DNA of 64,000 bases from Quadrisphaera sp. RL12-1S. GTDB lineage: Bacteria > Actinomycetota > Actinomycetes > Actinomycetales > Quadrisphaeraceae. Made by a program: the position numbers and the translations under genes. The stretch lies in contig NZ_JACNME010000005.1 of assembly GCF_014270065.1 (NCBI RefSeq), forward strand, positions 62,001 through 126,000. Reading direction: 5' to 3'. The notes under the pieces are model-generated. The model did no database searches, was not told the origin of the DNA, and saw only the letters and a program-made list of their open reading frames with translations. Below are positions 1 through 64,000 of this stretch, one piece after another (positions within the stretch are counted from its first letter, which is position 1; each line of letters opens with the position of its first letter).

Positions 1-634
1 CCTGCCAGTTGATCGCCACCGGGTACTTCCCGCCGCTGGCGCCCTTGACCTCGGTGAGCGCCTGCGTGAACTGGTCCCAGGTCCACGCCTGGTCCAGGGC
101 GGTGGGCGCCGTCACGCCGGCCTGGGCGAACGCCGGGGCGTTGTAGACGATCGCGGAGCAGTCCGTGTGGTGCGGGACGCCGACGGGCTTGCCGTCCGGG
201 TCCTGCACGGCCTTCCACAGCGCCGGCGTGAACGCGTCGGAGTAGCCCGACGGCAGCGCGCTGGAGATGTCGGCCAGCACCCCGAGCGTGGTGTAGCGGC
301 CGATGTCGATGTAGGAGACGCGGAACAGGTCCGGCGGGTCCTGGGCCTGGATCCGGGAGTCCACCGACGGCAGCACGTCGGCGTAGGGCAGCTGGTTGAG
401 GGTCACCTTGGTCCCCTCGGACGCCTCGAACGCCGCGGCGACCTTCTGGAACGCGGCGATCTCCTGGTCACCGCCCCACAGCGTGAACGTCAGGCCGCCG
501 CCGGAGGAGCTGCCCCCCGAGCCCTGCCCGGAGGAGCTGGAGCAGCCGGCCAGGGAGCCGGCGCCGAGAGCGGCCGCTCCACCGGCGCCGAGGGCGCCGA
601 GGAACTGCCGGCGGGACCACGGGGAGCGCTGCAC
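1..634 (-). CDS. Extracellular solute-binding lipoprotein of an ABC importer (3' end outside window)
   Basis: The start is a GTG at 634 with a GGAGG ribosome site five bases upstream. The N-terminus has a twin-arginine motif (SRRQFLG, about residues 7-13), an Ala/Gly-rich hydrophobic stretch and a lipobox ending LAGC, so the protein should be exported by Tat and anchored as a lipoprotein. After a Ser/Gly linker it reads as a family 1 solute-binding protein (TFTLWGG, then alternating alpha/beta sequence resembling sugar-binding proteins). The C-terminal part lies beyond base 1, so the ligand cannot be inferred and the permease genes are not visible. It follows the uric-acid operon on the same strand after a gap of about 170 bases, so it may or may not belong to it. 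Family confident, substrate unknown. Confidence 0.85.
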   Translation of the reverse strand, partial: MQRSPWSRRQFLGALGAGGAAALGAGSLAGCSSSSGQGSGGSSSGGGLTFTLWGGDQEIAAFQKVAAAFEASEGTKVTLNQLPYADVLPSVDSRIQAQDPPDLFRVSYIDIGRYTTLGVLADISSALPSGYSDAFTPALWKAVQDPDGKPVGVPHHTDCSAIVYNAPAFAQAGVTAPTALDQAWTWDQFTQALTEVKGASGGKYPVAINWQ

Positions 635-776
635 GGGGGCCTCCGGGGAGTTCGACGCTGCTCGGCGGAGGTCCGCCGGACGCCCCTTGCTACGGCCCTT
701 CGTCCCTGGACGCACGCTGAGACGGCCCTCGTCACCGCATCGTGACCCACCGCACAGATCATCCGGCCCGCGGGGT

Positions 777-791
777 CTCCCCCTCGGGGGG
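777..791. terminator. Possible hairpin after the 8-oxoguanine deaminase gene
   Basis: The run CCCCCTCGGGGG forms a short GC-only stem with a two-base loop just past the deaminase stop (804, minus strand). There is no T-run, which is usual in high-GC actinomycetes. Between 635 and 803 I see no gene. A weak inverted repeat GTCAC-N6-GTGAC at 731-746 could belong to the promoter of the downstream binding-protein gene. Confidence 0.3.
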
Positions 792-803
792 CCTGCGGCG
801 GCC

Positions 804-2105
804 TCAGGAGAACAGGCGGGACGCGCGGCGCGCGAGGTCCGCGCGGGCCGCGCGCAGGTCCAGTCCCACCGGCTCGCCGTCGACGACGACGCGCCGACCG
901 CCCACCAGCAGGTGCCGCACCGACCTGTCGGGCCCGAGGACGAGCCCGGCCAGCGGGTCCGGGGTGTCGAGGAGGTCCTCCCCGGGCCATACGGCCACGT
1001 CGGCGCGCCTCCCCACCGCGAGCTCCCCCACGTCGTCGCGGCCCAGGCAGGCGGCGCCGCCGCGGGTGGCCACGTCGAGGACGTCGGCGGCGGTCAGCTC
1101 GGTGGGGTCCAGGCGGCGCAGCCGGGCGGCGTAGAGAGCCTGGCGCAGCTCCCCGAACAGCGAGCCCGGCTCGCTGGAGGCGGAGCCGTCCACGCCGAGC
1201 CCGACGGGGGCGCCGGCGCGGCGCAGGTCGGCCACGCGGCACGTGCCGGCGCCGAGGCGGGCGTTGGAGCTGGGGCAGTGGGCGACGCCGGTGCCGGCGG
1301 CCCCGAGGCGCTCGACCTCGTCGTCGTCGAAGTGGATGCCGTGCGCCAGCCAGACGTCGTCGCCGAGCCAGCCCCAGTCCTCCAGGAGGTCCAGCGGCCG
1401 CTTCCCGAAGCGGGCGAGGGCGTCGCGCTCCTCGTCGAGGGTCTCCGCGAGGTGGGTGTGCAGGGCGAGCCCGTGGCGGCGGGCCAGCTCGGCGGAGGAG
1501 CGCATGAGCTGCGGCGTCACCGAGAACGGCGAGCAGGGCGCCACGGTGACCGTGACGTCGACGCCGTCGTGGTGGGCGGCCACCACCCGCTCGGTGCTGG
1601 CGAGGATCGCGTCGAGGTCCTCCACGACGGCGTCCGGCGGCAGACCGCCGGAGCTCTCGCCCAGGTCCATCGAGCCCCGCGCCAGGTGCAGCCGCACGCC
1701 CACCCGCCGCGCGGCGACCACGAGCCTGTCGAAGACCGAGTCGTCGCCGCGCGGCACGAGGTAGTGGTGGTCGGCGGCGGTGGTGCAGCCCGACAGCGCC
1801 AGCTCCGCCAGGGCCACGGTCGCGGCGGCCTCGACGTCGTCGGCGTCCAGCCGCGCCCACACCGGGTACAGGGTGGTGAGCCAGCCGAACAGCGTGGAGT
1901 CGGCGGCCCAGCCGCGGGTGATGCGCTGGTAGAGGTGGTGGTGGGTGTTGACCAGGCCGGCGGTGAGCAGGTCGCCGTCCACCCGGAGCACCTCGTCGCC
2001 GGGCAGCGCCGGCACCGTCGACGGGTCCCCGACGGCGGTGACCCAGCCGTCCTCGACGGCGACGTCCCCGGGCCAGCGGGCCCCCCGCAGCACCAGCCTC
2101 GTCAC
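804..2105 (-). CDS. 8-oxoguanine deaminase (AtzA/TrzN amidohydrolase family)
   Basis: This 433-residue metal-dependent amidohydrolase should deaminate 8-oxoguanine to urate, feeding the urate operon it belongs to. The metal site is visible: NTHHHLYQ near residue 54, HTHLAET around 218, HGIHFD around 255, and GVDGSASSEPG around 306 carrying the catalytic Asp. CPSSNARL and the ARGSMD segment are typical of proteins annotated as 8-oxoguanine deaminase in Streptomyces. The start is a GTG at 2105, 16 bases after the allantoicase stop, with a purine-rich AGGGGAG further upstream. It is the last gene of the operon. Another purine or triazine-type substrate is possible, but the pathway context favours a purine. 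Confidence 0.85.
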   Translation of the reverse strand: MTRLVLRGARWPGDVAVEDGWVTAVGDPSTVPALPGDEVLRVDGDLLTAGLVNTHHHLYQRITRGWAADSTLFGWLTTLYPVWARLDADDVEAAATVALAELALSGCTTAADHHYLVPRGDDSVFDRLVVAARRVGVRLHLARGSMDLGESSGGLPPDAVVEDLDAILASTERVVAAHHDGVDVTVTVAPCSPFSVTPQLMRSSAELARRHGLALHTHLAETLDEERDALARFGKRPLDLLEDWGWLGDDVWLAHGIHFDDDEVERLGAAGTGVAHCPSSNARLGAGTCRVADLRRAGAPVGLGVDGSASSEPGSLFGELRQALYAARLRRLDPTELTAADVLDVATRGGAACLGRDDVGELAVGRRADVAVWPGEDLLDTPDPLAGLVLGPDRSVRHLLVGGRRVVVDGEPVGLDLRAARADLARRASRLFS

Positions 2106-2121
2106 GTCGCCACCGCTCCCC

Positions 2122-3174
2122 TCACAGCGCTGTCTCCTCCCAGCGGCGCGCGGCGCCGGCCAGCGCGTCGTCGTCGAGCTCTCCCCACAGCCGCAGGCGC
2201 GACATGCCGCCGTCGGGGTGGGCCTCCAGCCGCACGTGCGTCACGGCGCGCCCGCGGGCAGCGGCGTCCACGGCGATGACGTGGCGGGTGTCCGGCTGCG
2301 GGCGCAGGTCGAGCAGCACCGGCCACCCCGACGGGTCGCCCCCGCCGTCCGCCCCCGCCGACCGCAGGTCGGCCCCGCGCAGCACCACGCGGCCGGGGGC
2401 GTTGCCCACGAAGCACGTCGTGTCGACCTCCACGCGGCGCAGGCGCCCGGCGCCGGCCAGCTGCAGGTCCACCCAGTCGTTCCCGCCGTCGCGGCGGCGG
2501 GCGTTCTCCCAGCCGTCGGCCATGGTCGCGGCCCGCCCGGGGGCCAGCAGGTGGTCGGCCGAGCCGTAGAACTCGTTCGAGGAGCCCAGCACCCGGCCGC
2601 CGTTCTCGGTGGCCGCCAGGTCGACGGTGCCGGTGAGCAGCGCCGGGTCGGGCACGGGCCGGCCCAGCACGCGCAGCCGGGCCACGCCGCCGTCGGGGTG
2701 GATGGTGAGGCGCACGTGGGAGACCCGACGCCCCGCCAGCTCCGGGGACGTCTCGGCGGACACGGGCAGGGACGTCACCGCGTCGCCGGTGAGCGGGGTG
2801 CGCGGGGCGAGCGGGCGCCACACGTGCTCGGGCAGCTGCCACACGTCGTTGGGGCCGGGGAAGCCGTCCAGCCACGCCCCGTGCACGGTGGCCGCGGAGG
2901 GGAAGTTGCCCCTGAACCAGGCGGTGTCGACGTCGACGCGCTCGACCACGCCGGGCGCGGCCAGGCGCACCACCACCCAGTCGTCTCCGACGGTGCGGCG
3001 GCGGCGGGTCTCCCAGCCGTCGTAGACCTTGCCCTTGGCGTCGTAGGCGTCGGCGTCGTACCGCGCCGGGTGGGGCAGCAGGAGGTTGGACGCGTCGGCG
3101 TAGAACTGGTCGTTGCACGCCACGACCACCCCACCGAGGACGCGGCTGGCCAGGTCGACGAGGGATCCGCTCAC
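2122..3174 (-). CDS. alc: Allantoicase
   Basis: Allantoicase hydrolyses allantoate to ureidoglycolate and urea. The 350-residue protein has the expected duplicated beta-sandwich repeats. The first begins near residue 14 (GGVVVACNDQFYADASNLL), with KVYDGWETRRRR near 48. The second repeat has SSNEFYGSADHLL near 197 and MADGWENARRR near 217. The GTG start overlaps the allB stop as GTGA, implying translational coupling. The urea product would be the substrate of the urease encoded about 10 kb away. No ureidoglycolate lyase gene is present in the window. Confidence 0.93.
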   Translation of the reverse strand: MSGSLVDLASRVLGGVVVACNDQFYADASNLLLPHPARYDADAYDAKGKVYDGWETRRRRTVGDDWVVVRLAAPGVVERVDVDTAWFRGNFPSAATVHGAWLDGFPGPNDVWQLPEHVWRPLAPRTPLTGDAVTSLPVSAETSPELAGRRVSHVRLTIHPDGGVARLRVLGRPVPDPALLTGTVDLAATENGGRVLGSSNEFYGSADHLLAPGRAATMADGWENARRRDGGNDWVDLQLAGAGRLRRVEVDTTCFVGNAPGRVVLRGADLRSAGADGGGDPSGWPVLLDLRPQPDTRHVIAVDAAARGRAVTHVRLEAHPDGGMSRLRLWGELDDDALAGAARRWEETAL

Positions 3175-4571
3175 GCCGGGTCATCCTGGCGCAGGGCGTG
3201 CAGGAGCCGGCCGGCCGGGGCCCCGCCCCCAGACGGCTCCACGCGCCGGCCGCGCAGCCACGTCGACCTCACCACCCCGCGCAGCCGGCGCCCCGCGTAC
3301 GGCGTCACCTTGTTCTTGAACGCGAGCATCCCCGGCTCCACCAGCAGCTCCTCCTCCGGCGCCAGCACCGCGAGGTCTGCGTCGGCGCCGACCACCAGCG
3401 AGCCCTTGCGCCCGGCCAGGCCCACCCGGGCCGCGGGCCGGGTGGCCATCCACCCGACCACGCGCTCCAGGGGCACGCCCCGCTCGCGGGCGGCGGTCCA
3501 CACCACCGGCAGGCCCAGCTGAACGCTGGCGATCCCGCCCCACGCGGCGAGGAAGTCCCCGCTGCCGCCGTCCTCCTCGCGCAGCTTGAGGTCGGGCGTG
3601 CACGGGGAGTGGTCGGAGACCACCGAGTCGAGCACCCCGGCCTCGAGCGCCGCCCACAGCGCGTCCTGCGTGCCCGCCGAGCGCACCGGAGGGCAGCACT
3701 TGAACTGCGTGGCGCCGTCGGGCACGGCCGCGGCGTCCAGGGTGAGGTAGTGCGGGCAGGTCTCCGCCGTCACCGCCAGCCCCTCGGCGCGCGCGGCGGC
3801 GACCAGCGGCAGCGCCGACGCCGACGCGAGGTGCACCACGTGGACCGCCCCGCCCACCTCGCGCGCCGCGGCGACGACGTCCGCGACGGCCGAGTCCTCA
3901 GCGGCCGCGGGGCGCGAGCCGAGGAAGAGCGCGAACGAGCGCGGGTCGGCGCCCTCGGCCACCTGCCGGGCGACGTCGGCGGCGGCCTCGTCCAACACCT
4001 GAGGGTCCTCGGCGTGCACGAGCAGCCGCGACCCGAGCCGCGCCAGCTCGGCCAGCCCCTCGCGCAGCTGGGCGGGGCTGACGTGCTCGAACTCCTCCAC
4101 GCCCGACGGCGTGGTGAAGCACTTGGCGCCGAACACCCCGCCCGCCACGAGCCCCGCGAGCTCACCGGTGTTCCCCGGCACCACCCCGCCCCAGAAGCCG
4201 ACGTCGACGTGCACCGCCCCGCGCGCGGCGTCGCGCTTGACGGCCAGCGCGTCCACCGTCGTCGTCGCCGGGACCGAGTTCAGCGGCATGTCGACCACGG
4301 TGGTGACCCCGCCGAGGGCCGCGGCGCGCGTGGCGGTGTCGAAGCCCTCCCAGGCCGTGCGGCCGGGCTCGTTGACGTGCACGTGCGTGTCGACCAGGCC
4401 CGGGAGCAGCACCTCGTCGTCGGCGAGCTCCAGCACCTCCCGCGCCGCCGGCAGGTCACCGCGGTCCTGCAGGGGGACGACGACGGCGATGCGCCCGTCC
4501 CGCACGCCCAGTGCCACCGCTGCCGTCCCCCCGGGCAGCACGGCGCGCTCCGCGAGCACCACCAGGTCCAT
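3171..4571 (-). CDS. allB: Allantoinase
   Basis: Allantoinase opens the hydantoin ring of allantoin to give allantoate. The 466-residue protein belongs to the dihydroorotase-like amidohydrolases. It has VDTHVHVNEPG near residue 55, a lysine in GAKCFT near 149 that is the likely carboxylated metal bridge, HAEDP near 190, HLASA near 246, and SDHSP near 318. The ATG start at 4571 overlaps the upstream stop as TGATG. An open frame continues far upstream through the preceding gene, but that part has no homology-like structure, so the ATG at 4571 is preferred. It is the middle gene of the urate operon. Confidence 0.94.
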   Translation of the reverse strand: MDLVVLAERAVLPGGTAAVALGVRDGRIAVVVPLQDRGDLPAAREVLELADDEVLLPGLVDTHVHVNEPGRTAWEGFDTATRAAALGGVTTVVDMPLNSVPATTTVDALAVKRDAARGAVHVDVGFWGGVVPGNTGELAGLVAGGVFGAKCFTTPSGVEEFEHVSPAQLREGLAELARLGSRLLVHAEDPQVLDEAAADVARQVAEGADPRSFALFLGSRPAAAEDSAVADVVAAAREVGGAVHVVHLASASALPLVAAARAEGLAVTAETCPHYLTLDAAAVPDGATQFKCCPPVRSAGTQDALWAALEAGVLDSVVSDHSPCTPDLKLREEDGGSGDFLAAWGGIASVQLGLPVVWTAARERGVPLERVVGWMATRPAARVGLAGRKGSLVVGADADLAVLAPEEELLVEPGMLAFKNKVTPYAGRRLRGVVRSTWLRGRRVEPSGGGAPAGRLLHALRQDDPA

Positions 4572-5962
4572 CACGCGATCCTCCGGCTCGACAGCGCCCG
4601 CAGCGCCGCCTCGTCCAGGCCCACCCGCTGCGCGCTGGTGGCCAGCTCCTGCGCTCCCACCGCGTCGGCGCGCACCAGCAGCCGGGCCATCGCCTGCGCG
4701 GTGGCGGGCTCGTCGGCCACGCCCGCGGCGGCGTCGTCCCCGGCGGCGGCGCGGGCCGAGGTCGCGGCCACCCACGCGGCGAGCCGGCGCTCGGCCTCCG
4801 GCAGCCCCGCGCGGGCGTGCACGAGGTTGGCCAGGTGGCGCGTGACGAGGTGGCCGGGGTGCAGGTCCCAGCCCTGCGCCAGCCCGCGCTCCAGCGCGCG
4901 GGTCACCAGGCGCGCGTGCAGCGCCCACGCCGCGTGCACCTGCGCGGTGTCGGAGCCGTCGGCGCCACCGGTGGGCAGCACGTTGGTGGACCCGTCGCTG
5001 ACCGCCACGCCCGTGCCCGCGGCGGCCAGCTGCAGCACGGCCTTGGCGTGGTCGGCCAGGGGGTGCTCCAGGCTCTGCTGCGCCGGGGGGACGCCGCAGG
5101 CGGCGGAGAAGTCGTAGGTGCCGTAGTGCAGGCCGGTCAGGCGGCCTCGGGCCGCCTCGCGGCACCGGGCCACGGCCGCGCGCCCGTCCGGGGAGACCAC
5201 CAGCGCCGGCACCTCCACCTGCACCTCCACGGCCACCCAGCCGCGCTGCAGGCCGTGGGCGTCCTCGAGGGCGTCCAGCACGTCGGCCAGCGCGGCCACC
5301 TGCGCGGGGTCGCTGACCTTGGCGAGGGTCACCACGAGGCGCTCGGGCAGAGCGCCCAGCTCCACCTCGGGGGCGTCCGCGCCGCGCTCGGCGGTGGCCG
5401 CCAGCGCGGCCAGCACGCGCGCCAGCGTGCGCACCGCGCGCCGCCGCGTGCCCGCCTCGAAGGACCTCACCCGCACCCCCGCGGTGGCGGGCGCCACCTG
5501 GCCGCGCACCCGGCGTCCGGCGGTCCGGGCCAGGGCCGCGCCCGCGGCGTCGGCGTGGCGGTCCTCCTCGGCGTCGCCGCGGCGCCCGGGCTGCTCCCCC
5601 GGCAGGCCGTAGCCGTCCTCCAGGTCCAGGCGCAGGTCGGCCACCGGGCGCGTGCGGAGCAGCTCCAGCAGCCGCTCGCGCACGTCGTCGTCGACCTCCA
5701 GGCCGGTCGCCGCGGCCAGCGCCGGAGCGTCCGGGGCGTGGCGGGCCAGCAGGCCCAGGGCGCGACGGCCCCACTCCTGCGCCGTGCCGTCGTCCCCGGC
5801 GTCGGCCGGGACGTACACGGTGTGCACTGGCTGCGGCACTGGCTGCTGACCGCTGAGCACCGGCTGCTGGCCGCCCGGCACCGGCTCCGCCGAGAGCGCG
5901 GCGTCGACGTCGGCCAGCTGGTCGTCGAGGCGGCGCGCGAGCGCGTCGAGGTCGAGGCTCAC
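4571..5962 (-). CDS. Aldolase/citrate-lyase-like protein of urate clusters (DUF6986 type)
   Basis: This 463-residue protein sits between uricase and allantoinase and overlaps both: its GTG start overlaps the uricase stop as GTGA, and its stop overlaps the allB start as TGATG. The sequence resembles TIM-barrel HpcH/HpaI or malate-synthase-like lyases: DLRLDLEDGYG (about residue 98) looks like the acidic metal-binding loop, followed by VAVEVQVEVPALV and LHYGTYDFSAACGV. Homologues recur in actinobacterial urate-degradation clusters, but I know of no assigned reaction. The downstream pathway yields glyoxylate, and this fold commonly handles glyoxylate or CoA esters, so a role in glyoxylate removal is an inference only. 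Confidence 0.75.
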   Translation of the reverse strand: MSLDLDALARRLDDQLADVDAALSAEPVPGGQQPVLSGQQPVPQPVHTVYVPADAGDDGTAQEWGRRALGLLARHAPDAPALAAATGLEVDDDVRERLLELLRTRPVADLRLDLEDGYGLPGEQPGRRGDAEEDRHADAAGAALARTAGRRVRGQVAPATAGVRVRSFEAGTRRRAVRTLARVLAALAATAERGADAPEVELGALPERLVVTLAKVSDPAQVAALADVLDALEDAHGLQRGWVAVEVQVEVPALVVSPDGRAAVARCREAARGRLTGLHYGTYDFSAACGVPPAQQSLEHPLADHAKAVLQLAAAGTGVAVSDGSTNVLPTGGADGSDTAQVHAAWALHARLVTRALERGLAQGWDLHPGHLVTRHLANLVHARAGLPEAERRLAAWVAATSARAAAGDDAAAGVADEPATAQAMARLLVRADAVGAQELATSAQRVGLDEAALRALSSRRIA

Positions 5963-6804
5963 CGGCGGGTGATCGTCCCCTCGATGAGGCCGTAGGGCCT
6001 GTCGTCGGCGTGGTAGACGGCGTCGGGGTTGTCCAGGCCGAAGCGCGAGAGGTCCTGCAGGAAGTGGTGCTTGTTGGGCAGCGACAGCCGCACCTCGGCC
6101 AGCTCGGGACGGGCGTCCAGGACGGCGGTGCCCATGGCGTGCAGGGTCTGCTGCAGCGCCAGGGAGCGGTGCCCGGCGAAGGCCTCCAGCAGCGCCGCCA
6201 GCGCGCCGGCCTTGACGGCCGCGTGGTCGGCGCCGTCCGCGGCGCCCTCGGCGTACCGCCAGCGGGCGGTGACCTGGGTGGCGAGGATCCGCTCGTGGGT
6301 CTCGGCGAGCGTGGTGAAGCGCTCCCGCAGGAAGCCGTGGTACTCCGAGTCCGTGGTCTTGAGCACCACCAGCTCGTCGACGCCGCCGGACAGCTGCGGC
6401 TGCCCGCCGCGCGGGAGCTCCAGCTCGGCGACCACCACGTGCGAGCCGGCGCGCGAGAACGCGTGCCCCCCGCCGCCGAGCGCCGTCCACGGGAACTGCT
6501 CGACCACCACGCGTGCCACGTCGGCGTGCGGGCTGGCAGCCAGCAGCTGGCGGGCCAGCGCCAGCGCGAACTCCTCCGGCTCCCCCACCCCGGTCTCCCG
6601 GGCCAGCCCGAAGACGGTGTTCTTCTGCGCGTCGGTGGTGAGCACGCGCGCGTTGTCGCCGTCGGTGTAGGCCGGGCCGAAGTCGCCGCGCAGCGCGGTG
6701 GTGACGTTGAGGTCGCGGACCGCGTGCAGGGGGCCGGAGCGGTCCACGTGCACCACGCGGACCTCGGCCTTGCCGTACTGGTTCCAGGTGAGGTCGTAGC
6801 TCAT
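5959..6804 (-). CDS. Urate oxidase (uricase)
   Basis: The cofactor-free uricase oxidises urate to 5-hydroxyisourate. The 281-residue protein shows the family's catalytic lysine in QYGKAEVRV (Lys12), the TTDAQKNTVF segment (Thr56/57), QFPW, and the His of NKHHF near residue 247. I chose the ATG at 6804 because SYDLTWNQYGK is the normal start of the family and a GGGAG lies about ten bases upstream. The gap to the HIU hydrolase stop is eight bases. The length is slightly shorter than many uricases, which end in a longer tail. The protein is expected to be cytoplasmic. Confidence 0.95.
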   Translation of the reverse strand: MSYDLTWNQYGKAEVRVVHVDRSGPLHAVRDLNVTTALRGDFGPAYTDGDNARVLTTDAQKNTVFGLARETGVGEPEEFALALARQLLAASPHADVARVVVEQFPWTALGGGGHAFSRAGSHVVVAELELPRGGQPQLSGGVDELVVLKTTDSEYHGFLRERFTTLAETHERILATQVTARWRYAEGAADGADHAAVKAGALAALLEAFAGHRSLALQQTLHAMGTAVLDARPELAEVRLSLPNKHHFLQDLSRFGLDNPDAVYHADDRPYGLIEGTITRR

Positions 6805-6812
6805 CGAGGTGC

Positions 6813-7136
6813 TCAGCTCCCGCGGTAGGTGGTGTAGCCGAAGGGGGACAGCAGCAGCGGCACGTGCAGGCGGCGCTGACCGTCGGACCCGCCCTCGGGG
6901 ACGACGACGACGACGGCGACCTCCGGGAAGAAGCCGCTGCGCCCGGAGGTGTCGAACAGCAGGCGGTAGGTGCCCGGCTCGGGGTCGTCGTGCAGGAGCG
7001 CAGCGCGCCCGTCGTCGTCGGTGGTGGCCGTGACCAGCGGGGCCCACGCGTCGCCGGTCCGCAGGGACAGCGAGACCGGCACCCCCGCGGCGGGCGCGCC
7101 GGAGGCGGTGTCCAGGACGTGCGTGCTCAGCCCCAC
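6813..7136 (-). CDS. uraH: 5-hydroxyisourate hydrolase (transthyretin-like)
   Basis: This 107-residue protein converts 5-hydroxyisourate to OHCU. The family signature is complete: STHVLDTASG at the N-terminus with the catalytic His6, an Arg in YRLLF, the RRLHVPLLLSPFGY strand, and the C-terminal YRGS that separates HIU hydrolases from vertebrate transthyretin. The GTG start at 7136 has GGAG five bases upstream. The gene lies 32 bases after uraD and 8 bases before uricase, so these first three steps are transcribed together. Confidence 0.95.
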   Translation of the reverse strand: MGLSTHVLDTASGAPAAGVPVSLSLRTGDAWAPLVTATTDDDGRAALLHDDPEPGTYRLLFDTSGRSGFFPEVAVVVVVPEGGSDGQRRLHVPLLLSPFGYTTYRGS

Positions 7137-7168
7137 ATCGGCTCCATGCGGCGGAGGCTAGCCGCGGA

Positions 7169-7672
7169 TCAGGCCGTGAGGGCGGCCTGGAGCCGAAGCA
7201 GCGCGATCTGCCGCAGCTGGTCGCCCGCGACCTCCAGCTCCGCGGCGGCGTCGTTGGCGAGCCGCGCCTCCAGGGCGGCGAGCACCTCCTCGGAGGACAG
7301 GCCCGCGGCGCGCACGAGGAACACGTGGCCGAAGCGCGCCTCGTAGGCGGCGTTGCCGGCGGCGAGGCGCTCGGTGGTCTCGGCGTCCCGGGAGACCCCG
7401 GACTGCTCCAGGCGCGACATCCGCTCGTGGGCGCTGTCGCCGGTGGGGCGCTCCCCGATGCGCGGGTGGGTCTGCAGCGCGGCGAGGACGGCCTCGGGGG
7501 GCAGGGCGCGCGCGGCGGCGTCGGCCTGCTCCAGCAGCGCCTCGACGTCGGGGTAGGGGGCGCCGTCCAGCACGCTCGCCACCCACAGCGGGGCGTCCAG
7601 GCACGCGGCCAGCGCCTGCGCCTCGGACCCGGAGGGCGGCGTGCGTCCGAGCAGGACGTCGATCAGCGGCAT
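7169..7672 (-). CDS. uraD: OHCU decarboxylase, first gene of the urate operon
   Basis: The product decarboxylates 2-oxo-4-hydroxy-4-carboxy-5-ureidoimidazoline to S-allantoin. The 167 residues contain HPRIGERP with the catalytic His69 and Glu74, and the C-terminal GHVFLVRAAG motif. The ATG at 7672 is preceded by a -10 box six bases away with no room for a ribosome site, so this first gene of the operon appears leaderless. All genes of the operon run in the order of the biochemical pathway for its first three steps. Confidence 0.94.
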   Translation of the reverse strand: MPLIDVLLGRTPPSGSEAQALAACLDAPLWVASVLDGAPYPDVEALLEQADAAARALPPEAVLAALQTHPRIGERPTGDSAHERMSRLEQSGVSRDAETTERLAAGNAAYEARFGHVFLVRAAGLSSEEVLAALEARLANDAAAELEVAGDQLRQIALLRLQAALTA

Positions 7673-7678
7673 GCCCGG

Positions 7679-7684
7679 AGGCTA
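7679..7684 (-). promoter_or_regulatory. -10 box of the urate operon (leaderless uraD)
   Basis: On the minus strand TAGCCT lies six bases before the uraD ATG, fitting TANNNT and predicting transcription starting at or next to the start codon. No convincing -35 element is visible, because the upstream sequence is the 3' end of the neighbouring membrane-protein gene. Confidence 0.55.
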
Positions 7685-7700
7685 GGGCAGGGCCGGGGCC

Positions 7701-8108
7701 TCAGGAGGAGCCGGAGGCGGCCCGGCACGCCGCGACCTGGCCGGGAAGCTGCTCGCGCAGCGGCTGCAGGCCGTCGATGATCTGGTCCAGGCTGACGGCG
7801 TCGAGCTCGGCGAGGGCGCCCCCGGCCCGGTCGACGGCGTCCAGGGCCTGCTGGGCCGCCTCGCCGGCCTGGACGCAGGCCTGCGGGACCGGCACCGGCG
7901 CACCGCTGGCGGCCGCCTCCGACGGCGAGGACGACGCCGCCGACGACGACGACGGCGCCGCGGCGGTCCCCGGCTGCTCCGGCTGCCCCGGGACCAGCAC
8001 CCTCCCGGCGGCGAGCCCCGCCCCGAACAGGACCACCCCCGCCACCAGCAGCAGCACCCAGCGGGGCACCCCCGCGCGGCGGCGCGGCGGCCGCTCCCCA
8101 GGCTCCAC
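7701..8108 (-). CDS. Small single-pass membrane protein of unknown function
   Basis: About 135 residues from a GTG at 8108: a basic N-terminus (RRRAGVPR), one membrane helix (about residues 16-36, LLLVAGVVLFGAGLAAG), a Pro/Ser/Ala-rich linker and an alpha-helical outer domain with two cysteines (QACVQ and AACRA) that could form a disulfide. Start choice is uncertain, since an in-frame GTG also exists near 8175. It is divergent from the MMPL gene and ends 28 bases before uraD. I do not recognise a family. Confidence 0.6.
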   Translation of the reverse strand: MEPGERPPRRRAGVPRWVLLLVAGVVLFGAGLAAGRVLVPGQPEQPGTAAAPSSSSAASSSPSEAAASGAPVPVPQACVQAGEAAQQALDAVDRAGGALAELDAVSLDQIIDGLQPLREQLPGQVAACRAASGSS

Positions 8109-8162
8109 AGACCGCCCCCGTCGTCCTCGCGAGCGCGCGCCGCCCCCGTGGTCCGCCCACCA

Positions 8163-8168
8163 TAGGGT
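8163..8168 (+). promoter_or_regulatory. Putative -10 box for the MMPL operon
   Basis: TAGGGT lies 22 bases before the GTG at 8191, leaving a short leader that contains GGAGGGAG as ribosome site. This contrasts with the leaderless starts elsewhere in the window. The -35 region is not clear. Confidence 0.35.
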
Positions 8169-8190
8169 CGACACCGGCGGAGGGAGACCC

Positions 8191-10458
8191 GTGCGCGTCG
8201 TGAGGGCGATCGCCCGGGGGTACCGCTCCGCGGTGGTCCGCGGCCGCTGGGTGGTGCTCGTCGCCTGGGTGGGCCTGGTGGCGGCGGTGCTCCTGCTGGT
8301 GCCCGTGGGCGACCTGGCCGGGTCACGGGGCGGGTTCAACGACCTGCTGCCGGAGGACAGCCCCGCCGTGCAGGCCGCGCAGCGCTCGCTGGCGGAGTTC
8401 GGGGTCCCGGTGACGTCCGGCACGGCCGTGGTGCTGCACGACCCGGCCGGCCTGGACCCCCTGACGCGGGCCCACGCCGTGGTCAGGGCGCTGGCGGTGC
8501 TGCAGGAGGCGAGGGCCCGGGAGGCCGCCGGCGGGGCGGTCCCGCCCAACCAGCTGGTCGGCGCGGTGCCGGTGCCCCTGGTGGCCGCCGACACGTCGGT
8601 CACCTACCTGTTCGCCTCCCCCGGCTCCTCCCTGGGCGGCACGACCAACGCCGCGCAGGCCTACGCCGACCACTTCACAGCCACCGACCTGCCGGGCGTG
8701 CAGACGGCGGTCACGGGGTTCGTCCCCGCCCAGCGCGCCCAGGCGGACGTGCTGCGCGCGCACCTGAGCACGTTCGAGCTCGCCAGCCTGGCGCTGGTCG
8801 TCGTCCTGGTGGCGCTGATCTTCCGCTCCCCGGTCGCCTCGCTGGTGGTGCTGGGCGTGGCCGCGGGCGCCCTGCTCGTCTACTTCCCCCTCCTCACCCG
8901 GCTGGCCACCGAGCTCGGGTTCGCGGTGCCCGCGGAGCTGCAGCCGGTGCTCGCCGCGCTGCTCATCGGGGTGGTCACGGACTACTGCGTGCTGTTCTTC
9001 CACGCCTTCCGGGAGGGGCTGTCGCAGGGGCGCGGGGTGCACGAGTCGGTGCGGCGGACCATGGCCGCCGACGCGCCCGTGGTGGCGGTGGCCGGGGTGA
9101 CGGTGGCCGTGGGCACCCTGGCGCTGCTCGTCAGCCCGTTCCGCCTCTTCGCGGCGCTCGGCCCGGCGCTGGCCTTCACGGTGCTGGTGGGGGCCGTGGC
9201 CGCGCTGGTGCTGGCCCCGGCACTCATGGCCGTCCTGGGCCACCGCCTGTTCCGGCTGCGCGGGAAGGTCCCCGTGACGCGTCCCCTGGAGGCCGCGGAC
9301 GCCGCTCCGCCGCGCGAGGGCGAGGCGGACCGCGGCTCGGGCGGCTGGCTGGGGCGCGCGCTGGTGGGGGTGCTCACGCACCGCGCGGGCGCCGTCGTCG
9401 CCGTCGTCCTGGTCACCGGGGCGCTGCTCGCGGCGGCGGCGCCGCTGCGCCACGCGACCCTGTCGATGTCGTTCACCGCGGGCCTGCCCGCGAGCGACCC
9501 GGTCGCCCAGGGGGCGGCGCTGCTCGACCGGGCCGGGCTGGCCGGGCTGTCGGCCCCCACCGAGGTGCTCGTGGAGGGTCCGGGGGTGACGGCGCAGCGC
9601 GACGCCCTCGCGCGGCTGCAGGCGGGGCTGGCCACCCAGCGGGGGGTGGTGCGCGTCATCGGGCCCGCCGACCTGCCGGTCAGCGACGACCGGCTCGGCC
9701 TGGTGCTGGCCCGCAGCGGCGACGCGGCGCGGTTCGTGGTGGTGCTCGACAGCGACCCGCTGGCGGCCACCGCCATCGCCGACGTGCGCGCCCTGCGCGC
9801 GCAGCTGCCGGCCCTCGTCGCCGCCTCGGGCCTGCAGGGGGCGACGCCGTCCGTGACGGGCCAGACGCGGATCGCGAGCGAGGTGGCGGACCTGACGGTG
9901 CGCAGCCTGCTGGTCACGCTGGTGGTGGCCTTCGCGCTGCAGCTGCTGGTGCTCGCGGTCTACCTGCGCTCGCTGGTCACCCCGCTGGTGGTGCTCGCCG
10001 CGAGCCTGGTGAGCATGGGCTCGGCGCTCGGGCTGACGGTGCTGGTGTTCCAGGACTGGATGGGCCAGCCGGGGCTGACCTTCTACGCGCCCTTCGCGAC
10101 GGCGGTCCTGCTCCTCGCGCTGGGCGCGGACTACAGCGTCTTCGCCATCGGGGGCATCTGGGAGGAGGCCCGCCGGCACCCGCTGCGCCGCGCGATCGCC
10201 GTGGCCGTGCCCCGCTCGGCGGGGGCCATCACCGCCGCCGGGGTCATCCTGGCCTCGACGTTCGCGCTGGTCGGCGTGATCCCCCTGGTGACGTTCCGGC
10301 AGATCGCCTTCACCATGGCCGCGGGGCTCCTGGTGGACACCCTGCTCGTGCGCCCGCTGCTCATGCCCGCCGCGCTGTCGCTCCTGGGCCGCTGGGCCGG
10401 CTGGCCCGGGGGCCGGACGGCGCTGACCGAGCGCGGCCGCCTGGTGGCCGCGCCGTGA
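8191..10458 (+). CDS. MMPL/RND-family transporter
   Basis: This 755-residue membrane protein has the twofold MMPL layout: a first helix near residues 16-36, an outer loop to about 180, a helix bundle (LVVVLVALIFRSPVASLVVLG onward) with the GVVTDYCVLFF segment, then a second half repeating the pattern with LLLALGADYSVFAIGG. Such proteins export lipids or drugs using proton flow. The GTG start at 8191 is supported by GGAGGGAG and by the adjacent basic N-terminus. Its stop overlaps the next start as GTGA. Together with the LmeA-like and PAP2 genes downstream, a role in envelope lipid export is plausible but not shown. Confidence 0.88.
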   Translation: MRVVRAIARGYRSAVVRGRWVVLVAWVGLVAAVLLLVPVGDLAGSRGGFNDLLPEDSPAVQAAQRSLAEFGVPVTSGTAVVLHDPAGLDPLTRAHAVVRALAVLQEARAREAAGGAVPPNQLVGAVPVPLVAADTSVTYLFASPGSSLGGTTNAAQAYADHFTATDLPGVQTAVTGFVPAQRAQADVLRAHLSTFELASLALVVVLVALIFRSPVASLVVLGVAAGALLVYFPLLTRLATELGFAVPAELQPVLAALLIGVVTDYCVLFFHAFREGLSQGRGVHESVRRTMAADAPVVAVAGVTVAVGTLALLVSPFRLFAALGPALAFTVLVGAVAALVLAPALMAVLGHRLFRLRGKVPVTRPLEAADAAPPREGEADRGSGGWLGRALVGVLTHRAGAVVAVVLVTGALLAAAAPLRHATLSMSFTAGLPASDPVAQGAALLDRAGLAGLSAPTEVLVEGPGVTAQRDALARLQAGLATQRGVVRVIGPADLPVSDDRLGLVLARSGDAARFVVVLDSDPLAATAIADVRALRAQLPALVAASGLQGATPSVTGQTRIASEVADLTVRSLLVTLVVAFALQLLVLAVYLRSLVTPLVVLAASLVSMGSALGLTVLVFQDWMGQPGLTFYAPFATAVLLLALGADYSVFAIGGIWEEARRHPLRRAIAVAVPRSAGAITAAGVILASTFALVGVIPLVTFRQIAFTMAAGLLVDTLLVRPLLMPAALSLLGRWAGWPGGRTALTERGRLVAAP

Positions 10459-11207
10459 GCCGGGGTGGCCGGCGCGCCCTGGGCTGGCTGGTCGTGGTGG
10501 CCGTGCTGCTCGGCGGCGCCCTGGTGGCGGCCCCCGTCCTCGACGGCGCGGCGCGCACCGCCGCGCAGGAGCGGGCGGCGGCCGAGGTCGCGCGCTCCTC
10601 GGGGGCTGCCGGCGCCACGGTCACCGTGGGCGGCGGGTGGTTCCTGCCCCAGGTGGTCCGGGGCCGCTACCCGCAGGTGCGGCTCGACCTGCGCGAGGTC
10701 CCCACCCAGCAGCTGACCCTCGCGCGGGTGGTGGTGGACGCCTCCGACGTGGAGCTGTCGACGCCGGACCTGCTGCAGGGGCGGGTGACGGGCACCGCCG
10801 CCGCGAGCCGCACCTCCGCCACCGTCTCCTACGACGTACTGGACGCGGTGCTCGCCCGGCGCAGCCCGCCGCTGCGGGTGGCCCCGGAGACCGGCGGCGA
10901 CCGCCTCCGGGTGACCGGCTCGGAGCGGGTGCTGGGCCGCGACGTCGCGCTCTCGGGGTGGGTGGACCTCGAGGTGGACGCGGAGAGCTCACCGCCGGTG
11001 CTGCGGGCGGTCCCGGACGAGCTGGACGTCGACGACGGCCTCCTCGACAGCCTGTCGGGCTCGGTGCTGCGGCGCCTGCGGGGGCTGCTCGCCTTCGACG
11101 TGCCGCTGGGCGAGCTGCCCGACGGGCAGCGGGTGACGGGGGTCCAGGTGCGCGGTGACGGGGTGGTCGTCGACACGCAGGGTGAGGGCATCGTTGTCGG
11201 ATCGTGA
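10455..11207 (+). CDS. LmeA-like DUF2993 phospholipid-binding protein
   Basis: A 250-residue protein with an N-terminal signal anchor (about residues 10-28), an Ala-rich stretch, and a DUF2993 beta-rich domain. Repeated amphipathic strands include VTVGGGWFLPQVVRGRYPQVRLDL and RLRVTGSERVLGRDVALSG. In mycobacteria LmeA is a cell-envelope lipid-binding protein needed for lipomannan elongation. The start overlaps the MMPL stop by four bases, so the two are probably made together. Function in this organism is inferred from family only. Confidence 0.75.
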   Translation: MSRGGRRALGWLVVVAVLLGGALVAAPVLDGAARTAAQERAAAEVARSSGAAGATVTVGGGWFLPQVVRGRYPQVRLDLREVPTQQLTLARVVVDASDVELSTPDLLQGRVTGTAAASRTSATVSYDVLDAVLARRSPPLRVAPETGGDRLRVTGSERVLGRDVALSGWVDLEVDAESSPPVLRAVPDELDVDDGLLDSLSGSVLRRLRGLLAFDVPLGELPDGQRVTGVQVRGDGVVVDTQGEGIVVGS

Positions 11208-11264
11208 TCGTCAACCGGGGCCCCCAGGTGGTCGATCGCTTGTGAAGGAGGTAACAAGGACGTC

Positions 11265-12089
11265 GTGACCACCATCCCCGCTCCCCTGCGGCCGACCGCC
11301 GGCGCGCTCCCCGGCCCCGTGTCGGTGCAGCGGGCTGTCGGCGCTCTGGTCGCGCGCTGGCCCGTCCTGGCCGGTGCGGGGCTGCTGGTGGTGGTGCTCG
11401 ACGTGCTGCTGGGCGGCCCGCTCAGCACCGTGCTCGACGTGCGGGTGAACCGGTGGATGGCGGCGCTGCCGCACACCGGGCCCGACCTGGTGCTCGCCCA
11501 CGTGCTCGACCACACCGGCAAGATCACCGTCGTGGCGCCCCTCCTGCTCGTGGTGGCGGGCCTGGGCTCCTGGCGCCGCCGCAGCTGGAGCTCGCTGGTG
11601 ACGGCCGGCGGCACCCTGTTCGTGATGCTCTCGGTGCTGGCCGTGGTCAAGTTCGGTCTGGCTCGCGGCCTGGCCGTCAACGGGGACCCCTCGCTGCTGG
11701 TGCCCGGCGGCCAGTCCTTCCCGTCGGGCCACGCGGCGCAGGCCGCCGTCACCGCCGGGCTGCTCGTGGCGCTGCTGCCGCGCCTGACCGGGCGGCCGCT
11801 GCGGCGCTCCACGGCGCTGCTCGTGGTGGCCGTGCCCTGCTCGGTGATGACGTCGGTGTCGCTGTACCTCGGGTTCCACTGGACCACCGACCTCGTCGCG
11901 GGGACGCTGGTGGGGCTCCTGGCCGCCCGCGCGGGGCTGGCCGTCGAGCGGCGCTGCGAGCGCCGCCGGGCGGTCCGCCGCCTGGGCGCGCCGCCGCTGC
12001 GGCTGGTCACCGCCCCGTTCGACGTCGACCTCGAGCGCAGCCGCGTCGCCACCAGCACCGGCCAGACGCTCATCGTTGCCCGATCGTGA
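11265..12089 (+). CDS. PAP2-like membrane phosphatase, copy 1
   Basis: A 274-residue polytopic protein of the phosphatidic acid phosphatase type 2 superfamily. PSGHAAQAA (about residue 154) carries the motif-2 His, and YLGFHWTTDLVAG (about 202) the motif-3 His and Asp. Motif 1 is altered to KFGLARGLAV without the usual RP, and the motif-3 Arg position is Ser. The GTG start follows GAAGGAGGTAAC. It is a close paralogue of the next gene. Substrates may be lipid phosphates or undecaprenyl pyrophosphate, but the altered motifs make catalysis uncertain. Confidence 0.82.
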   Translation: MTTIPAPLRPTAGALPGPVSVQRAVGALVARWPVLAGAGLLVVVLDVLLGGPLSTVLDVRVNRWMAALPHTGPDLVLAHVLDHTGKITVVAPLLLVVAGLGSWRRRSWSSLVTAGGTLFVMLSVLAVVKFGLARGLAVNGDPSLLVPGGQSFPSGHAAQAAVTAGLLVALLPRLTGRPLRRSTALLVVAVPCSVMTSVSLYLGFHWTTDLVAGTLVGLLAARAGLAVERRCERRRAVRRLGAPPLRLVTAPFDVDLERSRVATSTGQTLIVARS

Positions 12090-12145
12090 CTCCCGGCGAC
12101 GGAAGCTGACAGGTTCTGTTCATGTGAAACGGGTAACAAGGAACT

Positions 12146-13057
12146 GTGACGACTGATCCGATGCCGTTCGGCTCGCGCGCGGCAGCGCTGCGCGGGACCG
12201 GCGAGCACCGCGAGGCCGCGGCCGCCTGGCTGGCCGTGCGCTGGCCGCTGCTGGCCGGTGTCGCGCTGCTCGGCGTCCTGCTGGACCTCCTCCTGGGGGG
12301 CCCGCTGACCACCGTCGCCGACGTCCGCGTCCACGCCTGGATGGCCGCCCGCCCCCACACCGGTCCCGACCTCGCCCTGGCGCACGTCCTCGACCACACC
12401 GGGCAGCGCGGCATCGTCACGCCGATCGTGCTGCTCGTGGCCGTCTGGGTCCGACGTCGCACCGGCAGCTGGTCGTCAGTGTGGCTCGTGCTCGGCACGA
12501 TCTTCGCGATGAACCTCGTCATCGCCGCGGCCAAGTTCTCCCTGGCCCGCGGCCTGGCCGTCGACGGGGACCCGTCCCTGTTCCTGCCGGGCGGTCAGGC
12601 GTTCCCGTCCGGCCACGCGGCCAACGCCTCGTCCGCCGCGGCGCTGCTCGTCGTCCTGCTGGCCCGCGGCCGCGGCGTGCGCCTGCGCCGCTCCACCGCG
12701 CTGGTGGTGGTGCTGGTCCCGAGCGCGGTCATGACGGTGGTGTCGCTCTACCTGGGCTTCCACTGGTTCAGCGACCTCATCGCCGGCACGCTGCTGGGCG
12801 CCCTGGTCGTGTGGGCGGGGGTGCGGGTGGAGCGCCGCACCGGCCCCGAGCTCCGCCGTCGCCGGACCCGCCGGCGCATCGGCATCCCGCCGCTGCACGC
12901 CCTGCAGCCGGCCGGGCACGCCCTGGACGACCCGTTCGAGGTCGACCTCCCCGCGGAGCTGCCCGCTCGGCTAGCGTCGGCCCGTGCTGCTGACACCGCA
13001 CGAGCAGGAACGCCTGATGCTCAGCTACGCCGCCGACCTGGCGCGACGGCGGCGTGA
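12146..13057 (+). CDS. PAP2-like membrane phosphatase, copy 2
   Basis: A 303-residue paralogue of the preceding gene. It shares [41 protein letters not shown] and [13 protein letters not shown], with the same missing RP in motif 1 and Ser at the motif-3 Arg position. It starts at GTG 12146 after a GGGTAACAAGGA leader very like that of copy 1. Its C-terminal tail is about 25 residues longer than copy 1 and runs 74 bases into ureA in another frame. The ureA promoter therefore lies inside this gene. Confidence 0.8.
12972..12977 (+). promoter_or_regulatory. -10 box of the urease operon (leaderless ureA)
   Basis: TAGCGT is followed by exactly six bases and then the ureA GTG at 12984. There is no ribosome site, so the urease messenger probably begins at the start codon. 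The box lies inside the 3' end of the second PAP2 gene. Confidence 0.5.
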
Positions 13058-13286
13058 GCGCGGGCTGAGGCTCAACCACCCCGAGGCGGTCGCCGTCATC
13101 ACCTCCTTCCTGCTGGAGGGGGCCCGTGACGGGCGCACGGTGGCCGACCTCATGTCGGCCGGCCGCGGCGTGCTGGCCCGCGAGGACGTCATGGACGGCG
13201 TCCCGGAGATGCTCCACGAGGTGCAGGTCGAGGCGACCTTCCCCGACGGCACCAAGCTCGTCACCGTCCACGAGCCGATCCCGTGA
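12984..13286 (+). CDS. ureA: Urease gamma subunit
   Basis: This 100-residue subunit matches the family across its length: [21 protein letters not shown] at the start, [22 protein letters not shown], and [22 protein letters not shown] at the end. The GTG start is leaderless. The stop overlaps ureB as GTGA. The subunits assemble with UreB and UreC to hydrolyse urea, here most likely urea from allantoate as well as from outside. Confidence 0.96.
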
Positions 13287-13602
13287 TCCCCGGAGAGGTC
13301 CTGGTGGCCGCCGCCGAGCCCGTCACCACGCTGCCGGGCGCCCCGCGCACCACCCTCGTGGTGGTCAACACCGGCGACCGGCCCGTGCAGGTGGGCTCCC
13401 ACTTCCACTTCGCGCAGGCGAACACCGCGCTGTCCTTCGACAGGACGGCGGCCCACGGCCTCCGGCTCGACGTGGCCGCCGGCACCGCCGTGCGGTTCGA
13501 GCCGGGGGTGGAGCGCGAGGTGGTGCTCGTGCCGATCGCCGGGGCGCGCGTGGTGCCCGGCCTGACCGTGCCCGCACCGGGCCACCTGGGGCAGGTGCGC
13601 TG

Positions 13603-13603
<1 letters not shown>
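13283..13603 (+). CDS. ureB: Urease beta subunit
   Basis: The 106-residue beta subunit shows IPGEVL at the start, [22 protein letters not shown] in the middle and [17 protein letters not shown] with a basic C-terminal end, as expected. It overlaps ureA (GTGA) and its stop overlaps the ureC ATG (TGATG). In actinobacteria the three structural subunits are separate genes, as here. Confidence 0.96.
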
Positions 13604-15333
<1,730 letters not shown>

Positions 15334-15336
15334 GCG

Positions 15337-16002
15337 ATGACCCTCGCGTCACTGCTCGCCCTCGCCGACTCCCGCCTGCCCGCGGGCGGGCACGCCCACT
15401 CCGCCGGCACCGAGCAGGCGGTGCTCGACGGGTACGTGACCGACGAGGCGTCGCTGGCGACCCTGCTGCGCCGCCGCCTGCTCACCGCGGGCGTCGTCGC
15501 GGCGCACCTCGCCGCTGCCGCCTGCGCCGCACCAGAGGCCGGGGCCCTGCGAGCCCTCGACGGCGAGGCGGACGCCCGCCTGCCGGCACCCGCCGCCCGC
15601 GAGGCGTCCCGCGCGCAGGGCCGCGGCCTGGTCCGGGTGGCGTCGGTGGCCTGGCCGAGCGCGGCCTGGGCGGCGCTCGCGCAGGTCGCACGAGCCCCGC
15701 ACCACCCCCTCGCCGTCGGCGTGGCCGCCGCGGCCGCCGGCGGTGACCCCCGCGACGCCGCCCTCGTGGCGCTCTACCTCACGGGCACCGCCCCGGCCAC
15801 GGCCGCCGCCCGCCTGCTCGGGCTCGACCCCGTCACGGTGGCCGCCGTCCTCGCCTCCCTCGGGCCCCTGCAGGACGCCCTCGCCGCCGACGCCGCCGAC
15901 GCGGTCGCGCGCGGCGAGGAGGTCCCGGCCGAGTCCGACCCCCTGACCGACCTCCTGGTGACCCGGCACGCGCCGCGCCAGGACAAGCTCTTCGCCTCGT
16001 GA
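15337..16002 (+). CDS. ureF: Urease accessory protein UreF
   Basis: The 221-residue all-helical accessory protein has the UreF signature [23 protein letters not shown] at the start, [13 protein letters not shown] in the middle and a C-terminal [11 protein letters not shown]. It works with UreD and UreG to deliver nickel and carbon dioxide to UreC. It begins four bases after ureC. No ureE gene lies in the cluster. Confidence 0.93.
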
Positions 16003-16016
16003 AAGGACGGTCCCCC

Positions 16017-16895
16017 GTGACCCAGGCAGACCCGCAGCAGGACCCGCAGCCCAGCCCCCAGCCGACGGGAGCCGAGCGCACCCCCGACCTCGACCACACC
16101 CCCGCCCGGCCGGACGTCGAGGCGCACCTGCGCTTCACCGAGCCGCCGCACACCCACCCCGCCCCGCAGGACCGGTACGGCAACCCGCTCAGTCACGAGG
16201 AGGCCCACGCCCAGGGGCTCCCCCACACCCACGCGCCCGTGGCCACCCCGCGGCGGTCGCCGTCGGCGCCGCTGCGCATCGGCATCGGCGGCCCGGTCGG
16301 CTCCGGCAAGACCGCGCTGGTGGCGGCGCTGTGCCGGGCGCTCGGCCCGGAGGGCGCCGGCCTGGACATGGCCGTGGTGACCAACGACATCTACACCACC
16401 GAGGACGGCGACTTCCTCGTCCGCCACGGCGTGCTCCCGGCCGAGCGCATCACCGCCGTGCAGACGGGCGCCTGCCCGCACACCGCCATCCGCGACGACA
16501 TCGCCATGAACCTCGACGCCGTGGAGGAGCTGGAGGACAGCTTCGACCCCGACGTCGTGCTGGTCGAGTCCGGCGGCGACAACCTCACCGCCACCTTCAG
16601 CTACGGCCTGGTGGACGCGCAGATCTTCGTGGTCGACGTCGCCGGCGGTGACAAGGTGCCGCGCAAGGGCGGCCCGGGTGTCATCACCTCCGACCTGCTC
16701 GTCATCAACAAGACCGACCTCGCTCCGATGGTCGGCGCGGACCTGGGTGTCATGGACCGGGACGCCTCCGCGCTGCGCGGGGAGCGCCCGGTGGCGTTCA
16801 CGAGCCTGCGCGAGGACCCGGGCGCCACGCCCGTGGCCGCGTGGGTGCAGCAGCTGCTGGCCCAGCGCAGGCTGGCCAGTGCGCACACGGGTTGA
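16017..16895 (+). CDS. ureG: Urease accessory GTPase UreG with His-rich N-terminal extension
   Basis: The GTPase core is standard: P-loop [11 protein letters not shown] near residue 92, [11 protein letters not shown], the metal-binding [19 protein letters not shown], and NKTDLAP for guanine recognition. Ahead of it lies an extension of about 88 residues containing eight histidines, including HTHP and LPHTHAP, which could bind nickel. I chose the GTG at 16017 because AAAGGACGG lies six bases upstream. A GTG at 15999 overlapping the ureF stop is possible and adds six residues. The last bases overlap ureD. Confidence 0.94.
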
Positions 16896-17661
16896 GCTGG
16901 TCGCCGCGCCGGGTCCCGGGGGCACCACGTCGCTGACCACCAACCGCGCCGAGGGGATCCTCAACGCGCGGCGCACCGGCCCGCACGAGGTGCACCTCGT
17001 GGGGACGGGCGCGGGCCCGCTGGGCGGCGACGCGGTGGTGGTCGACGTCGTCGTCGAGCCCGGCGCGCGCCTGTCGCTGCGCGGTGTCGCCGCGACCCTG
17101 TCGATGCCGGACAGGTCCGGCCGGCCGGCGCGGCTCGACGTGCGGCTGCGCGTGGGCGAGGGAGGCCACCTCGACGTGGCGCTGGAGCCGCTGGTGGCGG
17201 TGCGCGGCAGCGACCTGCACGCCGTGACCGCCGTGGACGTCGCCCACGGCGGCGCGCTCGACCTCACCGAGGTGACCGTCCTCGGCCGCTGGCGGGAGGC
17301 GCCGGGCCGCTGGCGCGGCACGCTGCGCGCCGACCTCGGCGGCGCCCCGTGGCTGCGGCAGTCGGTGGCCCTCGGGCCGGGCTCGCCGGTCTGGGACGCG
17401 CTCGACGCCCCGCGAGTGCTCCTCAGCCGGCTGCGCTCCCCCGCCGCCCTCACCCCCTCACCGACGACGACGGAGCCGACGACGACGAAGCCCGCCGGTC
17501 GCACGGCCGGCTGCGCCGCGGCGATGCCGCTGCCCGGCGGCGGTGAGCTCGCCCAGGCCCTCGGCCCCGGCCTGCTCGCAGCCCGCCGCGACCTCGCCTT
17601 CCTCGAGAACGGCCCGACAGAGTTTCGGTCGACCGAAACCTCTGGCACCCTGACCGGGTGA
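16879..17661 (+). CDS. ureD: Urease accessory protein UreD
   Basis: This 260-residue protein has the UreD pattern of an early [13 protein letters not shown] segment, beta-helical repeats ([17 protein letters not shown]), and a C-terminal half with an Ala/Pro/Thr-rich insertion ([13 protein letters not shown]). It forms the scaffold for urease activation. The GTG start overlaps ureG by 17 bases. Its final codons read through an 18-base palindrome and the stop overlaps the mntH start as GTGA. Confidence 0.88.
17622..17639. promoter_or_regulatory. 18-base perfect palindrome upstream of mntH, likely operator
   Basis: GTTTCGGTCGACCGAAAC is a perfect inverted repeat lying 18 bases before the mntH GTG, inside the last codons of ureD. 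Position and symmetry fit an operator for a metal regulator of the DtxR/MntR or Fur type controlling the transporter. The regulator itself is not in the window. The following sequence, CACCCT six bases before the start, could be a weak -10 box. Confidence 0.6.
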
Positions 17662-18893
17662 CCTCGACCGCCACCCGCACGCGCACGCCGGAGCGCCGGC
17701 TCCTGCACCTGCTGGGGCCGGCGTTCGTGGCGGCGGTGGCCTACGTCGACCCGGGCAACGTCGCCGCCAACCTCACCGCCGGCGCCCAGCACGGCTACCT
17801 GCTGCTGTGGGTGCTCGTGGTGGCCAGCGGCATGGCCGTGCTGGTCCAGCACCTCTCCGCCGCGCTCGGCGTGGTCACCGGGCGCACCGTCCCGGAGCAC
17901 CTGCGCGACAGGCTCGGGGCGCGCGGCCGGCTGGCGTTCTTCGCCCAGGCCCAGGTGGTGGCCATCGCCACGGACGTCGCGGAGGTCATCGGCGGCGCGG
18001 TGGCCCTCGGCCTGCTCTTCGGGCTGCCGCTGTGGCTCGGCGGCCTCGTCACCGGGCTGGTCTCCACCGCGGTGCTGGCCCTGACCAGCCAGGACGGCGC
18101 CCGCCGCTTCGAGGCCGTCATCATCGCCATGCTCGGGGTCATCGCGGTCGGCTTCCTCGCCGGGCTCGTGGTCGCCCCGCCCGACCCGGCCGAGGCGGCG
18201 GCGGGGCTCCTGCCCCGCTTCGACGGCACGGACACGGTGCTCCTGGCGGCGAGCATGCTCGGCGCCACGGTCATGCCGCACGCCATCTACCTGCACTCCG
18301 CGCTCGCGCGGGACCACCACGGCGGCGCCGTCGAGCCGTCGCGGATCCCCCGCGTGCTGCGCGCCACCCGCACCGACGTCGTCGCGGCGCTCGCGCTGGC
18401 CGGCGTGGTCAACGTCGCGATGCTGCTGCTGGCGGCCACCTCCCTGCGCGGCGCGGCCGGCACCGACACCCTCGAGGGCGCGCACGCCGCCGTGGTGTCC
18501 TCGCTCGGGCCGGGTGTCGGCCTGTTCTTCGCCATCGGCCTGCTGGCCTCGGGGCTGGCCTCGACGTCGGTCGGGTCCCAGGCCGGCGCCGTCATCTGGG
18601 GGACGCTGCGCCACCGGGTCCCACCGCTGCTCGTGCGCCGGGTCATCACGCTGGCTCCGGCGATCGCGGTGCTGGTGGCCGGGGTCGACCCGACGCGCGC
18701 ACTGGTGCTGAGCCAGGTGGTGCTGAGCTTCGGCATCCCGTTCGTGCTGGTCCCCCTGCTGCGCCTGACCTCCAGCCGCGCGGTGATGGGCGAGCACGCC
18801 AGCACCCCGCTGGTGCGGGCGCTGGCAGTGCTGGCGGGGGTGGCCGTCGTCGTCCTCAACGCCGTGCTGGTGGTGCTCACCGTCACGGGGTGA
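17658..18893 (+). CDS. mntH: NRAMP divalent metal transporter
   Basis: A 411-residue membrane protein with about eleven helices and both NRAMP signatures: DPGN (Asp31) in helix 1 and MPHAIYLHS near residue 209 in helix 6, which supply the metal ligands. It should import manganese or iron with protons. The GTG start overlaps the ureD stop, coupling it to the urease operon, while the palindrome upstream suggests it can also be controlled separately. Nickel supply to urease is an attractive but untested idea. Confidence 0.93.
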   Translation: MTSTATRTRTPERRLLHLLGPAFVAAVAYVDPGNVAANLTAGAQHGYLLLWVLVVASGMAVLVQHLSAALGVVTGRTVPEHLRDRLGARGRLAFFAQAQVVAIATDVAEVIGGAVALGLLFGLPLWLGGLVTGLVSTAVLALTSQDGARRFEAVIIAMLGVIAVGFLAGLVVAPPDPAEAAAGLLPRFDGTDTVLLAASMLGATVMPHAIYLHSALARDHHGGAVEPSRIPRVLRATRTDVVAALALAGVVNVAMLLLAATSLRGAAGTDTLEGAHAAVVSSLGPGVGLFFAIGLLASGLASTSVGSQAGAVIWGTLRHRVPPLLVRRVITLAPAIAVLVAGVDPTRALVLSQVVLSFGIPFVLVPLLRLTSSRAVMGEHASTPLVRALAVLAGVAVVVLNAVLVVLTVTG

Positions 18894-19515
18894 GGGCCGG
18901 GTGACCGGCGGCCGGGCGCCACATCGCCAGCGGCGGCTCGGCCGAGGGCAGACCGCGGACCGGGCCGAGCGGCACGAAGCCGAGCCGCCGGTACAGCGGG
19001 GTGGTGCGCGGCGAGGAGGACTCCAGGTAGGCCGCCTCCCCCACGGCGTCCAGGCGGTCGAGCCGGTGCTGCAGCAGTGCGCGCCCCACGCCGCGCCCCT
19101 GCCCGGCCGGAGCCACGCCGACGGCCTCGAGGTACCAGTGCGGCGCGTGCGGCCGGGCCCTGTCGAAGGCCCGCTGCGCCGCCAGCGCTCTCGGGACCCC
19201 GCCGAGGCCGAACGCCCTCAGGTGGTCCGGCACCGCGCGCAGCGCGTCCAGCGCACCGAGGGTGCGCAGGTGGGGACCGTGCCACGCGGCCGCGCCCAGG
19301 AGGGCGCCGCTCTCGGGGTCGCGGGCCAGGTCGACGCTGCCGTCGGCCACGGGCCGGGCCAGCTCCGCGCGGTAGAGGTGGAAGCGGCGGCGGGCGTCGC
19401 GGCGGCCCCCGAGGAGCGCCGCGACCTGCGGCTCCCCCTCGAAGGCCTCGGCGAGCAGGCCGGCGGCGGCGTCGAGGTCGGCCGGGGCGGCGGGGACGAC
19501 GAGGGGGGTGTTCAC
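18883..19515 (-). CDS. GNAT-family N-acetyltransferase
   Basis: A 210-residue protein with the acetyl-CoA binding loop VAPAGQGRGVGRALLQHRL (about residues 134-152), the preceding strand HWYLEAVGV and the closing LYRRLGFVPLG. The substrate is unknown. It runs toward mntH, and the two stop regions overlap by 11 bases. It is divergent from the TetR regulator, with a shared region holding inverted repeats, so it may be a target of that regulator. Confidence 0.88.
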   Translation of the reverse strand: MNTPLVVPAAPADLDAAAGLLAEAFEGEPQVAALLGGRRDARRRFHLYRAELARPVADGSVDLARDPESGALLGAAAWHGPHLRTLGALDALRAVPDHLRAFGLGGVPRALAAQRAFDRARPHAPHWYLEAVGVAPAGQGRGVGRALLQHRLDRLDAVGEAAYLESSSPRTTPLYRRLGFVPLGPVRGLPSAEPPLAMWRPAAGHPALTP

Positions 19516-19531
19516 AAGGGCCTCCGAGCGA

Positions 19532-19562
19532 TCTGGTCATCTGTCCAGGTCCAACGACCAGA
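19532..19562. promoter_or_regulatory. Inverted-repeat operator between GNAT and TetR genes
   Basis: The region carries TCTGGTC and its inverse GACCAGA at the two ends, 17 bases apart, and inside it TGGTCATCTGTCCA, which is nearly symmetrical by itself (TGG-CA--TG-CCA). Such overlapping half-sites between divergent genes are typical for TetR autoregulation. Confidence 0.5.
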
Positions 19563-19618
19563 CCCGCAGCGTGGTTCCCGACGGCGCCCAGCAGGATGGC
19601 GCGGAGCAGGATGGCGGC

Positions 19619-20209
19619 GTGAGAGCCGGCAGCACGCGCGACGCCCTGGTGGCCGCTGCCCTGCGGGTGGTCGAGCGCGAGGGCCTCCCGGCGCTCACCA
19701 CCCGGCGGGTGGCCGCGGAGGCCGGCCTGCCGCTGGGCACCGTCCACTACTGGTTCACCGACAAGCGGCAGCTGGTCGCCACCACCACCGACGCCCTCCT
19801 GCAGGAGGTCCGCGAGCGGTCCGCGGGCGCCACCGACCTCCGCGACGCCCACCGCCGCCTGGCCGCGGTGCCCGCCGGGCGGCAGCTGGCGCTGGTCGAG
19901 CTCACCACGGCGGCCCTGCGCGACCCCGCCCTCGCCGACCTCGCCCGCCAGCAGTACGCCGCCTACCGCGCCACGGCGCTGCAGCAGCTCGCCGAGCTGG
20001 TCCCCCGCGCCGACGCGGACCTGCCGGGGGGCTCCGAGGCGCTGGCCACCCTCGTGGTGGCCGTGCTCGACGGCCTCACCCTGTCCACCCTCGCCGAGGA
20101 CGACGACGAGGGTCGAGGCCGGGCCCGCGCCGACGCCGCCGTGGAGCTCCTGCTCGACCTGCTCCAGCGGCACCGTGATCGGGTCGCTCCCCCGGGGGAC
20201 GCGCCGTAG
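19619..20209 (+). CDS. TetR-family transcriptional regulator
   Basis: A 196-residue repressor with an N-terminal helix-turn-helix (residues about 4-50: RDALVAAALRVVEREG, TTRRVAAEAGLPLGTVHYWFTDKRQLV) and a helical ligand domain. The GTG at 19619 is preferred over an upstream start because it begins just before the first DNA-binding helix. A 12-base direct repeat containing AGGATGGCG sits just before it. Its TAG stop is the first half of the next gene's -10 box. Likely controls the divergent GNAT gene or the downstream genes. Confidence 0.85.
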   Translation: MRAGSTRDALVAAALRVVEREGLPALTTRRVAAEAGLPLGTVHYWFTDKRQLVATTTDALLQEVRERSAGATDLRDAHRRLAAVPAGRQLALVELTTAALRDPALADLARQQYAAYRATALQQLAELVPRADADLPGGSEALATLVVAVLDGLTLSTLAEDDDEGRGRARADAAVELLLDLLQRHRDRVAPPGDAP

Positions 20210-20212
20210 CGT
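20207..20212 (+). promoter_or_regulatory. -10 box (leaderless) for the SRPBCC-dehydrogenase operon
   Basis: TAGCGT lies seven bases before the GTG at 20220, and its TAG is also the stop codon of the TetR gene. The position supports the shorter start at 20220. Confidence 0.45.
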
Positions 20213-20219
20213 CGAGGAG

Positions 20220-20735
20220 GTGACGCACAGTGATCACGGCAGGCTCGTCGGCGCCGCCCGCGCGGTGCTCGAGCACCTCCCCGGAAGGTCGTCCGGGAGC
20301 GGGACGGCGGTCCAGCAGACGGTGACGATGACGGCGCCCGCCGTCGACGTCCTCACCGCCCTCGAAGACCCGGCCGTCCTGTCCCACCTGCTCGGTGACC
20401 TCGGCTCCGTCGAGCCGCGCGAGGGCGGGCAGCGCTGGCGCTTCGCCGCCGGCGAGGGCCACGACGGGCTCGTCTGGGACACCGCGCTGGCGCGCCGCGC
20501 GGACGGGCTGCGCTACGAGGGGACCGGCGGCAGCACCGGCAGCCTCGACGTCACCACCTCCCCGGCCCCGCGCGACCACGGCCTCGAGGTGCGCCTCGTC
20601 CTCGACCTCTCTCTCCCCCGCCTCGCCGCCGGCGCCGCCGCGTTCACCCTGCTCTACCGGCTGCGGGCGCTGCTGGTCTCCGGCGAGGTCCCCACGCTGC
20701 GCCCCCAGCCCTCCGCTCGGGACGAGAGGGGCTGA
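20220..20735 (+). CDS. SRPBCC-like protein (polyketide cyclase/START fold)
   Basis: About 171 residues that read like the SRPBCC superfamily: an early helix, then VQQTVTMTAPAVDVLTALEDPAVLSHLLGDLGSVEP, WRFAAGEGHDGLVWDTALARRAD and a closing helix (AAAFTLLYRLRALL). These proteins bind hydrophobic ligands. It directly precedes a zinc alcohol dehydrogenase (two bases between them), so both probably act in one small pathway. The alternative GTG start at 20175 lies inside the TetR gene and is less likely. Confidence 0.65.
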   Translation: MTHSDHGRLVGAARAVLEHLPGRSSGSGTAVQQTVTMTAPAVDVLTALEDPAVLSHLLGDLGSVEPREGGQRWRFAAGEGHDGLVWDTALARRADGLRYEGTGGSTGSLDVTTSPAPRDHGLEVRLVLDLSLPRLAAGAAAFTLLYRLRALLVSGEVPTLRPQPSARDERG

Positions 20736-20737
20736 CG

Positions 20738-21907
20738 GTGCGCGCCCTGGTGTGGAACGGCGTCAACGACCTCGCCGTGGCCGACGTCCCCGAGCCGACG
20801 ATCATCAACCCCCACGACGTGCTGCTGCGCGTGAGGCAGACCACGACGTGCGGCTCAGACCTGCACTTCATCGACGGCTACCTGCCCGGCATGCGCGCCG
20901 GGGACGTCGTCGGCCACGAGTTCATGGGCGAGGTGGTCGCCACCGGGCCCGAGGTGCGGCGGGTGCGGATCGGCGACCGCGTCGTCGTCCCGAGCTTCAT
21001 CTCCTGCGGGCGCTGCTGGTACTGCACCCACGAGATGCCGTCGCTGTGCGACACGACCAACCCGAACGCCGCCGTGCAGCAGCCGGTCCTCGGCTACCCC
21101 AGCGGTGGCATCTACGGCTACACCCACCCCTTCGGCGGGTACGCCGGCAGCCACGCCGAGCTCGTCCGCGTGCCGTTCGGCGACGTCAACTGCTTCACCG
21201 TGCCCGACGGCGTCAGCGACACCCAGGCGCTCTTCGCCTCCGACGCGGCGCCCACGGCGTGGACGGGCGCGGACTTCTGCGACATCTCCCGCGGCGATGT
21301 GGTCGCGGTCTTCGGGGCCGGCGCGGTGGGCCTCATGGCCGCCGCGGCGGCGCAGCTCATGGGCGCCGAGCGGGTCGTCGTCGTCGACAGGCTCCCCGAG
21401 CGGCTCGCACTGGCCCGCGAGCACCTCGGCGCCGAGACCATCGACTACAGCACCACCGACAGCGTGCAGGAGGCCCTGCGCGAGACGACCGGCGGGCGCG
21501 GACCTGACAGCGTCATCGAGGCGGTGGGGCTGGAGGGCCACGGCACCGGGGTGCAGCAGGTGGTGGACCGCGTGAAGCAGGCGGTGCGCCTGGAGACCGA
21601 CCGGGCCACCCCGCTGCGCGAGGCGCTGCTGGCCTGCCGCAAGGGCGGTGTCGTGTCGGTGCTCGGCGTGTACGGGCTCACCGACTCCTTCCCGATGGGC
21701 GTGGTCACCAACAAGGGCCTGACGCTGCGCTCGGCGCAGCAGCACGGGCAGCGGTACGTGCCGCGGTTGCTCGATCACCTGCGGCGCGGTGAACTCGACA
21801 CGTCGTGGCTGGCCACGCACCACATGCCCCTGGAGGACGCCGTGCACGGGTACCAGATGTTCAAGGACAAGACCGACGGGTGCCTGCGCGCGGTGTTCCA
21901 CCCGTGA
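20738..21907 (+). CDS. Zinc-dependent alcohol dehydrogenase (formaldehyde dehydrogenase-like)
   Basis: A 389-residue MDR-family enzyme. The catalytic zinc ligands appear in TTCGSDLHF (Cys38) and GHEFMGEV (His59/Glu60), and structural zinc cysteines in SCGRCWYCTHEMPSLC. The NAD(P)-binding motif is GAGAVGLMAAAAAQLMGA near residue 194. The C-terminal half with PLREALLACRKGGVVSVLGVYG is typical of the glutathione-independent formaldehyde dehydrogenase-like subfamily. The substrate is uncertain. It overlaps the next gene as GTGA. Confidence 0.9.
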   Translation: MRALVWNGVNDLAVADVPEPTIINPHDVLLRVRQTTTCGSDLHFIDGYLPGMRAGDVVGHEFMGEVVATGPEVRRVRIGDRVVVPSFISCGRCWYCTHEMPSLCDTTNPNAAVQQPVLGYPSGGIYGYTHPFGGYAGSHAELVRVPFGDVNCFTVPDGVSDTQALFASDAAPTAWTGADFCDISRGDVVAVFGAGAVGLMAAAAAQLMGAERVVVVDRLPERLALAREHLGAETIDYSTTDSVQEALRETTGGRGPDSVIEAVGLEGHGTGVQQVVDRVKQAVRLETDRATPLREALLACRKGGVVSVLGVYGLTDSFPMGVVTNKGLTLRSAQQHGQRYVPRLLDHLRRGELDTSWLATHHMPLEDAVHGYQMFKDKTDGCLRAVFHP

Positions 21908-22689
21908 CGCTGCGCGACGTCCAGCTCACACCGCGCCCGGGCGGCAGCCCCGAGCTGCGCGGTGTGCTGGGAGTGCCCAGCGCCGCCGTCCACGGTGGCG
22001 GTCCGTGGCCGGGCGTGGTGGTGGTGCACGAGGCCTTCGGCGTGGACGACGTCATGCGCCGGCAGGTGGAGCGGCTGGCTGAGGCCGGCTACCTCGCGCT
22101 CATGCCGGACCTGTTCACCGCCGGCGGTGCCCGCAAGTGCCTCACCGCCACGTTCCGCGCGCTGGCCGCGGGCCACGGCCGCGCGTTCGAGGACGTCGAG
22201 TCCGCCCGCGCCCAGCTGGTGGCGCTGGCCGAGTGCACCGGGCGGATCGGGGTGATCGGGTTCTGCATGGGCGGGGCGTTCGCGCTGCAGCTGGCGAGCC
22301 CGTCGCGCCCGGGTGGCCCGTACGCGGCGTCGTCGGTGAACTACGGACGCCTGCCCGGGGACGACGCGGAGCTGGACGCGCTGCTGGCGGGCGCGTGCCC
22401 CGTCGTCGCCAGCTACGGCGGCCGTGACGCGTCGCTGAAGGGCGCCGCCGACAGGCTCGACCGCGGGCTGCAGCACGCGGGTGTGCCGCACGACGTGCGG
22501 GAGTACCCCAGCGCCGGGCACTCCTTCCTCAACGACGCCCCCAACGGCCCGCGGCTGCTGCGCCCCGTCATGCAGCGGATCCTCGGTGTCGGGCCGGAGC
22601 CCGAGGCGGCCGCTGACGCGTGGGGGCGCATCGAGGCCTTCTTCGGCGAGCACCTGAGGGAGGGTGAGGGCCGTGGCCCCGACGCCTGA
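21904..22689 (+). CDS. Dienelactone hydrolase-family protein
   Basis: A 261-residue alpha/beta hydrolase with the dienelactone hydrolase triad: Cys in GFCMGGAFAL (about residue 122), Asp in YGGRDASLKG and His in PSAGHSFLND. The front part has VVVHEAFGVDDVMRRQ, a family hallmark. The substrate in this operon is unknown. The GTG start overlaps the dehydrogenase stop, and the 3' end overlaps the next gene by 26 bases. Confidence 0.9.
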   Translation: MTLRDVQLTPRPGGSPELRGVLGVPSAAVHGGGPWPGVVVVHEAFGVDDVMRRQVERLAEAGYLALMPDLFTAGGARKCLTATFRALAAGHGRAFEDVESARAQLVALAECTGRIGVIGFCMGGAFALQLASPSRPGGPYAASSVNYGRLPGDDAELDALLAGACPVVASYGGRDASLKGAADRLDRGLQHAGVPHDVREYPSAGHSFLNDAPNGPRLLRPVMQRILGVGPEPEAAADAWGRIEAFFGEHLREGEGRGPDA

Positions 22690-22915
22690 GGACGACCTGT
22701 CCGTCTGGAAGCGGCTCGCCCCCGGAGGGATGCTGCTGGTGGGCAGTGGGCTCGCCGTGGCCCTCGACGCCTCCGCGCGCCGCTCGTCCGGCGCCCCGCT
22801 GCTGCGGTGGGCGGCGGAGGGGACGGCGGGGCTCGTGCTGGTCAACGCGGGCCTGGCCCTCTACGGGGAGGCCATGAAGCGCCGCGGCTTGCACGACGCC
22901 GCCACCCGTCCGTGA
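22664..22915 (+). CDS. Small two-helix membrane protein
   Basis: An 83-residue protein with two predicted membrane helices (GGMLLVGSGLAVALDA and AEGTAGLVLVNAGLALYG) and short basic ends. It overlaps the hydrolase gene, and an in-frame GTG at 22673 is an alternative start. Its stop codon lies inside the first copy of an inverted repeat. The family is not recognised. Confidence 0.6.
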   Translation: MRAVAPTPEDDLSVWKRLAPGGMLLVGSGLAVALDASARRSSGAPLLRWAAEGTAGLVLVNAGLALYGEAMKRRGLHDAATRP

Positions 22916-22923
22916 TCATGGAC
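22908..22923. repeat. Near-palindromic repeat, left copy
   Basis: GTCCGTGATCATGGAC is symmetrical apart from one pair (positions 5 and 12). The same element occurs inverted at 23249-23262, so the two copies bracket the Gly-rich membrane-protein gene. Confidence 0.6.
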
Positions 22924-22942
22924 TTCCGGACCAGGCAGCCCC

Positions 22943-22948
22943 TAGCCT
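22943..22948 (+). promoter_or_regulatory. -10 box of leaderless Gly-rich protein gene
   Basis: TAGCCT is followed by six bases and the ATG at 22955, the same arrangement as uraD and ureA. No ribosome site is present. Confidence 0.5.
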
Positions 22949-22954
22949 GCGGCC

Positions 22955-23224
22955 ATGCACCCGGGCCTGCTGGTCTTCGGTCTCGTGATCATCACCGTGG
23001 TCGCCGTCGCGGGGTACGCCGTCAGCGCCAAGGAGCGCAGGACGACGACGCACCGGCGACGTGACGCCGGCGACGCCGGGGGCGCCCCCTTCGTCAGCGG
23101 CGGCCACCACAGCCACCACGGGGACGGCGGCTCCTTCGGGGGCGGCGGCTGGTTCGGCGGTGGGGGCGACGGCGGGTTCGGCTCCGGCGGCTCAGACGGC
23201 GGTGGTGGCGGCGGCGGGGACTGA
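22955..23224 (+). CDS. Membrane-anchored Gly/His-rich small protein
   Basis: An 89-residue protein with one N-terminal membrane helix (about residues 4-23), a short basic stretch (KERRTTTHRRR), a HHSHH cluster and a C-terminal tail that is almost all glycine with Asp, Ser and Phe. The tail should be disordered and cytoplasmic if the basic stretch follows the positive-inside rule. Codon use matches its neighbours. Function is unknown. Confidence 0.6.
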   Translation: MHPGLLVFGLVIITVVAVAGYAVSAKERRTTTHRRRDAGDAGGAPFVSGGHHSHHGDGGSFGGGGWFGGGGDGGFGSGGSDGGGGGGGD

Positions 23225-23248
23225 GCCGCCCGCCCCGCCGCGCGGGAG

Positions 23249-23262
23249 GTCCATGATCACGG
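23249..23262. repeat. Near-palindromic repeat, right (inverted) copy
   Basis: GTCCATGATCACGG matches 14 bases of the inverse of the element at 22908-22923. It lies between two convergent gene ends, so it could serve as a bidirectional terminator-like or protein-binding site. Confidence 0.55.
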
Positions 23263-23275
23263 GGAGGGGTGGGGG

Positions 23276-23776
23276 TCAGTAGTCCACGCGGTCGGCGCGG
23301 GAGCCCCACGCGGTGAAGGGCGCCAGCCGGTCGTCGTGGGCGAGGTGCGCCACGCGGATCGAGCCCATCTCGGGCCACTTCTCGCGCGGGGCGGCGAAGA
23401 GCTCGTAGAAGGCGCGGTCGTCGAAGCCGGCGAGCGCGGCGTCGTCCCGGTCGGCGGCGTAGACCACGCCGTCGACCCGCGCCCACAGCGACGCCGCCAG
23501 GCACAGCGGGCACGGCTCGCAGGAGGACACGAGCACGCACCCGTTCAGCCGGAAGTCACCGACCGCCGCGCAGGCGTTGCGGATGGCGACCACCTCGGCG
23601 TGCGCGGTCGGGTCCAGCGTGGGGGTGACGAGGTTGGTGCCGGTGGCGATGACCTCGCCGCCGTCGCCGGAGCCGCTGCCCACCCGGACGACCACGGCGC
23701 CGAAGGGCCCGCCCCCGCCGTCGACGTTCTCCCGGGCCAGGTCGATCGCCCGTCCCAGCCACTCCAGCTCGCTCAT
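23276..23776 (-). CDS. Guanine deaminase-like nucleoside/base deaminase (CDA fold)
   Basis: A 166-residue zinc deaminase with TAHAEVVAIRNAC (His and catalytic Glu, about residue 58) and SSCEPCPLCLAA (zinc cysteines, about residue 89). Similarity to the GuaD-type deaminases and its overlap (ATGA) with the xanthine dehydrogenase gene argue that it converts guanine to xanthine for the next enzyme. A tRNA adenosine deaminase role is less likely in this context. Confidence 0.85.
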   Translation of the reverse strand: MSELEWLGRAIDLARENVDGGGGPFGAVVVRVGSGSGDGGEVIATGTNLVTPTLDPTAHAEVVAIRNACAAVGDFRLNGCVLVSSCEPCPLCLAASLWARVDGVVYAADRDDAALAGFDDRAFYELFAAPREKWPEMGSIRVAHLAHDDRLAPFTAWGSRADRVDY

Positions 23777-26613
23777 GCCGTCTCCTCTGCTCGCTCACCG
23801 GACCGCCACCCCAGCCAGACCCTGTCCCGCGCCATCGGCAGCCGGTGGAACCGGACCCCCGTCGCGTCCCGCACCGCGTTGGCCAGCGCCGGGGCGACGG
23901 GGTTGTAGGGGCTCTCGCTCATCGACTTGGCGCCCATCGGGCCGACGGCGTCGGTGGTGTCCGCGAAGAGCACGGTCGTCGTCGGGACGTCGGCCCAGGT
24001 GGGCAGGTGGTAGGTCCGGAAGGCGGGGTTGGTCACCGCGCCCGTCCCGCCGGGGGCGTCGTCGAGGCGGACCTCCTCGTAGAGGGCCGCGCCGATCGCC
24101 TGGGCGACCCCGCCCTCGACCTGACCGCGGCACTGCTCGGGGTTGACCACCACGCCGGCGTCGGCGCCGTGCACGGACGCGAGGATCCGCACCTCGCCGG
24201 TGGCCGGGTCGCACGCGACGGTGAAGGCCTGCACGTCGAACGCCACCGACCGCGGCGTCCCGCCCCACTCGCCCCGCCCGACCAGCTCGGCTCCCCCGGC
24301 CGCCGCTGCCGCCGCCAGGTCGGCCAGCGGCACGCGGGACCCGGCGACGACGACGGCGTCGCCGTCCAGCCGGCAGGCCTGCGGCGGCACGCCCGCGCTC
24401 CGCGCAGCCGTCTCCACGAGCAGCGACGCGAGCGCGTCGGCGGCGGCGTGGACGGCCCGGCCGGCCACCACGGTGCCGGTGGAGCCGAAAGCCCCGGTGT
24501 CGTGGCCGACGACGTCGGTGTCGGACTGGCGGACGCTCACGCGGTCGGGCGTGGTCCACAGCGCGGTGGCGGCGATCTGGGCGTGGACGGTGGTGGTGCC
24601 GTTGCCGAACTCCGCCGTGCCCACCCGGACCTCGTAGCGGGCCCCGCCGTCGTCGTCGGCCACCAGCGCGACGGCGGCATCGGCGTGGTGCCCGCGCGGC
24701 GGCACGGTGTCGATCATGGAGATGGCCATGCCCTCCCCCACCGGCCAGCCCGCCGGGGCCTGCGCGCGGACGGCCGCGCGCTGGGCGGCGACGTGCGTCT
24801 GCACGCGGTCGAGCAGCTGGTCGAGGCCGTAGCTGCCGTAGACGACGTCGTCGGGCTCGTCGGTGGTCGAGGTCATCGGGTCCCCCGGCACCACGGCGTT
24901 GCGGCGCCGCAGGTCGTACGGGTCGATGCCGAGGGCGCGGGCCAGCTCGTCCATCGCGGACTCCACGGCGAAGACCAGCTGCGAGAGCCCGTAGCCCCGG
25001 AAGGCGCCGGCGGGCACGGTGTTCGTGTAGACGGCCCACCCGTCGACGCGCTTGTTCGCGCAGCGGTACACCCCGAGGGACTCCCCGCAGCCGTGGAAGA
25101 GCACGCCGGGCGCGTGGTTGCCGTACGCGCCGGTGTTCGACACCACGCGCACCGAGATGGCCGTGAGCGTGCCGTCGGGCAGCGCGCCGAGCTGCGCCGT
25201 GACGGCCATGGGGTGGCGCGTGGTGGTGGCCGAGAACTGCTCGGCGCGGGTCAGCTCCCACTGCACCGGGCGGCCCGTGAGCAGGACGGCCAGGCCGACG
25301 AGGTCCTCGGTGAGCATCTCCTGCTTGCCGCCGAAGCCCCCGCCCACGCGTCCGGCCACCACGCGCACCTGCTCGCGCTGCAGCCCCAGGACGACGGCGA
25401 GCGCGTCGCGCGTGAGGAACGGCGTCTGCGTGGAGGAGCGCACCACCAGGCGGCCGCCCTCGGCCAGCGGCCCGTCCAGCCACCCGCGGGCGGCGTGCGT
25501 CTCCAGGGCGGCGTGGGCGAGCCGCTGGCTGCGCCACGTCCCCTCCACCACCGCGCCACCGGCCGTCCGGGCCGCCTCGAAGCCGGCCTCGACGTCACCG
25601 AGGTGGCCGTGGACCTCCGCGACGACGTTGTCGGCGGGCCGGGCGACGCGGGTCAGCGAGGGGTCCTTGTCGCCGTGGAGCACCGGGGCGCCGGTGCGCG
25701 CCGGGTGCATGGCCTCCTCGGGGTCGAAGACGGCCGGCAGCACCTCGTAGGTCACCCCCGCCACGAGCGCGGCGACGCCGGCCTCGGCCGCTGCCACGGA
25801 CTCCCCCACCACGGCGGCCACCCGCTGCCCGGCGAACCGGAGCACCCTGTCGAGGACGAGCGTGTCGTCGGGGTCGTCGGAGGACCGGTGGTGCCGCGCG
25901 GAGGAGTGCAGCACGGGTCTGGTCAGCGCCGTCGGACCGTCGACGTCGTCGGCGGTGATGACGCGCACCACCCCGGGCACCGCGAGCGCCGGGGCGGTGT
26001 CGATCCCCACCACCCGGGCGTGGGCGTGCGGGGACCTCAGCACCGCGAGGTGGAGCATCCCCGGGGGTGGCGGCTCGTCGAGGGTGAACCTCGCGGCGCC
26101 CCGCACCAGGTCGGGGCCCGCGGGTGCGGGGGTGCTGCGGCCGATGGCGGCGCCGGCGGCCGGGTCGCGGTCGACGGTGGTGCGTCCCGCGAGGGCGTCG
26201 CGGAGGGAGCGGTACCCGGTGCAGCGGCACAGGTTGCCCTTGAACGCGCGGCCCAGGTCCTGCAGCTGGCCGTCGTGCTGGCCGTCGTGCTGGCCGTCCT
26301 GCAGCGCCGCCGTGGTCATGACCATGCCGGCGGTGCAGAACCCGCACTGGAAGGCCTGCGCGTCGAGGAACGCCTGCTGGCAGGGGTGGCGCAGCCCCTC
26401 CACCGTCGTCACCTCGCGGCCCTGCGCCCGGGCGGCCGGGTAGAGGCAGGAGTGGACGGCGCGCCCGTCCACGTGGACGGTGCAGGCGCCGCAGTCCCCG
26501 GCGTCGCAGCCCTTCTTCACGCCCGTCCAGCCGCCCTCGCGCAGCCAGGTGCGCAGGCACTGCCCGGGGCGGGGCTCCCGCTCGTCGGGGCGGCCGTTGA
26601 CGACGGCGCTCAT
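23773..26613 (-). CDS. Xanthine dehydrogenase: fused [2Fe-2S] and molybdopterin subunits
   Basis: A 946-residue fusion. Residues 1-150 are a [2Fe-2S] protein with CDAGDCGACTVHVDG and a second cluster in CGFCTAGM and CRCTGYR. Residues about 165-940 are the molybdopterin domain (PHAHARVVGID, VGGGFGGKQEM, AFRGYGLSQ, GAFGSTGTV, CRGQVEGGVAQAIG, AKSMSESPYNP). It oxidises hypoxanthine or xanthine to urate, the substrate of the operon at 0.8-7.7 kb. A 12-base repeat in the linker between the two iron-sulfur motifs encodes DGQH units. It overlaps both neighbours by four bases. Confidence 0.92.
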   Translation of the reverse strand: MSAVVNGRPDEREPRPGQCLRTWLREGGWTGVKKGCDAGDCGACTVHVDGRAVHSCLYPAARAQGREVTTVEGLRHPCQQAFLDAQAFQCGFCTAGMVMTTAALQDGQHDGQHDGQLQDLGRAFKGNLCRCTGYRSLRDALAGRTTVDRDPAAGAAIGRSTPAPAGPDLVRGAARFTLDEPPPPGMLHLAVLRSPHAHARVVGIDTAPALAVPGVVRVITADDVDGPTALTRPVLHSSARHHRSSDDPDDTLVLDRVLRFAGQRVAAVVGESVAAAEAGVAALVAGVTYEVLPAVFDPEEAMHPARTGAPVLHGDKDPSLTRVARPADNVVAEVHGHLGDVEAGFEAARTAGGAVVEGTWRSQRLAHAALETHAARGWLDGPLAEGGRLVVRSSTQTPFLTRDALAVVLGLQREQVRVVAGRVGGGFGGKQEMLTEDLVGLAVLLTGRPVQWELTRAEQFSATTTRHPMAVTAQLGALPDGTLTAISVRVVSNTGAYGNHAPGVLFHGCGESLGVYRCANKRVDGWAVYTNTVPAGAFRGYGLSQLVFAVESAMDELARALGIDPYDLRRRNAVVPGDPMTSTTDEPDDVVYGSYGLDQLLDRVQTHVAAQRAAVRAQAPAGWPVGEGMAISMIDTVPPRGHHADAAVALVADDDGGARYEVRVGTAEFGNGTTTVHAQIAATALWTTPDRVSVRQSDTDVVGHDTGAFGSTGTVVAGRAVHAAADALASLLVETAARSAGVPPQACRLDGDAVVVAGSRVPLADLAAAAAAGGAELVGRGEWGGTPRSVAFDVQAFTVACDPATGEVRILASVHGADAGVVVNPEQCRGQVEGGVAQAIGAALYEEVRLDDAPGGTGAVTNPAFRTYHLPTWADVPTTTVLFADTTDAVGPMGAKSMSESPYNPVAPALANAVRDATGVRFHRLPMARDRVWLGWRSGERAEETA
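26266..26301. repeat. Three tandem 12-base units inside the xanthine dehydrogenase gene
   Basis: CTGGCCGTCGTG occurs twice, followed by CTGGCCGTCCTG. In the protein this is DGQHDGQHDGQ between the CGFC and CRCTGYR motifs, where most homologues have no such repeat. Slippage could change its copy number without a frameshift. Confidence 0.75.
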
Positions 26614-27473
26614 GCGAGCAGCTCCCGCACCACGTCCGCGGTCTGGGCCAGCGCCATCGCGCGGCGCCAGGCGGGGTGGCCGTGGACGTCGTCGTGCCAG
26701 GTCCGGCGGGGCTCGGAGCCGTCCACCGCGGAGTCGACGGCGGCAGCCGCCGCGTCTGGGCCCCCCGCCTCCACCAGCGACGACGACGACGGCCAGCGCA
26801 GCTGCAGCGGCGCCCGCGTGGCCGCGGTCACCGTCACGACGAGCTCGCCCCCGCCCCCCGTCCCGACGTCGAGGCGACCCACCACGAGGCTGGCGGAGCG
26901 GCCCAGCGGCGTGAGGCTGGCCCGGCGGAACGCGGTGCGCGCCGCCAGCGACGACGCCGGGACCACCACCTCGCGGACCAGCTCTCCGGGAGCCAGGGCC
27001 GTGGCGTGGTCACCCGTGACCAGCTCGGCCACCGGCAGCTGCCGCCTCACCACCCCGCCGGCCCCGGTGGGCGCCCACAGCTGCGCCACGCCGTCCAGCG
27101 CGGCGAACAGCGACACCATGGGCGCCGCCGGCAGGGCGGTGACGAGGTTCCCGCCGACGGTGGCCACGCCCTGCACCTTCCACCCCGCGAGGAACGCGTC
27201 GGCGCACTGCCCCACGAGCGGCGGCGCCGCCTGCCAGCGGGTGAGCTGCTCGACCGTGCAGGTCGCCGCGACGCGCAGGGCGCCGTCGTCGTCGACCGAG
27301 AGCGGGACCCAGCCGAGGGTCGTCAGGTCGAGCAGCCGGCGGGCCGCCGGCTGCGGCTCCGAGAACAGCCAGGTGCCGCCCGCGAGCCACACGTCGCCGG
27401 GCGCGGTCGGAGCCGTCCCGTCGAGCACGGGCCCGGCGGGCTCGAGGGCGGTGACGCCGTGCAGGTCCATCAC
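26610..27473 (-). CDS. Xanthine dehydrogenase FAD-binding subunit
   Basis: About 287 residues of the CO dehydrogenase flavoprotein family. It has DVWLAGGTWLF near residue 28, LGWVPLSVDDDGALRVAA, the FAD motif VATVGGNLVTALP near 103, and a C-terminal domain with AFRRASLTPLGRSASLVV. It passes electrons to NAD or another acceptor. It is first in the operon. Upstream, TACGGT lies five bases before a GTG at 27473 (ATG at 27470 is the alternative), so the transcript may be leaderless. Confidence 0.88.
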   Translation of the reverse strand: MMDLHGVTALEPAGPVLDGTAPTAPGDVWLAGGTWLFSEPQPAARRLLDLTTLGWVPLSVDDDGALRVAATCTVEQLTRWQAAPPLVGQCADAFLAGWKVQGVATVGGNLVTALPAAPMVSLFAALDGVAQLWAPTGAGGVVRRQLPVAELVTGDHATALAPGELVREVVVPASSLAARTAFRRASLTPLGRSASLVVGRLDVGTGGGGELVVTVTAATRAPLQLRWPSSSSLVEAGGPDAAAAAVDSAVDGSEPRRTWHDDVHGHPAWRRAMALAQTADVVRELLA

Positions 27474-27535
27474 CGGGCACCGTAGGCGACGGTGCGCCGC
27501 AGCGGGCTCCTCCTGCACCACTTCACCCCGAGCGC

Positions 27536-28483
27536 TCACCCGCCGCGCGGCCCGCGGGCCGCGCCAGCCAGCTCCGCCGACAGCGCCGTCAGCTCGGTGA
27601 GCACCCGGCGCACCACGGGCCGCTCGGCGGTGTCGGCGCGGGCGAGGGCGTCGACCTGGCGCCCCGCGCGCACCCCGAGCAGCGGCAGCAGCCGCACCCC
27701 GGGGTGGCGCCCGCACGTGTAGCGCGGCAGCAGGGAGATGCCGTGGCCGGCGGCCACCAGCTCGAGCACCACGTGGAAGTCGTTGATGCGCGAGACCACC
27801 CGCGGGGCGCGCTCGCCGCTGCCGGGGCCGGCGCCCAGCACCGCCCGCAGCACCTCCGCCACGGGGAAGCCCTCCTTCACGGCGATCCACCGCTCGTCGT
27901 CGAGGTGCTCGGGCCGCACGCCGCCGTGCTGCTGCGCGACCTCCACGAGGCGGTGGCCGAGGGGGACGGCGACGTCGAGCGGCTCGCGCAGCAACGGCAC
28001 CACCCGCACGCCCGGGCTGTCGACCCAGGCGCGCTCGCCCTCGGGGCGGTGGGCGATGACGACGTCGAGGCGGTCGGTCAGCGGCGCGAAGTCGTCCAGG
28101 GGCACGTCCTCGTCGGTGCACTCCACCTCCACGCCGCTGCCGGCCAGGCGGGTCAGCAGACCGGGCAGCAGCAGCTCGGCGCCGGAGGAGAAGGCCGAGA
28201 CCCGCACCAGGCCCGTCGCCGCGCGGTGGGCGTCCAGCACGGCGGTGCGGGCGCGTTCGAGGGCCACCGCGACGTCGTCGGCGGCCTCGGCGAGGGCCAG
28301 GCCCGCGGCCGTGAGGCGCAGCCCCCGCCCGACCCGCTCGGTCAGCGGGACCCCGGCCTGCCGGGTCAGGGAGGCCAGGTGCTGGGAGACCGCGGACGGG
28401 GTGAGGTGGAGGACGGCGGCGGCGCGCGTGACACCGCCCTGGGTCCTCACCGCGCGCAGCGCCTCGAGCGCCCTCGTGTCCAT
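27536..28483 (-). CDS. LysR-family transcriptional regulator
   Basis: A 315-residue regulator with the N-terminal winged helix (residues about 1-60: LEALRAVRTQGGVTRAAAVLHLTPSAVSQHLASL) and a two-lobed ligand domain ending in GISLLPRY. I chose the ATG at 28483 because the helix-turn-helix follows at the usual distance, although a GTG 15 bases upstream is also possible. It is divergent from the EamA transporter, the standard arrangement for a LysR regulator and its target. It is also the regulator nearest to the xanthine dehydrogenase operon. Confidence 0.9.
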   Translation of the reverse strand: MDTRALEALRAVRTQGGVTRAAAVLHLTPSAVSQHLASLTRQAGVPLTERVGRGLRLTAAGLALAEAADDVAVALERARTAVLDAHRAATGLVRVSAFSSGAELLLPGLLTRLAGSGVEVECTDEDVPLDDFAPLTDRLDVVIAHRPEGERAWVDSPGVRVVPLLREPLDVAVPLGHRLVEVAQQHGGVRPEHLDDERWIAVKEGFPVAEVLRAVLGAGPGSGERAPRVVSRINDFHVVLELVAAGHGISLLPRYTCGRHPGVRLLPLLGVRAGRQVDALARADTAERPVVRRVLTELTALSAELAGAARGPRGG

Positions 28484-28490
28484 GAAGCCA

Positions 28491-28533
28491 GACTGCACGG
28501 TCGGTGTGGCAGATGTCGATGGACTGCACAGTC
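28491..28533. promoter_or_regulatory. Twin operator between LysR and EamA genes
   Basis: GACTGCACGGTC (28491-28502) and GACTGCACAGTC (28522-28533) are near-identical elements 31 bases apart, about three helical turns. The second is a perfect inverted repeat GACTG-CA-CAGTC. Location and geometry fit LysR recognition and activation sites. Confidence 0.6.
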
Positions 28534-28555
28534 ACCGTCACCCCACCGTGGTCGT

Positions 28556-29584
28556 GTGCCGCTCACCGCCCGCCTCCTGGCCCTGCTCGTCGCCGTGACG
28601 TGGGGGCTGAACTTCGTGGCCATCCACGCCTCCCTCGAGCAGTTCCCGCCGCTGCTGTGCGCCGCCGTGCGCTTCACCGTGATCGCCGTGCCGGTGGTGC
28701 TCCTCGTGCCGCGCCCCCGCGGCGTGCCGGTGCGCTGGCTGCTGGCCTACGGGGCCGGGTTCGGGGTGGCCCAGTTCGTCTTCCTCTACACGGCCATGGC
28801 CGTCGGCATGCCCGCCGGGCTCGCGTCGCTGGTGCTGCAGTCGTCAGCGCCGTTCACGGTGGTGCTGGCCGGCGCGCTGCTGCGCGAGCGGCTCACCGGA
28901 CGGCAGGTGGCCGGTGTCGGCGTCGCCGTGGTGGGGCTGGTGGGGATCGCCGCCTCGCGGGCGGAGCTGGGAGGCGCGGCGACGCTGCTGCCGGTGGTCC
29001 TGACGCTGCTCGGCGGCCTGGGATGGGCGTTCGGCAACCTCGGCTCGCGGCTGGCGTGGCGGGAGCGGATGGCGGCCGGCCAGCCGCCGAGCGCCACCGA
29101 GTCGCTGCGGCTGGTGCTGTGGGTGTCCGTGGTGCCGCCGCTGCCGCTGGCGCTGGCGTCGCTCGTGCTCGAGGGGCCGGCGCGCATCGGCGACGCCTTC
29201 ACGGGGCTCGGCTCACGGACGGGGCTGCTGGCGATCGCCGGGCTCGCCTTCACGGTGCTCATCGCCACGCTGGTCGGCCAGGTGGTGTGGTCGGCGCTCA
29301 TGGCGCGCCACCCCTCCAGCTCCGTGGCCCCGTTCTCGATGCTCGTGCCGGTGGTCGGGATGGTGGCCGCGCACGTGCTGCTGGGCGAGGCGACGCCGTG
29401 GCGCGAGGTGGCGCTCGGCGCCGTGGTGGTGGGCGGGGTGCTGCTGGGCGCCTCCCGCCCCCGTCGCCGTCAGGAGACGGGGACCCTCAGCGCGGGCATC
29501 CCCAGCCCGACGGAGCGCCCGCCTGCGCCGGCTCCGGTGCCCTGTGCCGGCACGCCGCACGAGGCGAGCTGGCGGCGGTCGTAG
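28556..29584 (+). CDS. EamA-family (DMT) transporter
   Basis: A 342-residue protein with about ten membrane helices in two EamA repeats (first [21 protein letters not shown], second ending [17 protein letters not shown]). It probably exports amino acids or other small metabolites under control of the divergent LysR. The GTG start at 28556 precedes the first helix. The last 40 residues are Pro/Arg-rich and read antisense to the end of miaB, which overlaps by 115 bases. Confidence 0.85.
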
Positions 29585-31026
29585 GCGTCGCCACCCCGGG
29601 TGCGCCGCACGGACAGCGGTGAGCCGGCGGGCACGTCGGCCACCAGGTGGTGCGGCGCTGACTGCGTGACCCGGACGGTCACCACGTCACCCGGGCGCGG
29701 GCGGTCGGCCTCGGGCAGGTCGGCCGGCAGCCCGACGTGCACGAGCCGGTTGTCGCGGGCACGGCCCGAGACGCGCTGGCTGGCGCCGTCCTTCTTGCCC
29801 TTCGCCTCGGCGACGAGCACCTCGACCGTGCGGCCCACCTGCTGCGCCGCCTCCGCCTCGCTGATGCGCTCCTGCAGGGCGATGAGCCGCTCGTAGCGCT
29901 CCTGCACCACCGCCTTGGGCAGCTGGTCGGGCATGGTGGCGGCGGGCGTGCCGGGTCGCTGGGAGTACTGGAACGTGAACGCGCTGGCGAAGCGGCTCGC
30001 CTCCACCACGCGGAGGGTCTCGGCGAAGTCCTCCTCGGTCTCCCCCGGGAACCCGACGATGATGTCGGTGCTGATCGCGGCGTCAGGGATCTGCGCGCGG
30101 ACCCGGTCGAGGATGCCGAGGAACTTCTCGCTCCGGTAGGAGCGGCGCATCGCGCGCAGCACGCGGTCCGACCCCGACTGCAGCGGCATGTGCAGCTGCG
30201 GCATCACGGTGGGCGTCTCGGCCATGGCGGTGATGACGTCGTCGGTGAACATCGCCGGGTGGGGGCTGGTGAAGCGCACTCGCTCGATGCCGTCCACCCG
30301 GCCGACGGCGCGGAGCAGGTCGGCGAAGGCCGAGTTCCCCGTGCCGGTCCGCAGCTCACCCATCCCCGTCCCGTAGGAGTTGACGTTCTGCCCCAGCAGC
30401 GTCACCTCGACCACGCCGTCGGCGACCAGCGCCTCCACCTCGGCCAGCACGTCGCCGGGGCGGCGGTCCTTCTCCTTGCCGCGCAGCGCCGGCACGATGC
30501 AGAACGTGCAGGTGTTGTTGCAGCCCACGCTGATGGACACCCACGCGCTGGCCGCGGACTCGCGGGCCTGCGGCAGCGTGGAGGGGAAGACCTCCAGCTC
30601 CTCCAGCACCTCCACCTGCGCCTCGGCCTGCACGCGGGAGCGCTCCAGCAGCGCCGGCAGGGCGTGGGTGTTGTGGGTGCCGAAGACGACGTCCACCCAG
30701 GGCGCCTTCGCCAGGATGACGTCGCGGTCCTTCTGGGCCAGGCACCCGCCGACGGCGATCTGCATGCCGGGCCGGCGGGCCTTGACGCTCGCGAGGTGGC
30801 CCAGGTTGCCGTAGAGGCGGTTGTCGGCGTTCTCGCGGACCGCGCAGGTGTTGAGGACGACGACGTCGGCCTCGCCCGAGCGTCCGGCCTCGTCGTCGGC
30901 GCGCGAGTAGCCGGCGTCCTCGAGCAGCCCGGCGAGGCGCTCGGAGTCGTGGGCGTTCATCTGGCACCCGTAGGTGCGGACGGCGTACGTGCGCTCGACG
31001 GGCTCGGCAGGCTGGAACACGACCAC
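29470..31026 (-). CDS. miaB: tRNA-2-methylthio-N6-dimethylallyladenosine synthase MiaB
   Basis: A 518-residue radical-SAM methylthiotransferase. The UPF0004 domain has [22 protein letters not shown] and GGCLAQ cysteines (residues about 15-90). The radical-SAM cluster motif is [11 protein letters not shown] near 168, followed by GQNVNSYG and a C-terminal TRAM domain ([10 protein letters not shown]). It modifies A37 of tRNAs. The GTG at 31026 is chosen because TATCCT lies exactly six bases upstream. A long Pro/Gly-rich tail follows the TRAM domain. Confidence 0.95.
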
Positions 31027-31032
31027 CCGATG

Positions 31033-31038
31033 AGGATA
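31033..31038 (-). promoter_or_regulatory. -10 box of leaderless miaB
   Basis: On the minus strand TATCCT is followed by six bases and GTG, which decides the start among three nearby GTG/ATG codons. The DUF2071 gene diverges from the same few bases. Confidence 0.5.
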
Positions 31039-31039
31039 G

Positions 31040-31846
31040 GTGGCTGTGAGCAGCACCCAGGTCGTCCAGCCGGAGGCGATCGCCGACGCACCCGACCTCC
31101 ACGGCCCCGTGATGATGGAGCAGGCCTGGCGCGACGCCGCGTTCCTGCACTGGGCCGTGCCGCCGGAGCGGGTGGCGCACCTCATGCCGCCGGGGGTGCG
31201 CCCCGACGTGCTGGACGGCGTCACGTACGTGGCGCTCGTGCCGTTCCGCATGGTCGGCGCCGGACTCGGCCCGCGGGAGGTCGGCCCGGCGGTGCCGTGG
31301 GCGGGCACGTTCCTGGAGACCAACGTGCGGCTGTACTCGGTGGACGACACGGGCCGGCGCGGCATCGTCTTCGTCACCCTGGAGTGCTCGCGGCTGGTGG
31401 TGGTGGCCGGGGCGCAAGCCGCGTTCGGGCTGCCGTACCGCTGGTCGTCCATGGCGTTCGGCCGCCGCGCCACCTCCGAGGGCGCCCGGGTGGCCTACGC
31501 GCTGCGCGGCCGGGGGAACCGCTCGGGCGTCTGCCAGCGGCTGGAGCTGTCGCTCGGCGCGCAGCTGTCCCCCACCGAGGCCCACGACGACGACGGGCTG
31601 CCCCGCTTCCTCACAGCCCGCTGGGGGCTGCACCAGCAGCACCTCGGCCGCACCTGGTACGTGCCCAACGAGCACGGCCCGTGGCCGCTGCGCACCGCCT
31701 CCGTGGAGGCCTTCGAGGACGGGCTGCTCGCGGACGTCGGCTTCCCCGAGCTGGCGGCGCGCGAGCCCGACTCGGTGCTCTTCTCCTCCGGGGTGGTCAC
31801 CCGGTTCGGCCTGCCGGGGGACGCCCGGCGGCCGCGGCGGGGCTGA
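31040..31846 (+). CDS. DUF2071 (YqjF-like) protein
   Basis: A 268-residue protein of the DUF2071 family: [66 protein letters not shown] and SSVMAFG-like segments are characteristic. The function of the family is not established. Start is GTG 31040 or GTG 31046. It converges on tag, and their 3' ends overlap by 50 bases. Confidence 0.82.
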
Positions 31847-32459
31847 CGGCGCGGCTGACCGGCGGGGTGGACGCGGCGCGGGCCGCCGACACCTCCTCGC
31901 GGGTCGCGCAGCCCGGGGCGTGGTCGTTGACCAGGCCCATGGCCTGCTGGAACGCGTAGACGGTGGTGGGGCCCACGAACTTCCAGCCGCGCTTCTTGAG
32001 GTCCTTGCTCATGGCCGTCGACTCCGGCGAGGTGGCGCGCACCTCGAACGGGCGCTCTGCCTCACCGTCGGGCGCCCAGCTCCACGCGTAGGCGGCGATG
32101 CTGCCGTGCTCGGCCACCAGCTCGCGGGCGCGCGCGGCGTTGTTGATGGCCGCCTCGATCTTGCCGCGGTGCCTCACGATGCCGGCGTCGCCGAGCAGCC
32201 GTTCCACGTCGCCGTCGTCGAACCGCGCGACCACCTCGTGGTCGAAGCCGGCGAACGCCGCCCGGAAGACCTCCCGCTTGCGCAGGATGGTCAGCCAGCT
32301 CAGGCCGGACTGGAAGCCCTCCAGGCACAGCTTCTCGAACAGGCGCCGGTCGTCGCAGACCGGGAAGCCCCACTCGGTGTCGTGGTAGGCCACGTAGTCC
32401 GGGGTGGAGGTGCCCCACGCGCAGCGCGGGACCCCGTCGGCACCGACGACGACGTCCAC
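31797..32459 (-). CDS. tag: DNA-3-methyladenine glycosylase I
   Basis: A 220-residue base-excision repair enzyme. It begins near RCAWGTSTPDYVAYHDTEWGFP, then LFEKLCLEGFQSGLSWLTILRKRE and VGPTTVYAFQQAMGLVNDH, with the zinc ligands of the family (Cys near the start, His in the YHD motif, His and Cys in DHAPGC). The GTG start overlaps the recX stop by one base (TAGTG) with GAGGAGGAG as ribosome site. The C-terminal 35 residues after HAPGCATREEV are an Ala/Pro-rich extension. It fits the recA-recX repair neighbourhood. Confidence 0.93.
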   Translation of the reverse strand: MDVVVGADGVPRCAWGTSTPDYVAYHDTEWGFPVCDDRRLFEKLCLEGFQSGLSWLTILRKREVFRAAFAGFDHEVVARFDDGDVERLLGDAGIVRHRGKIEAAINNAARARELVAEHGSIAAYAWSWAPDGEAERPFEVRATSPESTAMSKDLKKRGWKFVGPTTVYAFQQAMGLVNDHAPGCATREEVSAARAASTPPVSRAVSPAAAAGRPPAGRTG

Positions 32460-32959
32460 TACTCCTCCTCCTGTCGCACGGCCTCGCGCACCACCCTCAT
32501 GACCAGCCCCTGGGGGTACCCCTTGCGGGCGAGCATCCCGGCCAGCCTCCGGGTCTGGACCTCGGGAGCGAGCGCCCCCATCGACCGCAGGCGCCGCGCG
32601 ACGAGGTCTCGCGCCGAGGCCTCCTCGGCCTCGTCGTCGACCTGCTCCAGGGCGGCGGCCGCGGTGGCGTCGTCGACGCCCTTGGCGCGCAGCTCGTGCG
32701 CCAGGGCCCGCCGGCCCAGGCCCCGGGTGAGGCGCTGGGACCTCACGAGCACCTCGGCGTAGGCGGCGTCGTCGACGAGGCCCACCTCGGTGAACCGCCT
32801 CAGCACCTGCTCGGCGGCCTCGTCCGGGACGCCCTTCTCGGCCAGCTTCTTCTCCAGCTGCGCCCGGCTGCGGGGCGCCGCGGTCAGCTGGCGGAGCACG
32901 ACGTCCCGGGCGACGGCGACGGGGTCTCCCCCGACGCCGCCGCCCTGACGCGTGCTCAG
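32459..32959 (-). CDS. recX: RecA regulator RecX (probable CTG start)
   Basis: RecX restrains RecA filaments. The three helical repeats are visible: [59 protein letters not shown], and a third ending in [17 protein letters not shown]. No ATG, GTG or TTG exists in frame between 32899 and the recA gene body. Starting at GTG 32899 would cut into the first helix. A CTG at 32959-32957 overlaps the recA stop as CTGA and gives 166 residues, with the normal short lead before the first helix. I therefore favour CTG, with GTG 32899 (146 residues) as fallback. Confidence 0.85.
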
Positions 32960-34020
32960 AAGTCGACCTTGGCCTCGGCCGGCAGCTCGACGGTGTCGGC
33001 GGCAGCGGCGGGCTGCCCGATGCCGAGCTTCTCCTTGATCTTGCGCTCGATCTCGTCGCCGAGGTCGGGGTTGTCGCGCAGGAAGGTGCGGGCGTTCTCC
33101 TTGCCCTGCCCGAGCTGGTCTCCCTCGTAGGTGTACCAAGCGCCGGACTTGCGGATGAAGCCGTGCTCCACGCCCATGTCGATGAGACCGCCCTCGCGGG
33201 AGATGCCCACGCCGTAGAGGATGTCGAACTCGGCCTGCTTGAACGGGGGGCTGACCTTGTTCTTGACCACCTTGACGCGGGTGCGGTTGCCAACCGGCTC
33301 GTTGCCGTCCTTGAGCGTCTCGATGCGGCGCACGTCGAGGCGGACCGACGCGTAGAACTTCAGCGCCTTTCCACCCGTGGTGGTCTCGGGCGAGCCGAAC
33401 ATCACGCCGATCTTCTCGCGCAGCTGGTTGATGAAGATCGCGGTGGTGCCGGCGGTGTTCAGCGCACCGGTCATCTTGCGCAGCGCCTGCGACATGAGGC
33501 GGGCCTGCAGACCGACGTGGCTGTCACCCATCTCGCCCTCGATCTCGGCGCGGGGCACCAGGGCCGCCACGGAGTCGATGACGAGGATGTCGAGCGCCCC
33601 GGAGCGCACGAGCATGTCGGCGATCTCGAGGGCCTGCTCACCGGTGTCGGGCTGGGAGACCAGCAGGGCGTCGGTGTCGACGCCGAGCTTCTTGGCGTAC
33701 TCGGGGTCGAGCGCGTGCTCGGCGTCGATGAAGGCCGCGATGCCGCCCGCCTTCTGGGCGTTCGCCACCGCGTGCAGCGCGACGGTCGTCTTTCCCGAGG
33801 ACTCCGGGCCGTAGATCTCCACCACGCGGCCGCGGGGCAGCCCGCCGATGCCGAGCGCGACGTCGAGCGCCGTCGACCCGGTGGGGATGAACTTCATCGG
33901 CTCGCGGACCTCGTCCCCGAGGCGCATGACGGTGTTCTTGCCGAACTGCTTGTCGATCTGCGCGAGGGCGAACTCGAGCGACTTCGACTTGTCGTTGGTC
34001 TTGGTGGCGGGTGCGGCCAC
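32956..34020 (-). CDS. recA: Recombinase RecA
   Basis: A 354-residue protein with all RecA elements: [22 protein letters not shown], Walker [10 protein letters not shown], the MAW/Walker B region [27 protein letters not shown]-binding loops ([16 protein letters not shown] and [27 protein letters not shown]) and an acidic C-terminus. I chose the GTG at 34020 ([11 protein letters not shown]) with AGGGGTG upstream. A GTG three codons earlier is possible. The region upstream has two DNA-damage control elements. No intein is present. Confidence 0.97.
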
Positions 34021-34084
34021 GAGGATCACCCCTGTCGACGGGCACCCGGACCGGCCGGGCGCTGCTGCGGTGCGTTCGGGGACG

Positions 34085-34106
34085 ACGCTAGGCGCCACCA
34101 CCGACA
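34085..34106 (-). promoter_or_regulatory. RecA-NDp/PafBC-type DNA-damage promoter of recA
   Basis: On the minus strand TGTCGGTG is followed by eight bases and TAGCGT. This matches the LexA-independent damage promoter known from mycobacteria (TGTCRGTG-N8-TANNNT), which is activated by PafBC. It lies about 65 bases before the recA start. Confidence 0.7.
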
Positions 34107-34183
34107 GTCCGTCGCCGCGAGCGCCCGCCCTGTGGACGGGCGGCCCTGCGCGGCGATCACCCGACCCACACTACTCCCGCTGA

Positions 34184-34199
34184 CCGAACGCGCGTTCGA
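34184..34199. promoter_or_regulatory. LexA (SOS) box upstream of recA
   Basis: CCGAACGCGCGTTCGA contains the actinobacterial SOS core CGAAC-N4-GTTCG as a perfect inverted repeat. It is about 165 bases from the recA start and just past the end of the M20 peptidase gene, so recA probably has a second, LexA-controlled promoter here. Confidence 0.75.
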
Positions 34200-34211
34200 C
34201 ATCGGCGCGCC

Positions 34212-35576
34212 TCACGGCAGGTCGCGCAGCAGGGCCGTGGTCCACCTCACCCCGTCAGCGAGGTCGGCGACGGCGACGTGCTCGTCCACGCCGTGGATCG
34301 ACGCCCGCTGGGCCCTGCTCATGCGCAGCGGGGAGAACCGGTAGACCCTGCCGCCCAGGCCGCAGAAGGAGCGCGCGTCGGTGGCGGCCATCGTCACGTA
34401 CGGCGTGACCAGGGCGTCCGGGAACACCCGTTCCGTGCACCGCTCGAGCAGCGCGAACGCCTCGTCGTCGTCCTCAGCCGTGGAGAAGGGCGAGGTGGGG
34501 CTGGGCTCGCCGCGCTCGACCACCTCCACGTCCACGCCGCAGCCGCGCACGGCGCGGCGCACGCGCTGCACCACCGCGTCCACGGAGTCCCCGGCCATGA
34601 TCCGCGCGTTCGCGCCCACCCAGGCCTCGTCAGGCACCGCGTTGACGGCCGCCGACCCCTGCATCGCGGTGAAGGCGAGGGTGGTGCGGACCATGGCGGC
34701 GCTCTCCGGCCCGGCCAGCACGAGCAGGCGCCCGGCCACCGCCGGGAACCGGTCCACGAGCCCGGACACCGGCCGCGGCAGTACGCGGCGCAGCAGCTCC
34801 CGCGTCGCCGCCGGCACCTCCACCGGCCCGAGCACGGCCCGTCGCTCGGCGCGCTCCAGCGCCACCACCGCCCGGGCCAGGCGCGCCACCGGACCACCGC
34901 GCGCCGGGGTGGACGCGTGCCCGCCGCGACCCCGCGCCACCAGCCGCAGCACGGTGCTGCCCTTCTCCGTCACGCCCACCACGGCCAGCGGCGCCCGCAG
35001 GCCCGGCAGCGCCCCGTGCGCCACGGCCCCGCCCTCGTCCAGCACCGCCCACGGCCGCACGCCGCGCCCGCGCAGCACGCCGACGGCCGCGACGGCGCAG
35101 GCGCCGCCGGTCTCCTCGTCGGTCCCGGACGAGACCCAGACGTCGCGCGCCGGCACGAACCCCTCGGCGAGCAGTCCCTCCACAGCGGCGAGGACGACCA
35201 CGAGCGGGCCCTTGTCGTCCAGCGTCCCGCGCCCCCAGACGGCCTCACCCTCCGCCGACCCCGCGAGCACCCCGCCGAAGGGCGGGTGGGTCCAGGCGCT
35301 CTCCACCCCGGCGGGGACGACGTCCTGGTGGCCCAGGAGGACCAGCGGCGCCGCCTCCCCACCGGCGCCGCCCGAGCCGCGCCAGCGCAGGAGGAGGGTG
35401 CGCGGGCGACCGGGCACCGCGACGCGCTCCAGCTGGGCGAACACCCGCGGGAAGGCCTGAGCCAGCACCTCGTGCAGCGCGGTGGACGCCGCCGCGTCTC
35501 CCGTCGTCGTCGGGCACCTCACGGCCGCCTGCAGCGCGGCGACGACGTCGACGGCGGCAGCGGCGGCGGGGCTCAC
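34212..35576 (-). CDS. M20-family metallopeptidase
   Basis: A 454-residue di-zinc hydrolase with the M20 pattern: LVLLGHQDVVPAG (about residue 84, His-x-Asp), GRGTLDDKG (bridging Asp), SGTDEETGG (catalytic and metal Glu), DEGGAVA, and a dimerisation domain beginning KGSTVLRLVARGRGGHAS. The final HGVDEHVAVADL carries the last histidine ligand. It resembles carboxypeptidase S-type enzymes, but the substrate is unknown. The GTG start overlaps the upstream CGNR gene as GTGA. Confidence 0.9.
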   Translation of the reverse strand: MSPAAAAAVDVVAALQAAVRCPTTTGDAAASTALHEVLAQAFPRVFAQLERVAVPGRPRTLLLRWRGSGGAGGEAAPLVLLGHQDVVPAGVESAWTHPPFGGVLAGSAEGEAVWGRGTLDDKGPLVVVLAAVEGLLAEGFVPARDVWVSSGTDEETGGACAVAAVGVLRGRGVRPWAVLDEGGAVAHGALPGLRAPLAVVGVTEKGSTVLRLVARGRGGHASTPARGGPVARLARAVVALERAERRAVLGPVEVPAATRELLRRVLPRPVSGLVDRFPAVAGRLLVLAGPESAAMVRTTLAFTAMQGSAAVNAVPDEAWVGANARIMAGDSVDAVVQRVRRAVRGCGVDVEVVERGEPSPTSPFSTAEDDDEAFALLERCTERVFPDALVTPYVTMAATDARSFCGLGGRVYRFSPLRMSRAQRASIHGVDEHVAVADLADGVRWTTALLRDLP

Positions 35577-36127
35577 GCCCGCATCCTCGCCCGGTACGCG
35601 GCGACGGCGGCCCGGTTGCCGCACGACCCGTCGCAGAAGCGGCGGGAGCGGTTCTTGGACAGGTCCACGAAGACGTCGGTGCAGTCCTCCCCCGCGCAGC
35701 GCTGCAGACGGCCGAGCTCGCCTCGGCGGACCACCTCGACCATCGCCATCCCGGCCTCCACGGCCATCCGGCGGTCGAGCGGGGCGTCGTCAGGGGTGGC
35801 GTGCAGGTGCCAGTCCCAGCCGTCGTGGCGGACCAGCTGCGGCAGGGCGCGCGCCTCGGACAGGAGCGCGTTGACGAGGTCCACGAACCGCTCCTCCTCG
35901 CCGGCCAGCGCGAGGTCCCACAGCGCGAGCAGCCGGGGGCGCAGCTCCCGGACCGCCTCCAGCTCGGCGAGGTCGTGGTCGCGCCGGCCGCTCCAGCGGT
36001 GCTCCTCGCAGAAGGCGTCGAGGGCCGCGACGTCGGGGAGCCCCTCCTCGCCGGACACGTGCCCGGCGGTGTTGACCATGGCGACGAGCGCGGCGAGCTC
36101 GCGCTCGGTGTCATGAGCGAAAAGCAT
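35573..36127 (-). CDS. CGNR zinc-finger regulator (ABATE domain)
   Basis: A 184-residue protein: an N-terminal ABATE domain, and a C-terminal CGNR zinc finger with LQRCAGEDCTDVFVDLSKNRSRRFCDGSCGNR. The ATG is chosen because AAAGGAG lies five bases upstream. An earlier in-frame GTG overlaps that ribosome site. It is divergent from an EamA transporter and shares a promoter region with it, so it may regulate that gene. DNA binding is assumed from the family. Confidence 0.88.
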   Translation of the reverse strand: MLFAHDTERELAALVAMVNTAGHVSGEEGLPDVAALDAFCEEHRWSGRRDHDLAELEAVRELRPRLLALWDLALAGEEERFVDLVNALLSEARALPQLVRHDGWDWHLHATPDDAPLDRRMAVEAGMAMVEVVRRGELGRLQRCAGEDCTDVFVDLSKNRSRRFCDGSCGNRAAVAAYRARMRA

Positions 36128-36128
36128 C

Positions 36129-36158
36129 TTGACTCCTTTCACGGCGCACCGCTAGCGT
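36129..36158 (+). promoter_or_regulatory. Promoter of the EamA transporter gene
   Basis: TTGACT is followed by 18 bases and TAGCGT, the clearest two-part promoter in the window. It leaves a leader of about 30 bases before the ATG at 36195. The -35 box overlaps the ribosome site and start of the divergent CGNR gene, so binding of the regulator there could affect both. Confidence 0.6.
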
Positions 36159-36194
36159 CTGCCTCGGCGTCACAAGCGTAGAGGGGTTTGACTG

Positions 36195-37166
36195 ATGACA
36201 GCAGCACCGGTGGCCGCCACCACGGCATCGTCCACCCTCCCGGCCCAGGCCGCGGCCGCCACGGCACGCGGCGGGCTGGTCTACGCGCTCGCCTCCGCCG
36301 CCGCCTTCGGCACCTCCGGCATCTTCGCCAACGCGCTGCTGCACGCCGGCTGGACGCCCGGCTCGGCCGTCATCGCGCGCATGCTGGGCGCGGCCCTCGT
36401 GCTCGCGCCGATCGCCGTCGCCCAGCTCCGCGGCCGCTGGCACCTGCTGTGGCGGGCCCGCTGGCGCGCGCTGGCGTTCGGGGTCTTCGCCATGGCCGGC
36501 TGCCAGCTCGGCTTCTTCGCCGCCGTGCAGACCGTCCCGGTGTCGCTGGCGCTGCTCATCGAGTACTCCGGCGTGCTGCTGGTGGTCGCGTGGGCGTGGA
36601 CCGTCGGCGGCCAGCGCCCCCGCCTGCGCACCGCCCTCGGCGGCCTCGCGGCGCTGGCCGGTCTCGCGCTGGTGCTCGGCGTGGGGGGCGAGGGCCTGAC
36701 CGGCGGGACCGGCCTGGTCTGGGCCGCCGCCGCCGGGGTCTGCCTGGCCGTGTACTTCGTGCTCGCCGCGCACGACGGCAGCGGCGTCCCCGCCCTGGCC
36801 CTCTCCTGGGTGGGCATGCTGGTCGGCGCCGCGGCGCTCGGCGCCGCCGCCCTGGTGGGGCTGCTGCCGATGGGCGTCACCACCGGCGACGTCGCGCTCG
36901 CCGGGTCCGCCGTCCCGTGGTGGTCGGTGGTGCTCGGCATGGTGGCCATCGCCACCGCCTTCGCCTACGGCACGGGCATCGCCGCGGCGCGCCGCCTGTC
37001 GGCGGCGCCGGCGTCGTTCGTGGCGCTCACCGAGGTGCTCTTCGCCGCCGCGTGGGCGTGGGTGCTGCTGGGCCAGCACCTCACCGCGGTGCAGCTGGTC
37101 GGCGGGGCCGTGGTGCTCGCGGGCATCGTCGTCGTCCGCAGCGACAGGTCCTCAGCAGCGGGCTGA
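36195..37166 (+). CDS. EamA-family (DMT) transporter
   Basis: A 323-residue protein with two EamA repeats and about ten membrane helices (first LVYALASAAAFGTSGIFANALL, second VWAAAAGVCLAVYFVLAAH). RLSAAPASFVALTEVLFAAAWAWVLLGQ is the usual end of repeat two. The substrate is not predictable. The 3' end overlaps the convergent protease gene by 15 bases. Confidence 0.87.
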   Translation: MTAAPVAATTASSTLPAQAAAATARGGLVYALASAAAFGTSGIFANALLHAGWTPGSAVIARMLGAALVLAPIAVAQLRGRWHLLWRARWRALAFGVFAMAGCQLGFFAAVQTVPVSLALLIEYSGVLLVVAWAWTVGGQRPRLRTALGGLAALAGLALVLGVGGEGLTGGTGLVWAAAAGVCLAVYFVLAAHDGSGVPALALSWVGMLVGAAALGAAALVGLLPMGVTTGDVALAGSAVPWWSVVLGMVAIATAFAYGTGIAAARRLSAAPASFVALTEVLFAAAWAWVLLGQHLTAVQLVGGAVVLAGIVVVRSDRSSAAG

Positions 37167-37880
37167 GGCGTCCGCCGGGCCCTGGGCCGCCAGCGCGGCG
37201 CGCAGGGTGCTGACCGGCACCGCGTACGCGTCCTCGCCGGTCGTCGCGCCGGCGTAGACCACACCCACCACCGCTCCGCTGCGGTCGACCACCGCTGACC
37301 CGGAGCTGCCCGGCGCCACCGGCGCCTCCAGCCGCAGCACCTGCGCCGCGGCCGTGTGGAGCGGGTCGTCCACGGGGCCGGTGATCACGCCGGTCGCCGT
37401 CGCCAGCGCCTCCCCGTGCGGGTAGCCGACCACCGTGACCGCCTCCCCGCCCACCGGGTCGGCGGACGCCAGCGGCACCGTGGCGGGCAGCTCCTCGCGG
37501 GTGCTCACCACCGCGAGGTCCGCCACCGTGGCCGTCACCGACCCCGCCACGGCCAGCTGGTGACCGTCCCAGGTGTCCACCTGCAGCTGCTCGGCGCCCT
37601 TCACGACGTGGGCGTTGGTGACCAGGGTGTGAGCGTCCAGCGCGAACCCCGACCCGGTCTTGACGCTGGTGCAGCCCACGGTGCGCACCCGCACCGACGC
37701 GCTCACCGCGGTCCGCAGGACGTCGGCGGCGTCGGCGGAGGCGACTGCGCTGGACGCGACCGCCGCCGGGTCCGCCGCCACGGGGTCCACCGGCGGCAGC
37801 TGCGGCACCGCTGCGCACCCCGCCGTCCCCAGCGCACCCAGGACGACGACGGCGGCCCCGCCGACGACCGAGCGCCTCAG
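37152..37880 (-). CDS. Secreted trypsin-like serine protease, putative lipoprotein (probable CTG start)
   Basis: The catalytic domain has the S1/Deg triad: His in TLVTNAHVVKG, Asp in ATVADLAVVS and Ser in APGSSGSAVVD. From the first GTG in frame (37808) the protein would lack an export signal. Reading from a CTG at 37880, which overlaps the upstream stop as CTGA, adds 24 residues: LRRSVVGG, a hydrophobic core, and the lipobox-like GTAGC. This gives 242 residues and a complete signal peptide, so I favour CTG. It forms an operon with the coiled-coil membrane protein upstream. Confidence 0.8.
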   Translation of the reverse strand: MRRSVVGGAAVVVLGALGTAGCAAVPQLPPVDPVAADPAAVASSAVASADAADVLRTAVSASVRVRTVGCTSVKTGSGFALDAHTLVTNAHVVKGAEQLQVDTWDGHQLAVAGSVTATVADLAVVSTREELPATVPLASADPVGGEAVTVVGYPHGEALATATGVITGPVDDPLHTAAAQVLRLEAPVAPGSSGSAVVDRSGAVVGVVYAGATTGEDAYAVPVSTLRAALAAQGPADASARC

Positions 37881-38278
37881 CGGTCCGCCGCCTCGCGCAG
37901 GTCCGTGGCGCGGGCCTTCTCCGCGGCCAGCTGCTCCACGCGCGCGTCAGAGGCGGCGAGGTCCGCGTGGACCGCCGCCACGCGCTGCTGCAGCTGGGCC
38001 GACGTGGCCACCAGCTGCGCACGCTGGGCCTCCGAGCTCTGGGCGCGCTGCTGCCAGGCGTCGCTGACGGCCCACAGGTACGCGGCGGCGCCCAGCGCCA
38101 GCACGAGCGCGACCACCAGACCCACGACGACGCCTGCGCCCGCGCCGCGCCGCTCCCGCCGGCGCGGGCGCTCGCGCAGCGGCGCCGTGGGAGCGGCGGT
38201 GGGCACCACCTCGACGTCCGGCCACGACCGCTGCGCCGGCACCACGGAGGGCCGCACCACGGTCGGCAGCTGGGTCAC
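37877..38278 (-). CDS. Membrane-anchored coiled-coil protein
   Basis: A 133-residue protein. The first 55 residues are Pro/Arg-rich and cytoplasmic, followed by a membrane helix (about residues 57-79, GVVVGLVVALVLALGAAAYLWAV) and a coiled coil (QQRAQSSEAQRAQLVATSAQLQQRVAAVHADLAASDARVEQL). Its stop overlaps the proposed start of the secreted protease, so the two may act together at the outer face of the membrane. The GTG start at 38278 is the first after a long stretch without coding character. Confidence 0.65.
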   Translation of the reverse strand: MTQLPTVVRPSVVPAQRSWPDVEVVPTAAPTAPLRERPRRRERRGAGAGVVVGLVVALVLALGAAAYLWAVSDAWQQRAQSSEAQRAQLVATSAQLQQRVAAVHADLAASDARVEQLAAEKARATDLREAADR

Positions 38279-38389
38279 GCACCCATCGTGACCGCTGGGG
38301 GGTCCGCTCGCCGGAGGTTGCCCAGATCCGTGGGCCCAGCGACCCCGGCACCTTCCTCCACCGGCAGTGCAGCGGTCACCTTCCCCTTC

Positions 38390-38752
38390 GTGATCTCCGG
38401 GGAGGCTCACCGCTACCAGGACTGGGACGAGACCCTCGGTGCGCCCCACGGACCGGTCAGGTCCGCTGCGGAGGCGGAGGCCCGGTTCTCGGCCGGAGAG
38501 ATGGTCACGGTGCTGGTCGGCAGGGCCGAAGCACCCGACGTCGTCCTGCAGGTCAGCCAGTTCGGACACGTGATCGTGACGATGTGGCTCGACCGGCTGC
38601 AGCGACCCGAGGTGACGTACGTCTGGCTCCAGCCGCTCGGGGAGGAGTGGCGCGAGGACGTGCTCCTGTGCCAGGTCGTCTTGAACGAGTTCGACCACCT
38701 GGAGCGGACGGCTGAACGGACGGCGGTGGCCCCCGAACCCTGCGCGGCACCT
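38390..38752 (+). CDS. Uncharacterised protein next to the T7SS locus; 3' end undefined
   Basis: From a GTG at 38390 the frame reads like a folded protein for about 120 residues: AHRYQDWDETLGAPHGPV, AEARFSAGEMVTVLVGRA, VVLQVSQFGHVIVTMWLD, EVTYVWLQPLGEEWRED, VVLNEFDHLE. It then continues without a stop, antisense to the MinD-like gene, as far as 40312, where the sequence loses protein character. The end given is therefore nominal: either the true stop was lost by a frameshift or the protein has an unusual fused tail. The family is not recognised. Its place beside a T7SS locus and its size would suit an immunity-type protein. Confidence 0.45.
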
Positions 38753-39915
38753 CAGAGGCCGCAGACCACGGCCGCGGCCACCCGCTCCCACGCCCGGCGC
38801 GTGCTCGCCGACAGCACCACCGGGTCGACCGGCCCCCCGGCCACGAGCGACCTGTCATGCGGCACCCGCACCACGGTGCGCGTGAGCCGCGCGAAGTGGC
38901 TCTCGATGCGCGCGTCGAGCTCGCTGCCCGCTGCGTCCCGGCCGCTGGCCGGCGCGGTGAGCACGGTGACGGCCTCGGCGACCAGCCGCTCGTGCCCAGC
39001 CGCCCGCAGCGCGTCCGCCAGCCACGCCGCCGACTGCGCCGTGTCCTCCCGGACGGTGGAGACCACCACCAGCTGGTCGGCTGCGGCCAGCGCCGCCTGC
39101 CAGTTCGAGGCGCGCATGTTGTTGCCGGTGTCCACCACCACCAGCCGGTACTGCGCCGCGAGCGCCGCGTGCAGCCTCTGGAAGGCGGCGGCGTCCACGA
39201 GCGCGGCGGAGGCGGCGTCCTCGTCGGAGGCGAGCACGTCGAAGTGCGCCCACGCCTGGTGGCGCACGTACTCGTCCAGGTCACCGACGCGCAGCGGCCG
39301 CTGCGCGGTGAGCTGCGGCAGCGCGTGGAGCAGGTCCACGGCGGTGCGCGAGTGGTCCGCCGGCCGGGCCCGCCAGCCGAGGGTGCCGCGCGTCTCGTTG
39401 TTGTCCCACGCCAGCACCGAGCCGCCGCGGTGCTGCCCGAGGGTGGCTGCCAGCAGCAGCGACGCCGTGGTCTTGTGGGCCCCACCCTTGGGGTTGACGA
39501 CGACGACGGTCCGCGAGCCCTCGAACGGCCGCGCGATGGCCGCCAGATCATCCCGGTGCGCCTGCTCGGCGGCGCCCGGTGCCAGGGAGACCCTCCCCCG
39601 GGTGACGCGGTGCAGCGCGCCGCGCCACCCCCACTGGGCGGGCAGCTCACGTCCCGCGGGGCGGGCGGCGATGAGCTGTTCGAGCGTCGGGGGCGCCTGG
39701 GCGGGTGTCGGCGCGGGCGCCACCGCGGGGGCCGGCTGGAACGGAGTGGCGTCGTCGGCGGGCTGCAGCTGCTGCACCACGCGGCGCACGCGGTCCCAGT
39801 CGGTGGCGGGCAGGTCCACCGGTCGCTCGACCTGCGTGGCGTCCGTCGGGACGGCCAACGGGTGCGAGCGCGCCGGCCGTCCAGCGGTCGGGCTGCCTGC
39901 GGGGTCGGTGGTCAC
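38752..39915 (-). CDS. MinD/ParA-like ATPase associated with type VII secretion
   Basis: A 387-residue protein: a Pro/Ala-rich N-terminal third, then a MinD/ParA ATPase with a deviant Walker A NPKGGAHKTT (about residue 141; both lysines kept), LAWDNNETRGTLGW and VVVDTGNNM. Such ATPases (EspI-like) are found in ESX loci and link secretion to cell state. The GTG start overlaps the eccC stop as GTGA, so it is coupled to eccC. Confidence 0.87.
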   Translation of the reverse strand: MTTDPAGSPTAGRPARSHPLAVPTDATQVERPVDLPATDWDRVRRVVQQLQPADDATPFQPAPAVAPAPTPAQAPPTLEQLIAARPAGRELPAQWGWRGALHRVTRGRVSLAPGAAEQAHRDDLAAIARPFEGSRTVVVVNPKGGAHKTTASLLLAATLGQHRGGSVLAWDNNETRGTLGWRARPADHSRTAVDLLHALPQLTAQRPLRVGDLDEYVRHQAWAHFDVLASDEDAASAALVDAAAFQRLHAALAAQYRLVVVDTGNNMRASNWQAALAAADQLVVVSTVREDTAQSAAWLADALRAAGHERLVAEAVTVLTAPASGRDAAGSELDARIESHFARLTRTVVRVPHDRSLVAGGPVDPVVLSASTRRAWERVAAAVVCGL

Positions 39916-42900
39916 GGTCCGGTCCTCTCCACGTCGTCATCAGCGGTCCAGGCGAGCTGCACCAGCGAGGGCGGCTCAGCTCGGGTCACGTGCAGGGCCC
40001 GGCCCGGTGGCAGGGGGCGCAGCCGGGTGCCGTGGAGCACCAGGCCCTCCTCGCGCGGGCCGGACAGCAGCAGGCCGGGCGAGCCCAGCTCGCGCAGGCG
40101 CCGCAGCGTGGGTCCGGCGAGGCCGGCGGCCGCGCCTCCGGCGGCCCGGGCCACCACGAGGTGCAGGCCGACGTCGGCCGCGACGGGCAGCAGCTCGACC
40201 AGCGGTGCGAGCGGGTCACCGGAGGGCCCGGCCACGAGGTCGTGGTCGTCGACCACCACCAGTGCCTGGGGCCCGTCCCACCAGCTGCGGGCCCGCAGCT
40301 GCTCCCGGGTGACGTCGGGTCCGGGCATCCGCGCGACGAGCTTCTCGGCCAGCGCGGCGATCGTCCCGGCAGCAGCAGGGGCCGAGGCGCAGTACTGGGA
40401 CAGGTGGGCCTCGTCGACGGCGTCGAGGAGGCCTCGTCGGTAGTCGACCACCACCACGAGCAGCTCCGCCGGCGTCCAGCGGCGCGTGTGCGCACGCAGC
40501 AGGGTCCTCAGCGCCGCCGTCTTCCCAGAGCCGGCGTCGCCCACCACCAGCAGGTGCGGGTCGGGCCCGTGCAGCAGGTCCAGGTGCACCGGGCGCAGGT
40601 CCCGCTCGCGCAGGCCGATCGCCACGCCGGGCTCACCGCCTCCGACCGCCCTGGGCAGGTCGTCGAGGGGGACGAGGTCGGGGAGCAGTCCGATCTCCGG
40701 CGTCGTCGTCCCCGTCCACGTCGTCGCGAACGTCCGGGCGAGCTCGCGCACCACCGGGGGCTCTCCTGCCGTGGCGACCTGCACCTCACGGGGCCCGGCG
40801 GCCGTGCTCACGATCATGCGGCCAGGCACGTGGGCGGGCAGGCGCCTCGCGGCGGGGCGGTCCACGAGGGAGTCCCCGGGCTCTCCCAGCCGCAGCTCGC
40901 AGCGCAGGCCCAGCTGGTCCCGCAGCGCGTTCCGCAGGTCGTACCAGCGTCCGCTCGTGACCACCACGTGCAAGCCGACCGCTGCCCCGCGGGTGGCCAG
41001 CGCGGTGATCGGGGCCTCGAGCTCCTCGTGGTCGGCGCGCAGCACGGCCCAGCCGTCCACCAGCAGCAGCACGTGCGGGCGGTCCTGCGCGTCCTCGCCC
41101 TCGCGCTCCTCGACCAGGGCCGTCATCTGGGAGACCACCCGGCGCATGAGCTCGGGCTGGTCGCGGCCGGCGACCGTGCCCACGTGCGGGAGGGCCGCCA
41201 CGTCGCGCAGCCCGCCACCGCCGAGATCGAGGCCGTGCACCTGCACCTGGTCGGGGGTGTGCGTGAGCGCCAGCGACACCACCAGGGAGCGCAGCAGCGT
41301 CGTCTTGCCGCTGGCGGGACCACCCACCACGCCCACGTGTCCCCCGGCGCTGGTGAGGTCGAGCACCCAGGGTGACCGCTTCTGCTGCTCGGGCAGGTCC
41401 ACCACCCCCAGCAGGGGCTGCAGCACGCGCGGCTCGCGAGGCACGCTCCCCAGCAGCCCCGGCAGGCCGACCAGGCCGGGCAGAGGCGGCAGCCAGACCT
41501 GGTGCACGCGCGGTGCGGCCGGGACCAGGCGCTCGACCAGCACGTCGAGCACGGACCGTCTCGCGGGGTCCGACAGGTCCAGCCCCAGCGGCGGCAGCGC
41601 GGTGACGACGTCGTCGGGAGGTGCGAACGCCACCAGGCGCCTCGGCACCGGCCGCGCCTGCACCGGCTGCTGGCGGTGGGGCTCGACGTACGGGGCCGAG
41701 ACCGTGCTGGCCCGCAGCCTCCGGTAGGTGGTGGTGTCCACCTTGAGGTAGGCCGAGCCCGGCGCCGGCGGCAGCTCGAAGGCGTCGGAGCTGCCGATGA
41801 CCGCGCGGCTCTCGGCTGCGCTGAAGGTGCGCAGCGCGAGCCGGTAGGACAGGTGGCTGTCGAGGCCCTTGAGCCGCCCCTCCTCCAGGCGCTGGGTGGC
41901 GAGCAGCAGGTGCACCCCGAGGCTGCGGCCGAGGCGTCCGATCGCCACGAAGACCTCCAGCACGTCCGGCTCCTGCGCCAGCAGCTCGCTGAACTCGTCG
42001 ATCACCACCAGCAGGTGCGGCAGCGGCCGCAGGTCGGCACCGGCGAGCCGGCGCTGGCGGTGCTCGCGGATGCTGGCGAGGTTCCCGCTGTCGCGCAGCA
42101 CCTGCTCCCGACGTCGCAGCTCACCCCTCAGGGCCGCGGCGACCCGCTCGATGGTGCCCGGGTCGTCCTCGAGGTCCGTCACCGAGCCGGCGACGTGCGG
42201 AAGGGCTCCGAGACCGGCGAAGGTCGCCCCGCCCTTGTAGTCGACCAGGACGAACGCGAGGTCGTCCGGGGAGTGGGTGACCGCCAGCCCGGTGACCAGC
42301 GTGCGGAGCAGCTCGGACTTGCCCGAGCCGGTGGCACCGACCACCAGGCCGTGCGGCCCCATGCCGCCCAGGGCCGACTCCTTGAGGTCGAGCTCCACCG
42401 GGCGGCCGTCCACGTCCACGCCCAGGGGGGCCGCCAGGAGGCTGCGCTCGGGGCGCGCGGCCCATGTCAGCGCCGGGTCGACGGCCGCTGCGTCTCCCAC
42501 ACCGAGCAGGTCGACGAGACCCGTGACCTGCGTCAGGGCTGCTCCCTCCCTGCGCGGGGCGAGCCTGAGCGGCGCCAGCGCCCGGGCCAGCACGTCGGCC
42601 TCTGCCACCGACAGCTCGTCCGCGGCAGCACCCTCGCCGCCAGGGCCGTCCCCGTCGACCCCCAGCGACGGACGGCCGTCGGCACCGCGCGGGCCGACCT
42701 CGACCACGTGGTCAGCTCCGGACGGCGCCAGCTCCCGCGTCGGGACGAGCCTCAGCTGGGTCACGCCGGTCGGCCCCAGCGCGGCCAGCTCCGCCAGGGG
42801 GTCCGGCGCCCCCGGCCAGCCGTCGACGACGACGACGAGGGCCGGTCCGCGGTCCGCCTCGGACGACGCCGGCGTCCTGCCCCGCGCCAGCAGTGCCCGG

Positions 42901-43793
42901 CGGCGGTCGAGCTCGGGCCCCAGCAGCGTCAGCAGGTGCTCCGGGCTGCTGGCCAGCAGCGGCTGCTCGGCGCCGTCCGCGTCGCCCGGGTGGTGGGCGT
43001 GGGGCAGCCAGGAGGCCCACTCCCAGACCCGTGCCGCCCCTGGAGCGCTCTGATGCGTCAGGCACACGGCCACCCGCACGTCGTCCGGGGCGTGGAGCAC
43101 GGCCAGCTGTCCCAGCACCGCCCTCGCCGCGGCGCGCACCTGCTCCGGATCACCCACCAGCGCTGTCGTGGCCCCCGCGACGGGCACGACCACCGGGCAG
43201 TCCGCGACCCGGGAGCGGGTGGCCAGGAGGCGCTCCACCGCGCCCCGGGCAGCGGGATCCACGGCCTGGGACGGGTCGACCTCGGGCAGCGCGGGCAGAA
43301 CGAGCGCCGGCACCGACCCCTCGCCGAACCGCAGGTGCAGGAAGTCGGCGTCATCCGTTCGGCGCTCCCACAACCGAGCCGTGCGGGCGACCGACACCAG
43401 GTGGCCGGGGTCGGGGTGCACTGCACGCGCCTCGTCCCGCTGCTGCGTCGCAGCGCGGTCGAGCACGTCGCGGACGTCCGCCAGACGGGTGAAGTAGCGG
43501 ACCCGGCTCACCCCGCCCTGCCCGCGGGTCCGGCGGCGCATCTGGGTCCACATGAGCAGGCCCATGCCGATCGACCCGAGCACGAAGGCGCCGCCTGCCA
43601 CCAGCATCGCGGGGTTGCCGCCCACCAGGGCCATGACCAGCAGACCACCGCTGCCGAGCACCGGGAAGAGGGCGTACGTCCAGCCCACCGTGCTCCCCTG
43701 CGGCTGCACCGGCACCGGTCCCAGCCGAGGGACGTCGGGAAGATCGGGTTGCGGTGGCTGGCGCGGTGGACGGTGCACCACGATGTCGGCCAT
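39912..43793 (-). CDS. eccC: Type VII secretion motor ATPase EccC
   Basis: A 1293-residue FtsK/SpoIIIE-type ATPase. Two membrane helices at about residues 37-80 anchor it. Three ATPase domains follow, with Walker A motifs GATGSGKSE, GGPASGKTT and GDAGSGKTA. Only the first has an intact Walker B with glutamate (VVIDEF). The second and third have LLVDGW and VVVDDH, as in other EccC proteins where these domains bind substrate signals. The ATG at 43793 has an AGGGGGG upstream. A GTG 63 bases earlier is possible. It drives secretion of WXG100 partners encoded on the other strand. Confidence 0.95.
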   Translation of the reverse strand: MADIVVHRPPRQPPQPDLPDVPRLGPVPVQPQGSTVGWTYALFPVLGSGGLLVMALVGGNPAMLVAGGAFVLGSIGMGLLMWTQMRRRTRGQGGVSRVRYFTRLADVRDVLDRAATQQRDEARAVHPDPGHLVSVARTARLWERRTDDADFLHLRFGEGSVPALVLPALPEVDPSQAVDPAARGAVERLLATRSRVADCPVVVPVAGATTALVGDPEQVRAAARAVLGQLAVLHAPDDVRVAVCLTHQSAPGAARVWEWASWLPHAHHPGDADGAEQPLLASSPEHLLTLLGPELDRRRALLARGRTPASSEADRGPALVVVVDGWPGAPDPLAELAALGPTGVTQLRLVPTRELAPSGADHVVEVGPRGADGRPSLGVDGDGPGGEGAAADELSVAEADVLARALAPLRLAPRREGAALTQVTGLVDLLGVGDAAAVDPALTWAARPERSLLAAPLGVDVDGRPVELDLKESALGGMGPHGLVVGATGSGKSELLRTLVTGLAVTHSPDDLAFVLVDYKGGATFAGLGALPHVAGSVTDLEDDPGTIERVAAALRGELRRREQVLRDSGNLASIREHRQRRLAGADLRPLPHLLVVIDEFSELLAQEPDVLEVFVAIGRLGRSLGVHLLLATQRLEEGRLKGLDSHLSYRLALRTFSAAESRAVIGSSDAFELPPAPGSAYLKVDTTTYRRLRASTVSAPYVEPHRQQPVQARPVPRRLVAFAPPDDVVTALPPLGLDLSDPARRSVLDVLVERLVPAAPRVHQVWLPPLPGLVGLPGLLGSVPREPRVLQPLLGVVDLPEQQKRSPWVLDLTSAGGHVGVVGGPASGKTTLLRSLVVSLALTHTPDQVQVHGLDLGGGGLRDVAALPHVGTVAGRDQPELMRRVVSQMTALVEEREGEDAQDRPHVLLLVDGWAVLRADHEELEAPITALATRGAAVGLHVVVTSGRWYDLRNALRDQLGLRCELRLGEPGDSLVDRPAARRLPAHVPGRMIVSTAAGPREVQVATAGEPPVVRELARTFATTWTGTTTPEIGLLPDLVPLDDLPRAVGGGEPGVAIGLRERDLRPVHLDLLHGPDPHLLVVGDAGSGKTAALRTLLRAHTRRWTPAELLVVVVDYRRGLLDAVDEAHLSQYCASAPAAAGTIAALAEKLVARMPGPDVTREQLRARSWWDGPQALVVVDDHDLVAGPSGDPLAPLVELLPVAADVGLHLVVARAAGGAAAGLAGPTLRRLRELGSPGLLLSGPREEGLVLHGTRLRPLPPGRALHVTRAEPPSLVQLAWTADDDVERTGP

Positions 43794-43920
43794 GTCCGGT
43801 CCACCCCCCTCCACCGACGCGGAGATGATCAGTCCCGCAGCCGCGGAGTCTGCCACGGCAGCAGGACACCGGGCATCTCATCGCGAGCCATCACTGCTGG
43901 TCACAGGCCCGGAACGCACG

Positions 43921-45276
43921 GTGTCCACAGCGGCGGCCGGGTGGGTGCGCGTCAGGGCCGTGACACCCACCGGACCGGTCGACGTCTCGCTGCCGCTGGG
44001 GCTGACCACCGCCGAGGTGGTCGACGAGCTGGTGACGTCCCTCGCCCCGGGTGCTCCCCTGGCCCTCGAGGGCCCGTGGCACCTGCACCGCCTGGGTGGT
44101 GCGCCGCTGCCTCCGGACCACCCGCTCGGGGCAGTACGACCCGTGGACGGCGAGGTGCTGCACCTGACCGCGGGTGAGCCCCCACCGCTCGCCGTCGCGG
44201 TGGACGACGCGCTCGACGCGCTCGCCGCCGGCGCCTCGTCCGCCGGGCGCTGGACGTCGAGTGCCGCTACCGGCGTGCTCGTCGCGACCGCCGTGGTGCT
44301 CGGCGTCACCGCCTCGCTCGCCGCCCTCCAGGTGGGGCGCGCCTCAGGTGGGACCCACCTGCTGCCGCTGGCCCTCGCCGTCGTCCTCTGCGGCGTCGCC
44401 ACCCAGCTGCGCCGGGACGGTGGCGTCGCCGTCGCGGTCGCGGCAGCGACGCTGCCCGCCTGGGCCTGCGGCGGACTGGCGCTCGCCGGTGGCGCGGACG
44501 GCCTGCACCGGGTGCTCCTGACCGCCGCGGCCGCGGCCGTCGGCGCGCTCGTCGCCGTCGTCGTCGTCCCGGCGCACCGCGCGTGGTGGGTGGGGGTGGC
44601 CACTGCCGGCACGCTCCTGGCAGGTGCTGCGGCCCTGCCCAGCAGCGGTGCGCTGAGCCTGCGCACCACCGCGGCGGTCGTCGCCGTCGTCCTGGTGTGG
44701 GTCGTGGCGGTGCTGCCTCACCTGATGGCGCGCAGCTCCCTGTGGAGCACCGACTCCCCCGGCGACCGGGCCCGCGAGGAGCTCGGACGGCGCGGCAGGT
44801 CGGCTCGTCAGCTGCTCACCGCGGCGAGCACCGGCACGGCTGCGGTCATCGCTGCCGCCGGAACGGTCCTGGTGCTCGCCGGTCCGGTCAGCGACGCGGT
44901 GCTCGGTGCGGTGCTCGCCGCTGTCGTGGCGCTGCGCGCGCGCCGCAGCCGCTTCGCCGTGGAGTCGACGGCGCTCGCCGTGGCCGGCGCAGTGGTCGTC
45001 GGCGCCGGAGCGGGCCGCCTCGCGGTCGGCACCCCCGACCAGCGCGCGTGGGCGTTGGCGATCGCCGCGGTGGCACTCGCCGGGGTCGTTGCGGCGCTCG
45101 TCGTGGTGGTCCGCGCCGCCCGCGGCGAGGACGCGCTGGCCCAGCGCCTCACCCGCCCGCGGGTGCGCCGCGCCCTCGACGTCGCCGAGGCGGTGCTCGC
45201 CCTGGGAGTGCTCCCGCTGCTGGGATGGGTGCTCGGCCTGTACACCGCTGCGTCTGACGCGGCCGCCTCCTGGTGA
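43921..45276 (+). CDS. eccD: Type VII secretion membrane channel protein EccD
   Basis: A 451-residue protein: an N-terminal ubiquitin-like YukD domain (WVRVRAVTPTGPVDVSLPLGLTTAEVVDELV, closing DGEVLHLT near residue 80), then about eleven membrane helices from residue 117 on. The GTG at 43921 starts directly before the YukD domain. An ATG at 43828 is an alternative that would leave little space for the divergent eccC promoter. Four bases separate it from eccB. Confidence 0.9.
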   Translation: MSTAAAGWVRVRAVTPTGPVDVSLPLGLTTAEVVDELVTSLAPGAPLALEGPWHLHRLGGAPLPPDHPLGAVRPVDGEVLHLTAGEPPPLAVAVDDALDALAAGASSAGRWTSSAATGVLVATAVVLGVTASLAALQVGRASGGTHLLPLALAVVLCGVATQLRRDGGVAVAVAAATLPAWACGGLALAGGADGLHRVLLTAAAAAVGALVAVVVVPAHRAWWVGVATAGTLLAGAAALPSSGALSLRTTAAVVAVVLVWVVAVLPHLMARSSLWSTDSPGDRAREELGRRGRSARQLLTAASTGTAAVIAAAGTVLVLAGPVSDAVLGAVLAAVVALRARRSRFAVESTALAVAGAVVVGAGAGRLAVGTPDQRAWALAIAAVALAGVVAALVVVVRAARGEDALAQRLTRPRVRRALDVAEAVLALGVLPLLGWVLGLYTAASDAAASW

Positions 45277-45280
45277 CGCG

Positions 45281-46603
45281 GTGAACCGGGCGGAGCGCAG
45301 CGCCGGACGCCGAGCGCTGATCGAGGCGGAGGACTTCGCCCGCGCGCGCGCCGTCGCTGCCCTGCAGCGCGGCGACTCATTGGCCCTGGAAGACGTGGCC
45401 CTGCGCCCCAACACCGCCCTCGCCGCGGGCGTCGTGGTGGCCGCGATCGTGGCTGCGGTGGTCGGCGGGGTCGCCTTCCTCACCGATCGGCCCCCGCCGG
45501 GATGGCGGGACGACCGCACGCTCGTGGTCGACGAGGCCGACGGTGCGCGTTACGTCATCGAGGACGGCGTGCTCCACCCCGCACCGACGCTGACCAGCGC
45601 CCTGCTGGCCGGCGCAGCCCCGAAGCCCGTGCTCGTGCCCCACCAGGCCCTGGCCGGCGTCCCCGTCGGCAGCCAGCTGCCCGGGGCGGATCTGCCCGAG
45701 ACCCCGCCGGTGGTACCAGCCCGCCCCGGACCGCTGCTGGCGTGCACCGGCTTCGGCGCGAGCCCCGGTCTGGACGTCTGGACCGGCACCGTCCAGACCG
45801 CGCCGAGCGCGTCGGACGGTCTCCTCGTCAGCCCTCCGGGAACCTCGGACTGGCTCCTGGTCACCGGGGCCGCCGCCTACCCCGTCAACGCCACGGCAGC
45901 TGAGGCTCTCGGCTACTCCCCCGCTCAGGTGAGGACCGTGCCGCGGGCCTGGCTGGACCTGCTGCCCCGCGGGGTCACCCTCGCCCCGCTGACCGTTCCC
46001 TCGCCCTCGGACGGTGGCGGCGTGGAGGGCGTGGGACAGCCCGGCGACGTCGTCCAGGTGGCGGGTGGTGGCGAGCGCCTCCTCGTCCAGGGCGGCCAGC
46101 TCCACCCCTTCGTCAACACGACGAGCGCCCTCCTGGCCCCGGCCCCGGTGAGGCAGGTCAGCGGGCCGGCGCTCACCGCAGCACCGCGCGGTGCTCCGGT
46201 GGGCCTGGCGGACGCGCCCTCGACGCCGCCCCGCGTTCCGGCTCGGGAGGACGACGTCGTCGGGTGCCTCGACAGTGCGACGGACCAGCTGCAGGTGCTC
46301 AGCAGCGTCGAGGCCTCCGGCACCCAGGCGTCCCCGGCCCAGCAGGTGACCGACAGCACCGGCGCTGCGGTGAGCACGGTCTGGCACCAGGTCCCAGGGT
46401 CCGGTGTGCTCGTCGGGCCCCCGGGGTCCGCCGCGTCCACGAGCCGCGACGGGGTGTCGGTGGTGAGCGCGGGGACGGCGTACCCGGTCTCCGACGACCG
46501 CACGCTCAGCGCGCTGGGGCTGTCACGCGAGCAGGTGCTAGCGCTGCCCCGAACGTGGCTCGCGATCGCTGGGCGTGGTCCGGCGATGACGGCGAGTCGC
46601 TGA
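45281..46603 (+). CDS. eccB: Type VII secretion protein EccB
   Basis: A 440-residue protein with a basic cytoplasmic N-terminus (RAERSAGRRALIEAEDFARARAVAAL), one membrane helix (about residues 47-69) and a large outer domain made of EccB repeats: RTLVVDEADGARYVIEDGVLHPAPTLTSALLL-like first repeat, LLVTGAAAYPVNATAAEALGYS and AGTAYPVSDDRTLSALGLS repeats with paired cysteines (LLACTG and VVGCLD). It completes the EccB-C-D core in this locus. Confidence 0.9.
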   Translation: MNRAERSAGRRALIEAEDFARARAVAALQRGDSLALEDVALRPNTALAAGVVVAAIVAAVVGGVAFLTDRPPPGWRDDRTLVVDEADGARYVIEDGVLHPAPTLTSALLAGAAPKPVLVPHQALAGVPVGSQLPGADLPETPPVVPARPGPLLACTGFGASPGLDVWTGTVQTAPSASDGLLVSPPGTSDWLLVTGAAAYPVNATAAEALGYSPAQVRTVPRAWLDLLPRGVTLAPLTVPSPSDGGGVEGVGQPGDVVQVAGGGERLLVQGGQLHPFVNTTSALLAPAPVRQVSGPALTAAPRGAPVGLADAPSTPPRVPAREDDVVGCLDSATDQLQVLSSVEASGTQASPAQQVTDSTGAAVSTVWHQVPGSGVLVGPPGSAASTSRDGVSVVSAGTAYPVSDDRTLSALGLSREQVLALPRTWLAIAGRGPAMTASR

Positions 46604-46730
46604 CCAGGCTTCCTTCCAGCACATCCACAGCCGACCTTGACCATCTCTTGGTTCTCTTCGAGTCCGGTTCGTGGCAGTTTGCTCCCGCAAGATCACCAGA
46701 CGACCACGCGAGAACCGCAAGGGAGCTCCC
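46604..46730 (+). promoter_or_regulatory. Leader region of the WXG100 operon
   Basis: This 127-base gap is less GC-rich than its surroundings and contains TTGACC at 46637-46642, which could be a -35 element, but no good -10 at the right distance. AAGGGAG lies a few bases before the ATG at 46731. Probably an own promoter for the abundant small secreted proteins. Confidence 0.3.
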
Positions 46731-47054
46731 ATGGCTGGGCTGTTCGACACCTCCACCACCACCATGCGCACCACCGCCACCCGGGTGCTCAGCGACGCCG
46801 ACCTCATCCGCACCGACCTGGCCGGCCTGCTCAACAAGCTCACCGCCCTGGAAGGAGCCTGGATCGGGGACGGACGCACCGCCTTCACCGGCGCCGAGGC
46901 CCGCTACTCCGACGCCAACGCCCGCCTCAACGCCGCCCTGGATGAGATCTCCCGCCTCATCTCCGCCAACGAGGCCCGCTACACCTCCGATGACGCCTCC
47001 GCGCAGTCGGCCCTGTCCGCGGCCGGGTCCAACTTCGCCGCCCCCGGCTTCTGA
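46731..47054 (+). CDS. WXG100-family protein, copy 1
   Basis: A 107-residue helical-hairpin protein with the turn motif in the variant WIGDGRTAF (Trp at about residue 43). Helices on both sides are Ala-rich and lack cysteines and a signal peptide, as usual for ESX substrates. It should pair with the next gene's product and be exported by EccC. The ATG has a good ribosome site. Confidence 0.88.
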   Translation: MAGLFDTSTTTMRTTATRVLSDADLIRTDLAGLLNKLTALEGAWIGDGRTAFTGAEARYSDANARLNAALDEISRLISANEARYTSDDASAQSALSAAGSNFAAPGF

Positions 47055-47084
47055 ACCCCTCACTGCAGAAAGAGGATCTCTGAG

Positions 47085-47375
47085 ATGGCTGACCAGATCC
47101 GCGTGACCTTCGGCGCCCTGGACACCGCCGTCGGTGACATCGCCGCCGGCGTCGCCGCCCAGGGCACCCGCATGGATGACCTGCGCGCCGCGATCGCCCC
47201 GATGGTGGCCACCTGGGAGGGCTCCGCCCAGGCCGCCTACCAGGGCGCGCAGGCCAAGTGGGACTCCGCCTGGAACGACCTGACCAGCGCCCTGACCCAG
47301 TTCCAGACCGCCACCGACACCTCCAACCAGACCTACCAGGCCGGGGAGAACGCCAACACCGCCGCCTGGGCCTGA
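47085..47375 (+). CDS. WXG100-family protein, copy 2 (ESAT-6-like)
   Basis: A 96-residue protein with the classic WEG turn (MVATWEGSAQAAYQGAQAKWDSAW) at about residue 44 and a C-terminal tail YQAGENANTAAWA. The usual YxxxD/E export signal could be YQAGE. It is the likely heterodimer partner of the preceding protein, 30 bases away with GAAAGAGGA as ribosome site. Confidence 0.93.
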   Translation: MADQIRVTFGALDTAVGDIAAGVAAQGTRMDDLRAAIAPMVATWEGSAQAAYQGAQAKWDSAWNDLTSALTQFQTATDTSNQTYQAGENANTAAWA

Positions 47376-47399
47376 GGTCGGGCTGAGGTCGGGCTGAGG
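47372..47399. repeat. 11-base tandem repeat between small T7SS genes
   Basis: CTGAGGTCGGG occurs twice and a third time in part (CTGAGG), covering the stop codon of the ESAT-6-like gene and the ribosome site GAGGAAG of the next. Copy number changes would shift the spacing between the genes. Confidence 0.7.
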
Positions 47400-47408
47400 A
47401 AGTCACAG

Positions 47409-47753
47409 ATGGGTGCTCTGTTCGAGGTCGACCTCCCCGACCTGCACACCGGCGCTACACAGCTGGCCACCGACGCAGGCGACGTCACCCAGGCCACCAC
47501 TGGTGGTGCCGGCGCGTGCACGTCCGCCGGTTCGGCCTGCGGTGGCGGACCGCTGGCAGCGGCGTTGGCGCGCCTCGCAGGGGACACCACCTCCCGCGGC
47601 GGCACCGCCAGCAGGGACGTCGCCACCGGCGCCACCACCCTGACAGCCAACGCTGAGCGCTACGCCGCTGATGATGCTGATACCTCGGCCACCTTCGCGG
47701 CCTGGTCCCCGGGCCAGGCCGCCACCTTCACCGGCCCCGGCATCGATCGATGA
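47409..47753 (+). CDS. Small T7SS-associated (EspC/WXG-like) protein
   Basis: A 114-residue protein in the effector operon: LFEVDLPDLHTGATQLATDAGDVTQAT forms a first helix, and the second helix ends in ANAERYAADDADTSATFAAW, with a tail resembling the export signal YAADD. Two cysteines in the central Gly-rich turn (GACTSAGSACGGG) are unusual for the family. Probably a secretion partner or chaperone for the toxin encoded next. Confidence 0.7.
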   Translation: MGALFEVDLPDLHTGATQLATDAGDVTQATTGGAGACTSAGSACGGGPLAAALARLAGDTTSRGGTASRDVATGATTLTANAERYAADDADTSATFAAWSPGQAATFTGPGIDR

Positions 47754-47805
47754 CCCACCCGATGACCCGGCCGATGAGCCGATCGATCCACCGGGGAGGG
47801 GACTG

Positions 47806-49245
47806 ATGGCCACCACCGTGGCTGCCCCGACCGCTTCCGCCGCCGGGACCGCGGGGATCGCCGGTGACCCCGCCGCCCTGTACGCCGCAGCCGATGAGAT
47901 GACCGCGACCGCGAAGGACTTCTTCAACGCCGCTGATGCCATCGCCGCCCACGGCCGCACCGTCACCGCCAACTGGGTCGGAGACGCCTCCGATGCCGCA
48001 GGCCGTCACATCGCGGCGCTGGCTGCTCGCGTGCAGGTCGGCTTCGACGTGTACACCCAAGCCGCCGACGCGGTCCGCACCTACGCCCACGCCCTGTCCC
48101 TGGCCCAGGACGCCTACATCACCGCGGCAGCGCGTGCCCAAGCAGCCAGCACCGCCCTCGGCGACGCCCACCAGGCGGTGACCACAGCCGCGGCGATGCC
48201 CACCACCAACGCCACCGGCCAGATCGACCCCACCGCCCAAGCAGAGCAGTCACAAGCTGCCCACGACGCAGCCACCGCCGTCACCACCGCCAGCACCGCC
48301 CTGACCGGTGCCCAGCAGGACATGGCCACCGCCGTCGCCGACGCCGCAGCCGCAAACCAGAGCGCCGCCGAGGCCATCAACACCTGCTGCGACCAGCTGG
48401 CGGCCATGGGCGGCGAAGCGAGCACCACCACGACAGCGAGCACCGGGGGGGCAAGCACCAACGCCACCTACACCGGCGCCACCGCCCACCCGACGCCCCC
48501 GACGCCGCCCAAGCACCACGAGTCCGCCTGGGACGGCGCCATCGACTGGGCCAAGGGCGCCGAGAACTGGCTGGAAGACAACTCAGGCACCATCGCCGAC
48601 GTCCTCGGCACCGCCGCACTCATCAGCGCCTTCATCCCCGGCGTCGACCTCGCCCTCACCCCCATCCTGGGAGCACTCTCAGCAAGCGCCGGCCTCATGG
48701 CCGCCCACCACGCCTACGCCGAGGGCGACAAAGCCCAAGGCGACCAGCAGATCCTGATGGCCGGCCTCAGCATCCTCCCCGACGGCCGCATGCTCGGCGA
48801 AGGCCTCCAAGCAGTCAAGGGCCTCAAGGAAGCCGACGAGGTCGCCAACGCAGCACACGCCGTCAAGGGCGTCAGCAAAGATGATCTAGCGGCAGCTGGC
48901 CTGGACCCGGACGTGCCCACAGTTATCTTTAGCCGGTCCAGAGGCCCCAACCTCGAGAGCAATTTCAATGACGCAGTCGCGGCAGGAAGGCCCAGACGGC
49001 TCACGCGCGCCACCGCCAAGCAGGCGGACGTTAATCGGCGAAAGGCCTTGTTGGACAGGGATCGACCACGTGGCCTGTCGCTCGATGAGTACCCTTTCGC
49101 CTCTTCCGAGCAAGGCGGCGAAGGGTCATTTGTGCTGGCAGTCCCCAAGCAAGAACAGAACTACCAGGGCGGGGTTCTCTCAAGCTTCTACCGAACTCAC
49201 AACATCCAGCCGGGCGACGACTACCAGGTACACTTCGGGCCATGA
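47806..49245 (+). CDS. Polymorphic T7SS toxin with C-terminal NucA/NucB-type DNase domain
   Basis: A 479-residue effector. Residues about 20-200 are helical with a WVGD turn (Trp57), the trafficking part. About 220-370 hold a Thr/Pro linker (TPPTPPKHHE) and a hydrophobic pre-toxin region (DVLGTAALISAFIPGVDLALTPILG). Residues about 371-479 match the NucA/NucB nuclease family: RPRGLSLDEYPFASSEQGGEG, VPKQEQNYQGGVLSSFY and a closing GDDYQV. The core motif DEYPFAS contains the catalytic acidic pair. The ATG at 47806 follows GGGGAGGGG. The last 340 bases are lower in GC than the rest. The stop overlaps the immunity gene as ATGA. Confidence 0.88.
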   Translation: MATTVAAPTASAAGTAGIAGDPAALYAAADEMTATAKDFFNAADAIAAHGRTVTANWVGDASDAAGRHIAALAARVQVGFDVYTQAADAVRTYAHALSLAQDAYITAAARAQAASTALGDAHQAVTTAAAMPTTNATGQIDPTAQAEQSQAAHDAATAVTTASTALTGAQQDMATAVADAAAANQSAAEAINTCCDQLAAMGGEASTTTTASTGGASTNATYTGATAHPTPPTPPKHHESAWDGAIDWAKGAENWLEDNSGTIADVLGTAALISAFIPGVDLALTPILGALSASAGLMAAHHAYAEGDKAQGDQQILMAGLSILPDGRMLGEGLQAVKGLKEADEVANAAHAVKGVSKDDLAAAGLDPDVPTVIFSRSRGPNLESNFNDAVAAGRPRRLTRATAKQADVNRRKALLDRDRPRGLSLDEYPFASSEQGGEGSFVLAVPKQEQNYQGGVLSSFYRTHNIQPGDDYQVHFGP

Positions 49246-49817
49246 GCGACGATGCGTGGCGGTGGTGTCGAGACATCGATCAGCACCTGGAGACTTTGGG
49301 TAGACTTGAACTCATCGAGTCCCTCATGCCAGGGGTCTCGCAGGCAGAGTCTCACCGTCAGTTCATGCAGCGCAACCTGGTGAACACTGGCCAGCTCGAG
49401 CAGCTACTCAGCTGGCACAATGGCCTGAGCCCCAATTCAAGTGCCAAAATTGGCCAGATCTGCATCATGCCGGGCTTCTACCTGCTTGGACTTGGGGAAA
49501 TTATCCAAGCGCATCTCGACTTCCGGGACGACACACGATGGAACCCGGGCTGGGTCCCGTTCATGACAGACGGCGGCGGCGATTTCATGTTCATCGACAC
49601 TACACAAGCAGCGCCCCCCAGGGTTCATCGCTATCGCTCAGTGGAACTGGAGCACCCGGCAGAGTACCTGTCGATCGAAGGCATGCTGCAGACGATTTCG
49701 AAGGCCTATGAGACCGGAGTCTTCTTCCCCATAGTCGGCGGGATCGAGATGGATGATGACGAGTATGCAAGACTCGCCGCAGGAATAAATCCAGGTATCG
49801 AATGGTGGCTCACCTGA
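49242..49817 (+). CDS. SMI1/KNR4-like (SUKH) immunity protein
   Basis: A 191-residue protein directly after the DNase toxin, overlapping its stop by four bases. SUKH features: LEQLLSWHNGL near residue 60, GFYLLGLGEIIQAH, WVPFMTDGGGDFMFID near 105 and YLSIEGMLQTISKAYETG. SUKH proteins are the commonest immunity partners of nuclease toxins. Its base composition is 50-57 percent GC in the two 60-base lines counted (34 and 30 of 60), far below the neighbours, pointing to recent arrival. It should bind and block the DNase in the producing cell. Confidence 0.85.
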   Translation: MSDDAWRWCRDIDQHLETLGRLELIESLMPGVSQAESHRQFMQRNLVNTGQLEQLLSWHNGLSPNSSAKIGQICIMPGFYLLGLGEIIQAHLDFRDDTRWNPGWVPFMTDGGGDFMFIDTTQAAPPRVHRYRSVELEHPAEYLSIEGMLQTISKAYETGVFFPIVGGIEMDDDEYARLAAGINPGIEWWLT

Positions 49818-49921
49818 CAAGCAGGATCGGGGACTCCCAGTGGCAGACGAAGCGAGAGAACTGCTCCTTCCACTCGGCGGCAAATCAGTAGTCTCCTGCA
49901 GTATCGAATCCGCCATCCCGC

Positions 49922-50302
49922 TTCGATTCGGCGTACGTCGCCGACTGGTCAGACGCCCAGCAGGCTCACGCCCGCGCCCAGACACGCTGGTTCGGCGGGA
50001 TGGTCGATCACCACGTCGCCGACCGTCGTCGCCGAGTACCGCACTGACGGAGCGGGGGGCCCCAAGGCCCTGAGCGACTACATCGCCGCCCGGCAGGGCT
50101 ACGACTACGCCCAGCACGGCCGCGCCGGGCACACCCACGCCGACTTCGCGCCGGACGACGTCGTCGGCAGGTTCTGCATGCTGGGCCCGCCTGCCGCCCA
50201 GCTGGAGCGGCTGCGGAGCTCGCCGAGATGGGGTCGACCAGGTCGCCCTCTACGCCCAGCACGCCGCCGCCGACGCTGTGGTCGCGTCCGCGGGCGCTGT
50301 GA
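49922..50302 (+). pseudogene. Frameshifted 3' fragment of a luciferase-like (F420-type) oxidoreductase
   Basis: Translation in successive frames gives a continuous family match: AYVADWSDAQQAHARAQTRW and MVDHHVADR in one frame, then ALSDYIAARQGYDYAQHGR and DDVVGRFCMLGPPAAQLERL in another, then ELAEMG and DQVALYAQHAAADAVVASAGAV in further frames. These are C-terminal segments of LLM-class flavin or F420 oxidoreductases. At least two frameshifts and the missing N-terminal part show that it is dead. No other gene is seen in 49818-50310. Confidence 0.72.
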
Positions 50303-50310
50303 GACTGAGG

Positions 50311-50670
50311 TCACGGGCGAGCGTCAGCGATGGCCTTGCGCCGCCACAGCCCGAAGCGGTTGCCCGCCGGGTCGGCCACGTGAGCGAACACGATGGCGCC
50401 GTTGTCCACCCGCGGCACCACCACGCGACCGCCGTGAGCGGTCACCGCATCGAGCGCGGCGCTGACGTCAGCCACCTCCACGTAGAAGATCGCCCAGCTG
50501 CCCCCGCCGATGCCCGTCGTGTTCCACAGCCCTCCCGCAGCGCCGTTGACGGGCGCGTACCCGGCAGGTCCCGCATCGGCGACCCGCCAGCCGAACACGC
50601 CGCCGTAGAAGGCGCGGGCCGCCGCAGCGTCAGGGGTGCCGATCTCGAAGTACGTCACGAGGTTGCTCAT
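50311..50670 (-). CDS. VOC-family (glyoxalase-like) protein
   Basis: A 119-residue vicinal-oxygen-chelate protein: LVTYFEIGTPDAAAARAFYGGVFGWRV starts the first beta-alpha-beta unit, and FYVEVADVSAALDAVTAHGGRVV with HVADPAGNRFGLWRR the second. The family includes antibiotic-binding and lyase members. The substrate is unknown. Start ATG at 50670. Confidence 0.88.
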   Translation of the reverse strand: MSNLVTYFEIGTPDAAAARAFYGGVFGWRVADAGPAGYAPVNGAAGGLWNTTGIGGGSWAIFYVEVADVSAALDAVTAHGGRVVVPRVDNGAIVFAHVADPAGNRFGLWRRKAIADARP

Positions 50671-50735
50671 GGGACCACCGTCGGGTCTTCCACAGTGTGA
50701 GGGTCAAGCCCGGCTGGTCACAGGGTCGTCGGTCG

Positions 50736-51581
50736 TCACTCGATGGGGACGTTGACCTCCGTGACCCACTCGCCTGGGTCCTGCGTACGCCCCGGACCGA
50801 CCACGTAGAGGTTGAACAGCGGCCCCACCCGTCGCCGTCCGTTCGTAGCGACCCAGGCTCCCAGCGCTTCGCCGGCCAGGCCGATGGTGTCGAAGGGCCC
50901 GCGGTGCGTGGTCCAGGCCACGCGCTGCGCCGGCAGCTCCACCACCTCGAACCCCGCGGGCACGCCGCTGACCCCGTGGACGTCACGCCAGACGGCCATC
51001 TCGACGTCGTCGTCGCGGAACTCGTCGTCGTAGTAGGTGGCACCGACGAGGCTCCCCAGCGCCTCTGGTCGCACTCCCGGCGGGGGGGAGAGCAGGTCCC
51101 GCAGCTCCGCCCACAACTCGCCCTCGGCGGGGTAGCAAGCCACCGTCCGGCGCAGGCGCAGCACGCGCGCCCCAGGAAAGGTCCGCTCACCCACCTCGGC
51201 GGGACTCTCCTCCAGCGACGCCGCGAGCGACACCGCCAGCTGACGGCGAGCAGCGATCTGCGCCGCTCCAGCATCCAGCTGCGCGACGTGATCAGCGAGA
51301 CGGAGCCGCAGGACGTCGGGGGTCGCGTAGAGGGGCAGCAGCTCCGCGATGGCGGGGATGCCGCACCCGGCGTCGCGCAGCGCCCTGATCCGACCGGCCT
51401 GACGCAGCTGGTCGGGGGTGTACCGGCGGTAGCCGGTGGCCGGGTCCACCTCGGCGGGCACCAGCACGCCCCGCTCGTCGTAGTGACGCAGCATCCGCAC
51501 GCTGAGCCCCGCGTAGCGCGAGAACTCTCCGATGGCGAGCAGGGGCCGCTCGGTCCAGCGGGCAGGAGACGGGCCGGTCAT
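50736..51581 (-). CDS. MerR-family regulator with GyrI-like effector domain
   Basis: A 281-residue regulator: the MerR DNA-binding domain (LLAIGEFSRYAGLSVRMLRHYDERGVLVPAEVDPATGYRRYTPDQL, residues about 14-58), a linking coiled coil, and a C-terminal GyrI/BmrR-like drug-binding domain (VAWTTHRGPFDTIGLAGEALGAWV near 225). Its ATG overlaps the stop of the zinc-ribbon gene (ATGA). A multidrug sensor is the likeliest role. Confidence 0.9.
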   Translation of the reverse strand: MTGPSPARWTERPLLAIGEFSRYAGLSVRMLRHYDERGVLVPAEVDPATGYRRYTPDQLRQAGRIRALRDAGCGIPAIAELLPLYATPDVLRLRLADHVAQLDAGAAQIAARRQLAVSLAASLEESPAEVGERTFPGARVLRLRRTVACYPAEGELWAELRDLLSPPPGVRPEALGSLVGATYYDDEFRDDDVEMAVWRDVHGVSGVPAGFEVVELPAQRVAWTTHRGPFDTIGLAGEALGAWVATNGRRRVGPLFNLYVVGPGRTQDPGEWVTEVNVPIE

Positions 51582-52222
51582 CCGGTCAGCGATCGCCCGC
51601 ACGTCACGCAGAACCGAGCACCCCGCGCGGCCTGCGCGCCACATCCGGTGCACGAGACCACGGGGGCGAGGGAGGTGCCGCAGTCGGAGCAGAACGCCCC
51701 GCCGCTGTGGGCCTGGGCGCCGCACGCCGGGCACCGCGGCTGCGCCTGGCGGGCCAGCGGGACCTTCGGGACGAGGTCGATGGTCTCCAGGCGCTCGGCC
51801 ACCTGGCGGCGGCGAGCCTCGGCCTGCAGCTGGGCGAGCTCCTCGACCGCGTTGGGCGAGCAGCGCACGCACTGTCCGACCTGGTCGTTCCAGCACCCGT
51901 CACCGCACATCCAGTCCCCGCAGCCGCGGCACTGGTGGAACCGGGGGGCGATCTCGGCGGTCGCCGCGCGCAGCGCGTCGTCCTTGGCGGGTGAGTTGGT
52001 ACCGCGGTCCAGCAACCGGTCGGCCATGTACCCCACCTGGCTGAGGGACCCGCTGAACAGGCCTCCCAGACCGCGGGCCAGCTTCTGCCCGGTGGAGCGG
52101 AAGTCGCGCCGGAAGGCCGAGCGGTAACCGTTGCCGCAGCGCTCGCAGCGGAACTCGAACTGGTAGCCGTCCTCGTTGGACAGGTCGGTCACGTTGTCCG
52201 TGAACGGGATGTGCTCAGGCAT
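51578..52222 (-). CDS. Multi zinc-ribbon protein
   Basis: A 214-residue protein with five zinc-binding cysteine pairs or clusters: RCERCGNG near residue 26, CRGCGDWMCGDGCW near 98, CVRCSPN near 118, CPACGAQ...CSDCG near 163 and CTGCGAQ...CVTCGRS near 190. The N-terminal half (FEFRCERCGNGYRSAFRRDF) resembles proteins seen as zinc ribbon-containing double-stranded nucleic acid or chaperone-like factors, but function is unknown. AGGAG lies before the ATG. It is translationally coupled to the MerR gene. Confidence 0.75.
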   Translation of the reverse strand: MPEHIPFTDNVTDLSNEDGYQFEFRCERCGNGYRSAFRRDFRSTGQKLARGLGGLFSGSLSQVGYMADRLLDRGTNSPAKDDALRAATAEIAPRFHQCRGCGDWMCGDGCWNDQVGQCVRCSPNAVEELAQLQAEARRRQVAERLETIDLVPKVPLARQAQPRCPACGAQAHSGGAFCSDCGTSLAPVVSCTGCGAQAARGARFCVTCGRSLTG

Positions 52223-52327
52223 GACGCTCCTGCACGTCGAAGGGGGACGCCAACGGCAGACAGCAGGCTCTCAGAGATCAGTTTCCCACGGCGACGAGTT
52301 CAGCGAACCCCTCCCCGTGCAGGACGG

Positions 52328-53287
52328 CTAGGAAGTGCCCGCGAAGGTGCGCCGGTAGGCCAGCGGGGTCGTCCCCAGGCGGCTGAAGTGGTGGCGCAGC
52401 ACCGCGCCGGAGCCCCACCCCACCGCGACCGCGACCGCGTCGACCGGCAGGTCGGTGGTCTCCAGCAGCTCCTGCGCGCGCTGCAGGCGCATCCGCGCCA
52501 CCCACGCCGCCGGTGAGGTGCCGGAGGCGTCGGCGAACCGGCGCGCCAGCGTGCGCGGGGACATCCGGGCGTGCGCGGCGAGGCGCTCCACCGACAGGTC
52601 CTCGGCGAGGTGCTCCAGCGCCCACGCGTGCAGGGCGGCGAGGTCGTCGTCGGCGCACGCCTGGGCCGGGAGGACGGGGTTCGGGATGAACTGCGCCTGC
52701 CCGCCGTCGCGGTGCGGGGGCACGACCATGCGGCGGGCGACCTTCCCGACGGCGGCGGCGCCCAGCTCGCGGCGCAGCAGGTGCAGCCCGGCGTCGATGG
52801 CGGCCGCGGAACCGGCGCTGGAGATGACGGGGCCGTCGTCGACGTAGAGGACGTCGCGGTCGACCACGGCCGCCGGGAAGCGCTCTTCGAGCAGGCCGGT
52901 GTAGCGCCAGTGCGTGGTGCAGCGCAGGCCGTCCAGCAGCCCGGCGTCGCCCAGCACGAAGACGCCGCCGCAGCAGCTGAGGAACTGCGCGCCGCGCTCG
53001 TGGGCCGCGCGGAGGGCCTCGACCACCGCTGGGCTCGCCCTGGACTGCAGCGGGACGGGGGTCGTCACCACGAGGTCGGCCGTGGCGAGGCGCTCGAGGC
53101 CGTGCTCGACCCCCACGGTGAAGCCGACCGTGGTCCGCACCTGTCCCGGCACCTCGGTGGTGAGCGCGAAGTCGAAGTTGGGCACCCCGTCCGCCGCGCG
53201 GTCGAGCCCGAAGAGCTCGCAGGCGATGCCCAGCTCGAAGGGGGCCACCCCGGGCAGCACGAGGACGGCGACGTCGCGGATCGGCAC
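52328..53287 (-). CDS. GlxA-family AraC-type regulator (DJ-1/PfpI domain plus HTH)
   Basis: A 319-residue protein with an N-terminal DJ-1/PfpI domain (VAVLVLPGVAPFELGIACELFG; nucleophile region FLSCCGGVFVLGDAGLL near 103) and a C-terminal AraC double helix-turn-helix (LSVERLAAHARMSPRTLARRFADASGTSPAAWV, then VAVAVGWGSGAVLRHHFSRLGTTPLAYRRTF). Members regulate genes for nitrogen compounds or stress. A perfect palindrome lies directly upstream, suggesting autoregulation or control of the divergent genes. Confidence 0.92.
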   Translation of the reverse strand: MPIRDVAVLVLPGVAPFELGIACELFGLDRAADGVPNFDFALTTEVPGQVRTTVGFTVGVEHGLERLATADLVVTTPVPLQSRASPAVVEALRAAHERGAQFLSCCGGVFVLGDAGLLDGLRCTTHWRYTGLLEERFPAAVVDRDVLYVDDGPVISSAGSAAAIDAGLHLLRRELGAAAVGKVARRMVVPPHRDGGQAQFIPNPVLPAQACADDDLAALHAWALEHLAEDLSVERLAAHARMSPRTLARRFADASGTSPAAWVARMRLQRAQELLETTDLPVDAVAVAVGWGSGAVLRHHFSRLGTTPLAYRRTFAGTS

Positions 53288-53295
53288 TCCAGGAG

Positions 53296-53352
53296 CCTGC
53301 CACGTGACGTGGCAGGAAGTCGACGGGCAGTGTCACCCTTGCCACTGGTGGC
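53296..53352. promoter_or_regulatory. Palindromic operators between GlxA-type regulator and divergent genes
   Basis: CCTGCCACGT-G-ACGTGGCAGG (53296-53316) is a perfect inverted repeat with ten-base arms beginning nine bases before the regulator start. A second, GCCAC-TG-GTGGC (53341-53352), shares the GCCAC/GTGGC half-site 25 bases away and lies before the divergent small gene. Together they look like a control region read on both sides. Confidence 0.65.
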
Positions 53353-53381
53353 GCAACATCGACGGCCGCCAACATCCAGTC

Positions 53382-53546
53382 ATGGAGATCGTCGTGGCCC
53401 TGGCCGCCACCGTGCCGCTGCTCGTCGTCGTCGCCGTCGTGCTGGTCGCCGTGAGGGGCGACGGGTACGGCCACCGCCCGCCGCCGTCCTCCCACCGCGA
53501 CTGGGAGGCCGGGCACCTGCCGAGCCGCACCTACCGAGAAGGATGA
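53382..53546 (+). CDS. Small single-pass membrane protein (54 residues)
   Basis: From the ATG at 53382: one membrane helix (residues about 2-24, EIVVALAATVPLLVVVAVVLVAV) followed by a polar tail rich in His, Pro and Arg. It is divergent from the GlxA-type regulator and four bases before the methyltransferase. No family recognised. Coding is supported by the helix, the operon spacing and absence of any competing frame. Confidence 0.5.
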   Translation: MEIVVALAATVPLLVVVAVVLVAVRGDGYGHRPPPSSHRDWEAGHLPSRTYREG

Positions 53547-53550
53547 GCGC

Positions 53551-54435
53551 GTGGACGAGCGCGCAGCGGTGGACCTGAACCTCGCGAACTGGGACGAGCG
53601 GGCCGTCGCGCACGCCGCCCCCGGCACCGGCTACGTGCTGGAGGACTACGTGACCGACCCGTCCAAGGTCTCCGACGTCGTGCGGTTCGACCAGCCGAGG
53701 CTGGGGGACCTCGCCGGCGTCCGGGGCGTCCACCTGCAGTGCCACCTCGGCACGGACACGCTCTCCCTGGCGCGGCTCGGGGCGCGCATGACCGGGGTCG
53801 ACTTCTCCCCCAGCGCCCTGCACCACGCGAGCGCGCTGGCCGCCCGGACCGGGACCGAGATCGACTACCACCGGGCCGACGTCAGCGACGGCGCGGCGGT
53901 GCTGGCCGCCGTGGGCGAAGGCAGGTACGACCTCGTGTACACCGGCATCGGCGCGCTGTGCTGGCTCCCCCGGATCGCCGACTGGGCGCGGCTCGTGGCG
54001 GACCTGCTCGCGCCCGGCGGGCGGCTGTTCGTGCGCGACGGCCACCCGGCGCTGCTGGCGCTGGACCAGGACCGCACAGACGGCGACCTCGTGCTGGCCT
54101 TCCCGTACTTCGAGCGCGGTGAGCCCACGGTGTTCGACGAGCCGGGCACGTACGTGCAGACCGACCACGTCTTCACCCACACCCGCAGCGCCGAGTGGAA
54201 CCACGGCCTGGGCGAGCTGGTCACGGCCGTCCTGGACGCCGGGCTGCGGCTCACGGGCCTGGCCGAGCACCGGAGCATCCCGTGGAAGGCGATGGACCAC
54301 ATGATCGAGGTGCCCCCCGCCGGCGGTGCAGACGGTGCAGACGGTGCTGACGGCGCCGGCGAGTGGGCCCTGCCCGGCGACGCCGCCGACCGCGTCCCGC
54401 TGAGCTTCACCCTCCAGGCCGTGAAGCCCGCCTAG
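53551..54435 (+). CDS. SAM-dependent methyltransferase
   Basis: A 294-residue class I methyltransferase. The SAM-binding motif is degenerate (HLQCHLGTDTLSLARLGARMTGVDFSPSALHHA, residues about 61-93), followed by DYHRADVSD, DLVYTGIGALCWL and LAPGGRLFVRDGH. This pattern is common in actinobacterial methyltransferases of unknown substrate. A Gly-Ala-Asp repeat (three nine-base units, near residue 260) lies close to the C-terminus. The GTG start is 4 bases after the small membrane protein. Confidence 0.87.
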   Translation: MDERAAVDLNLANWDERAVAHAAPGTGYVLEDYVTDPSKVSDVVRFDQPRLGDLAGVRGVHLQCHLGTDTLSLARLGARMTGVDFSPSALHHASALAARTGTEIDYHRADVSDGAAVLAAVGEGRYDLVYTGIGALCWLPRIADWARLVADLLAPGGRLFVRDGHPALLALDQDRTDGDLVLAFPYFERGEPTVFDEPGTYVQTDHVFTHTRSAEWNHGLGELVTAVLDAGLRLTGLAEHRSIPWKAMDHMIEVPPAGGADGADGADGAGEWALPGDAADRVPLSFTLQAVKPA

Positions 54436-54643
54436 ACCGGGGGTCGAGCCAGCGCCGCTCGTCGGGGACGTCCTGCGCGTCGCACAGCGCCACCCACACG
54501 TCGCGCGGGGGGACGCCGTCGTCGAGGGCCTGCACCGGGGAGCGACCTCCGAGGTCGCTGAGCACGATGTCGGAGGCCAGGGACCGTGCGTACTCGGGGC
54601 CGAACACGGCGTCGGCCAGCTGCCAGAACTCGCTGTGGCGCAT
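54407..54643 (-). CDS. DUF3046 protein
   Basis: A 78-residue protein with the DUF3046 pattern RHSEFWQLADAVFGPEYARSLASDIVLSDLGGRSPVQALDDGVPPRDVWVALCDAQDVP. The ATG at 54643 matches the usual start (M-R-x-x-E-F-W), with GGGAGG nine bases upstream. In many actinobacteria this gene lies by recA/recX, but here it is about 20 kb away. The 3' end overlaps the methyltransferase gene by 29 bases. Function unknown. Confidence 0.85.
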   Translation of the reverse strand: MRHSEFWQLADAVFGPEYARSLASDIVLSDLGGRSPVQALDDGVPPRDVWVALCDAQDVPDERRWLDPRSRRASRPGG

Positions 54644-54734
54644 CCCGCCCATCCTCCCCTCGCGGTGGTGAGGCTCGCCACGCGGGCCACGGCGCGCGCC
54701 CCGTGCTCCCCGGCGGGCGTGGTGTGATCGGCGG

Positions 54735-55100
54735 GTGCCCGCGACCGATGCCCTGACGAGCCGCCAGCGCCTGGTGCTGCGCACCTTCACCACCGTCGCC
54801 GTGGTCGAGGCCTTCACGTGGGTGGGTCTGCTCATCGGCATGTACTTCAAGTACCTGGCACCGGACAGGACCGAGGTCGGCGTGCACGTCTTCGGGCCGG
54901 TCCACGGCGGCGTCTTCGTCGCCTACCTCGTGCTGTCGGTGCTGGCGTGGCGCTCGCTGCGCTGGAGCCCCGCCACGCTGGTCACGGCCCTGGTCTGCAG
55001 CGTCCCGCCGCTGTTCACGGTGGTCTTCGAGGTGTGGGCCGCCCGCACCGGCCGCCTCACCCCCACCCGGTCCCGCACCCGCGAGCGCGCGCTCGTCTGA
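54735..55100 (+). CDS. DUF3817 integral membrane protein
   Basis: A 121-residue protein of the DUF3817 family with three membrane helices and the conserved VVEAFTWVGLLIGMYFKYL and VGVHVFGPVHGGVFVAYLVL segments. A TGTGAT six bases before the GTG start may be a weak leaderless -10 box. Function unknown. It is divergent from DUF3046. Confidence 0.85.
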   Translation: MPATDALTSRQRLVLRTFTTVAVVEAFTWVGLLIGMYFKYLAPDRTEVGVHVFGPVHGGVFVAYLVLSVLAWRSLRWSPATLVTALVCSVPPLFTVVFEVWAARTGRLTPTRSRTRERALV

Positions 55101-55197
55101 CCTGCGCCCGGGCAGGTGCGCCTCCACCGGTCGGTGGAGGGCTCGACCCACCGCCGGCTGCTCCCGCGCGGCGCCGGGGACGGGCAGGCTCGTCACC

Positions 55198-56076
55198 ATG
55201 AGCAGCGGGACGAGCAGCGGGACGAGCAGAGGGCCGGCGGTCAGCGTGACCGGGCTCCACAAGCACTACGGCGCCAAGCGCGCCGTCGACGGGGTCTCGT
55301 TCGAGGTGCCGGCCGGGCAGGTGTTCGCGCTGCTGGGGCCCAACGGGGCGGGCAAGTCCACCACGGTGGAGGTGCTGGAGGGCTACCGCGCCCGCACGTC
55401 CGGCGAGGTCAGCGTGCTCGGCGCCGACCCCGGGCGCCCGACGCCCGCGTGGCGGGCGCGGATCGGGATCGTCGCGCAGTCCACCAAGGACCTGTCCGAC
55501 CTCACCGTCACCGAGGTGGTCCGCCAGTTCGCCACCTTCTACCCCCGGCCGCGTCGCCCCGAGGCCGTCATCGAGCAGGTCGGCCTCGCCGACGACGCCC
55601 GCACCCGCGCCAGCGCGCTGTCCGGCGGGAGGCGCCGGCGCCTCGACGTCGCCCTGGGGATCATCGGCAGCCCGGAGCTGCTGTTCCTGGACGAGCCGAC
55701 CACGGGCTTCGACCCGGAGGCCCGCCGCGAGTTCTGGGCTCTGGTGCAGCTGCTCGCGGCGGACGGCACCACGATCCTGCTGACCACCCACTACCTCGAC
55801 GAGGTAGAGGTGCTCGCGGACGCCCTGGCCGTCATCGACGGCGGCCGCATCGTCGCCACCGGCACACCGGTCACGCTGGGCGACCGGGACCGGGCCCCGG
55901 CCACAGTCCGCTGGCGCGACGACGGCGGGGCCTGGCGCACCGAGCTGACCCCCGAGCCGGCGGGGCTCGTCGCCCGCCTGCACGCCCAGCTCGGTGAGCT
56001 GGACGGCCTCAGCGTCCACCGCCCCACCCTCGAGGACGCCTACCTGGCCCTCATCGCCGGCGGGACCGACCGGTGA
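55198..56076 (+). CDS. ABC exporter ATP-binding protein
   Basis: A 292-residue ATPase of the drug/lipid exporter type: Walker A LLGPNGAGKSTT (about residue 47), Q-loop VAQSTKDL, a signature altered to LSGGRRRRLD instead of LSGGQ, Walker B LLFLDEPTTGFD and switch His in LTTHYLDE. The short N-terminus encodes a Ser-Gly-Thr repeat made by a 12-base tandem repeat. Coupled to the permease by a GTGA overlap. Confidence 0.93.
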   Translation: MSSGTSSGTSRGPAVSVTGLHKHYGAKRAVDGVSFEVPAGQVFALLGPNGAGKSTTVEVLEGYRARTSGEVSVLGADPGRPTPAWRARIGIVAQSTKDLSDLTVTEVVRQFATFYPRPRRPEAVIEQVGLADDARTRASALSGGRRRRLDVALGIIGSPELLFLDEPTTGFDPEARREFWALVQLLAADGTTILLTTHYLDEVEVLADALAVIDGGRIVATGTPVTLGDRDRAPATVRWRDDGGAWRTELTPEPAGLVARLHAQLGELDGLSVHRPTLEDAYLALIAGGTDR

Positions 56077-56867
56077 GCGCCCTGCTGAGGGCGTCGCGGG
56101 CCCGCACGGTGGTCGAGCTCAAGGAGCTGTCCCGCTCCTGGGACGCGCTGATCTTCAACGTCTTCTTCCCGATCATCTTCCTGTTCATCTTCGGGTCGGT
56201 GTTCTCCGGTGACGTCGCGCCCGGCGTGACCTTCACGCAGTACTTCACCGCCGGCATGGCCGCCTCGGGCGTGCTGCTGGTGAGCTTCCAGTCTCTGGCC
56301 ATCTCCATCGCTGTGGAGCGCGACGACGGCCTGCTCAAGCGCCTGGAGGGCACGCCGATGCCGCCGGCGGCGTACTTCCTGGGCAAGGTGGGGCTCGTCG
56401 TCGTCACCGGGGCGGTGCAGATGGCGGTGCTGCTGACGGCCGCGCACCTGCTCTTCGACGTCGACCTGCCCGCCGGGCCGCAGCAGTGGGCCACGCTGGC
56501 GTGGGTGACGGTGCTGGGGGCCGCCGCGGGCACGCTGCTGGGCATCGCCTACTCGAGCATCCCCCGCACCGGCCGCTCCGCGAGCGCCGTCACCGCGCCC
56601 GTGGTGCTGGTGCTGCAGTTCATCTCCGGGGTGTTCTTCGTCTACAGCCAGCTGCCGGGGTGGATGCAGGACGTCGCGGCGGTGTTCCCGCTGAAGTGGA
56701 TGGCGCAGGGCTTCCGCGCGGCGCTGCTCCCGGACTCGATGGCGGCGGCCGAGCCGGCGGGCTCGTGGCAGCTGGGGCTCATCGCGCTGGTGCTCGCCGG
56801 GTGGACGGTGGTGGGTCTGGTGCTGTGCCGGACCACCTTCCGGTGGCGCCGCCGCGGGGACGGGTAG
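56073..56867 (+). CDS. ABC-2 type exporter permease
   Basis: A 264-residue permease with six membrane helices: an N-terminal amphipathic segment, ALIFNVFFPIIFLFIFGSVF, then the conserved LLKRLEGTPMPPAAYFLGKV, helices at about 105-175 and LQFISGVFFVYSQLPGWMQ before the last two. With the ATPase it forms a half-size exporter. It is followed by a histidine kinase gene four bases later. Confidence 0.92.
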   Translation: MSALLRASRARTVVELKELSRSWDALIFNVFFPIIFLFIFGSVFSGDVAPGVTFTQYFTAGMAASGVLLVSFQSLAISIAVERDDGLLKRLEGTPMPPAAYFLGKVGLVVVTGAVQMAVLLTAAHLLFDVDLPAGPQQWATLAWVTVLGAAAGTLLGIAYSSIPRTGRSASAVTAPVVLVLQFISGVFFVYSQLPGWMQDVAAVFPLKWMAQGFRAALLPDSMAAAEPAGSWQLGLIALVLAGWTVVGLVLCRTTFRWRRRGDG

Positions 56868-56871
56868 CCGG

Positions 56872-58059
56872 GTGGACTTCTTCGAGCGCAGCCGCATCGG
56901 CTGGCACGCCGCCTGGTACGGCGTGCTCGGGGTCACCGCACTCACCGTGGCGGCGCTGGGCAGCGCACCCCCACCCGACCGCCTCACCGCCGTCGCCGCT
57001 CTGGCGGCGGCGGCGCTGGCGTACGCGGTGCTCGGCCGGAAGCTGCTGGGCGACGACGACGACCGGCCCCGAGCCCGCGTCCGCTTCGCGATGTACGCCG
57101 CCGCGGTCACCGGGTGCCTGGTGGTCCTCTCGGTGGCCCTGAGCCCGGGGATCGCCCTGCCACCGCTGTTCGTCTTCTTCCCGCAGGTGTGGGCCATGGC
57201 GCCGCGCTGGTGGGCGATCGGCGCGGTGGTGGTCACGCCCGCGGCGCTGGGGCTGGTGGACGTCGCCCAGCGGGGCTGGGACCAGGCCGCGGTGCCGGAC
57301 GCGGTGGCCACGGCCTTCCTGCAGTCGGCCGCCGCCGTCGTCCTGGGGTTGTGGATCACGGGTCTGGTGCGCGAGAGCGAGGAGCGGGCGTCCCTGCTGG
57401 CTGAGCTCACCGCCACCCGCGCGGAGCTGGCCGCCGCCGAGCACGCCCGCGGGGTGCACGCCGAGCGGGAGCGCCTCGCGGGCGAGATCCACGACACCCT
57501 CGCGCAGGGTTTCCTCAGCATCGTGGCGCTCGCGCAGGCCGCCCACGACGGGCAGACCCACCAGCGCCTCGACCTCATCGAGGCCACGGCCCGCGCCAAC
57601 CTCGCCGAGGCGCGGGCCATCGTCGCCGCCCACACCCCACCGGACCTCGCCGCGGGCCTGTCCCCCCACCGGCTCGTCGGCGCGCTGGAGCGCCTCGCCG
57701 CCCGCACCACCGCCACCGACGGCACCGCGGTCGAGCTCGACCTGCCCGGCGTCCTACCGCCGCTGACCAGCGAGGCGGAGGTCGTGCTCCTGCGCGCGGC
57801 GCAGGAGGGCCTCGGCAACGCCCGCCGCCACGGCGCCGCCGCGCGGGTGGTCCTCGCGCTCGCGGTGGACGTCGAGGGCGTGGAGCTGACCGTCACCGAC
57901 GACGGGACCGGGCTCGCCGCGCCCCCCACCAGCACGAACACCGGCTACGGGCTGGCCGCGATGGCCGCCCGCGCCGCCCAGGTGGGCGGGTCCGCCGTGC
58001 TGGAGCAGCGCACCGGCGGTGGCGCCGGGTGCGTCCTGCGCGTCAGGGTGCCCGCATGA
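56872..58059 (+). CDS. Sensor histidine kinase (NarL type, HisKA_3)
   Basis: A 395-residue sensor. About six membrane helices make up residues 1-165 without a clear outer domain, as in kinases that sense membrane stress. HisKA_3 has RERLAGEIHDTLAQGFLSIV with the phospho-accepting His near residue 208. The ATPase domain has VLLRAAQEGLGNARRHGAA and LTVTDDGTGLA, ending in GYGLAAMAARAAQVGG. The GTG start follows the permease. It should sense a signal linked to the exporter and phosphorylate the next gene's product. Confidence 0.93.
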   Translation: MDFFERSRIGWHAAWYGVLGVTALTVAALGSAPPPDRLTAVAALAAAALAYAVLGRKLLGDDDDRPRARVRFAMYAAAVTGCLVVLSVALSPGIALPPLFVFFPQVWAMAPRWWAIGAVVVTPAALGLVDVAQRGWDQAAVPDAVATAFLQSAAAVVLGLWITGLVRESEERASLLAELTATRAELAAAEHARGVHAERERLAGEIHDTLAQGFLSIVALAQAAHDGQTHQRLDLIEATARANLAEARAIVAAHTPPDLAAGLSPHRLVGALERLAARTTATDGTAVELDLPGVLPPLTSEAEVVLLRAAQEGLGNARRHGAAARVVLALAVDVEGVELTVTDDGTGLAAPPTSTNTGYGLAAMAARAAQVGGSAVLEQRTGGGAGCVLRVRVPA

Positions 58060-58709
58060 CCTCCGCCGCTGGGCAGCAGCCGCTGCGCCTCGTCGTCGTC
58101 GACGACCACCCGGTGGTCCGCGCCGGCATCGTGGCGCTGCTGTCCGCGGAGGCCGACCTCGCCGTCGTCGCGGAGGTCGACGACGGCGACGGCGTGCTCG
58201 CCGCCTGGGAGCAGCACCGCCCCGACGTGGTGCTCATGGACCTGCGCATGCCCGGGGTGGACGGGGTGACGGCCACCGCCCGCCTCAGGGCCGCGCACCC
58301 GGCGTCCCGGGTGCTCGTGCTCACCACGTACGACACCGACGCGGACATCCTGCGCGCCGTGGAGGCCGGCGCCACCGGCTACCTGCTCAAGGACGCCCCG
58401 CGGGCGGCGCTGACGGACGCCGTCCGCAGGGCCGCCCGCGGGGAGACGGTGCTGGCGCCGCCGGTGGCCGCGAAGCTGCTGACGAGGATGCGCGAGCCCG
58501 CCGCCGAGCGCCTCACCGCCCGCGAGACGGAGGTGCTGGCGTGCGTGGCGCGCGGGCTGAGCAACCCCGCGATCGCGGCCGAGCTGTTCATCGGCGAGGC
58601 GACGGTGAAGAGCCACCTGCTGCGCGTCTTCAGCAAGCTCGGCGTGGACGACCGGACCGCGGCCGTCACCGTGGCGATGTCGCGCGGGCTGCTGCCCCCG
58701 CCCCGCTAG
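58056..58709 (+). CDS. NarL/LuxR-type response regulator
   Basis: A 217-residue partner of the kinase. The receiver domain has VVVDDHPVV and the phospho-Asp in VVLMDLRMPG (about residue 66), with a Thr in LTTYDTDADI and Lys in YLLKDAPR. The LuxR helix-turn-helix is LTARETEVLACVARGLSNPAIAAELFIGEATVKSHLLRVFSKLG. The ATG overlaps the kinase stop (ATGA). It probably controls the exporter genes. Confidence 0.95.
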   Translation: MTSAAGQQPLRLVVVDDHPVVRAGIVALLSAEADLAVVAEVDDGDGVLAAWEQHRPDVVLMDLRMPGVDGVTATARLRAAHPASRVLVLTTYDTDADILRAVEAGATGYLLKDAPRAALTDAVRRAARGETVLAPPVAAKLLTRMREPAAERLTARETEVLACVARGLSNPAIAAELFIGEATVKSHLLRVFSKLGVDDRTAAVTVAMSRGLLPPPR

Positions 58710-59260
58710 GCCCCCTGGCCGCGGGGCGGCTGGCAGAAGCGCAGGTGGTTGCCGTACGGGTCGCCCACGGTGAAGGTCGGGCCGCCGGGGGCGTCCTCCT
58801 CCAGACCGGGGCGCTGGTGGGCCCACAGCTTCGGGCGCAGCTCGGCGTGCAGCGCCCGGACGTCGCGGACCGGGACCCACAGCACCGCGCCGGGGACGCC
58901 GTCCCCGTAGTGCTCGGACAGGTCCACGGTCACCTCGTCGCGGCGCAGCCGCTGGTAGAGGGGCAGGTCCGGCTCGAAGCGGTGCTCCCAGAGCAGCTCG
59001 AAGCCCAGCGACGCGTAGAACTCCCTGCCCACGGCGCCGTCCAGCACCCGCAGGACGGGCACGGGCGCGCCGAGCTGCGGCGGTTCCCGCCGGTCGCGGT
59101 CCAGGAGCGCCGAGGCGGTGTTCCAGTCGCGGTGCCCGAGCTGGTGGGCCACCAGCTCCAGCGCCGCGGAGTGCGTCAGGTCCACCCCGCGGGCGGCCAG
59201 GTCCTTGCGCAGCGCCCGGGCGGCGGTCTTGGCGGTCTCGACGTCGACGATCACGGTCAT
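58706..59260 (-). CDS. Glyoxalase-superfamily protein with N-terminal extension
   Basis: A 184-residue protein. Residues about 6-55 form a helical unit (AKTAARALRKDLAARG, SAALELVAHQLGHRDWNTASALL) seen in a group of actinobacterial glyoxalase-like proteins. The rest is a VOC/bleomycin-resistance domain (PVLRVLDGAVGREFYASLGFELLWEHRFEPDLPLY, then ALHAELRPKL and FTVGDPYGNHLRFCQP). The ATG has GGAGCGAGGG upstream. It converges on the response regulator with a four-base overlap. Confidence 0.85.
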   Translation of the reverse strand: MTVIVDVETAKTAARALRKDLAARGVDLTHSAALELVAHQLGHRDWNTASALLDRDRREPPQLGAPVPVLRVLDGAVGREFYASLGFELLWEHRFEPDLPLYQRLRRDEVTVDLSEHYGDGVPGAVLWVPVRDVRALHAELRPKLWAHQRPGLEEDAPGGPTFTVGDPYGNHLRFCQPPRGQGA

Positions 59261-59393
59261 CCCTCGCTCCGCGCCGTGCTCCGGGTGCCCGCACTGTGCC
59301 CCCGCGCAGACCTCCGGATCAACCCCCGTCGGCAGCCTCCGTCCGAGCGCGACCGCCGGGCCGATGTCGGTGGTCGGTGCGACGATCCCGGAC

Positions 59394-62300
59394 ATGGGTG
59401 CAGCGCCGGTGGACGACGTGCTGGAGCGCTTCTCCGCGCCCACGCGGGACTGGTTCCGCGGCGCGTTCGAGAGGCCGACGGCCGCGCAGGAGGGCGCGTG
59501 GCGAGCGGTCTCCAGCGGTGACCACGCGCTCGTCGTCGCCCCCACCGGCTCGGGCAAGACGCTGTCGGCGTTCCTGTGGGCCCTCGACCGGCTGGCGGTG
59601 CAGGGGCGTCCAGAAGACCCGCTGCGGCGCACCCGCGTCATCTACGTCTCGCCGCTGAAGGCGCTCGCCACGGACGTCGAGCGCAACCTGCGCTCCCCGC
59701 TGCTCGGCATCGGCTACGCCGCGCAGCGCCTGGGCGCCCCCGTGCCCGAGGTGAGCGTGTCCATCCGCTCCGGGGACACCCCCGCCGACGAGCGCCGCGC
59801 CTTCACGCGGCGCCCGCCGGACGTGCTCATCACGACGCCCGAGTCCCTCTTCCTCCTCCTGACGTCCAAGGCGCGCGAGGTGCTGGGCGGCGTGGAGACG
59901 GTGATCCTCGACGAGGTGCACGCGGTGGCGGGCACCAAGCGCGGCGCGCACCTGGCCCTGACCCTGGAGCGGCTCGACGCGCTGCTCGAGGCCGGCGGCG
60001 GCTCCCCCGCCCAGCGGATCGGCCTGTCGGCCACGGTGCGGCCGGTGGAGGAGGTCGCGCGGTTCCTCTCCGGCGCGCGGCCGATCGGCGCGGAGCCGGG
60101 GGCCGGCGGCCGCCCGGTGACCATCGTCCAGCCGGCCTCGGCCAAGTCGTGGGACCTGTCGGTGGTGGTCGCCGTCCCGGACATGGGCGAGCTCGGCCAG
60201 AGGTCGGAGGAGGACCTCACGGGTCTGGCCGCCGGCGAGCCGCAGCGGCGGTCCATCTGGCCGGCGGTCGAGGAGCGCGTCGTCGACCTCGTGGCCGCCC
60301 ACCGCTCGACCATCGTCTTCGCCAACTCCCGCCGCGTGGCCGAGCGCCTCACCACCCGCCTCAACGAGGTGTGGGCAGAGCGCCACGCCCCTGACCCTGA
60401 AGCAGAGGGTGAGGGTGAGACTTCCGACGACGACGCAGGTCAGCGGCTCACTGGTCGAAGGACGCCCGCCGAGGTCATGGCCCAGGCCGGTCAGTCCCAG
60501 GGCCTGCCGGCCGACGCGCCGGTGCTCGCGCGCGCCCACCACGGGTCGGTCAGCCGGGAGCAGCGGACCCTCATCGAGGAGGACCTCAAGGCCGGTCGCC
60601 TGCCCGCCGTCGTCGCGACCTCCAGCCTGGAGCTGGGCATCGACATGGGCGCGGTCGACCTCGTCGTCCAGGTCGGCTCCCCACCGTCGGTGGCTTCGGG
60701 GCTGCAGCGCGTCGGCCGCGCGGGCCACCAGGTGGGTGCCACGAGCCGCGGGGTCCTCTTCCCCCAGCACCGCAGCGACCTCGTGCAGACCGCCGTCGTC
60801 ACCGAGCGCATGCGCACCGGCGGCATCGAGGCCCTGCGCGTCCCCGCCAGCCCGCTCGACGTCCTGGCCCAGCAGGTGGTGGCGATCACCGCCCTCGACG
60901 AGGTCACCGTCGACGAGCTCGAGCGCCTCGTCCGCCGCGCCGCGCCCTTCTCGGGGCTGACCCGCGGCGTGCTGGAGGCCGTGCTCGACATGCTCGCGGG
61001 GCGCTACCCCAGCGAGGAGTTCGCCGAGCTGCGGCCGCGCATCGTGTGGGACCGCACCACCGGCGTCCTCACCGGCCGCCCCGGTGCGCAGCGCCTGGCG
61101 GTCACGAGCGGCGGCACCATCCCCGACCGCGGCCTGTACGGCGTCTTCCTCGCCTCCGGCGAGGGCCCCGGACGCCGCGTCGGCGAGCTCGACGAGGAGA
61201 TGGTCTACGAGTCCCGCGTGGGCGACGTCTTCACCCTCGGCACCTCCACGTGGCGCATCGAGGACATCACCCACGACCGCGTGCTGGTCACCCCCGCCCC
61301 CGGCGTGCCCGGCAAGCTGCCGTTCTGGCACGGCGAGGCCGTCGGCCGGCCCTACGAGCTGGGCCGCGCCATCGGCGCCTTCACCCGCGAGATGGGCTCC
61401 CTGCTCGGCGACGGGGGCGACGACGACGCCGGCCGCCAGCGCGCGCTGGCCGCGGGCCTGGACGAGTGGGCCGCCGACAACCTCCACGCCTACCTGACCG
61501 AGCAGCGCGAGGCCACCGGGCACCTCCCCGACGACCGCACGATCGTCGTGGAGCGGTTCCGCGACGAGCTGGGCGACTGGCGGGTGGTGGTCCACTCCCC
61601 CTTCGGCGCCCAGCTGCACGCGCCGTGGGCGCTGGCCCTGGCGGCCCGGCTGCGGGAGCGGTTCGGGCTCGACGCCCAGGCGATGTCCTCCGACGACGGC
61701 ATCGTGCTGCGCCTGCCCGACCTCGACCTCCTCTCCCCCGACTGGGACGGCGACCTCACCGCTCGCAGCGAGCCACCGGACGTCCTGGAGGCCGTGCTGG
61801 TCGAGCCGGAGGACGTCGAGGCGCTCGTCACCGCCGAGCTGGGCGGATCCGCCCTGTTCGCGAGCCGGTTCCGCGAGTGCGCGGCCCGCTCCCTGCTGCT
61901 CCCCCGTCGTCGTCCTGACCGGCGCACGCCGCTGTGGCAGCAGCGGCAGCGGGCCGCCCAGCTGCTGGAGGTCGCCAGCCGCTACCCGTCCTTCCCCGTG
62001 GTGCTGGAGACCGCGCGCGAGGTGCTCTCCGACGTCTTCGACGTGCCCGGGCTCGAGGCGCTCCTGCGCGACCTGCGCTCCGGGGCGGTGCGCGTGGTGC
62101 AGGTGACCACGGAGCAGCCGTCGCCGTTCGCACGGTCGCTGCTGTTCGGGTACGTGGCGCAGTTCCTCTACGAGGGCGACACGCCGCTGGCGGAGAAGCG
62201 CGCGGCCGCGCTCTCGCTCGACCCGACCCTCCTCGCCGAGCTGCTGGGCCGCGGCGACGGCGCCTCCCTGGCCGACCTGCTCGACCCCGAGCAGCTCACC

Positions 62301-64000
62301 CGCACGCAGGCCGAGCTGCAGCGCCTCGCGGAAGACCGCCGCGCCCGCGACGCCGAGGACGTCGCCGACCTGCTGCGGGTGCTCGGCCCGCTGACGACGG
62401 CGGAGGTGTCCGCCCGGTCCGGCGCTCCGGACGAGGCCGGCGCGTGGCTCGTGGAGCTGGAGGGCTCGCGCCGCGTCATCCGCGTGCGGATCGCCGGGGA
62501 GGAGCGGTGGGCCGCCGTGGAGGACGCCGGCCGGCTGCGCGACGCGCTCGGCGCTGCCCTGCCGGTGGGCGTGCCGGAGGCGTTTACCGCTCCGGTGCCC
62601 GACCCCGTCGCGGACCTCGTCTCGCGCTGGGCCCGCTCGCACGTGCCCTTCACCGCGGCGACGGTGGCGAAGCGGCTGGGGACGGGCGTGGCCGTCGTCG
62701 TCGACGCCCTGCGGCGGTTGTCCGCCTCCGGGCGCGTGGTCTCGGGCGACCTGCTGCCCTCGGAGGTGCGGCTCGCGCTGGACGGCGCCCTGACCACCGA
62801 CCCCGGCGGGACGCCGGACTGGTGCGACGCCGAGGTGCTGCGGCTGCTGCGCCGCCGGTCGCTCGCGGCGCTGCGCTCCGAGGTGGAGCCGGTGCCCCCG
62901 CGCGACCTCGCGCGCTTCCTGCCCGGCTGGCAGCAGGTGGGCTCGCGGCTGCGCGGTGCCGACGGCGTGCTGCGCGCCGTGGAGCAGCTGGCCGGCGCCG
63001 TCGTGCCGGCCAGCGCTCTGGAGTCCCTCGTGCTGCCGGTGCGGGTGGAGCGGTACTCGCGCTCGCTGCTCGACGAGCTCACCGCCGCCGGCGAGGTGGT
63101 CTGGCAGGGCCACGGGTCGCTGCCTGGCGACGACGGCTGGGTCTCGCTGCACACCGCCGACGCCGCGCCGGTCACCCTGGCGCTGCCCGACGAGTCCCTG
63201 GAGCTCACCGACGTGCACCGCGCCGTGCTCGACGTGCTGGGGAACGGCGGGGCGCACTTCTTCCGGTCGGTGGCGTCCGCGCTGGACGCCACCGAGGAGG
63301 GCGGTGTCGACGACGCCACCCTCGAGCGGGTCCTGTGGGACCTCGCCTGGGGCGGGTACGCCACCAACGACACCCTCGCCCCGCTGCGCGCACGCCTGGC
63401 CGGGGGGAAGACCGCCCACAAGGGACCGCGGGCGGCGCCGAGGTCGCGCTACGGGCGGACGGGCTCGCGCTACGGCGGCCTGGGCCGTGCCGGCGGCGGG
63501 CTGGGGCGTCCCGGGAGCGCCGGCGGCGGCTTCGGCGGCGCCCCGCGGACCGGACCGCCGAGCACGGTGGGCCGCTGGTCGCTGCTGCCGGAGCTGGAGC
63601 CCGACCCGACCGTGCGCGCCTCGGTGACCGCGGAGGTGCTGCTCGACCGGCACGGCGTGCTGACCCGCGGAGCCGTCGCCTCCGAGCGGCTGCCCGGCGG
63701 GTTCGCCGCCGTCTACCGGGTGCTCGCCGCCATGGAGGAGGCCGGGCGCGTGCGCCGGGGCTACTTCGTGGAGGGGCTGGGCGCCTCGCAGTTCGCCTCG
63801 ACCGGTGCGGTCGACCGCCTGCGGGCGGCCTCCCGGCCGCTGTCCACCATCGGCCGTGGCGACTGGCAGGGCCGCTCGGTCGCCCCCGGGGCCCCCGGCT
63901 CCTCGGAGGCCGACCGCCCTCGCACCGTGGTGCTCGCCGCGGCCGACCCCGCCAACCCCTACGGCGCGGCGCTGCCCTGGCCGGAGCGCGGGGAGCGCGC
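59394..64000 (+). CDS. lhr: Lhr-type large ATP-dependent helicase (3' end outside window)
   Basis: The first 1535 residues are visible. Superfamily 2 helicase motifs: [19 protein letters not shown] (Walker A near residue 50), [46 protein letters not shown] (DEVH box), [76 protein letters not shown]. Then the winged-helix and Lhr-specific core, and a long C-terminal part containing a Gly-rich linker (near residue 1365). This is the long Lhr form acting in DNA repair. The ATG at 59394 lies after a possible weak -10 (GACGAT). Confidence 0.94.
   Translation, partial: [1535 protein letters not shown]

Follow-up and report, generated by a model that had tools for sequence, protein, structure and literature searches.

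A protease gene at a CTGA overlap

The window analysed here is the whole stretch of 64,000 nucleotides from Quadrisphaera sp. RL12-1S. On its minus strand, a gene for a protein with one membrane segment (by eye) is followed by a gene for an S1 (trypsin-like) protease, and the locus comprises the following features:

37877..38278, minus strand: upstream gene with predicted start GTG 38278; one membrane segment and a coiled-coil-like tail (by eye)
37891..37894, minus strand: GAGG, Shine-Dalgarno-like, inside the upstream gene and 10 nt before the protease CTG
37877..37880, minus strand: four-base CTGA overlap of the protease start and the upstream stop
37878..37880, minus strand: CTG, putative start codon of the protease; no ATG, GTG or TTG at or before the Arg-Arg n-region
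37152..37880, minus strand: S1 protease gene, which comprises 242 codons plus stop when read from CTG
37815..37880, minus strand: predicted lipoprotein signal peptide of the protease, lipobox Cys22 at 37817-37815
37806..37808, minus strand: GTG, codon 25, first canonical start (ATG, GTG or TTG) of the protease frame, after Cys22; available to a gene finder that accepts canonical starts only

The upstream gene, for which a family profile search of 38278..37877 returned nothing above the cut-off, ends on the minus strand in GCG GAC CGC TGA, and its TGA is overlapped by the CTG at 37880-37878; the putative protease start thus lies on the stop of a gene of the same strand, the arrangement that characterises translational coupling. 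The first-pass annotation had located such an overlap within 37870-37890, and CTGA is found there at 37880-37877. It had further stated that the first GTG begins after the lipobox cysteine, which is also correct, as GTG 37808 is the first canonical codon of the frame and is located three codons past Cys22. In the 5' direction the frame is open for 22 codons up to a stop at 37949-37947, and none of these 22 codons is ATG, GTG or TTG. The sequence of the protease as read from CTG, with Met assumed for this codon, is MRRSVVGGAAVVVLGALGTAGC. Residues 76-207 match the Trypsin_2 profile (E 9.4e-22, 78.7 bits against a cut-off of 27.6), and this match above the cut-off together with the His, Asp and Ser residues identifies the product as an S1 trypsin-like peptidase.

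The tetranucleotide as such carries little weight. Among 474 neighbouring genes paired on the same strand in 760 kb, 256 have a C immediately before the stop; an in-register CTGA thus comes cheaply by chance, and the evidence for CTG therefore has to be sought in the missing alternative start and in the orthologues.

The protease gene resides beside a type VII secretion cluster at 38752-47375, which includes two WXG100 proteins and the following genes:

38752-39858: MinD/ParA-like ATPase
39912-43715, minus strand: EccC-like FtsK/SpoIIIE ATPase
43921-45276: EccD
45281-46603: EccB

We considered a role of the protease in type VII secretion, as genes for EccC-like, EccD, EccB and WXG100 proteins adjoin it here, but rejected it because six stretches of 18-20 kb around the protease gene in other genomes contained no Ecc match. 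The product of 47818-49245 combines a weak N-terminal WXG100 match, below the cut-off, with a C-terminal NucA/NucB DNase domain and is possibly a secreted effector of the cluster. Between the MinD-like gene and the coiled-coil gene, an open frame on the plus strand (38339-38764) has by eye the look of an immunity protein and is without a Pfam match.

The N-terminus of the protease in related genomes

A search of 59 genomes, our own included, gave protease matches in 54, the majority being weak and probably representing other proteases. The comparison was therefore made on the 13 top-scoring loci (L009-L021), each with at least 160 bits, among them those of six Quadrisphaera genomes (G000-G005, G000 being our own). 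The junction is CTGA in all six Quadrisphaera genomes, and a canonical start that would preserve the basic n-region was found in none of the six. The first canonical codon is codon 25 in G000, 16 in G002, 11 in both G001 and G003, 14 in G004 and 27 in G005, in each case past the basic n-region and either within the hydrophobic core or beyond it. The junction of the sister genus (G008) is also CTGA, with a GTG at codon 3, while order-level orthologues carry at the same position GTGA (G019, G053, G037 and G038) or ATGA (G020 and G054). The earlier proposal that the signal peptide can be gained only by starting at CTG is borne out by these relatives with a conventional start at the very same place and by the lack of an earlier canonical start. 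The upstream gene of G005 differs at its C-terminus, with TCC in place of CGC as last codon, and still keeps the in-register CTGA. We also considered conservation of the wobble C as evidence for CTG and set it aside as it says little: of 39 free-wobble codons of conserved residues in the upstream gene, 6 have C in all five genomes compared, and among conserved-Arg columns CGC is found in all five in 3 of 9.

Read from CTG, the protease starts with the basic n-region, hydrophobic core and lipobox cysteine of a bacterial lipoprotein. When all 13 orthologues are read from the junction position, the residue aligned with Cys22 is invariant, as are His91, Asp121 and Ser193, which, judging from the family, we presume to be the catalytic residues. 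A G+LPP-type lipoprotein pattern matches 10 of the 13 from the NTGA start, the exceptions being G005, G008 and G019, and none of the six Quadrisphaera proteases from the first canonical start. Thus, the protease is predicted to be lipidated and located at the membrane.

These comparisons bear on two simpler accounts of the locus. The protease might really start at GTG 37808 (codon 25), as a short cytoplasmic protein whose apparent signal peptide is a chance translation. GTG starts are common here (114 GTGA junctions in the start register, see below) and the stretch from CTG to GTG has a low coding score of 1.9 nats, which counts against the CTG start; yet the hydrophobic N-terminus and the invariant cysteine are kept in 13 orthologues, six of which have ATG or GTG at the overlap, and the first canonical codon wanders from codon 11 to 27 within Quadrisphaera, inside or after the hydrophobic core, so that we regard this account as very unlikely. 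Even less probable appears a fusion of the protease by frameshifting to the upstream membrane protein at its stop, without a new start. The two frames do overlap at the stop and are one base apart, but a slippery heptamer is not seen by eye at GAC CGC TGA, relatives have GTGA or ATGA instead, and a fusion would bury the conserved signal peptide and lipobox cysteine. A start at CTG is hence, on the strength of the compared sequences, a well-supported assignment for the protease.

Further CTGA junctions and their frequency in the genome

The first-pass annotation had pointed to the same geometry at recX:

32956..34029, minus strand: recA, last codon TTC (Phe), wobble base C or T only
32459..32959, minus strand: recX read from CTG 32959-32957, with a CTGA overlap at 32959-32956 with the recA stop

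This observation holds: recA ends in TTC TGA at 32956, recX is in frame from CTG 32959, and an in-register CTGA is present in all six Quadrisphaera genomes. In this genus the first canonical start of recX falls on the border of the first RecX helix domain; in our genome it is codon 21, whereas the alignment to the RecX model NF001064 begins at residue 8. It is thus likely that recX shares the arrangement of the protease, with reinitiation at the CTG of CTGA. A recX match was obtained in 56 of the 59 genomes, and 30 loci (L039-L068) were examined, of which L062 and L065 have no usable recA stop. Among the loci examined, ten outside the genus have an open-register CTGA at this junction; apart from these and the six of Quadrisphaera, none of the usable loci has one. 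The ten differ in where a canonical start first occurs: not before residue 27 in G012, G042 and G057, near residue 14-16 in G009, G011 and G025, and soon after the junction, as ATG, in G007, G023, G024 and G029. CTG-dependent recX may hence be wider than Quadrisphaera. Of the 28 usable loci, 26 have TTC (Phe) as the last codon of recA, which makes a purine impossible at the wobble base there.

Some additional observations were made around recX. Its TAG stop overlaps the GTG of the next gene by one base (TAGTG, 32457-32461, minus strand), and this next gene encodes, by eye, a DNA-3-methyladenine glycosylase. The junctions outside the genus at which recX is in the CTGA register and lacks a canonical start ahead of residue 27 include the loci L051, L056 and L060.

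Two further junctions probably share the arrangement of the protease, those of aat behind msrB and of an MFS transporter gene (named by eye) behind murB. An in-register CTGA links msrB and aat in G000, G001, G002 and G004, and in these four no canonical start occurs between the junction and the EPPPSP motif of aat, which is also present in G007 and G008, there behind a possible GTG start. Two of the four have to be read with reservation: in G001 an in-frame GTG 18 nt upstream counts against a need for CTG, and the G004 match is in two pieces in different frames, the automatic survey row representing another register. In G003 and G005 (MAG) aat does not follow directly; here the CTGA of msrB opens a short frame whose TGA makes a new CTGA. 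Such a relay of tiny CTGA-linked frames from msrB to aat is seen once in G003 (L148) and several times in G005 (L149). From these sequences it might be speculated that aat is reached in the two congeners via a relay of tiny CTG-to-TGA frames, and chance or a sequence error may have produced the pattern. Behind murB, the CTGA is in register in all six Quadrisphaera genomes and the N-terminal tail of the transporter varies in length; only G000 and G003 are without a canonical start before the first membrane helix. In G000 this first start is codon 49, and Pfam MFS_1 aligns from residue 29. As msrB ends in His and recA in Phe, a purine is impossible at the wobble position of either, and an NTGA overlap can only be CTGA or TTGA.

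The frequency of such junctions was surveyed with a home-made gene model on 1.08 Mb of the 4.62 Mb genome G000, taken from portions of contigs C5, C1 and C2, the register counts being derived from 468 same-strand pairs with a coding onset near the upstream stop. CTGA occurred 92 times in the start register versus 67 and 51 times in the other two, GTGA 114 times versus 33 and 13, ATGA 52 times versus 7 and 1, and TTGA once versus twice in each of the others. A canonical start lies no more than 14 nt from 31 of the 92 in-register CTGA, and in 20 of these 31 it takes the form CTGATG. The first-pass annotation had inferred that coupled reinitiation in this organism tolerates CTG, in which case an excess of CTGA junctions was to be expected. 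In bulk that excess fails to appear: in the 1.08 Mb, CTGA is not clearly enriched in the start register as ATGA and GTGA are. The inference is thus only partly borne out, by the protease, by recX and by two more CTG-dependent candidates, but not as a general habit of the genome.

The question then is whether genes lacking a canonical start concentrate at in-register CTGA. With at least 4 nats of coding evidence, 12 of 92 in-register CTGA lead into such start-less genes versus 6 of 118 in other registers (p = 0.037); two of the 12 have a frame that the junction finds closed, and without them the figure is 10 of 92 (p = 0.096); the counts are 4 versus 2 at 6 nats and 2 versus 1 at 8 nats. By a second criterion, start-less genes made up 7 of 50 at in-register CTGA. 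At the remaining close junctions they were 5 of 157 (one-sided Fisher test against CTGA, p = 0.0096), and among genes that have no stop close upstream 40 of 598 (p = 0.060); this last group combines same-strand genes at a greater distance (18 of 280) and genes whose upstream neighbour is on the opposite strand (22 of 318). That none of 150 was start-less at ATGA, GTGA and TTGA is largely by construction. A filter for conservation of the upstream stretch, applied to 100 junctions with an orthologue, was passed by 10 of 21 start-less cases, 3 at CTGA and 7 elsewhere; these seven look like intergenic conservation between close relatives, and the filter alone does not discriminate.

Some start-less entries proved false on inspection, and the protease itself is absent from the register-survey list. 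A canonical start fits for radA (named by eye; CTG 390266 of C1), as does a GTG at codon 44 for an rpoC-like gene (by eye), and neither was retained. A FecCD permease gene (by eye) was dismissed because of an in-frame GTG 48 nt upstream and a close in-register CTGA in only one (G001) of five other genomes, and a nucleotidyl transferase gene (by eye) because it is ambiguous. Taken together, the survey supports CTG dependence weakly and the case rests on the orthologue comparisons; the link of CTG starts to coupling, while suggestive, falls short of proof. A few junctions make conserved use of CTG, which is a rare option and not a general habit, and only a small subset of CTGA depends on it.

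The survey also bears on the possibility that CTG is a deliberately weak start which keeps the product scarce, the overlap itself being of little matter. A CTG start that gives just enough expression has been proven for the rep gene of a FIB plasmid (PMC11983097, in the sections consulted), and not all start-less genes are at close junctions (the 40 of 598). On the other hand, they are more common at in-register CTGA than at other close junctions, and in recX and aat the preceding Phe and His codons allow only C or T at this base, which makes tuning unnecessary. That all four candidates lie on CTGA is no test, as two were found by looking at CTGA only. We consider scarcity by design unlikely, yet a contender to be taken seriously.

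Proposed reinitiation at CTG and comparison with known systems

Our preferred reading, to which we assign a probability of roughly 0.8, is that the protease would be translated by reinitiation at the CTG of the CTGA overlap, giving a membrane lipoprotein. The ribosome that ends the upstream gene would sit on CTGA, assisted by the GAGG 10 nt upstream; thus parked, it would restart at CUG with formylmethionine, and the signal peptide would then direct the protease to the membrane, where its cysteine would be lipidated. Both the reinitiation mechanism and decoding of CUG by the initiator tRNA are inferred here. Using the 16S tail located in the genome itself, the duplex with the region upstream of the start was calculated at -8.0 kcal/mol for the protease and -7.1 for recX, and at -3.5 for aat and -1.9 for the MFS gene, the last two being weak. 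By class, the means are -7.83 kcal/mol for ATGA (n=52), -6.56 for GTGA (n=114) and -4.44 for in-register CTGA, with -3.98 and -2.77 for CTGA in the other registers. A relaxed initiator tRNA was considered as well and is argued against by the ordinary GGG-CCC anticodon stem of the one initiator-type tRNA-Met found, in a search for copies with that stem. Alternatively, an internal promoter could give rise to a leaderless or separately led protease transcript; this we regard as highly improbable, since a Shine-Dalgarno-like GAGG precedes the CTG, and the relevant passages of PMC4633059 report that CTG is not an effective leaderless start in M. smegmatis.

Hence, to judge from the sequences compared, the protease of Quadrisphaera, predicted to be membrane-anchored, and probably a few other genes appear to start at a CTG, hardly used as a start by bacteria, that overlaps the preceding stop. 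CTG has seemingly been kept as a start through a genus at several junctions despite its rarity. It might tentatively be hypothesized, with doubt prevailing, that the reinitiating Quadrisphaera ribosome is only weakly selective against CUG and that certain junctions have CTG as a stable functional start, which the final residue of the preceding protein (Phe in RecA, His in MsrB) helps to hold in place. If so, the quality of a start codon would be hostage to the C-terminus of the neighbouring protein. If CTG starts at such overlaps are real, reinitiating ribosomes relax start-codon choice, and this would bear directly on whether initiation by a ribosome that has just terminated differs from that by a free 30S subunit. 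Annotation pipelines restricted to ATG, GTG and TTG would truncate such genes and lose their signal peptides, and a scan that extends N-termini upstream as far as an NTGA overlap would bring them back.

In the passages of the literature consulted, CTG is put at 0.024% of bacterial starts, and expression from CUG in E. coli at 0.86% of that from AUG (PMC11497404, citing another study). CTG was reported as not enriched in a study on start selection in M. smegmatis (0.03%; PMC4633059) and in initiation profiling of M. tuberculosis (PMC9094748), again going by excerpts. Overlaps of -4 are given as ATGA or GTGA in the relevant part of PMC10666635. The base before UGA has been described as setting an overlapping AUG or a less favoured UUG, GUG or CUG (PMC7246954), and the principle that a C-terminal codon constrains the overlapping start is therefore not new; the portion of that article covered names no gene actually using CUG. 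A word search for CUG in the accessible text of the review PMC12548453 gave no hit, and the one of PMC6728339 gave none for CTGA, CTG or GTGA, which is uninformative since GTGA is missing too. We found no report of conserved CTGA-coupled starts in the open-licence literature searched.

The junctions described here resemble the known -4 nt termination-reinitiation overlaps of the ATGA and GTGA type in that start and TGA overlap by four bases between co-directed genes and, at the protease and recX, in a Shine-Dalgarno-like motif within the upstream gene; they differ from them in the start being CTG. A bacterial CTG start has been demonstrated by mutation for the FIB plasmid rep gene, which is usually annotated from a GTG 14 codons downstream (PMC11983097). 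The portion of that article consulted describes no stop-codon overlap, and 'coupl' is absent from it by word search; moreover, rep is a plasmid gene, whereas a set of chromosomal junctions is involved here. With regard to the protein, the Trypsin_2 domain and a best NCBIfam match to MarP_fam_protase (residues 33-236) liken the protease to MarP and HtrA-like trypsin-fold proteases. Membership in the MarP family was rejected, as the protease reaches 85.6 of the required 250 bits and covers only profile positions 168-380 of 390, and in contrast to MarP and HtrA-like proteases it has no PDZ match and a lipoprotein-type N-terminus. Finally, mycobacterial recA and recX also overlap, by 32 or 35 bp according to the part consulted of PMC3062782, while in Quadrisphaera the overlap comprises 4 bp and includes the CTG.
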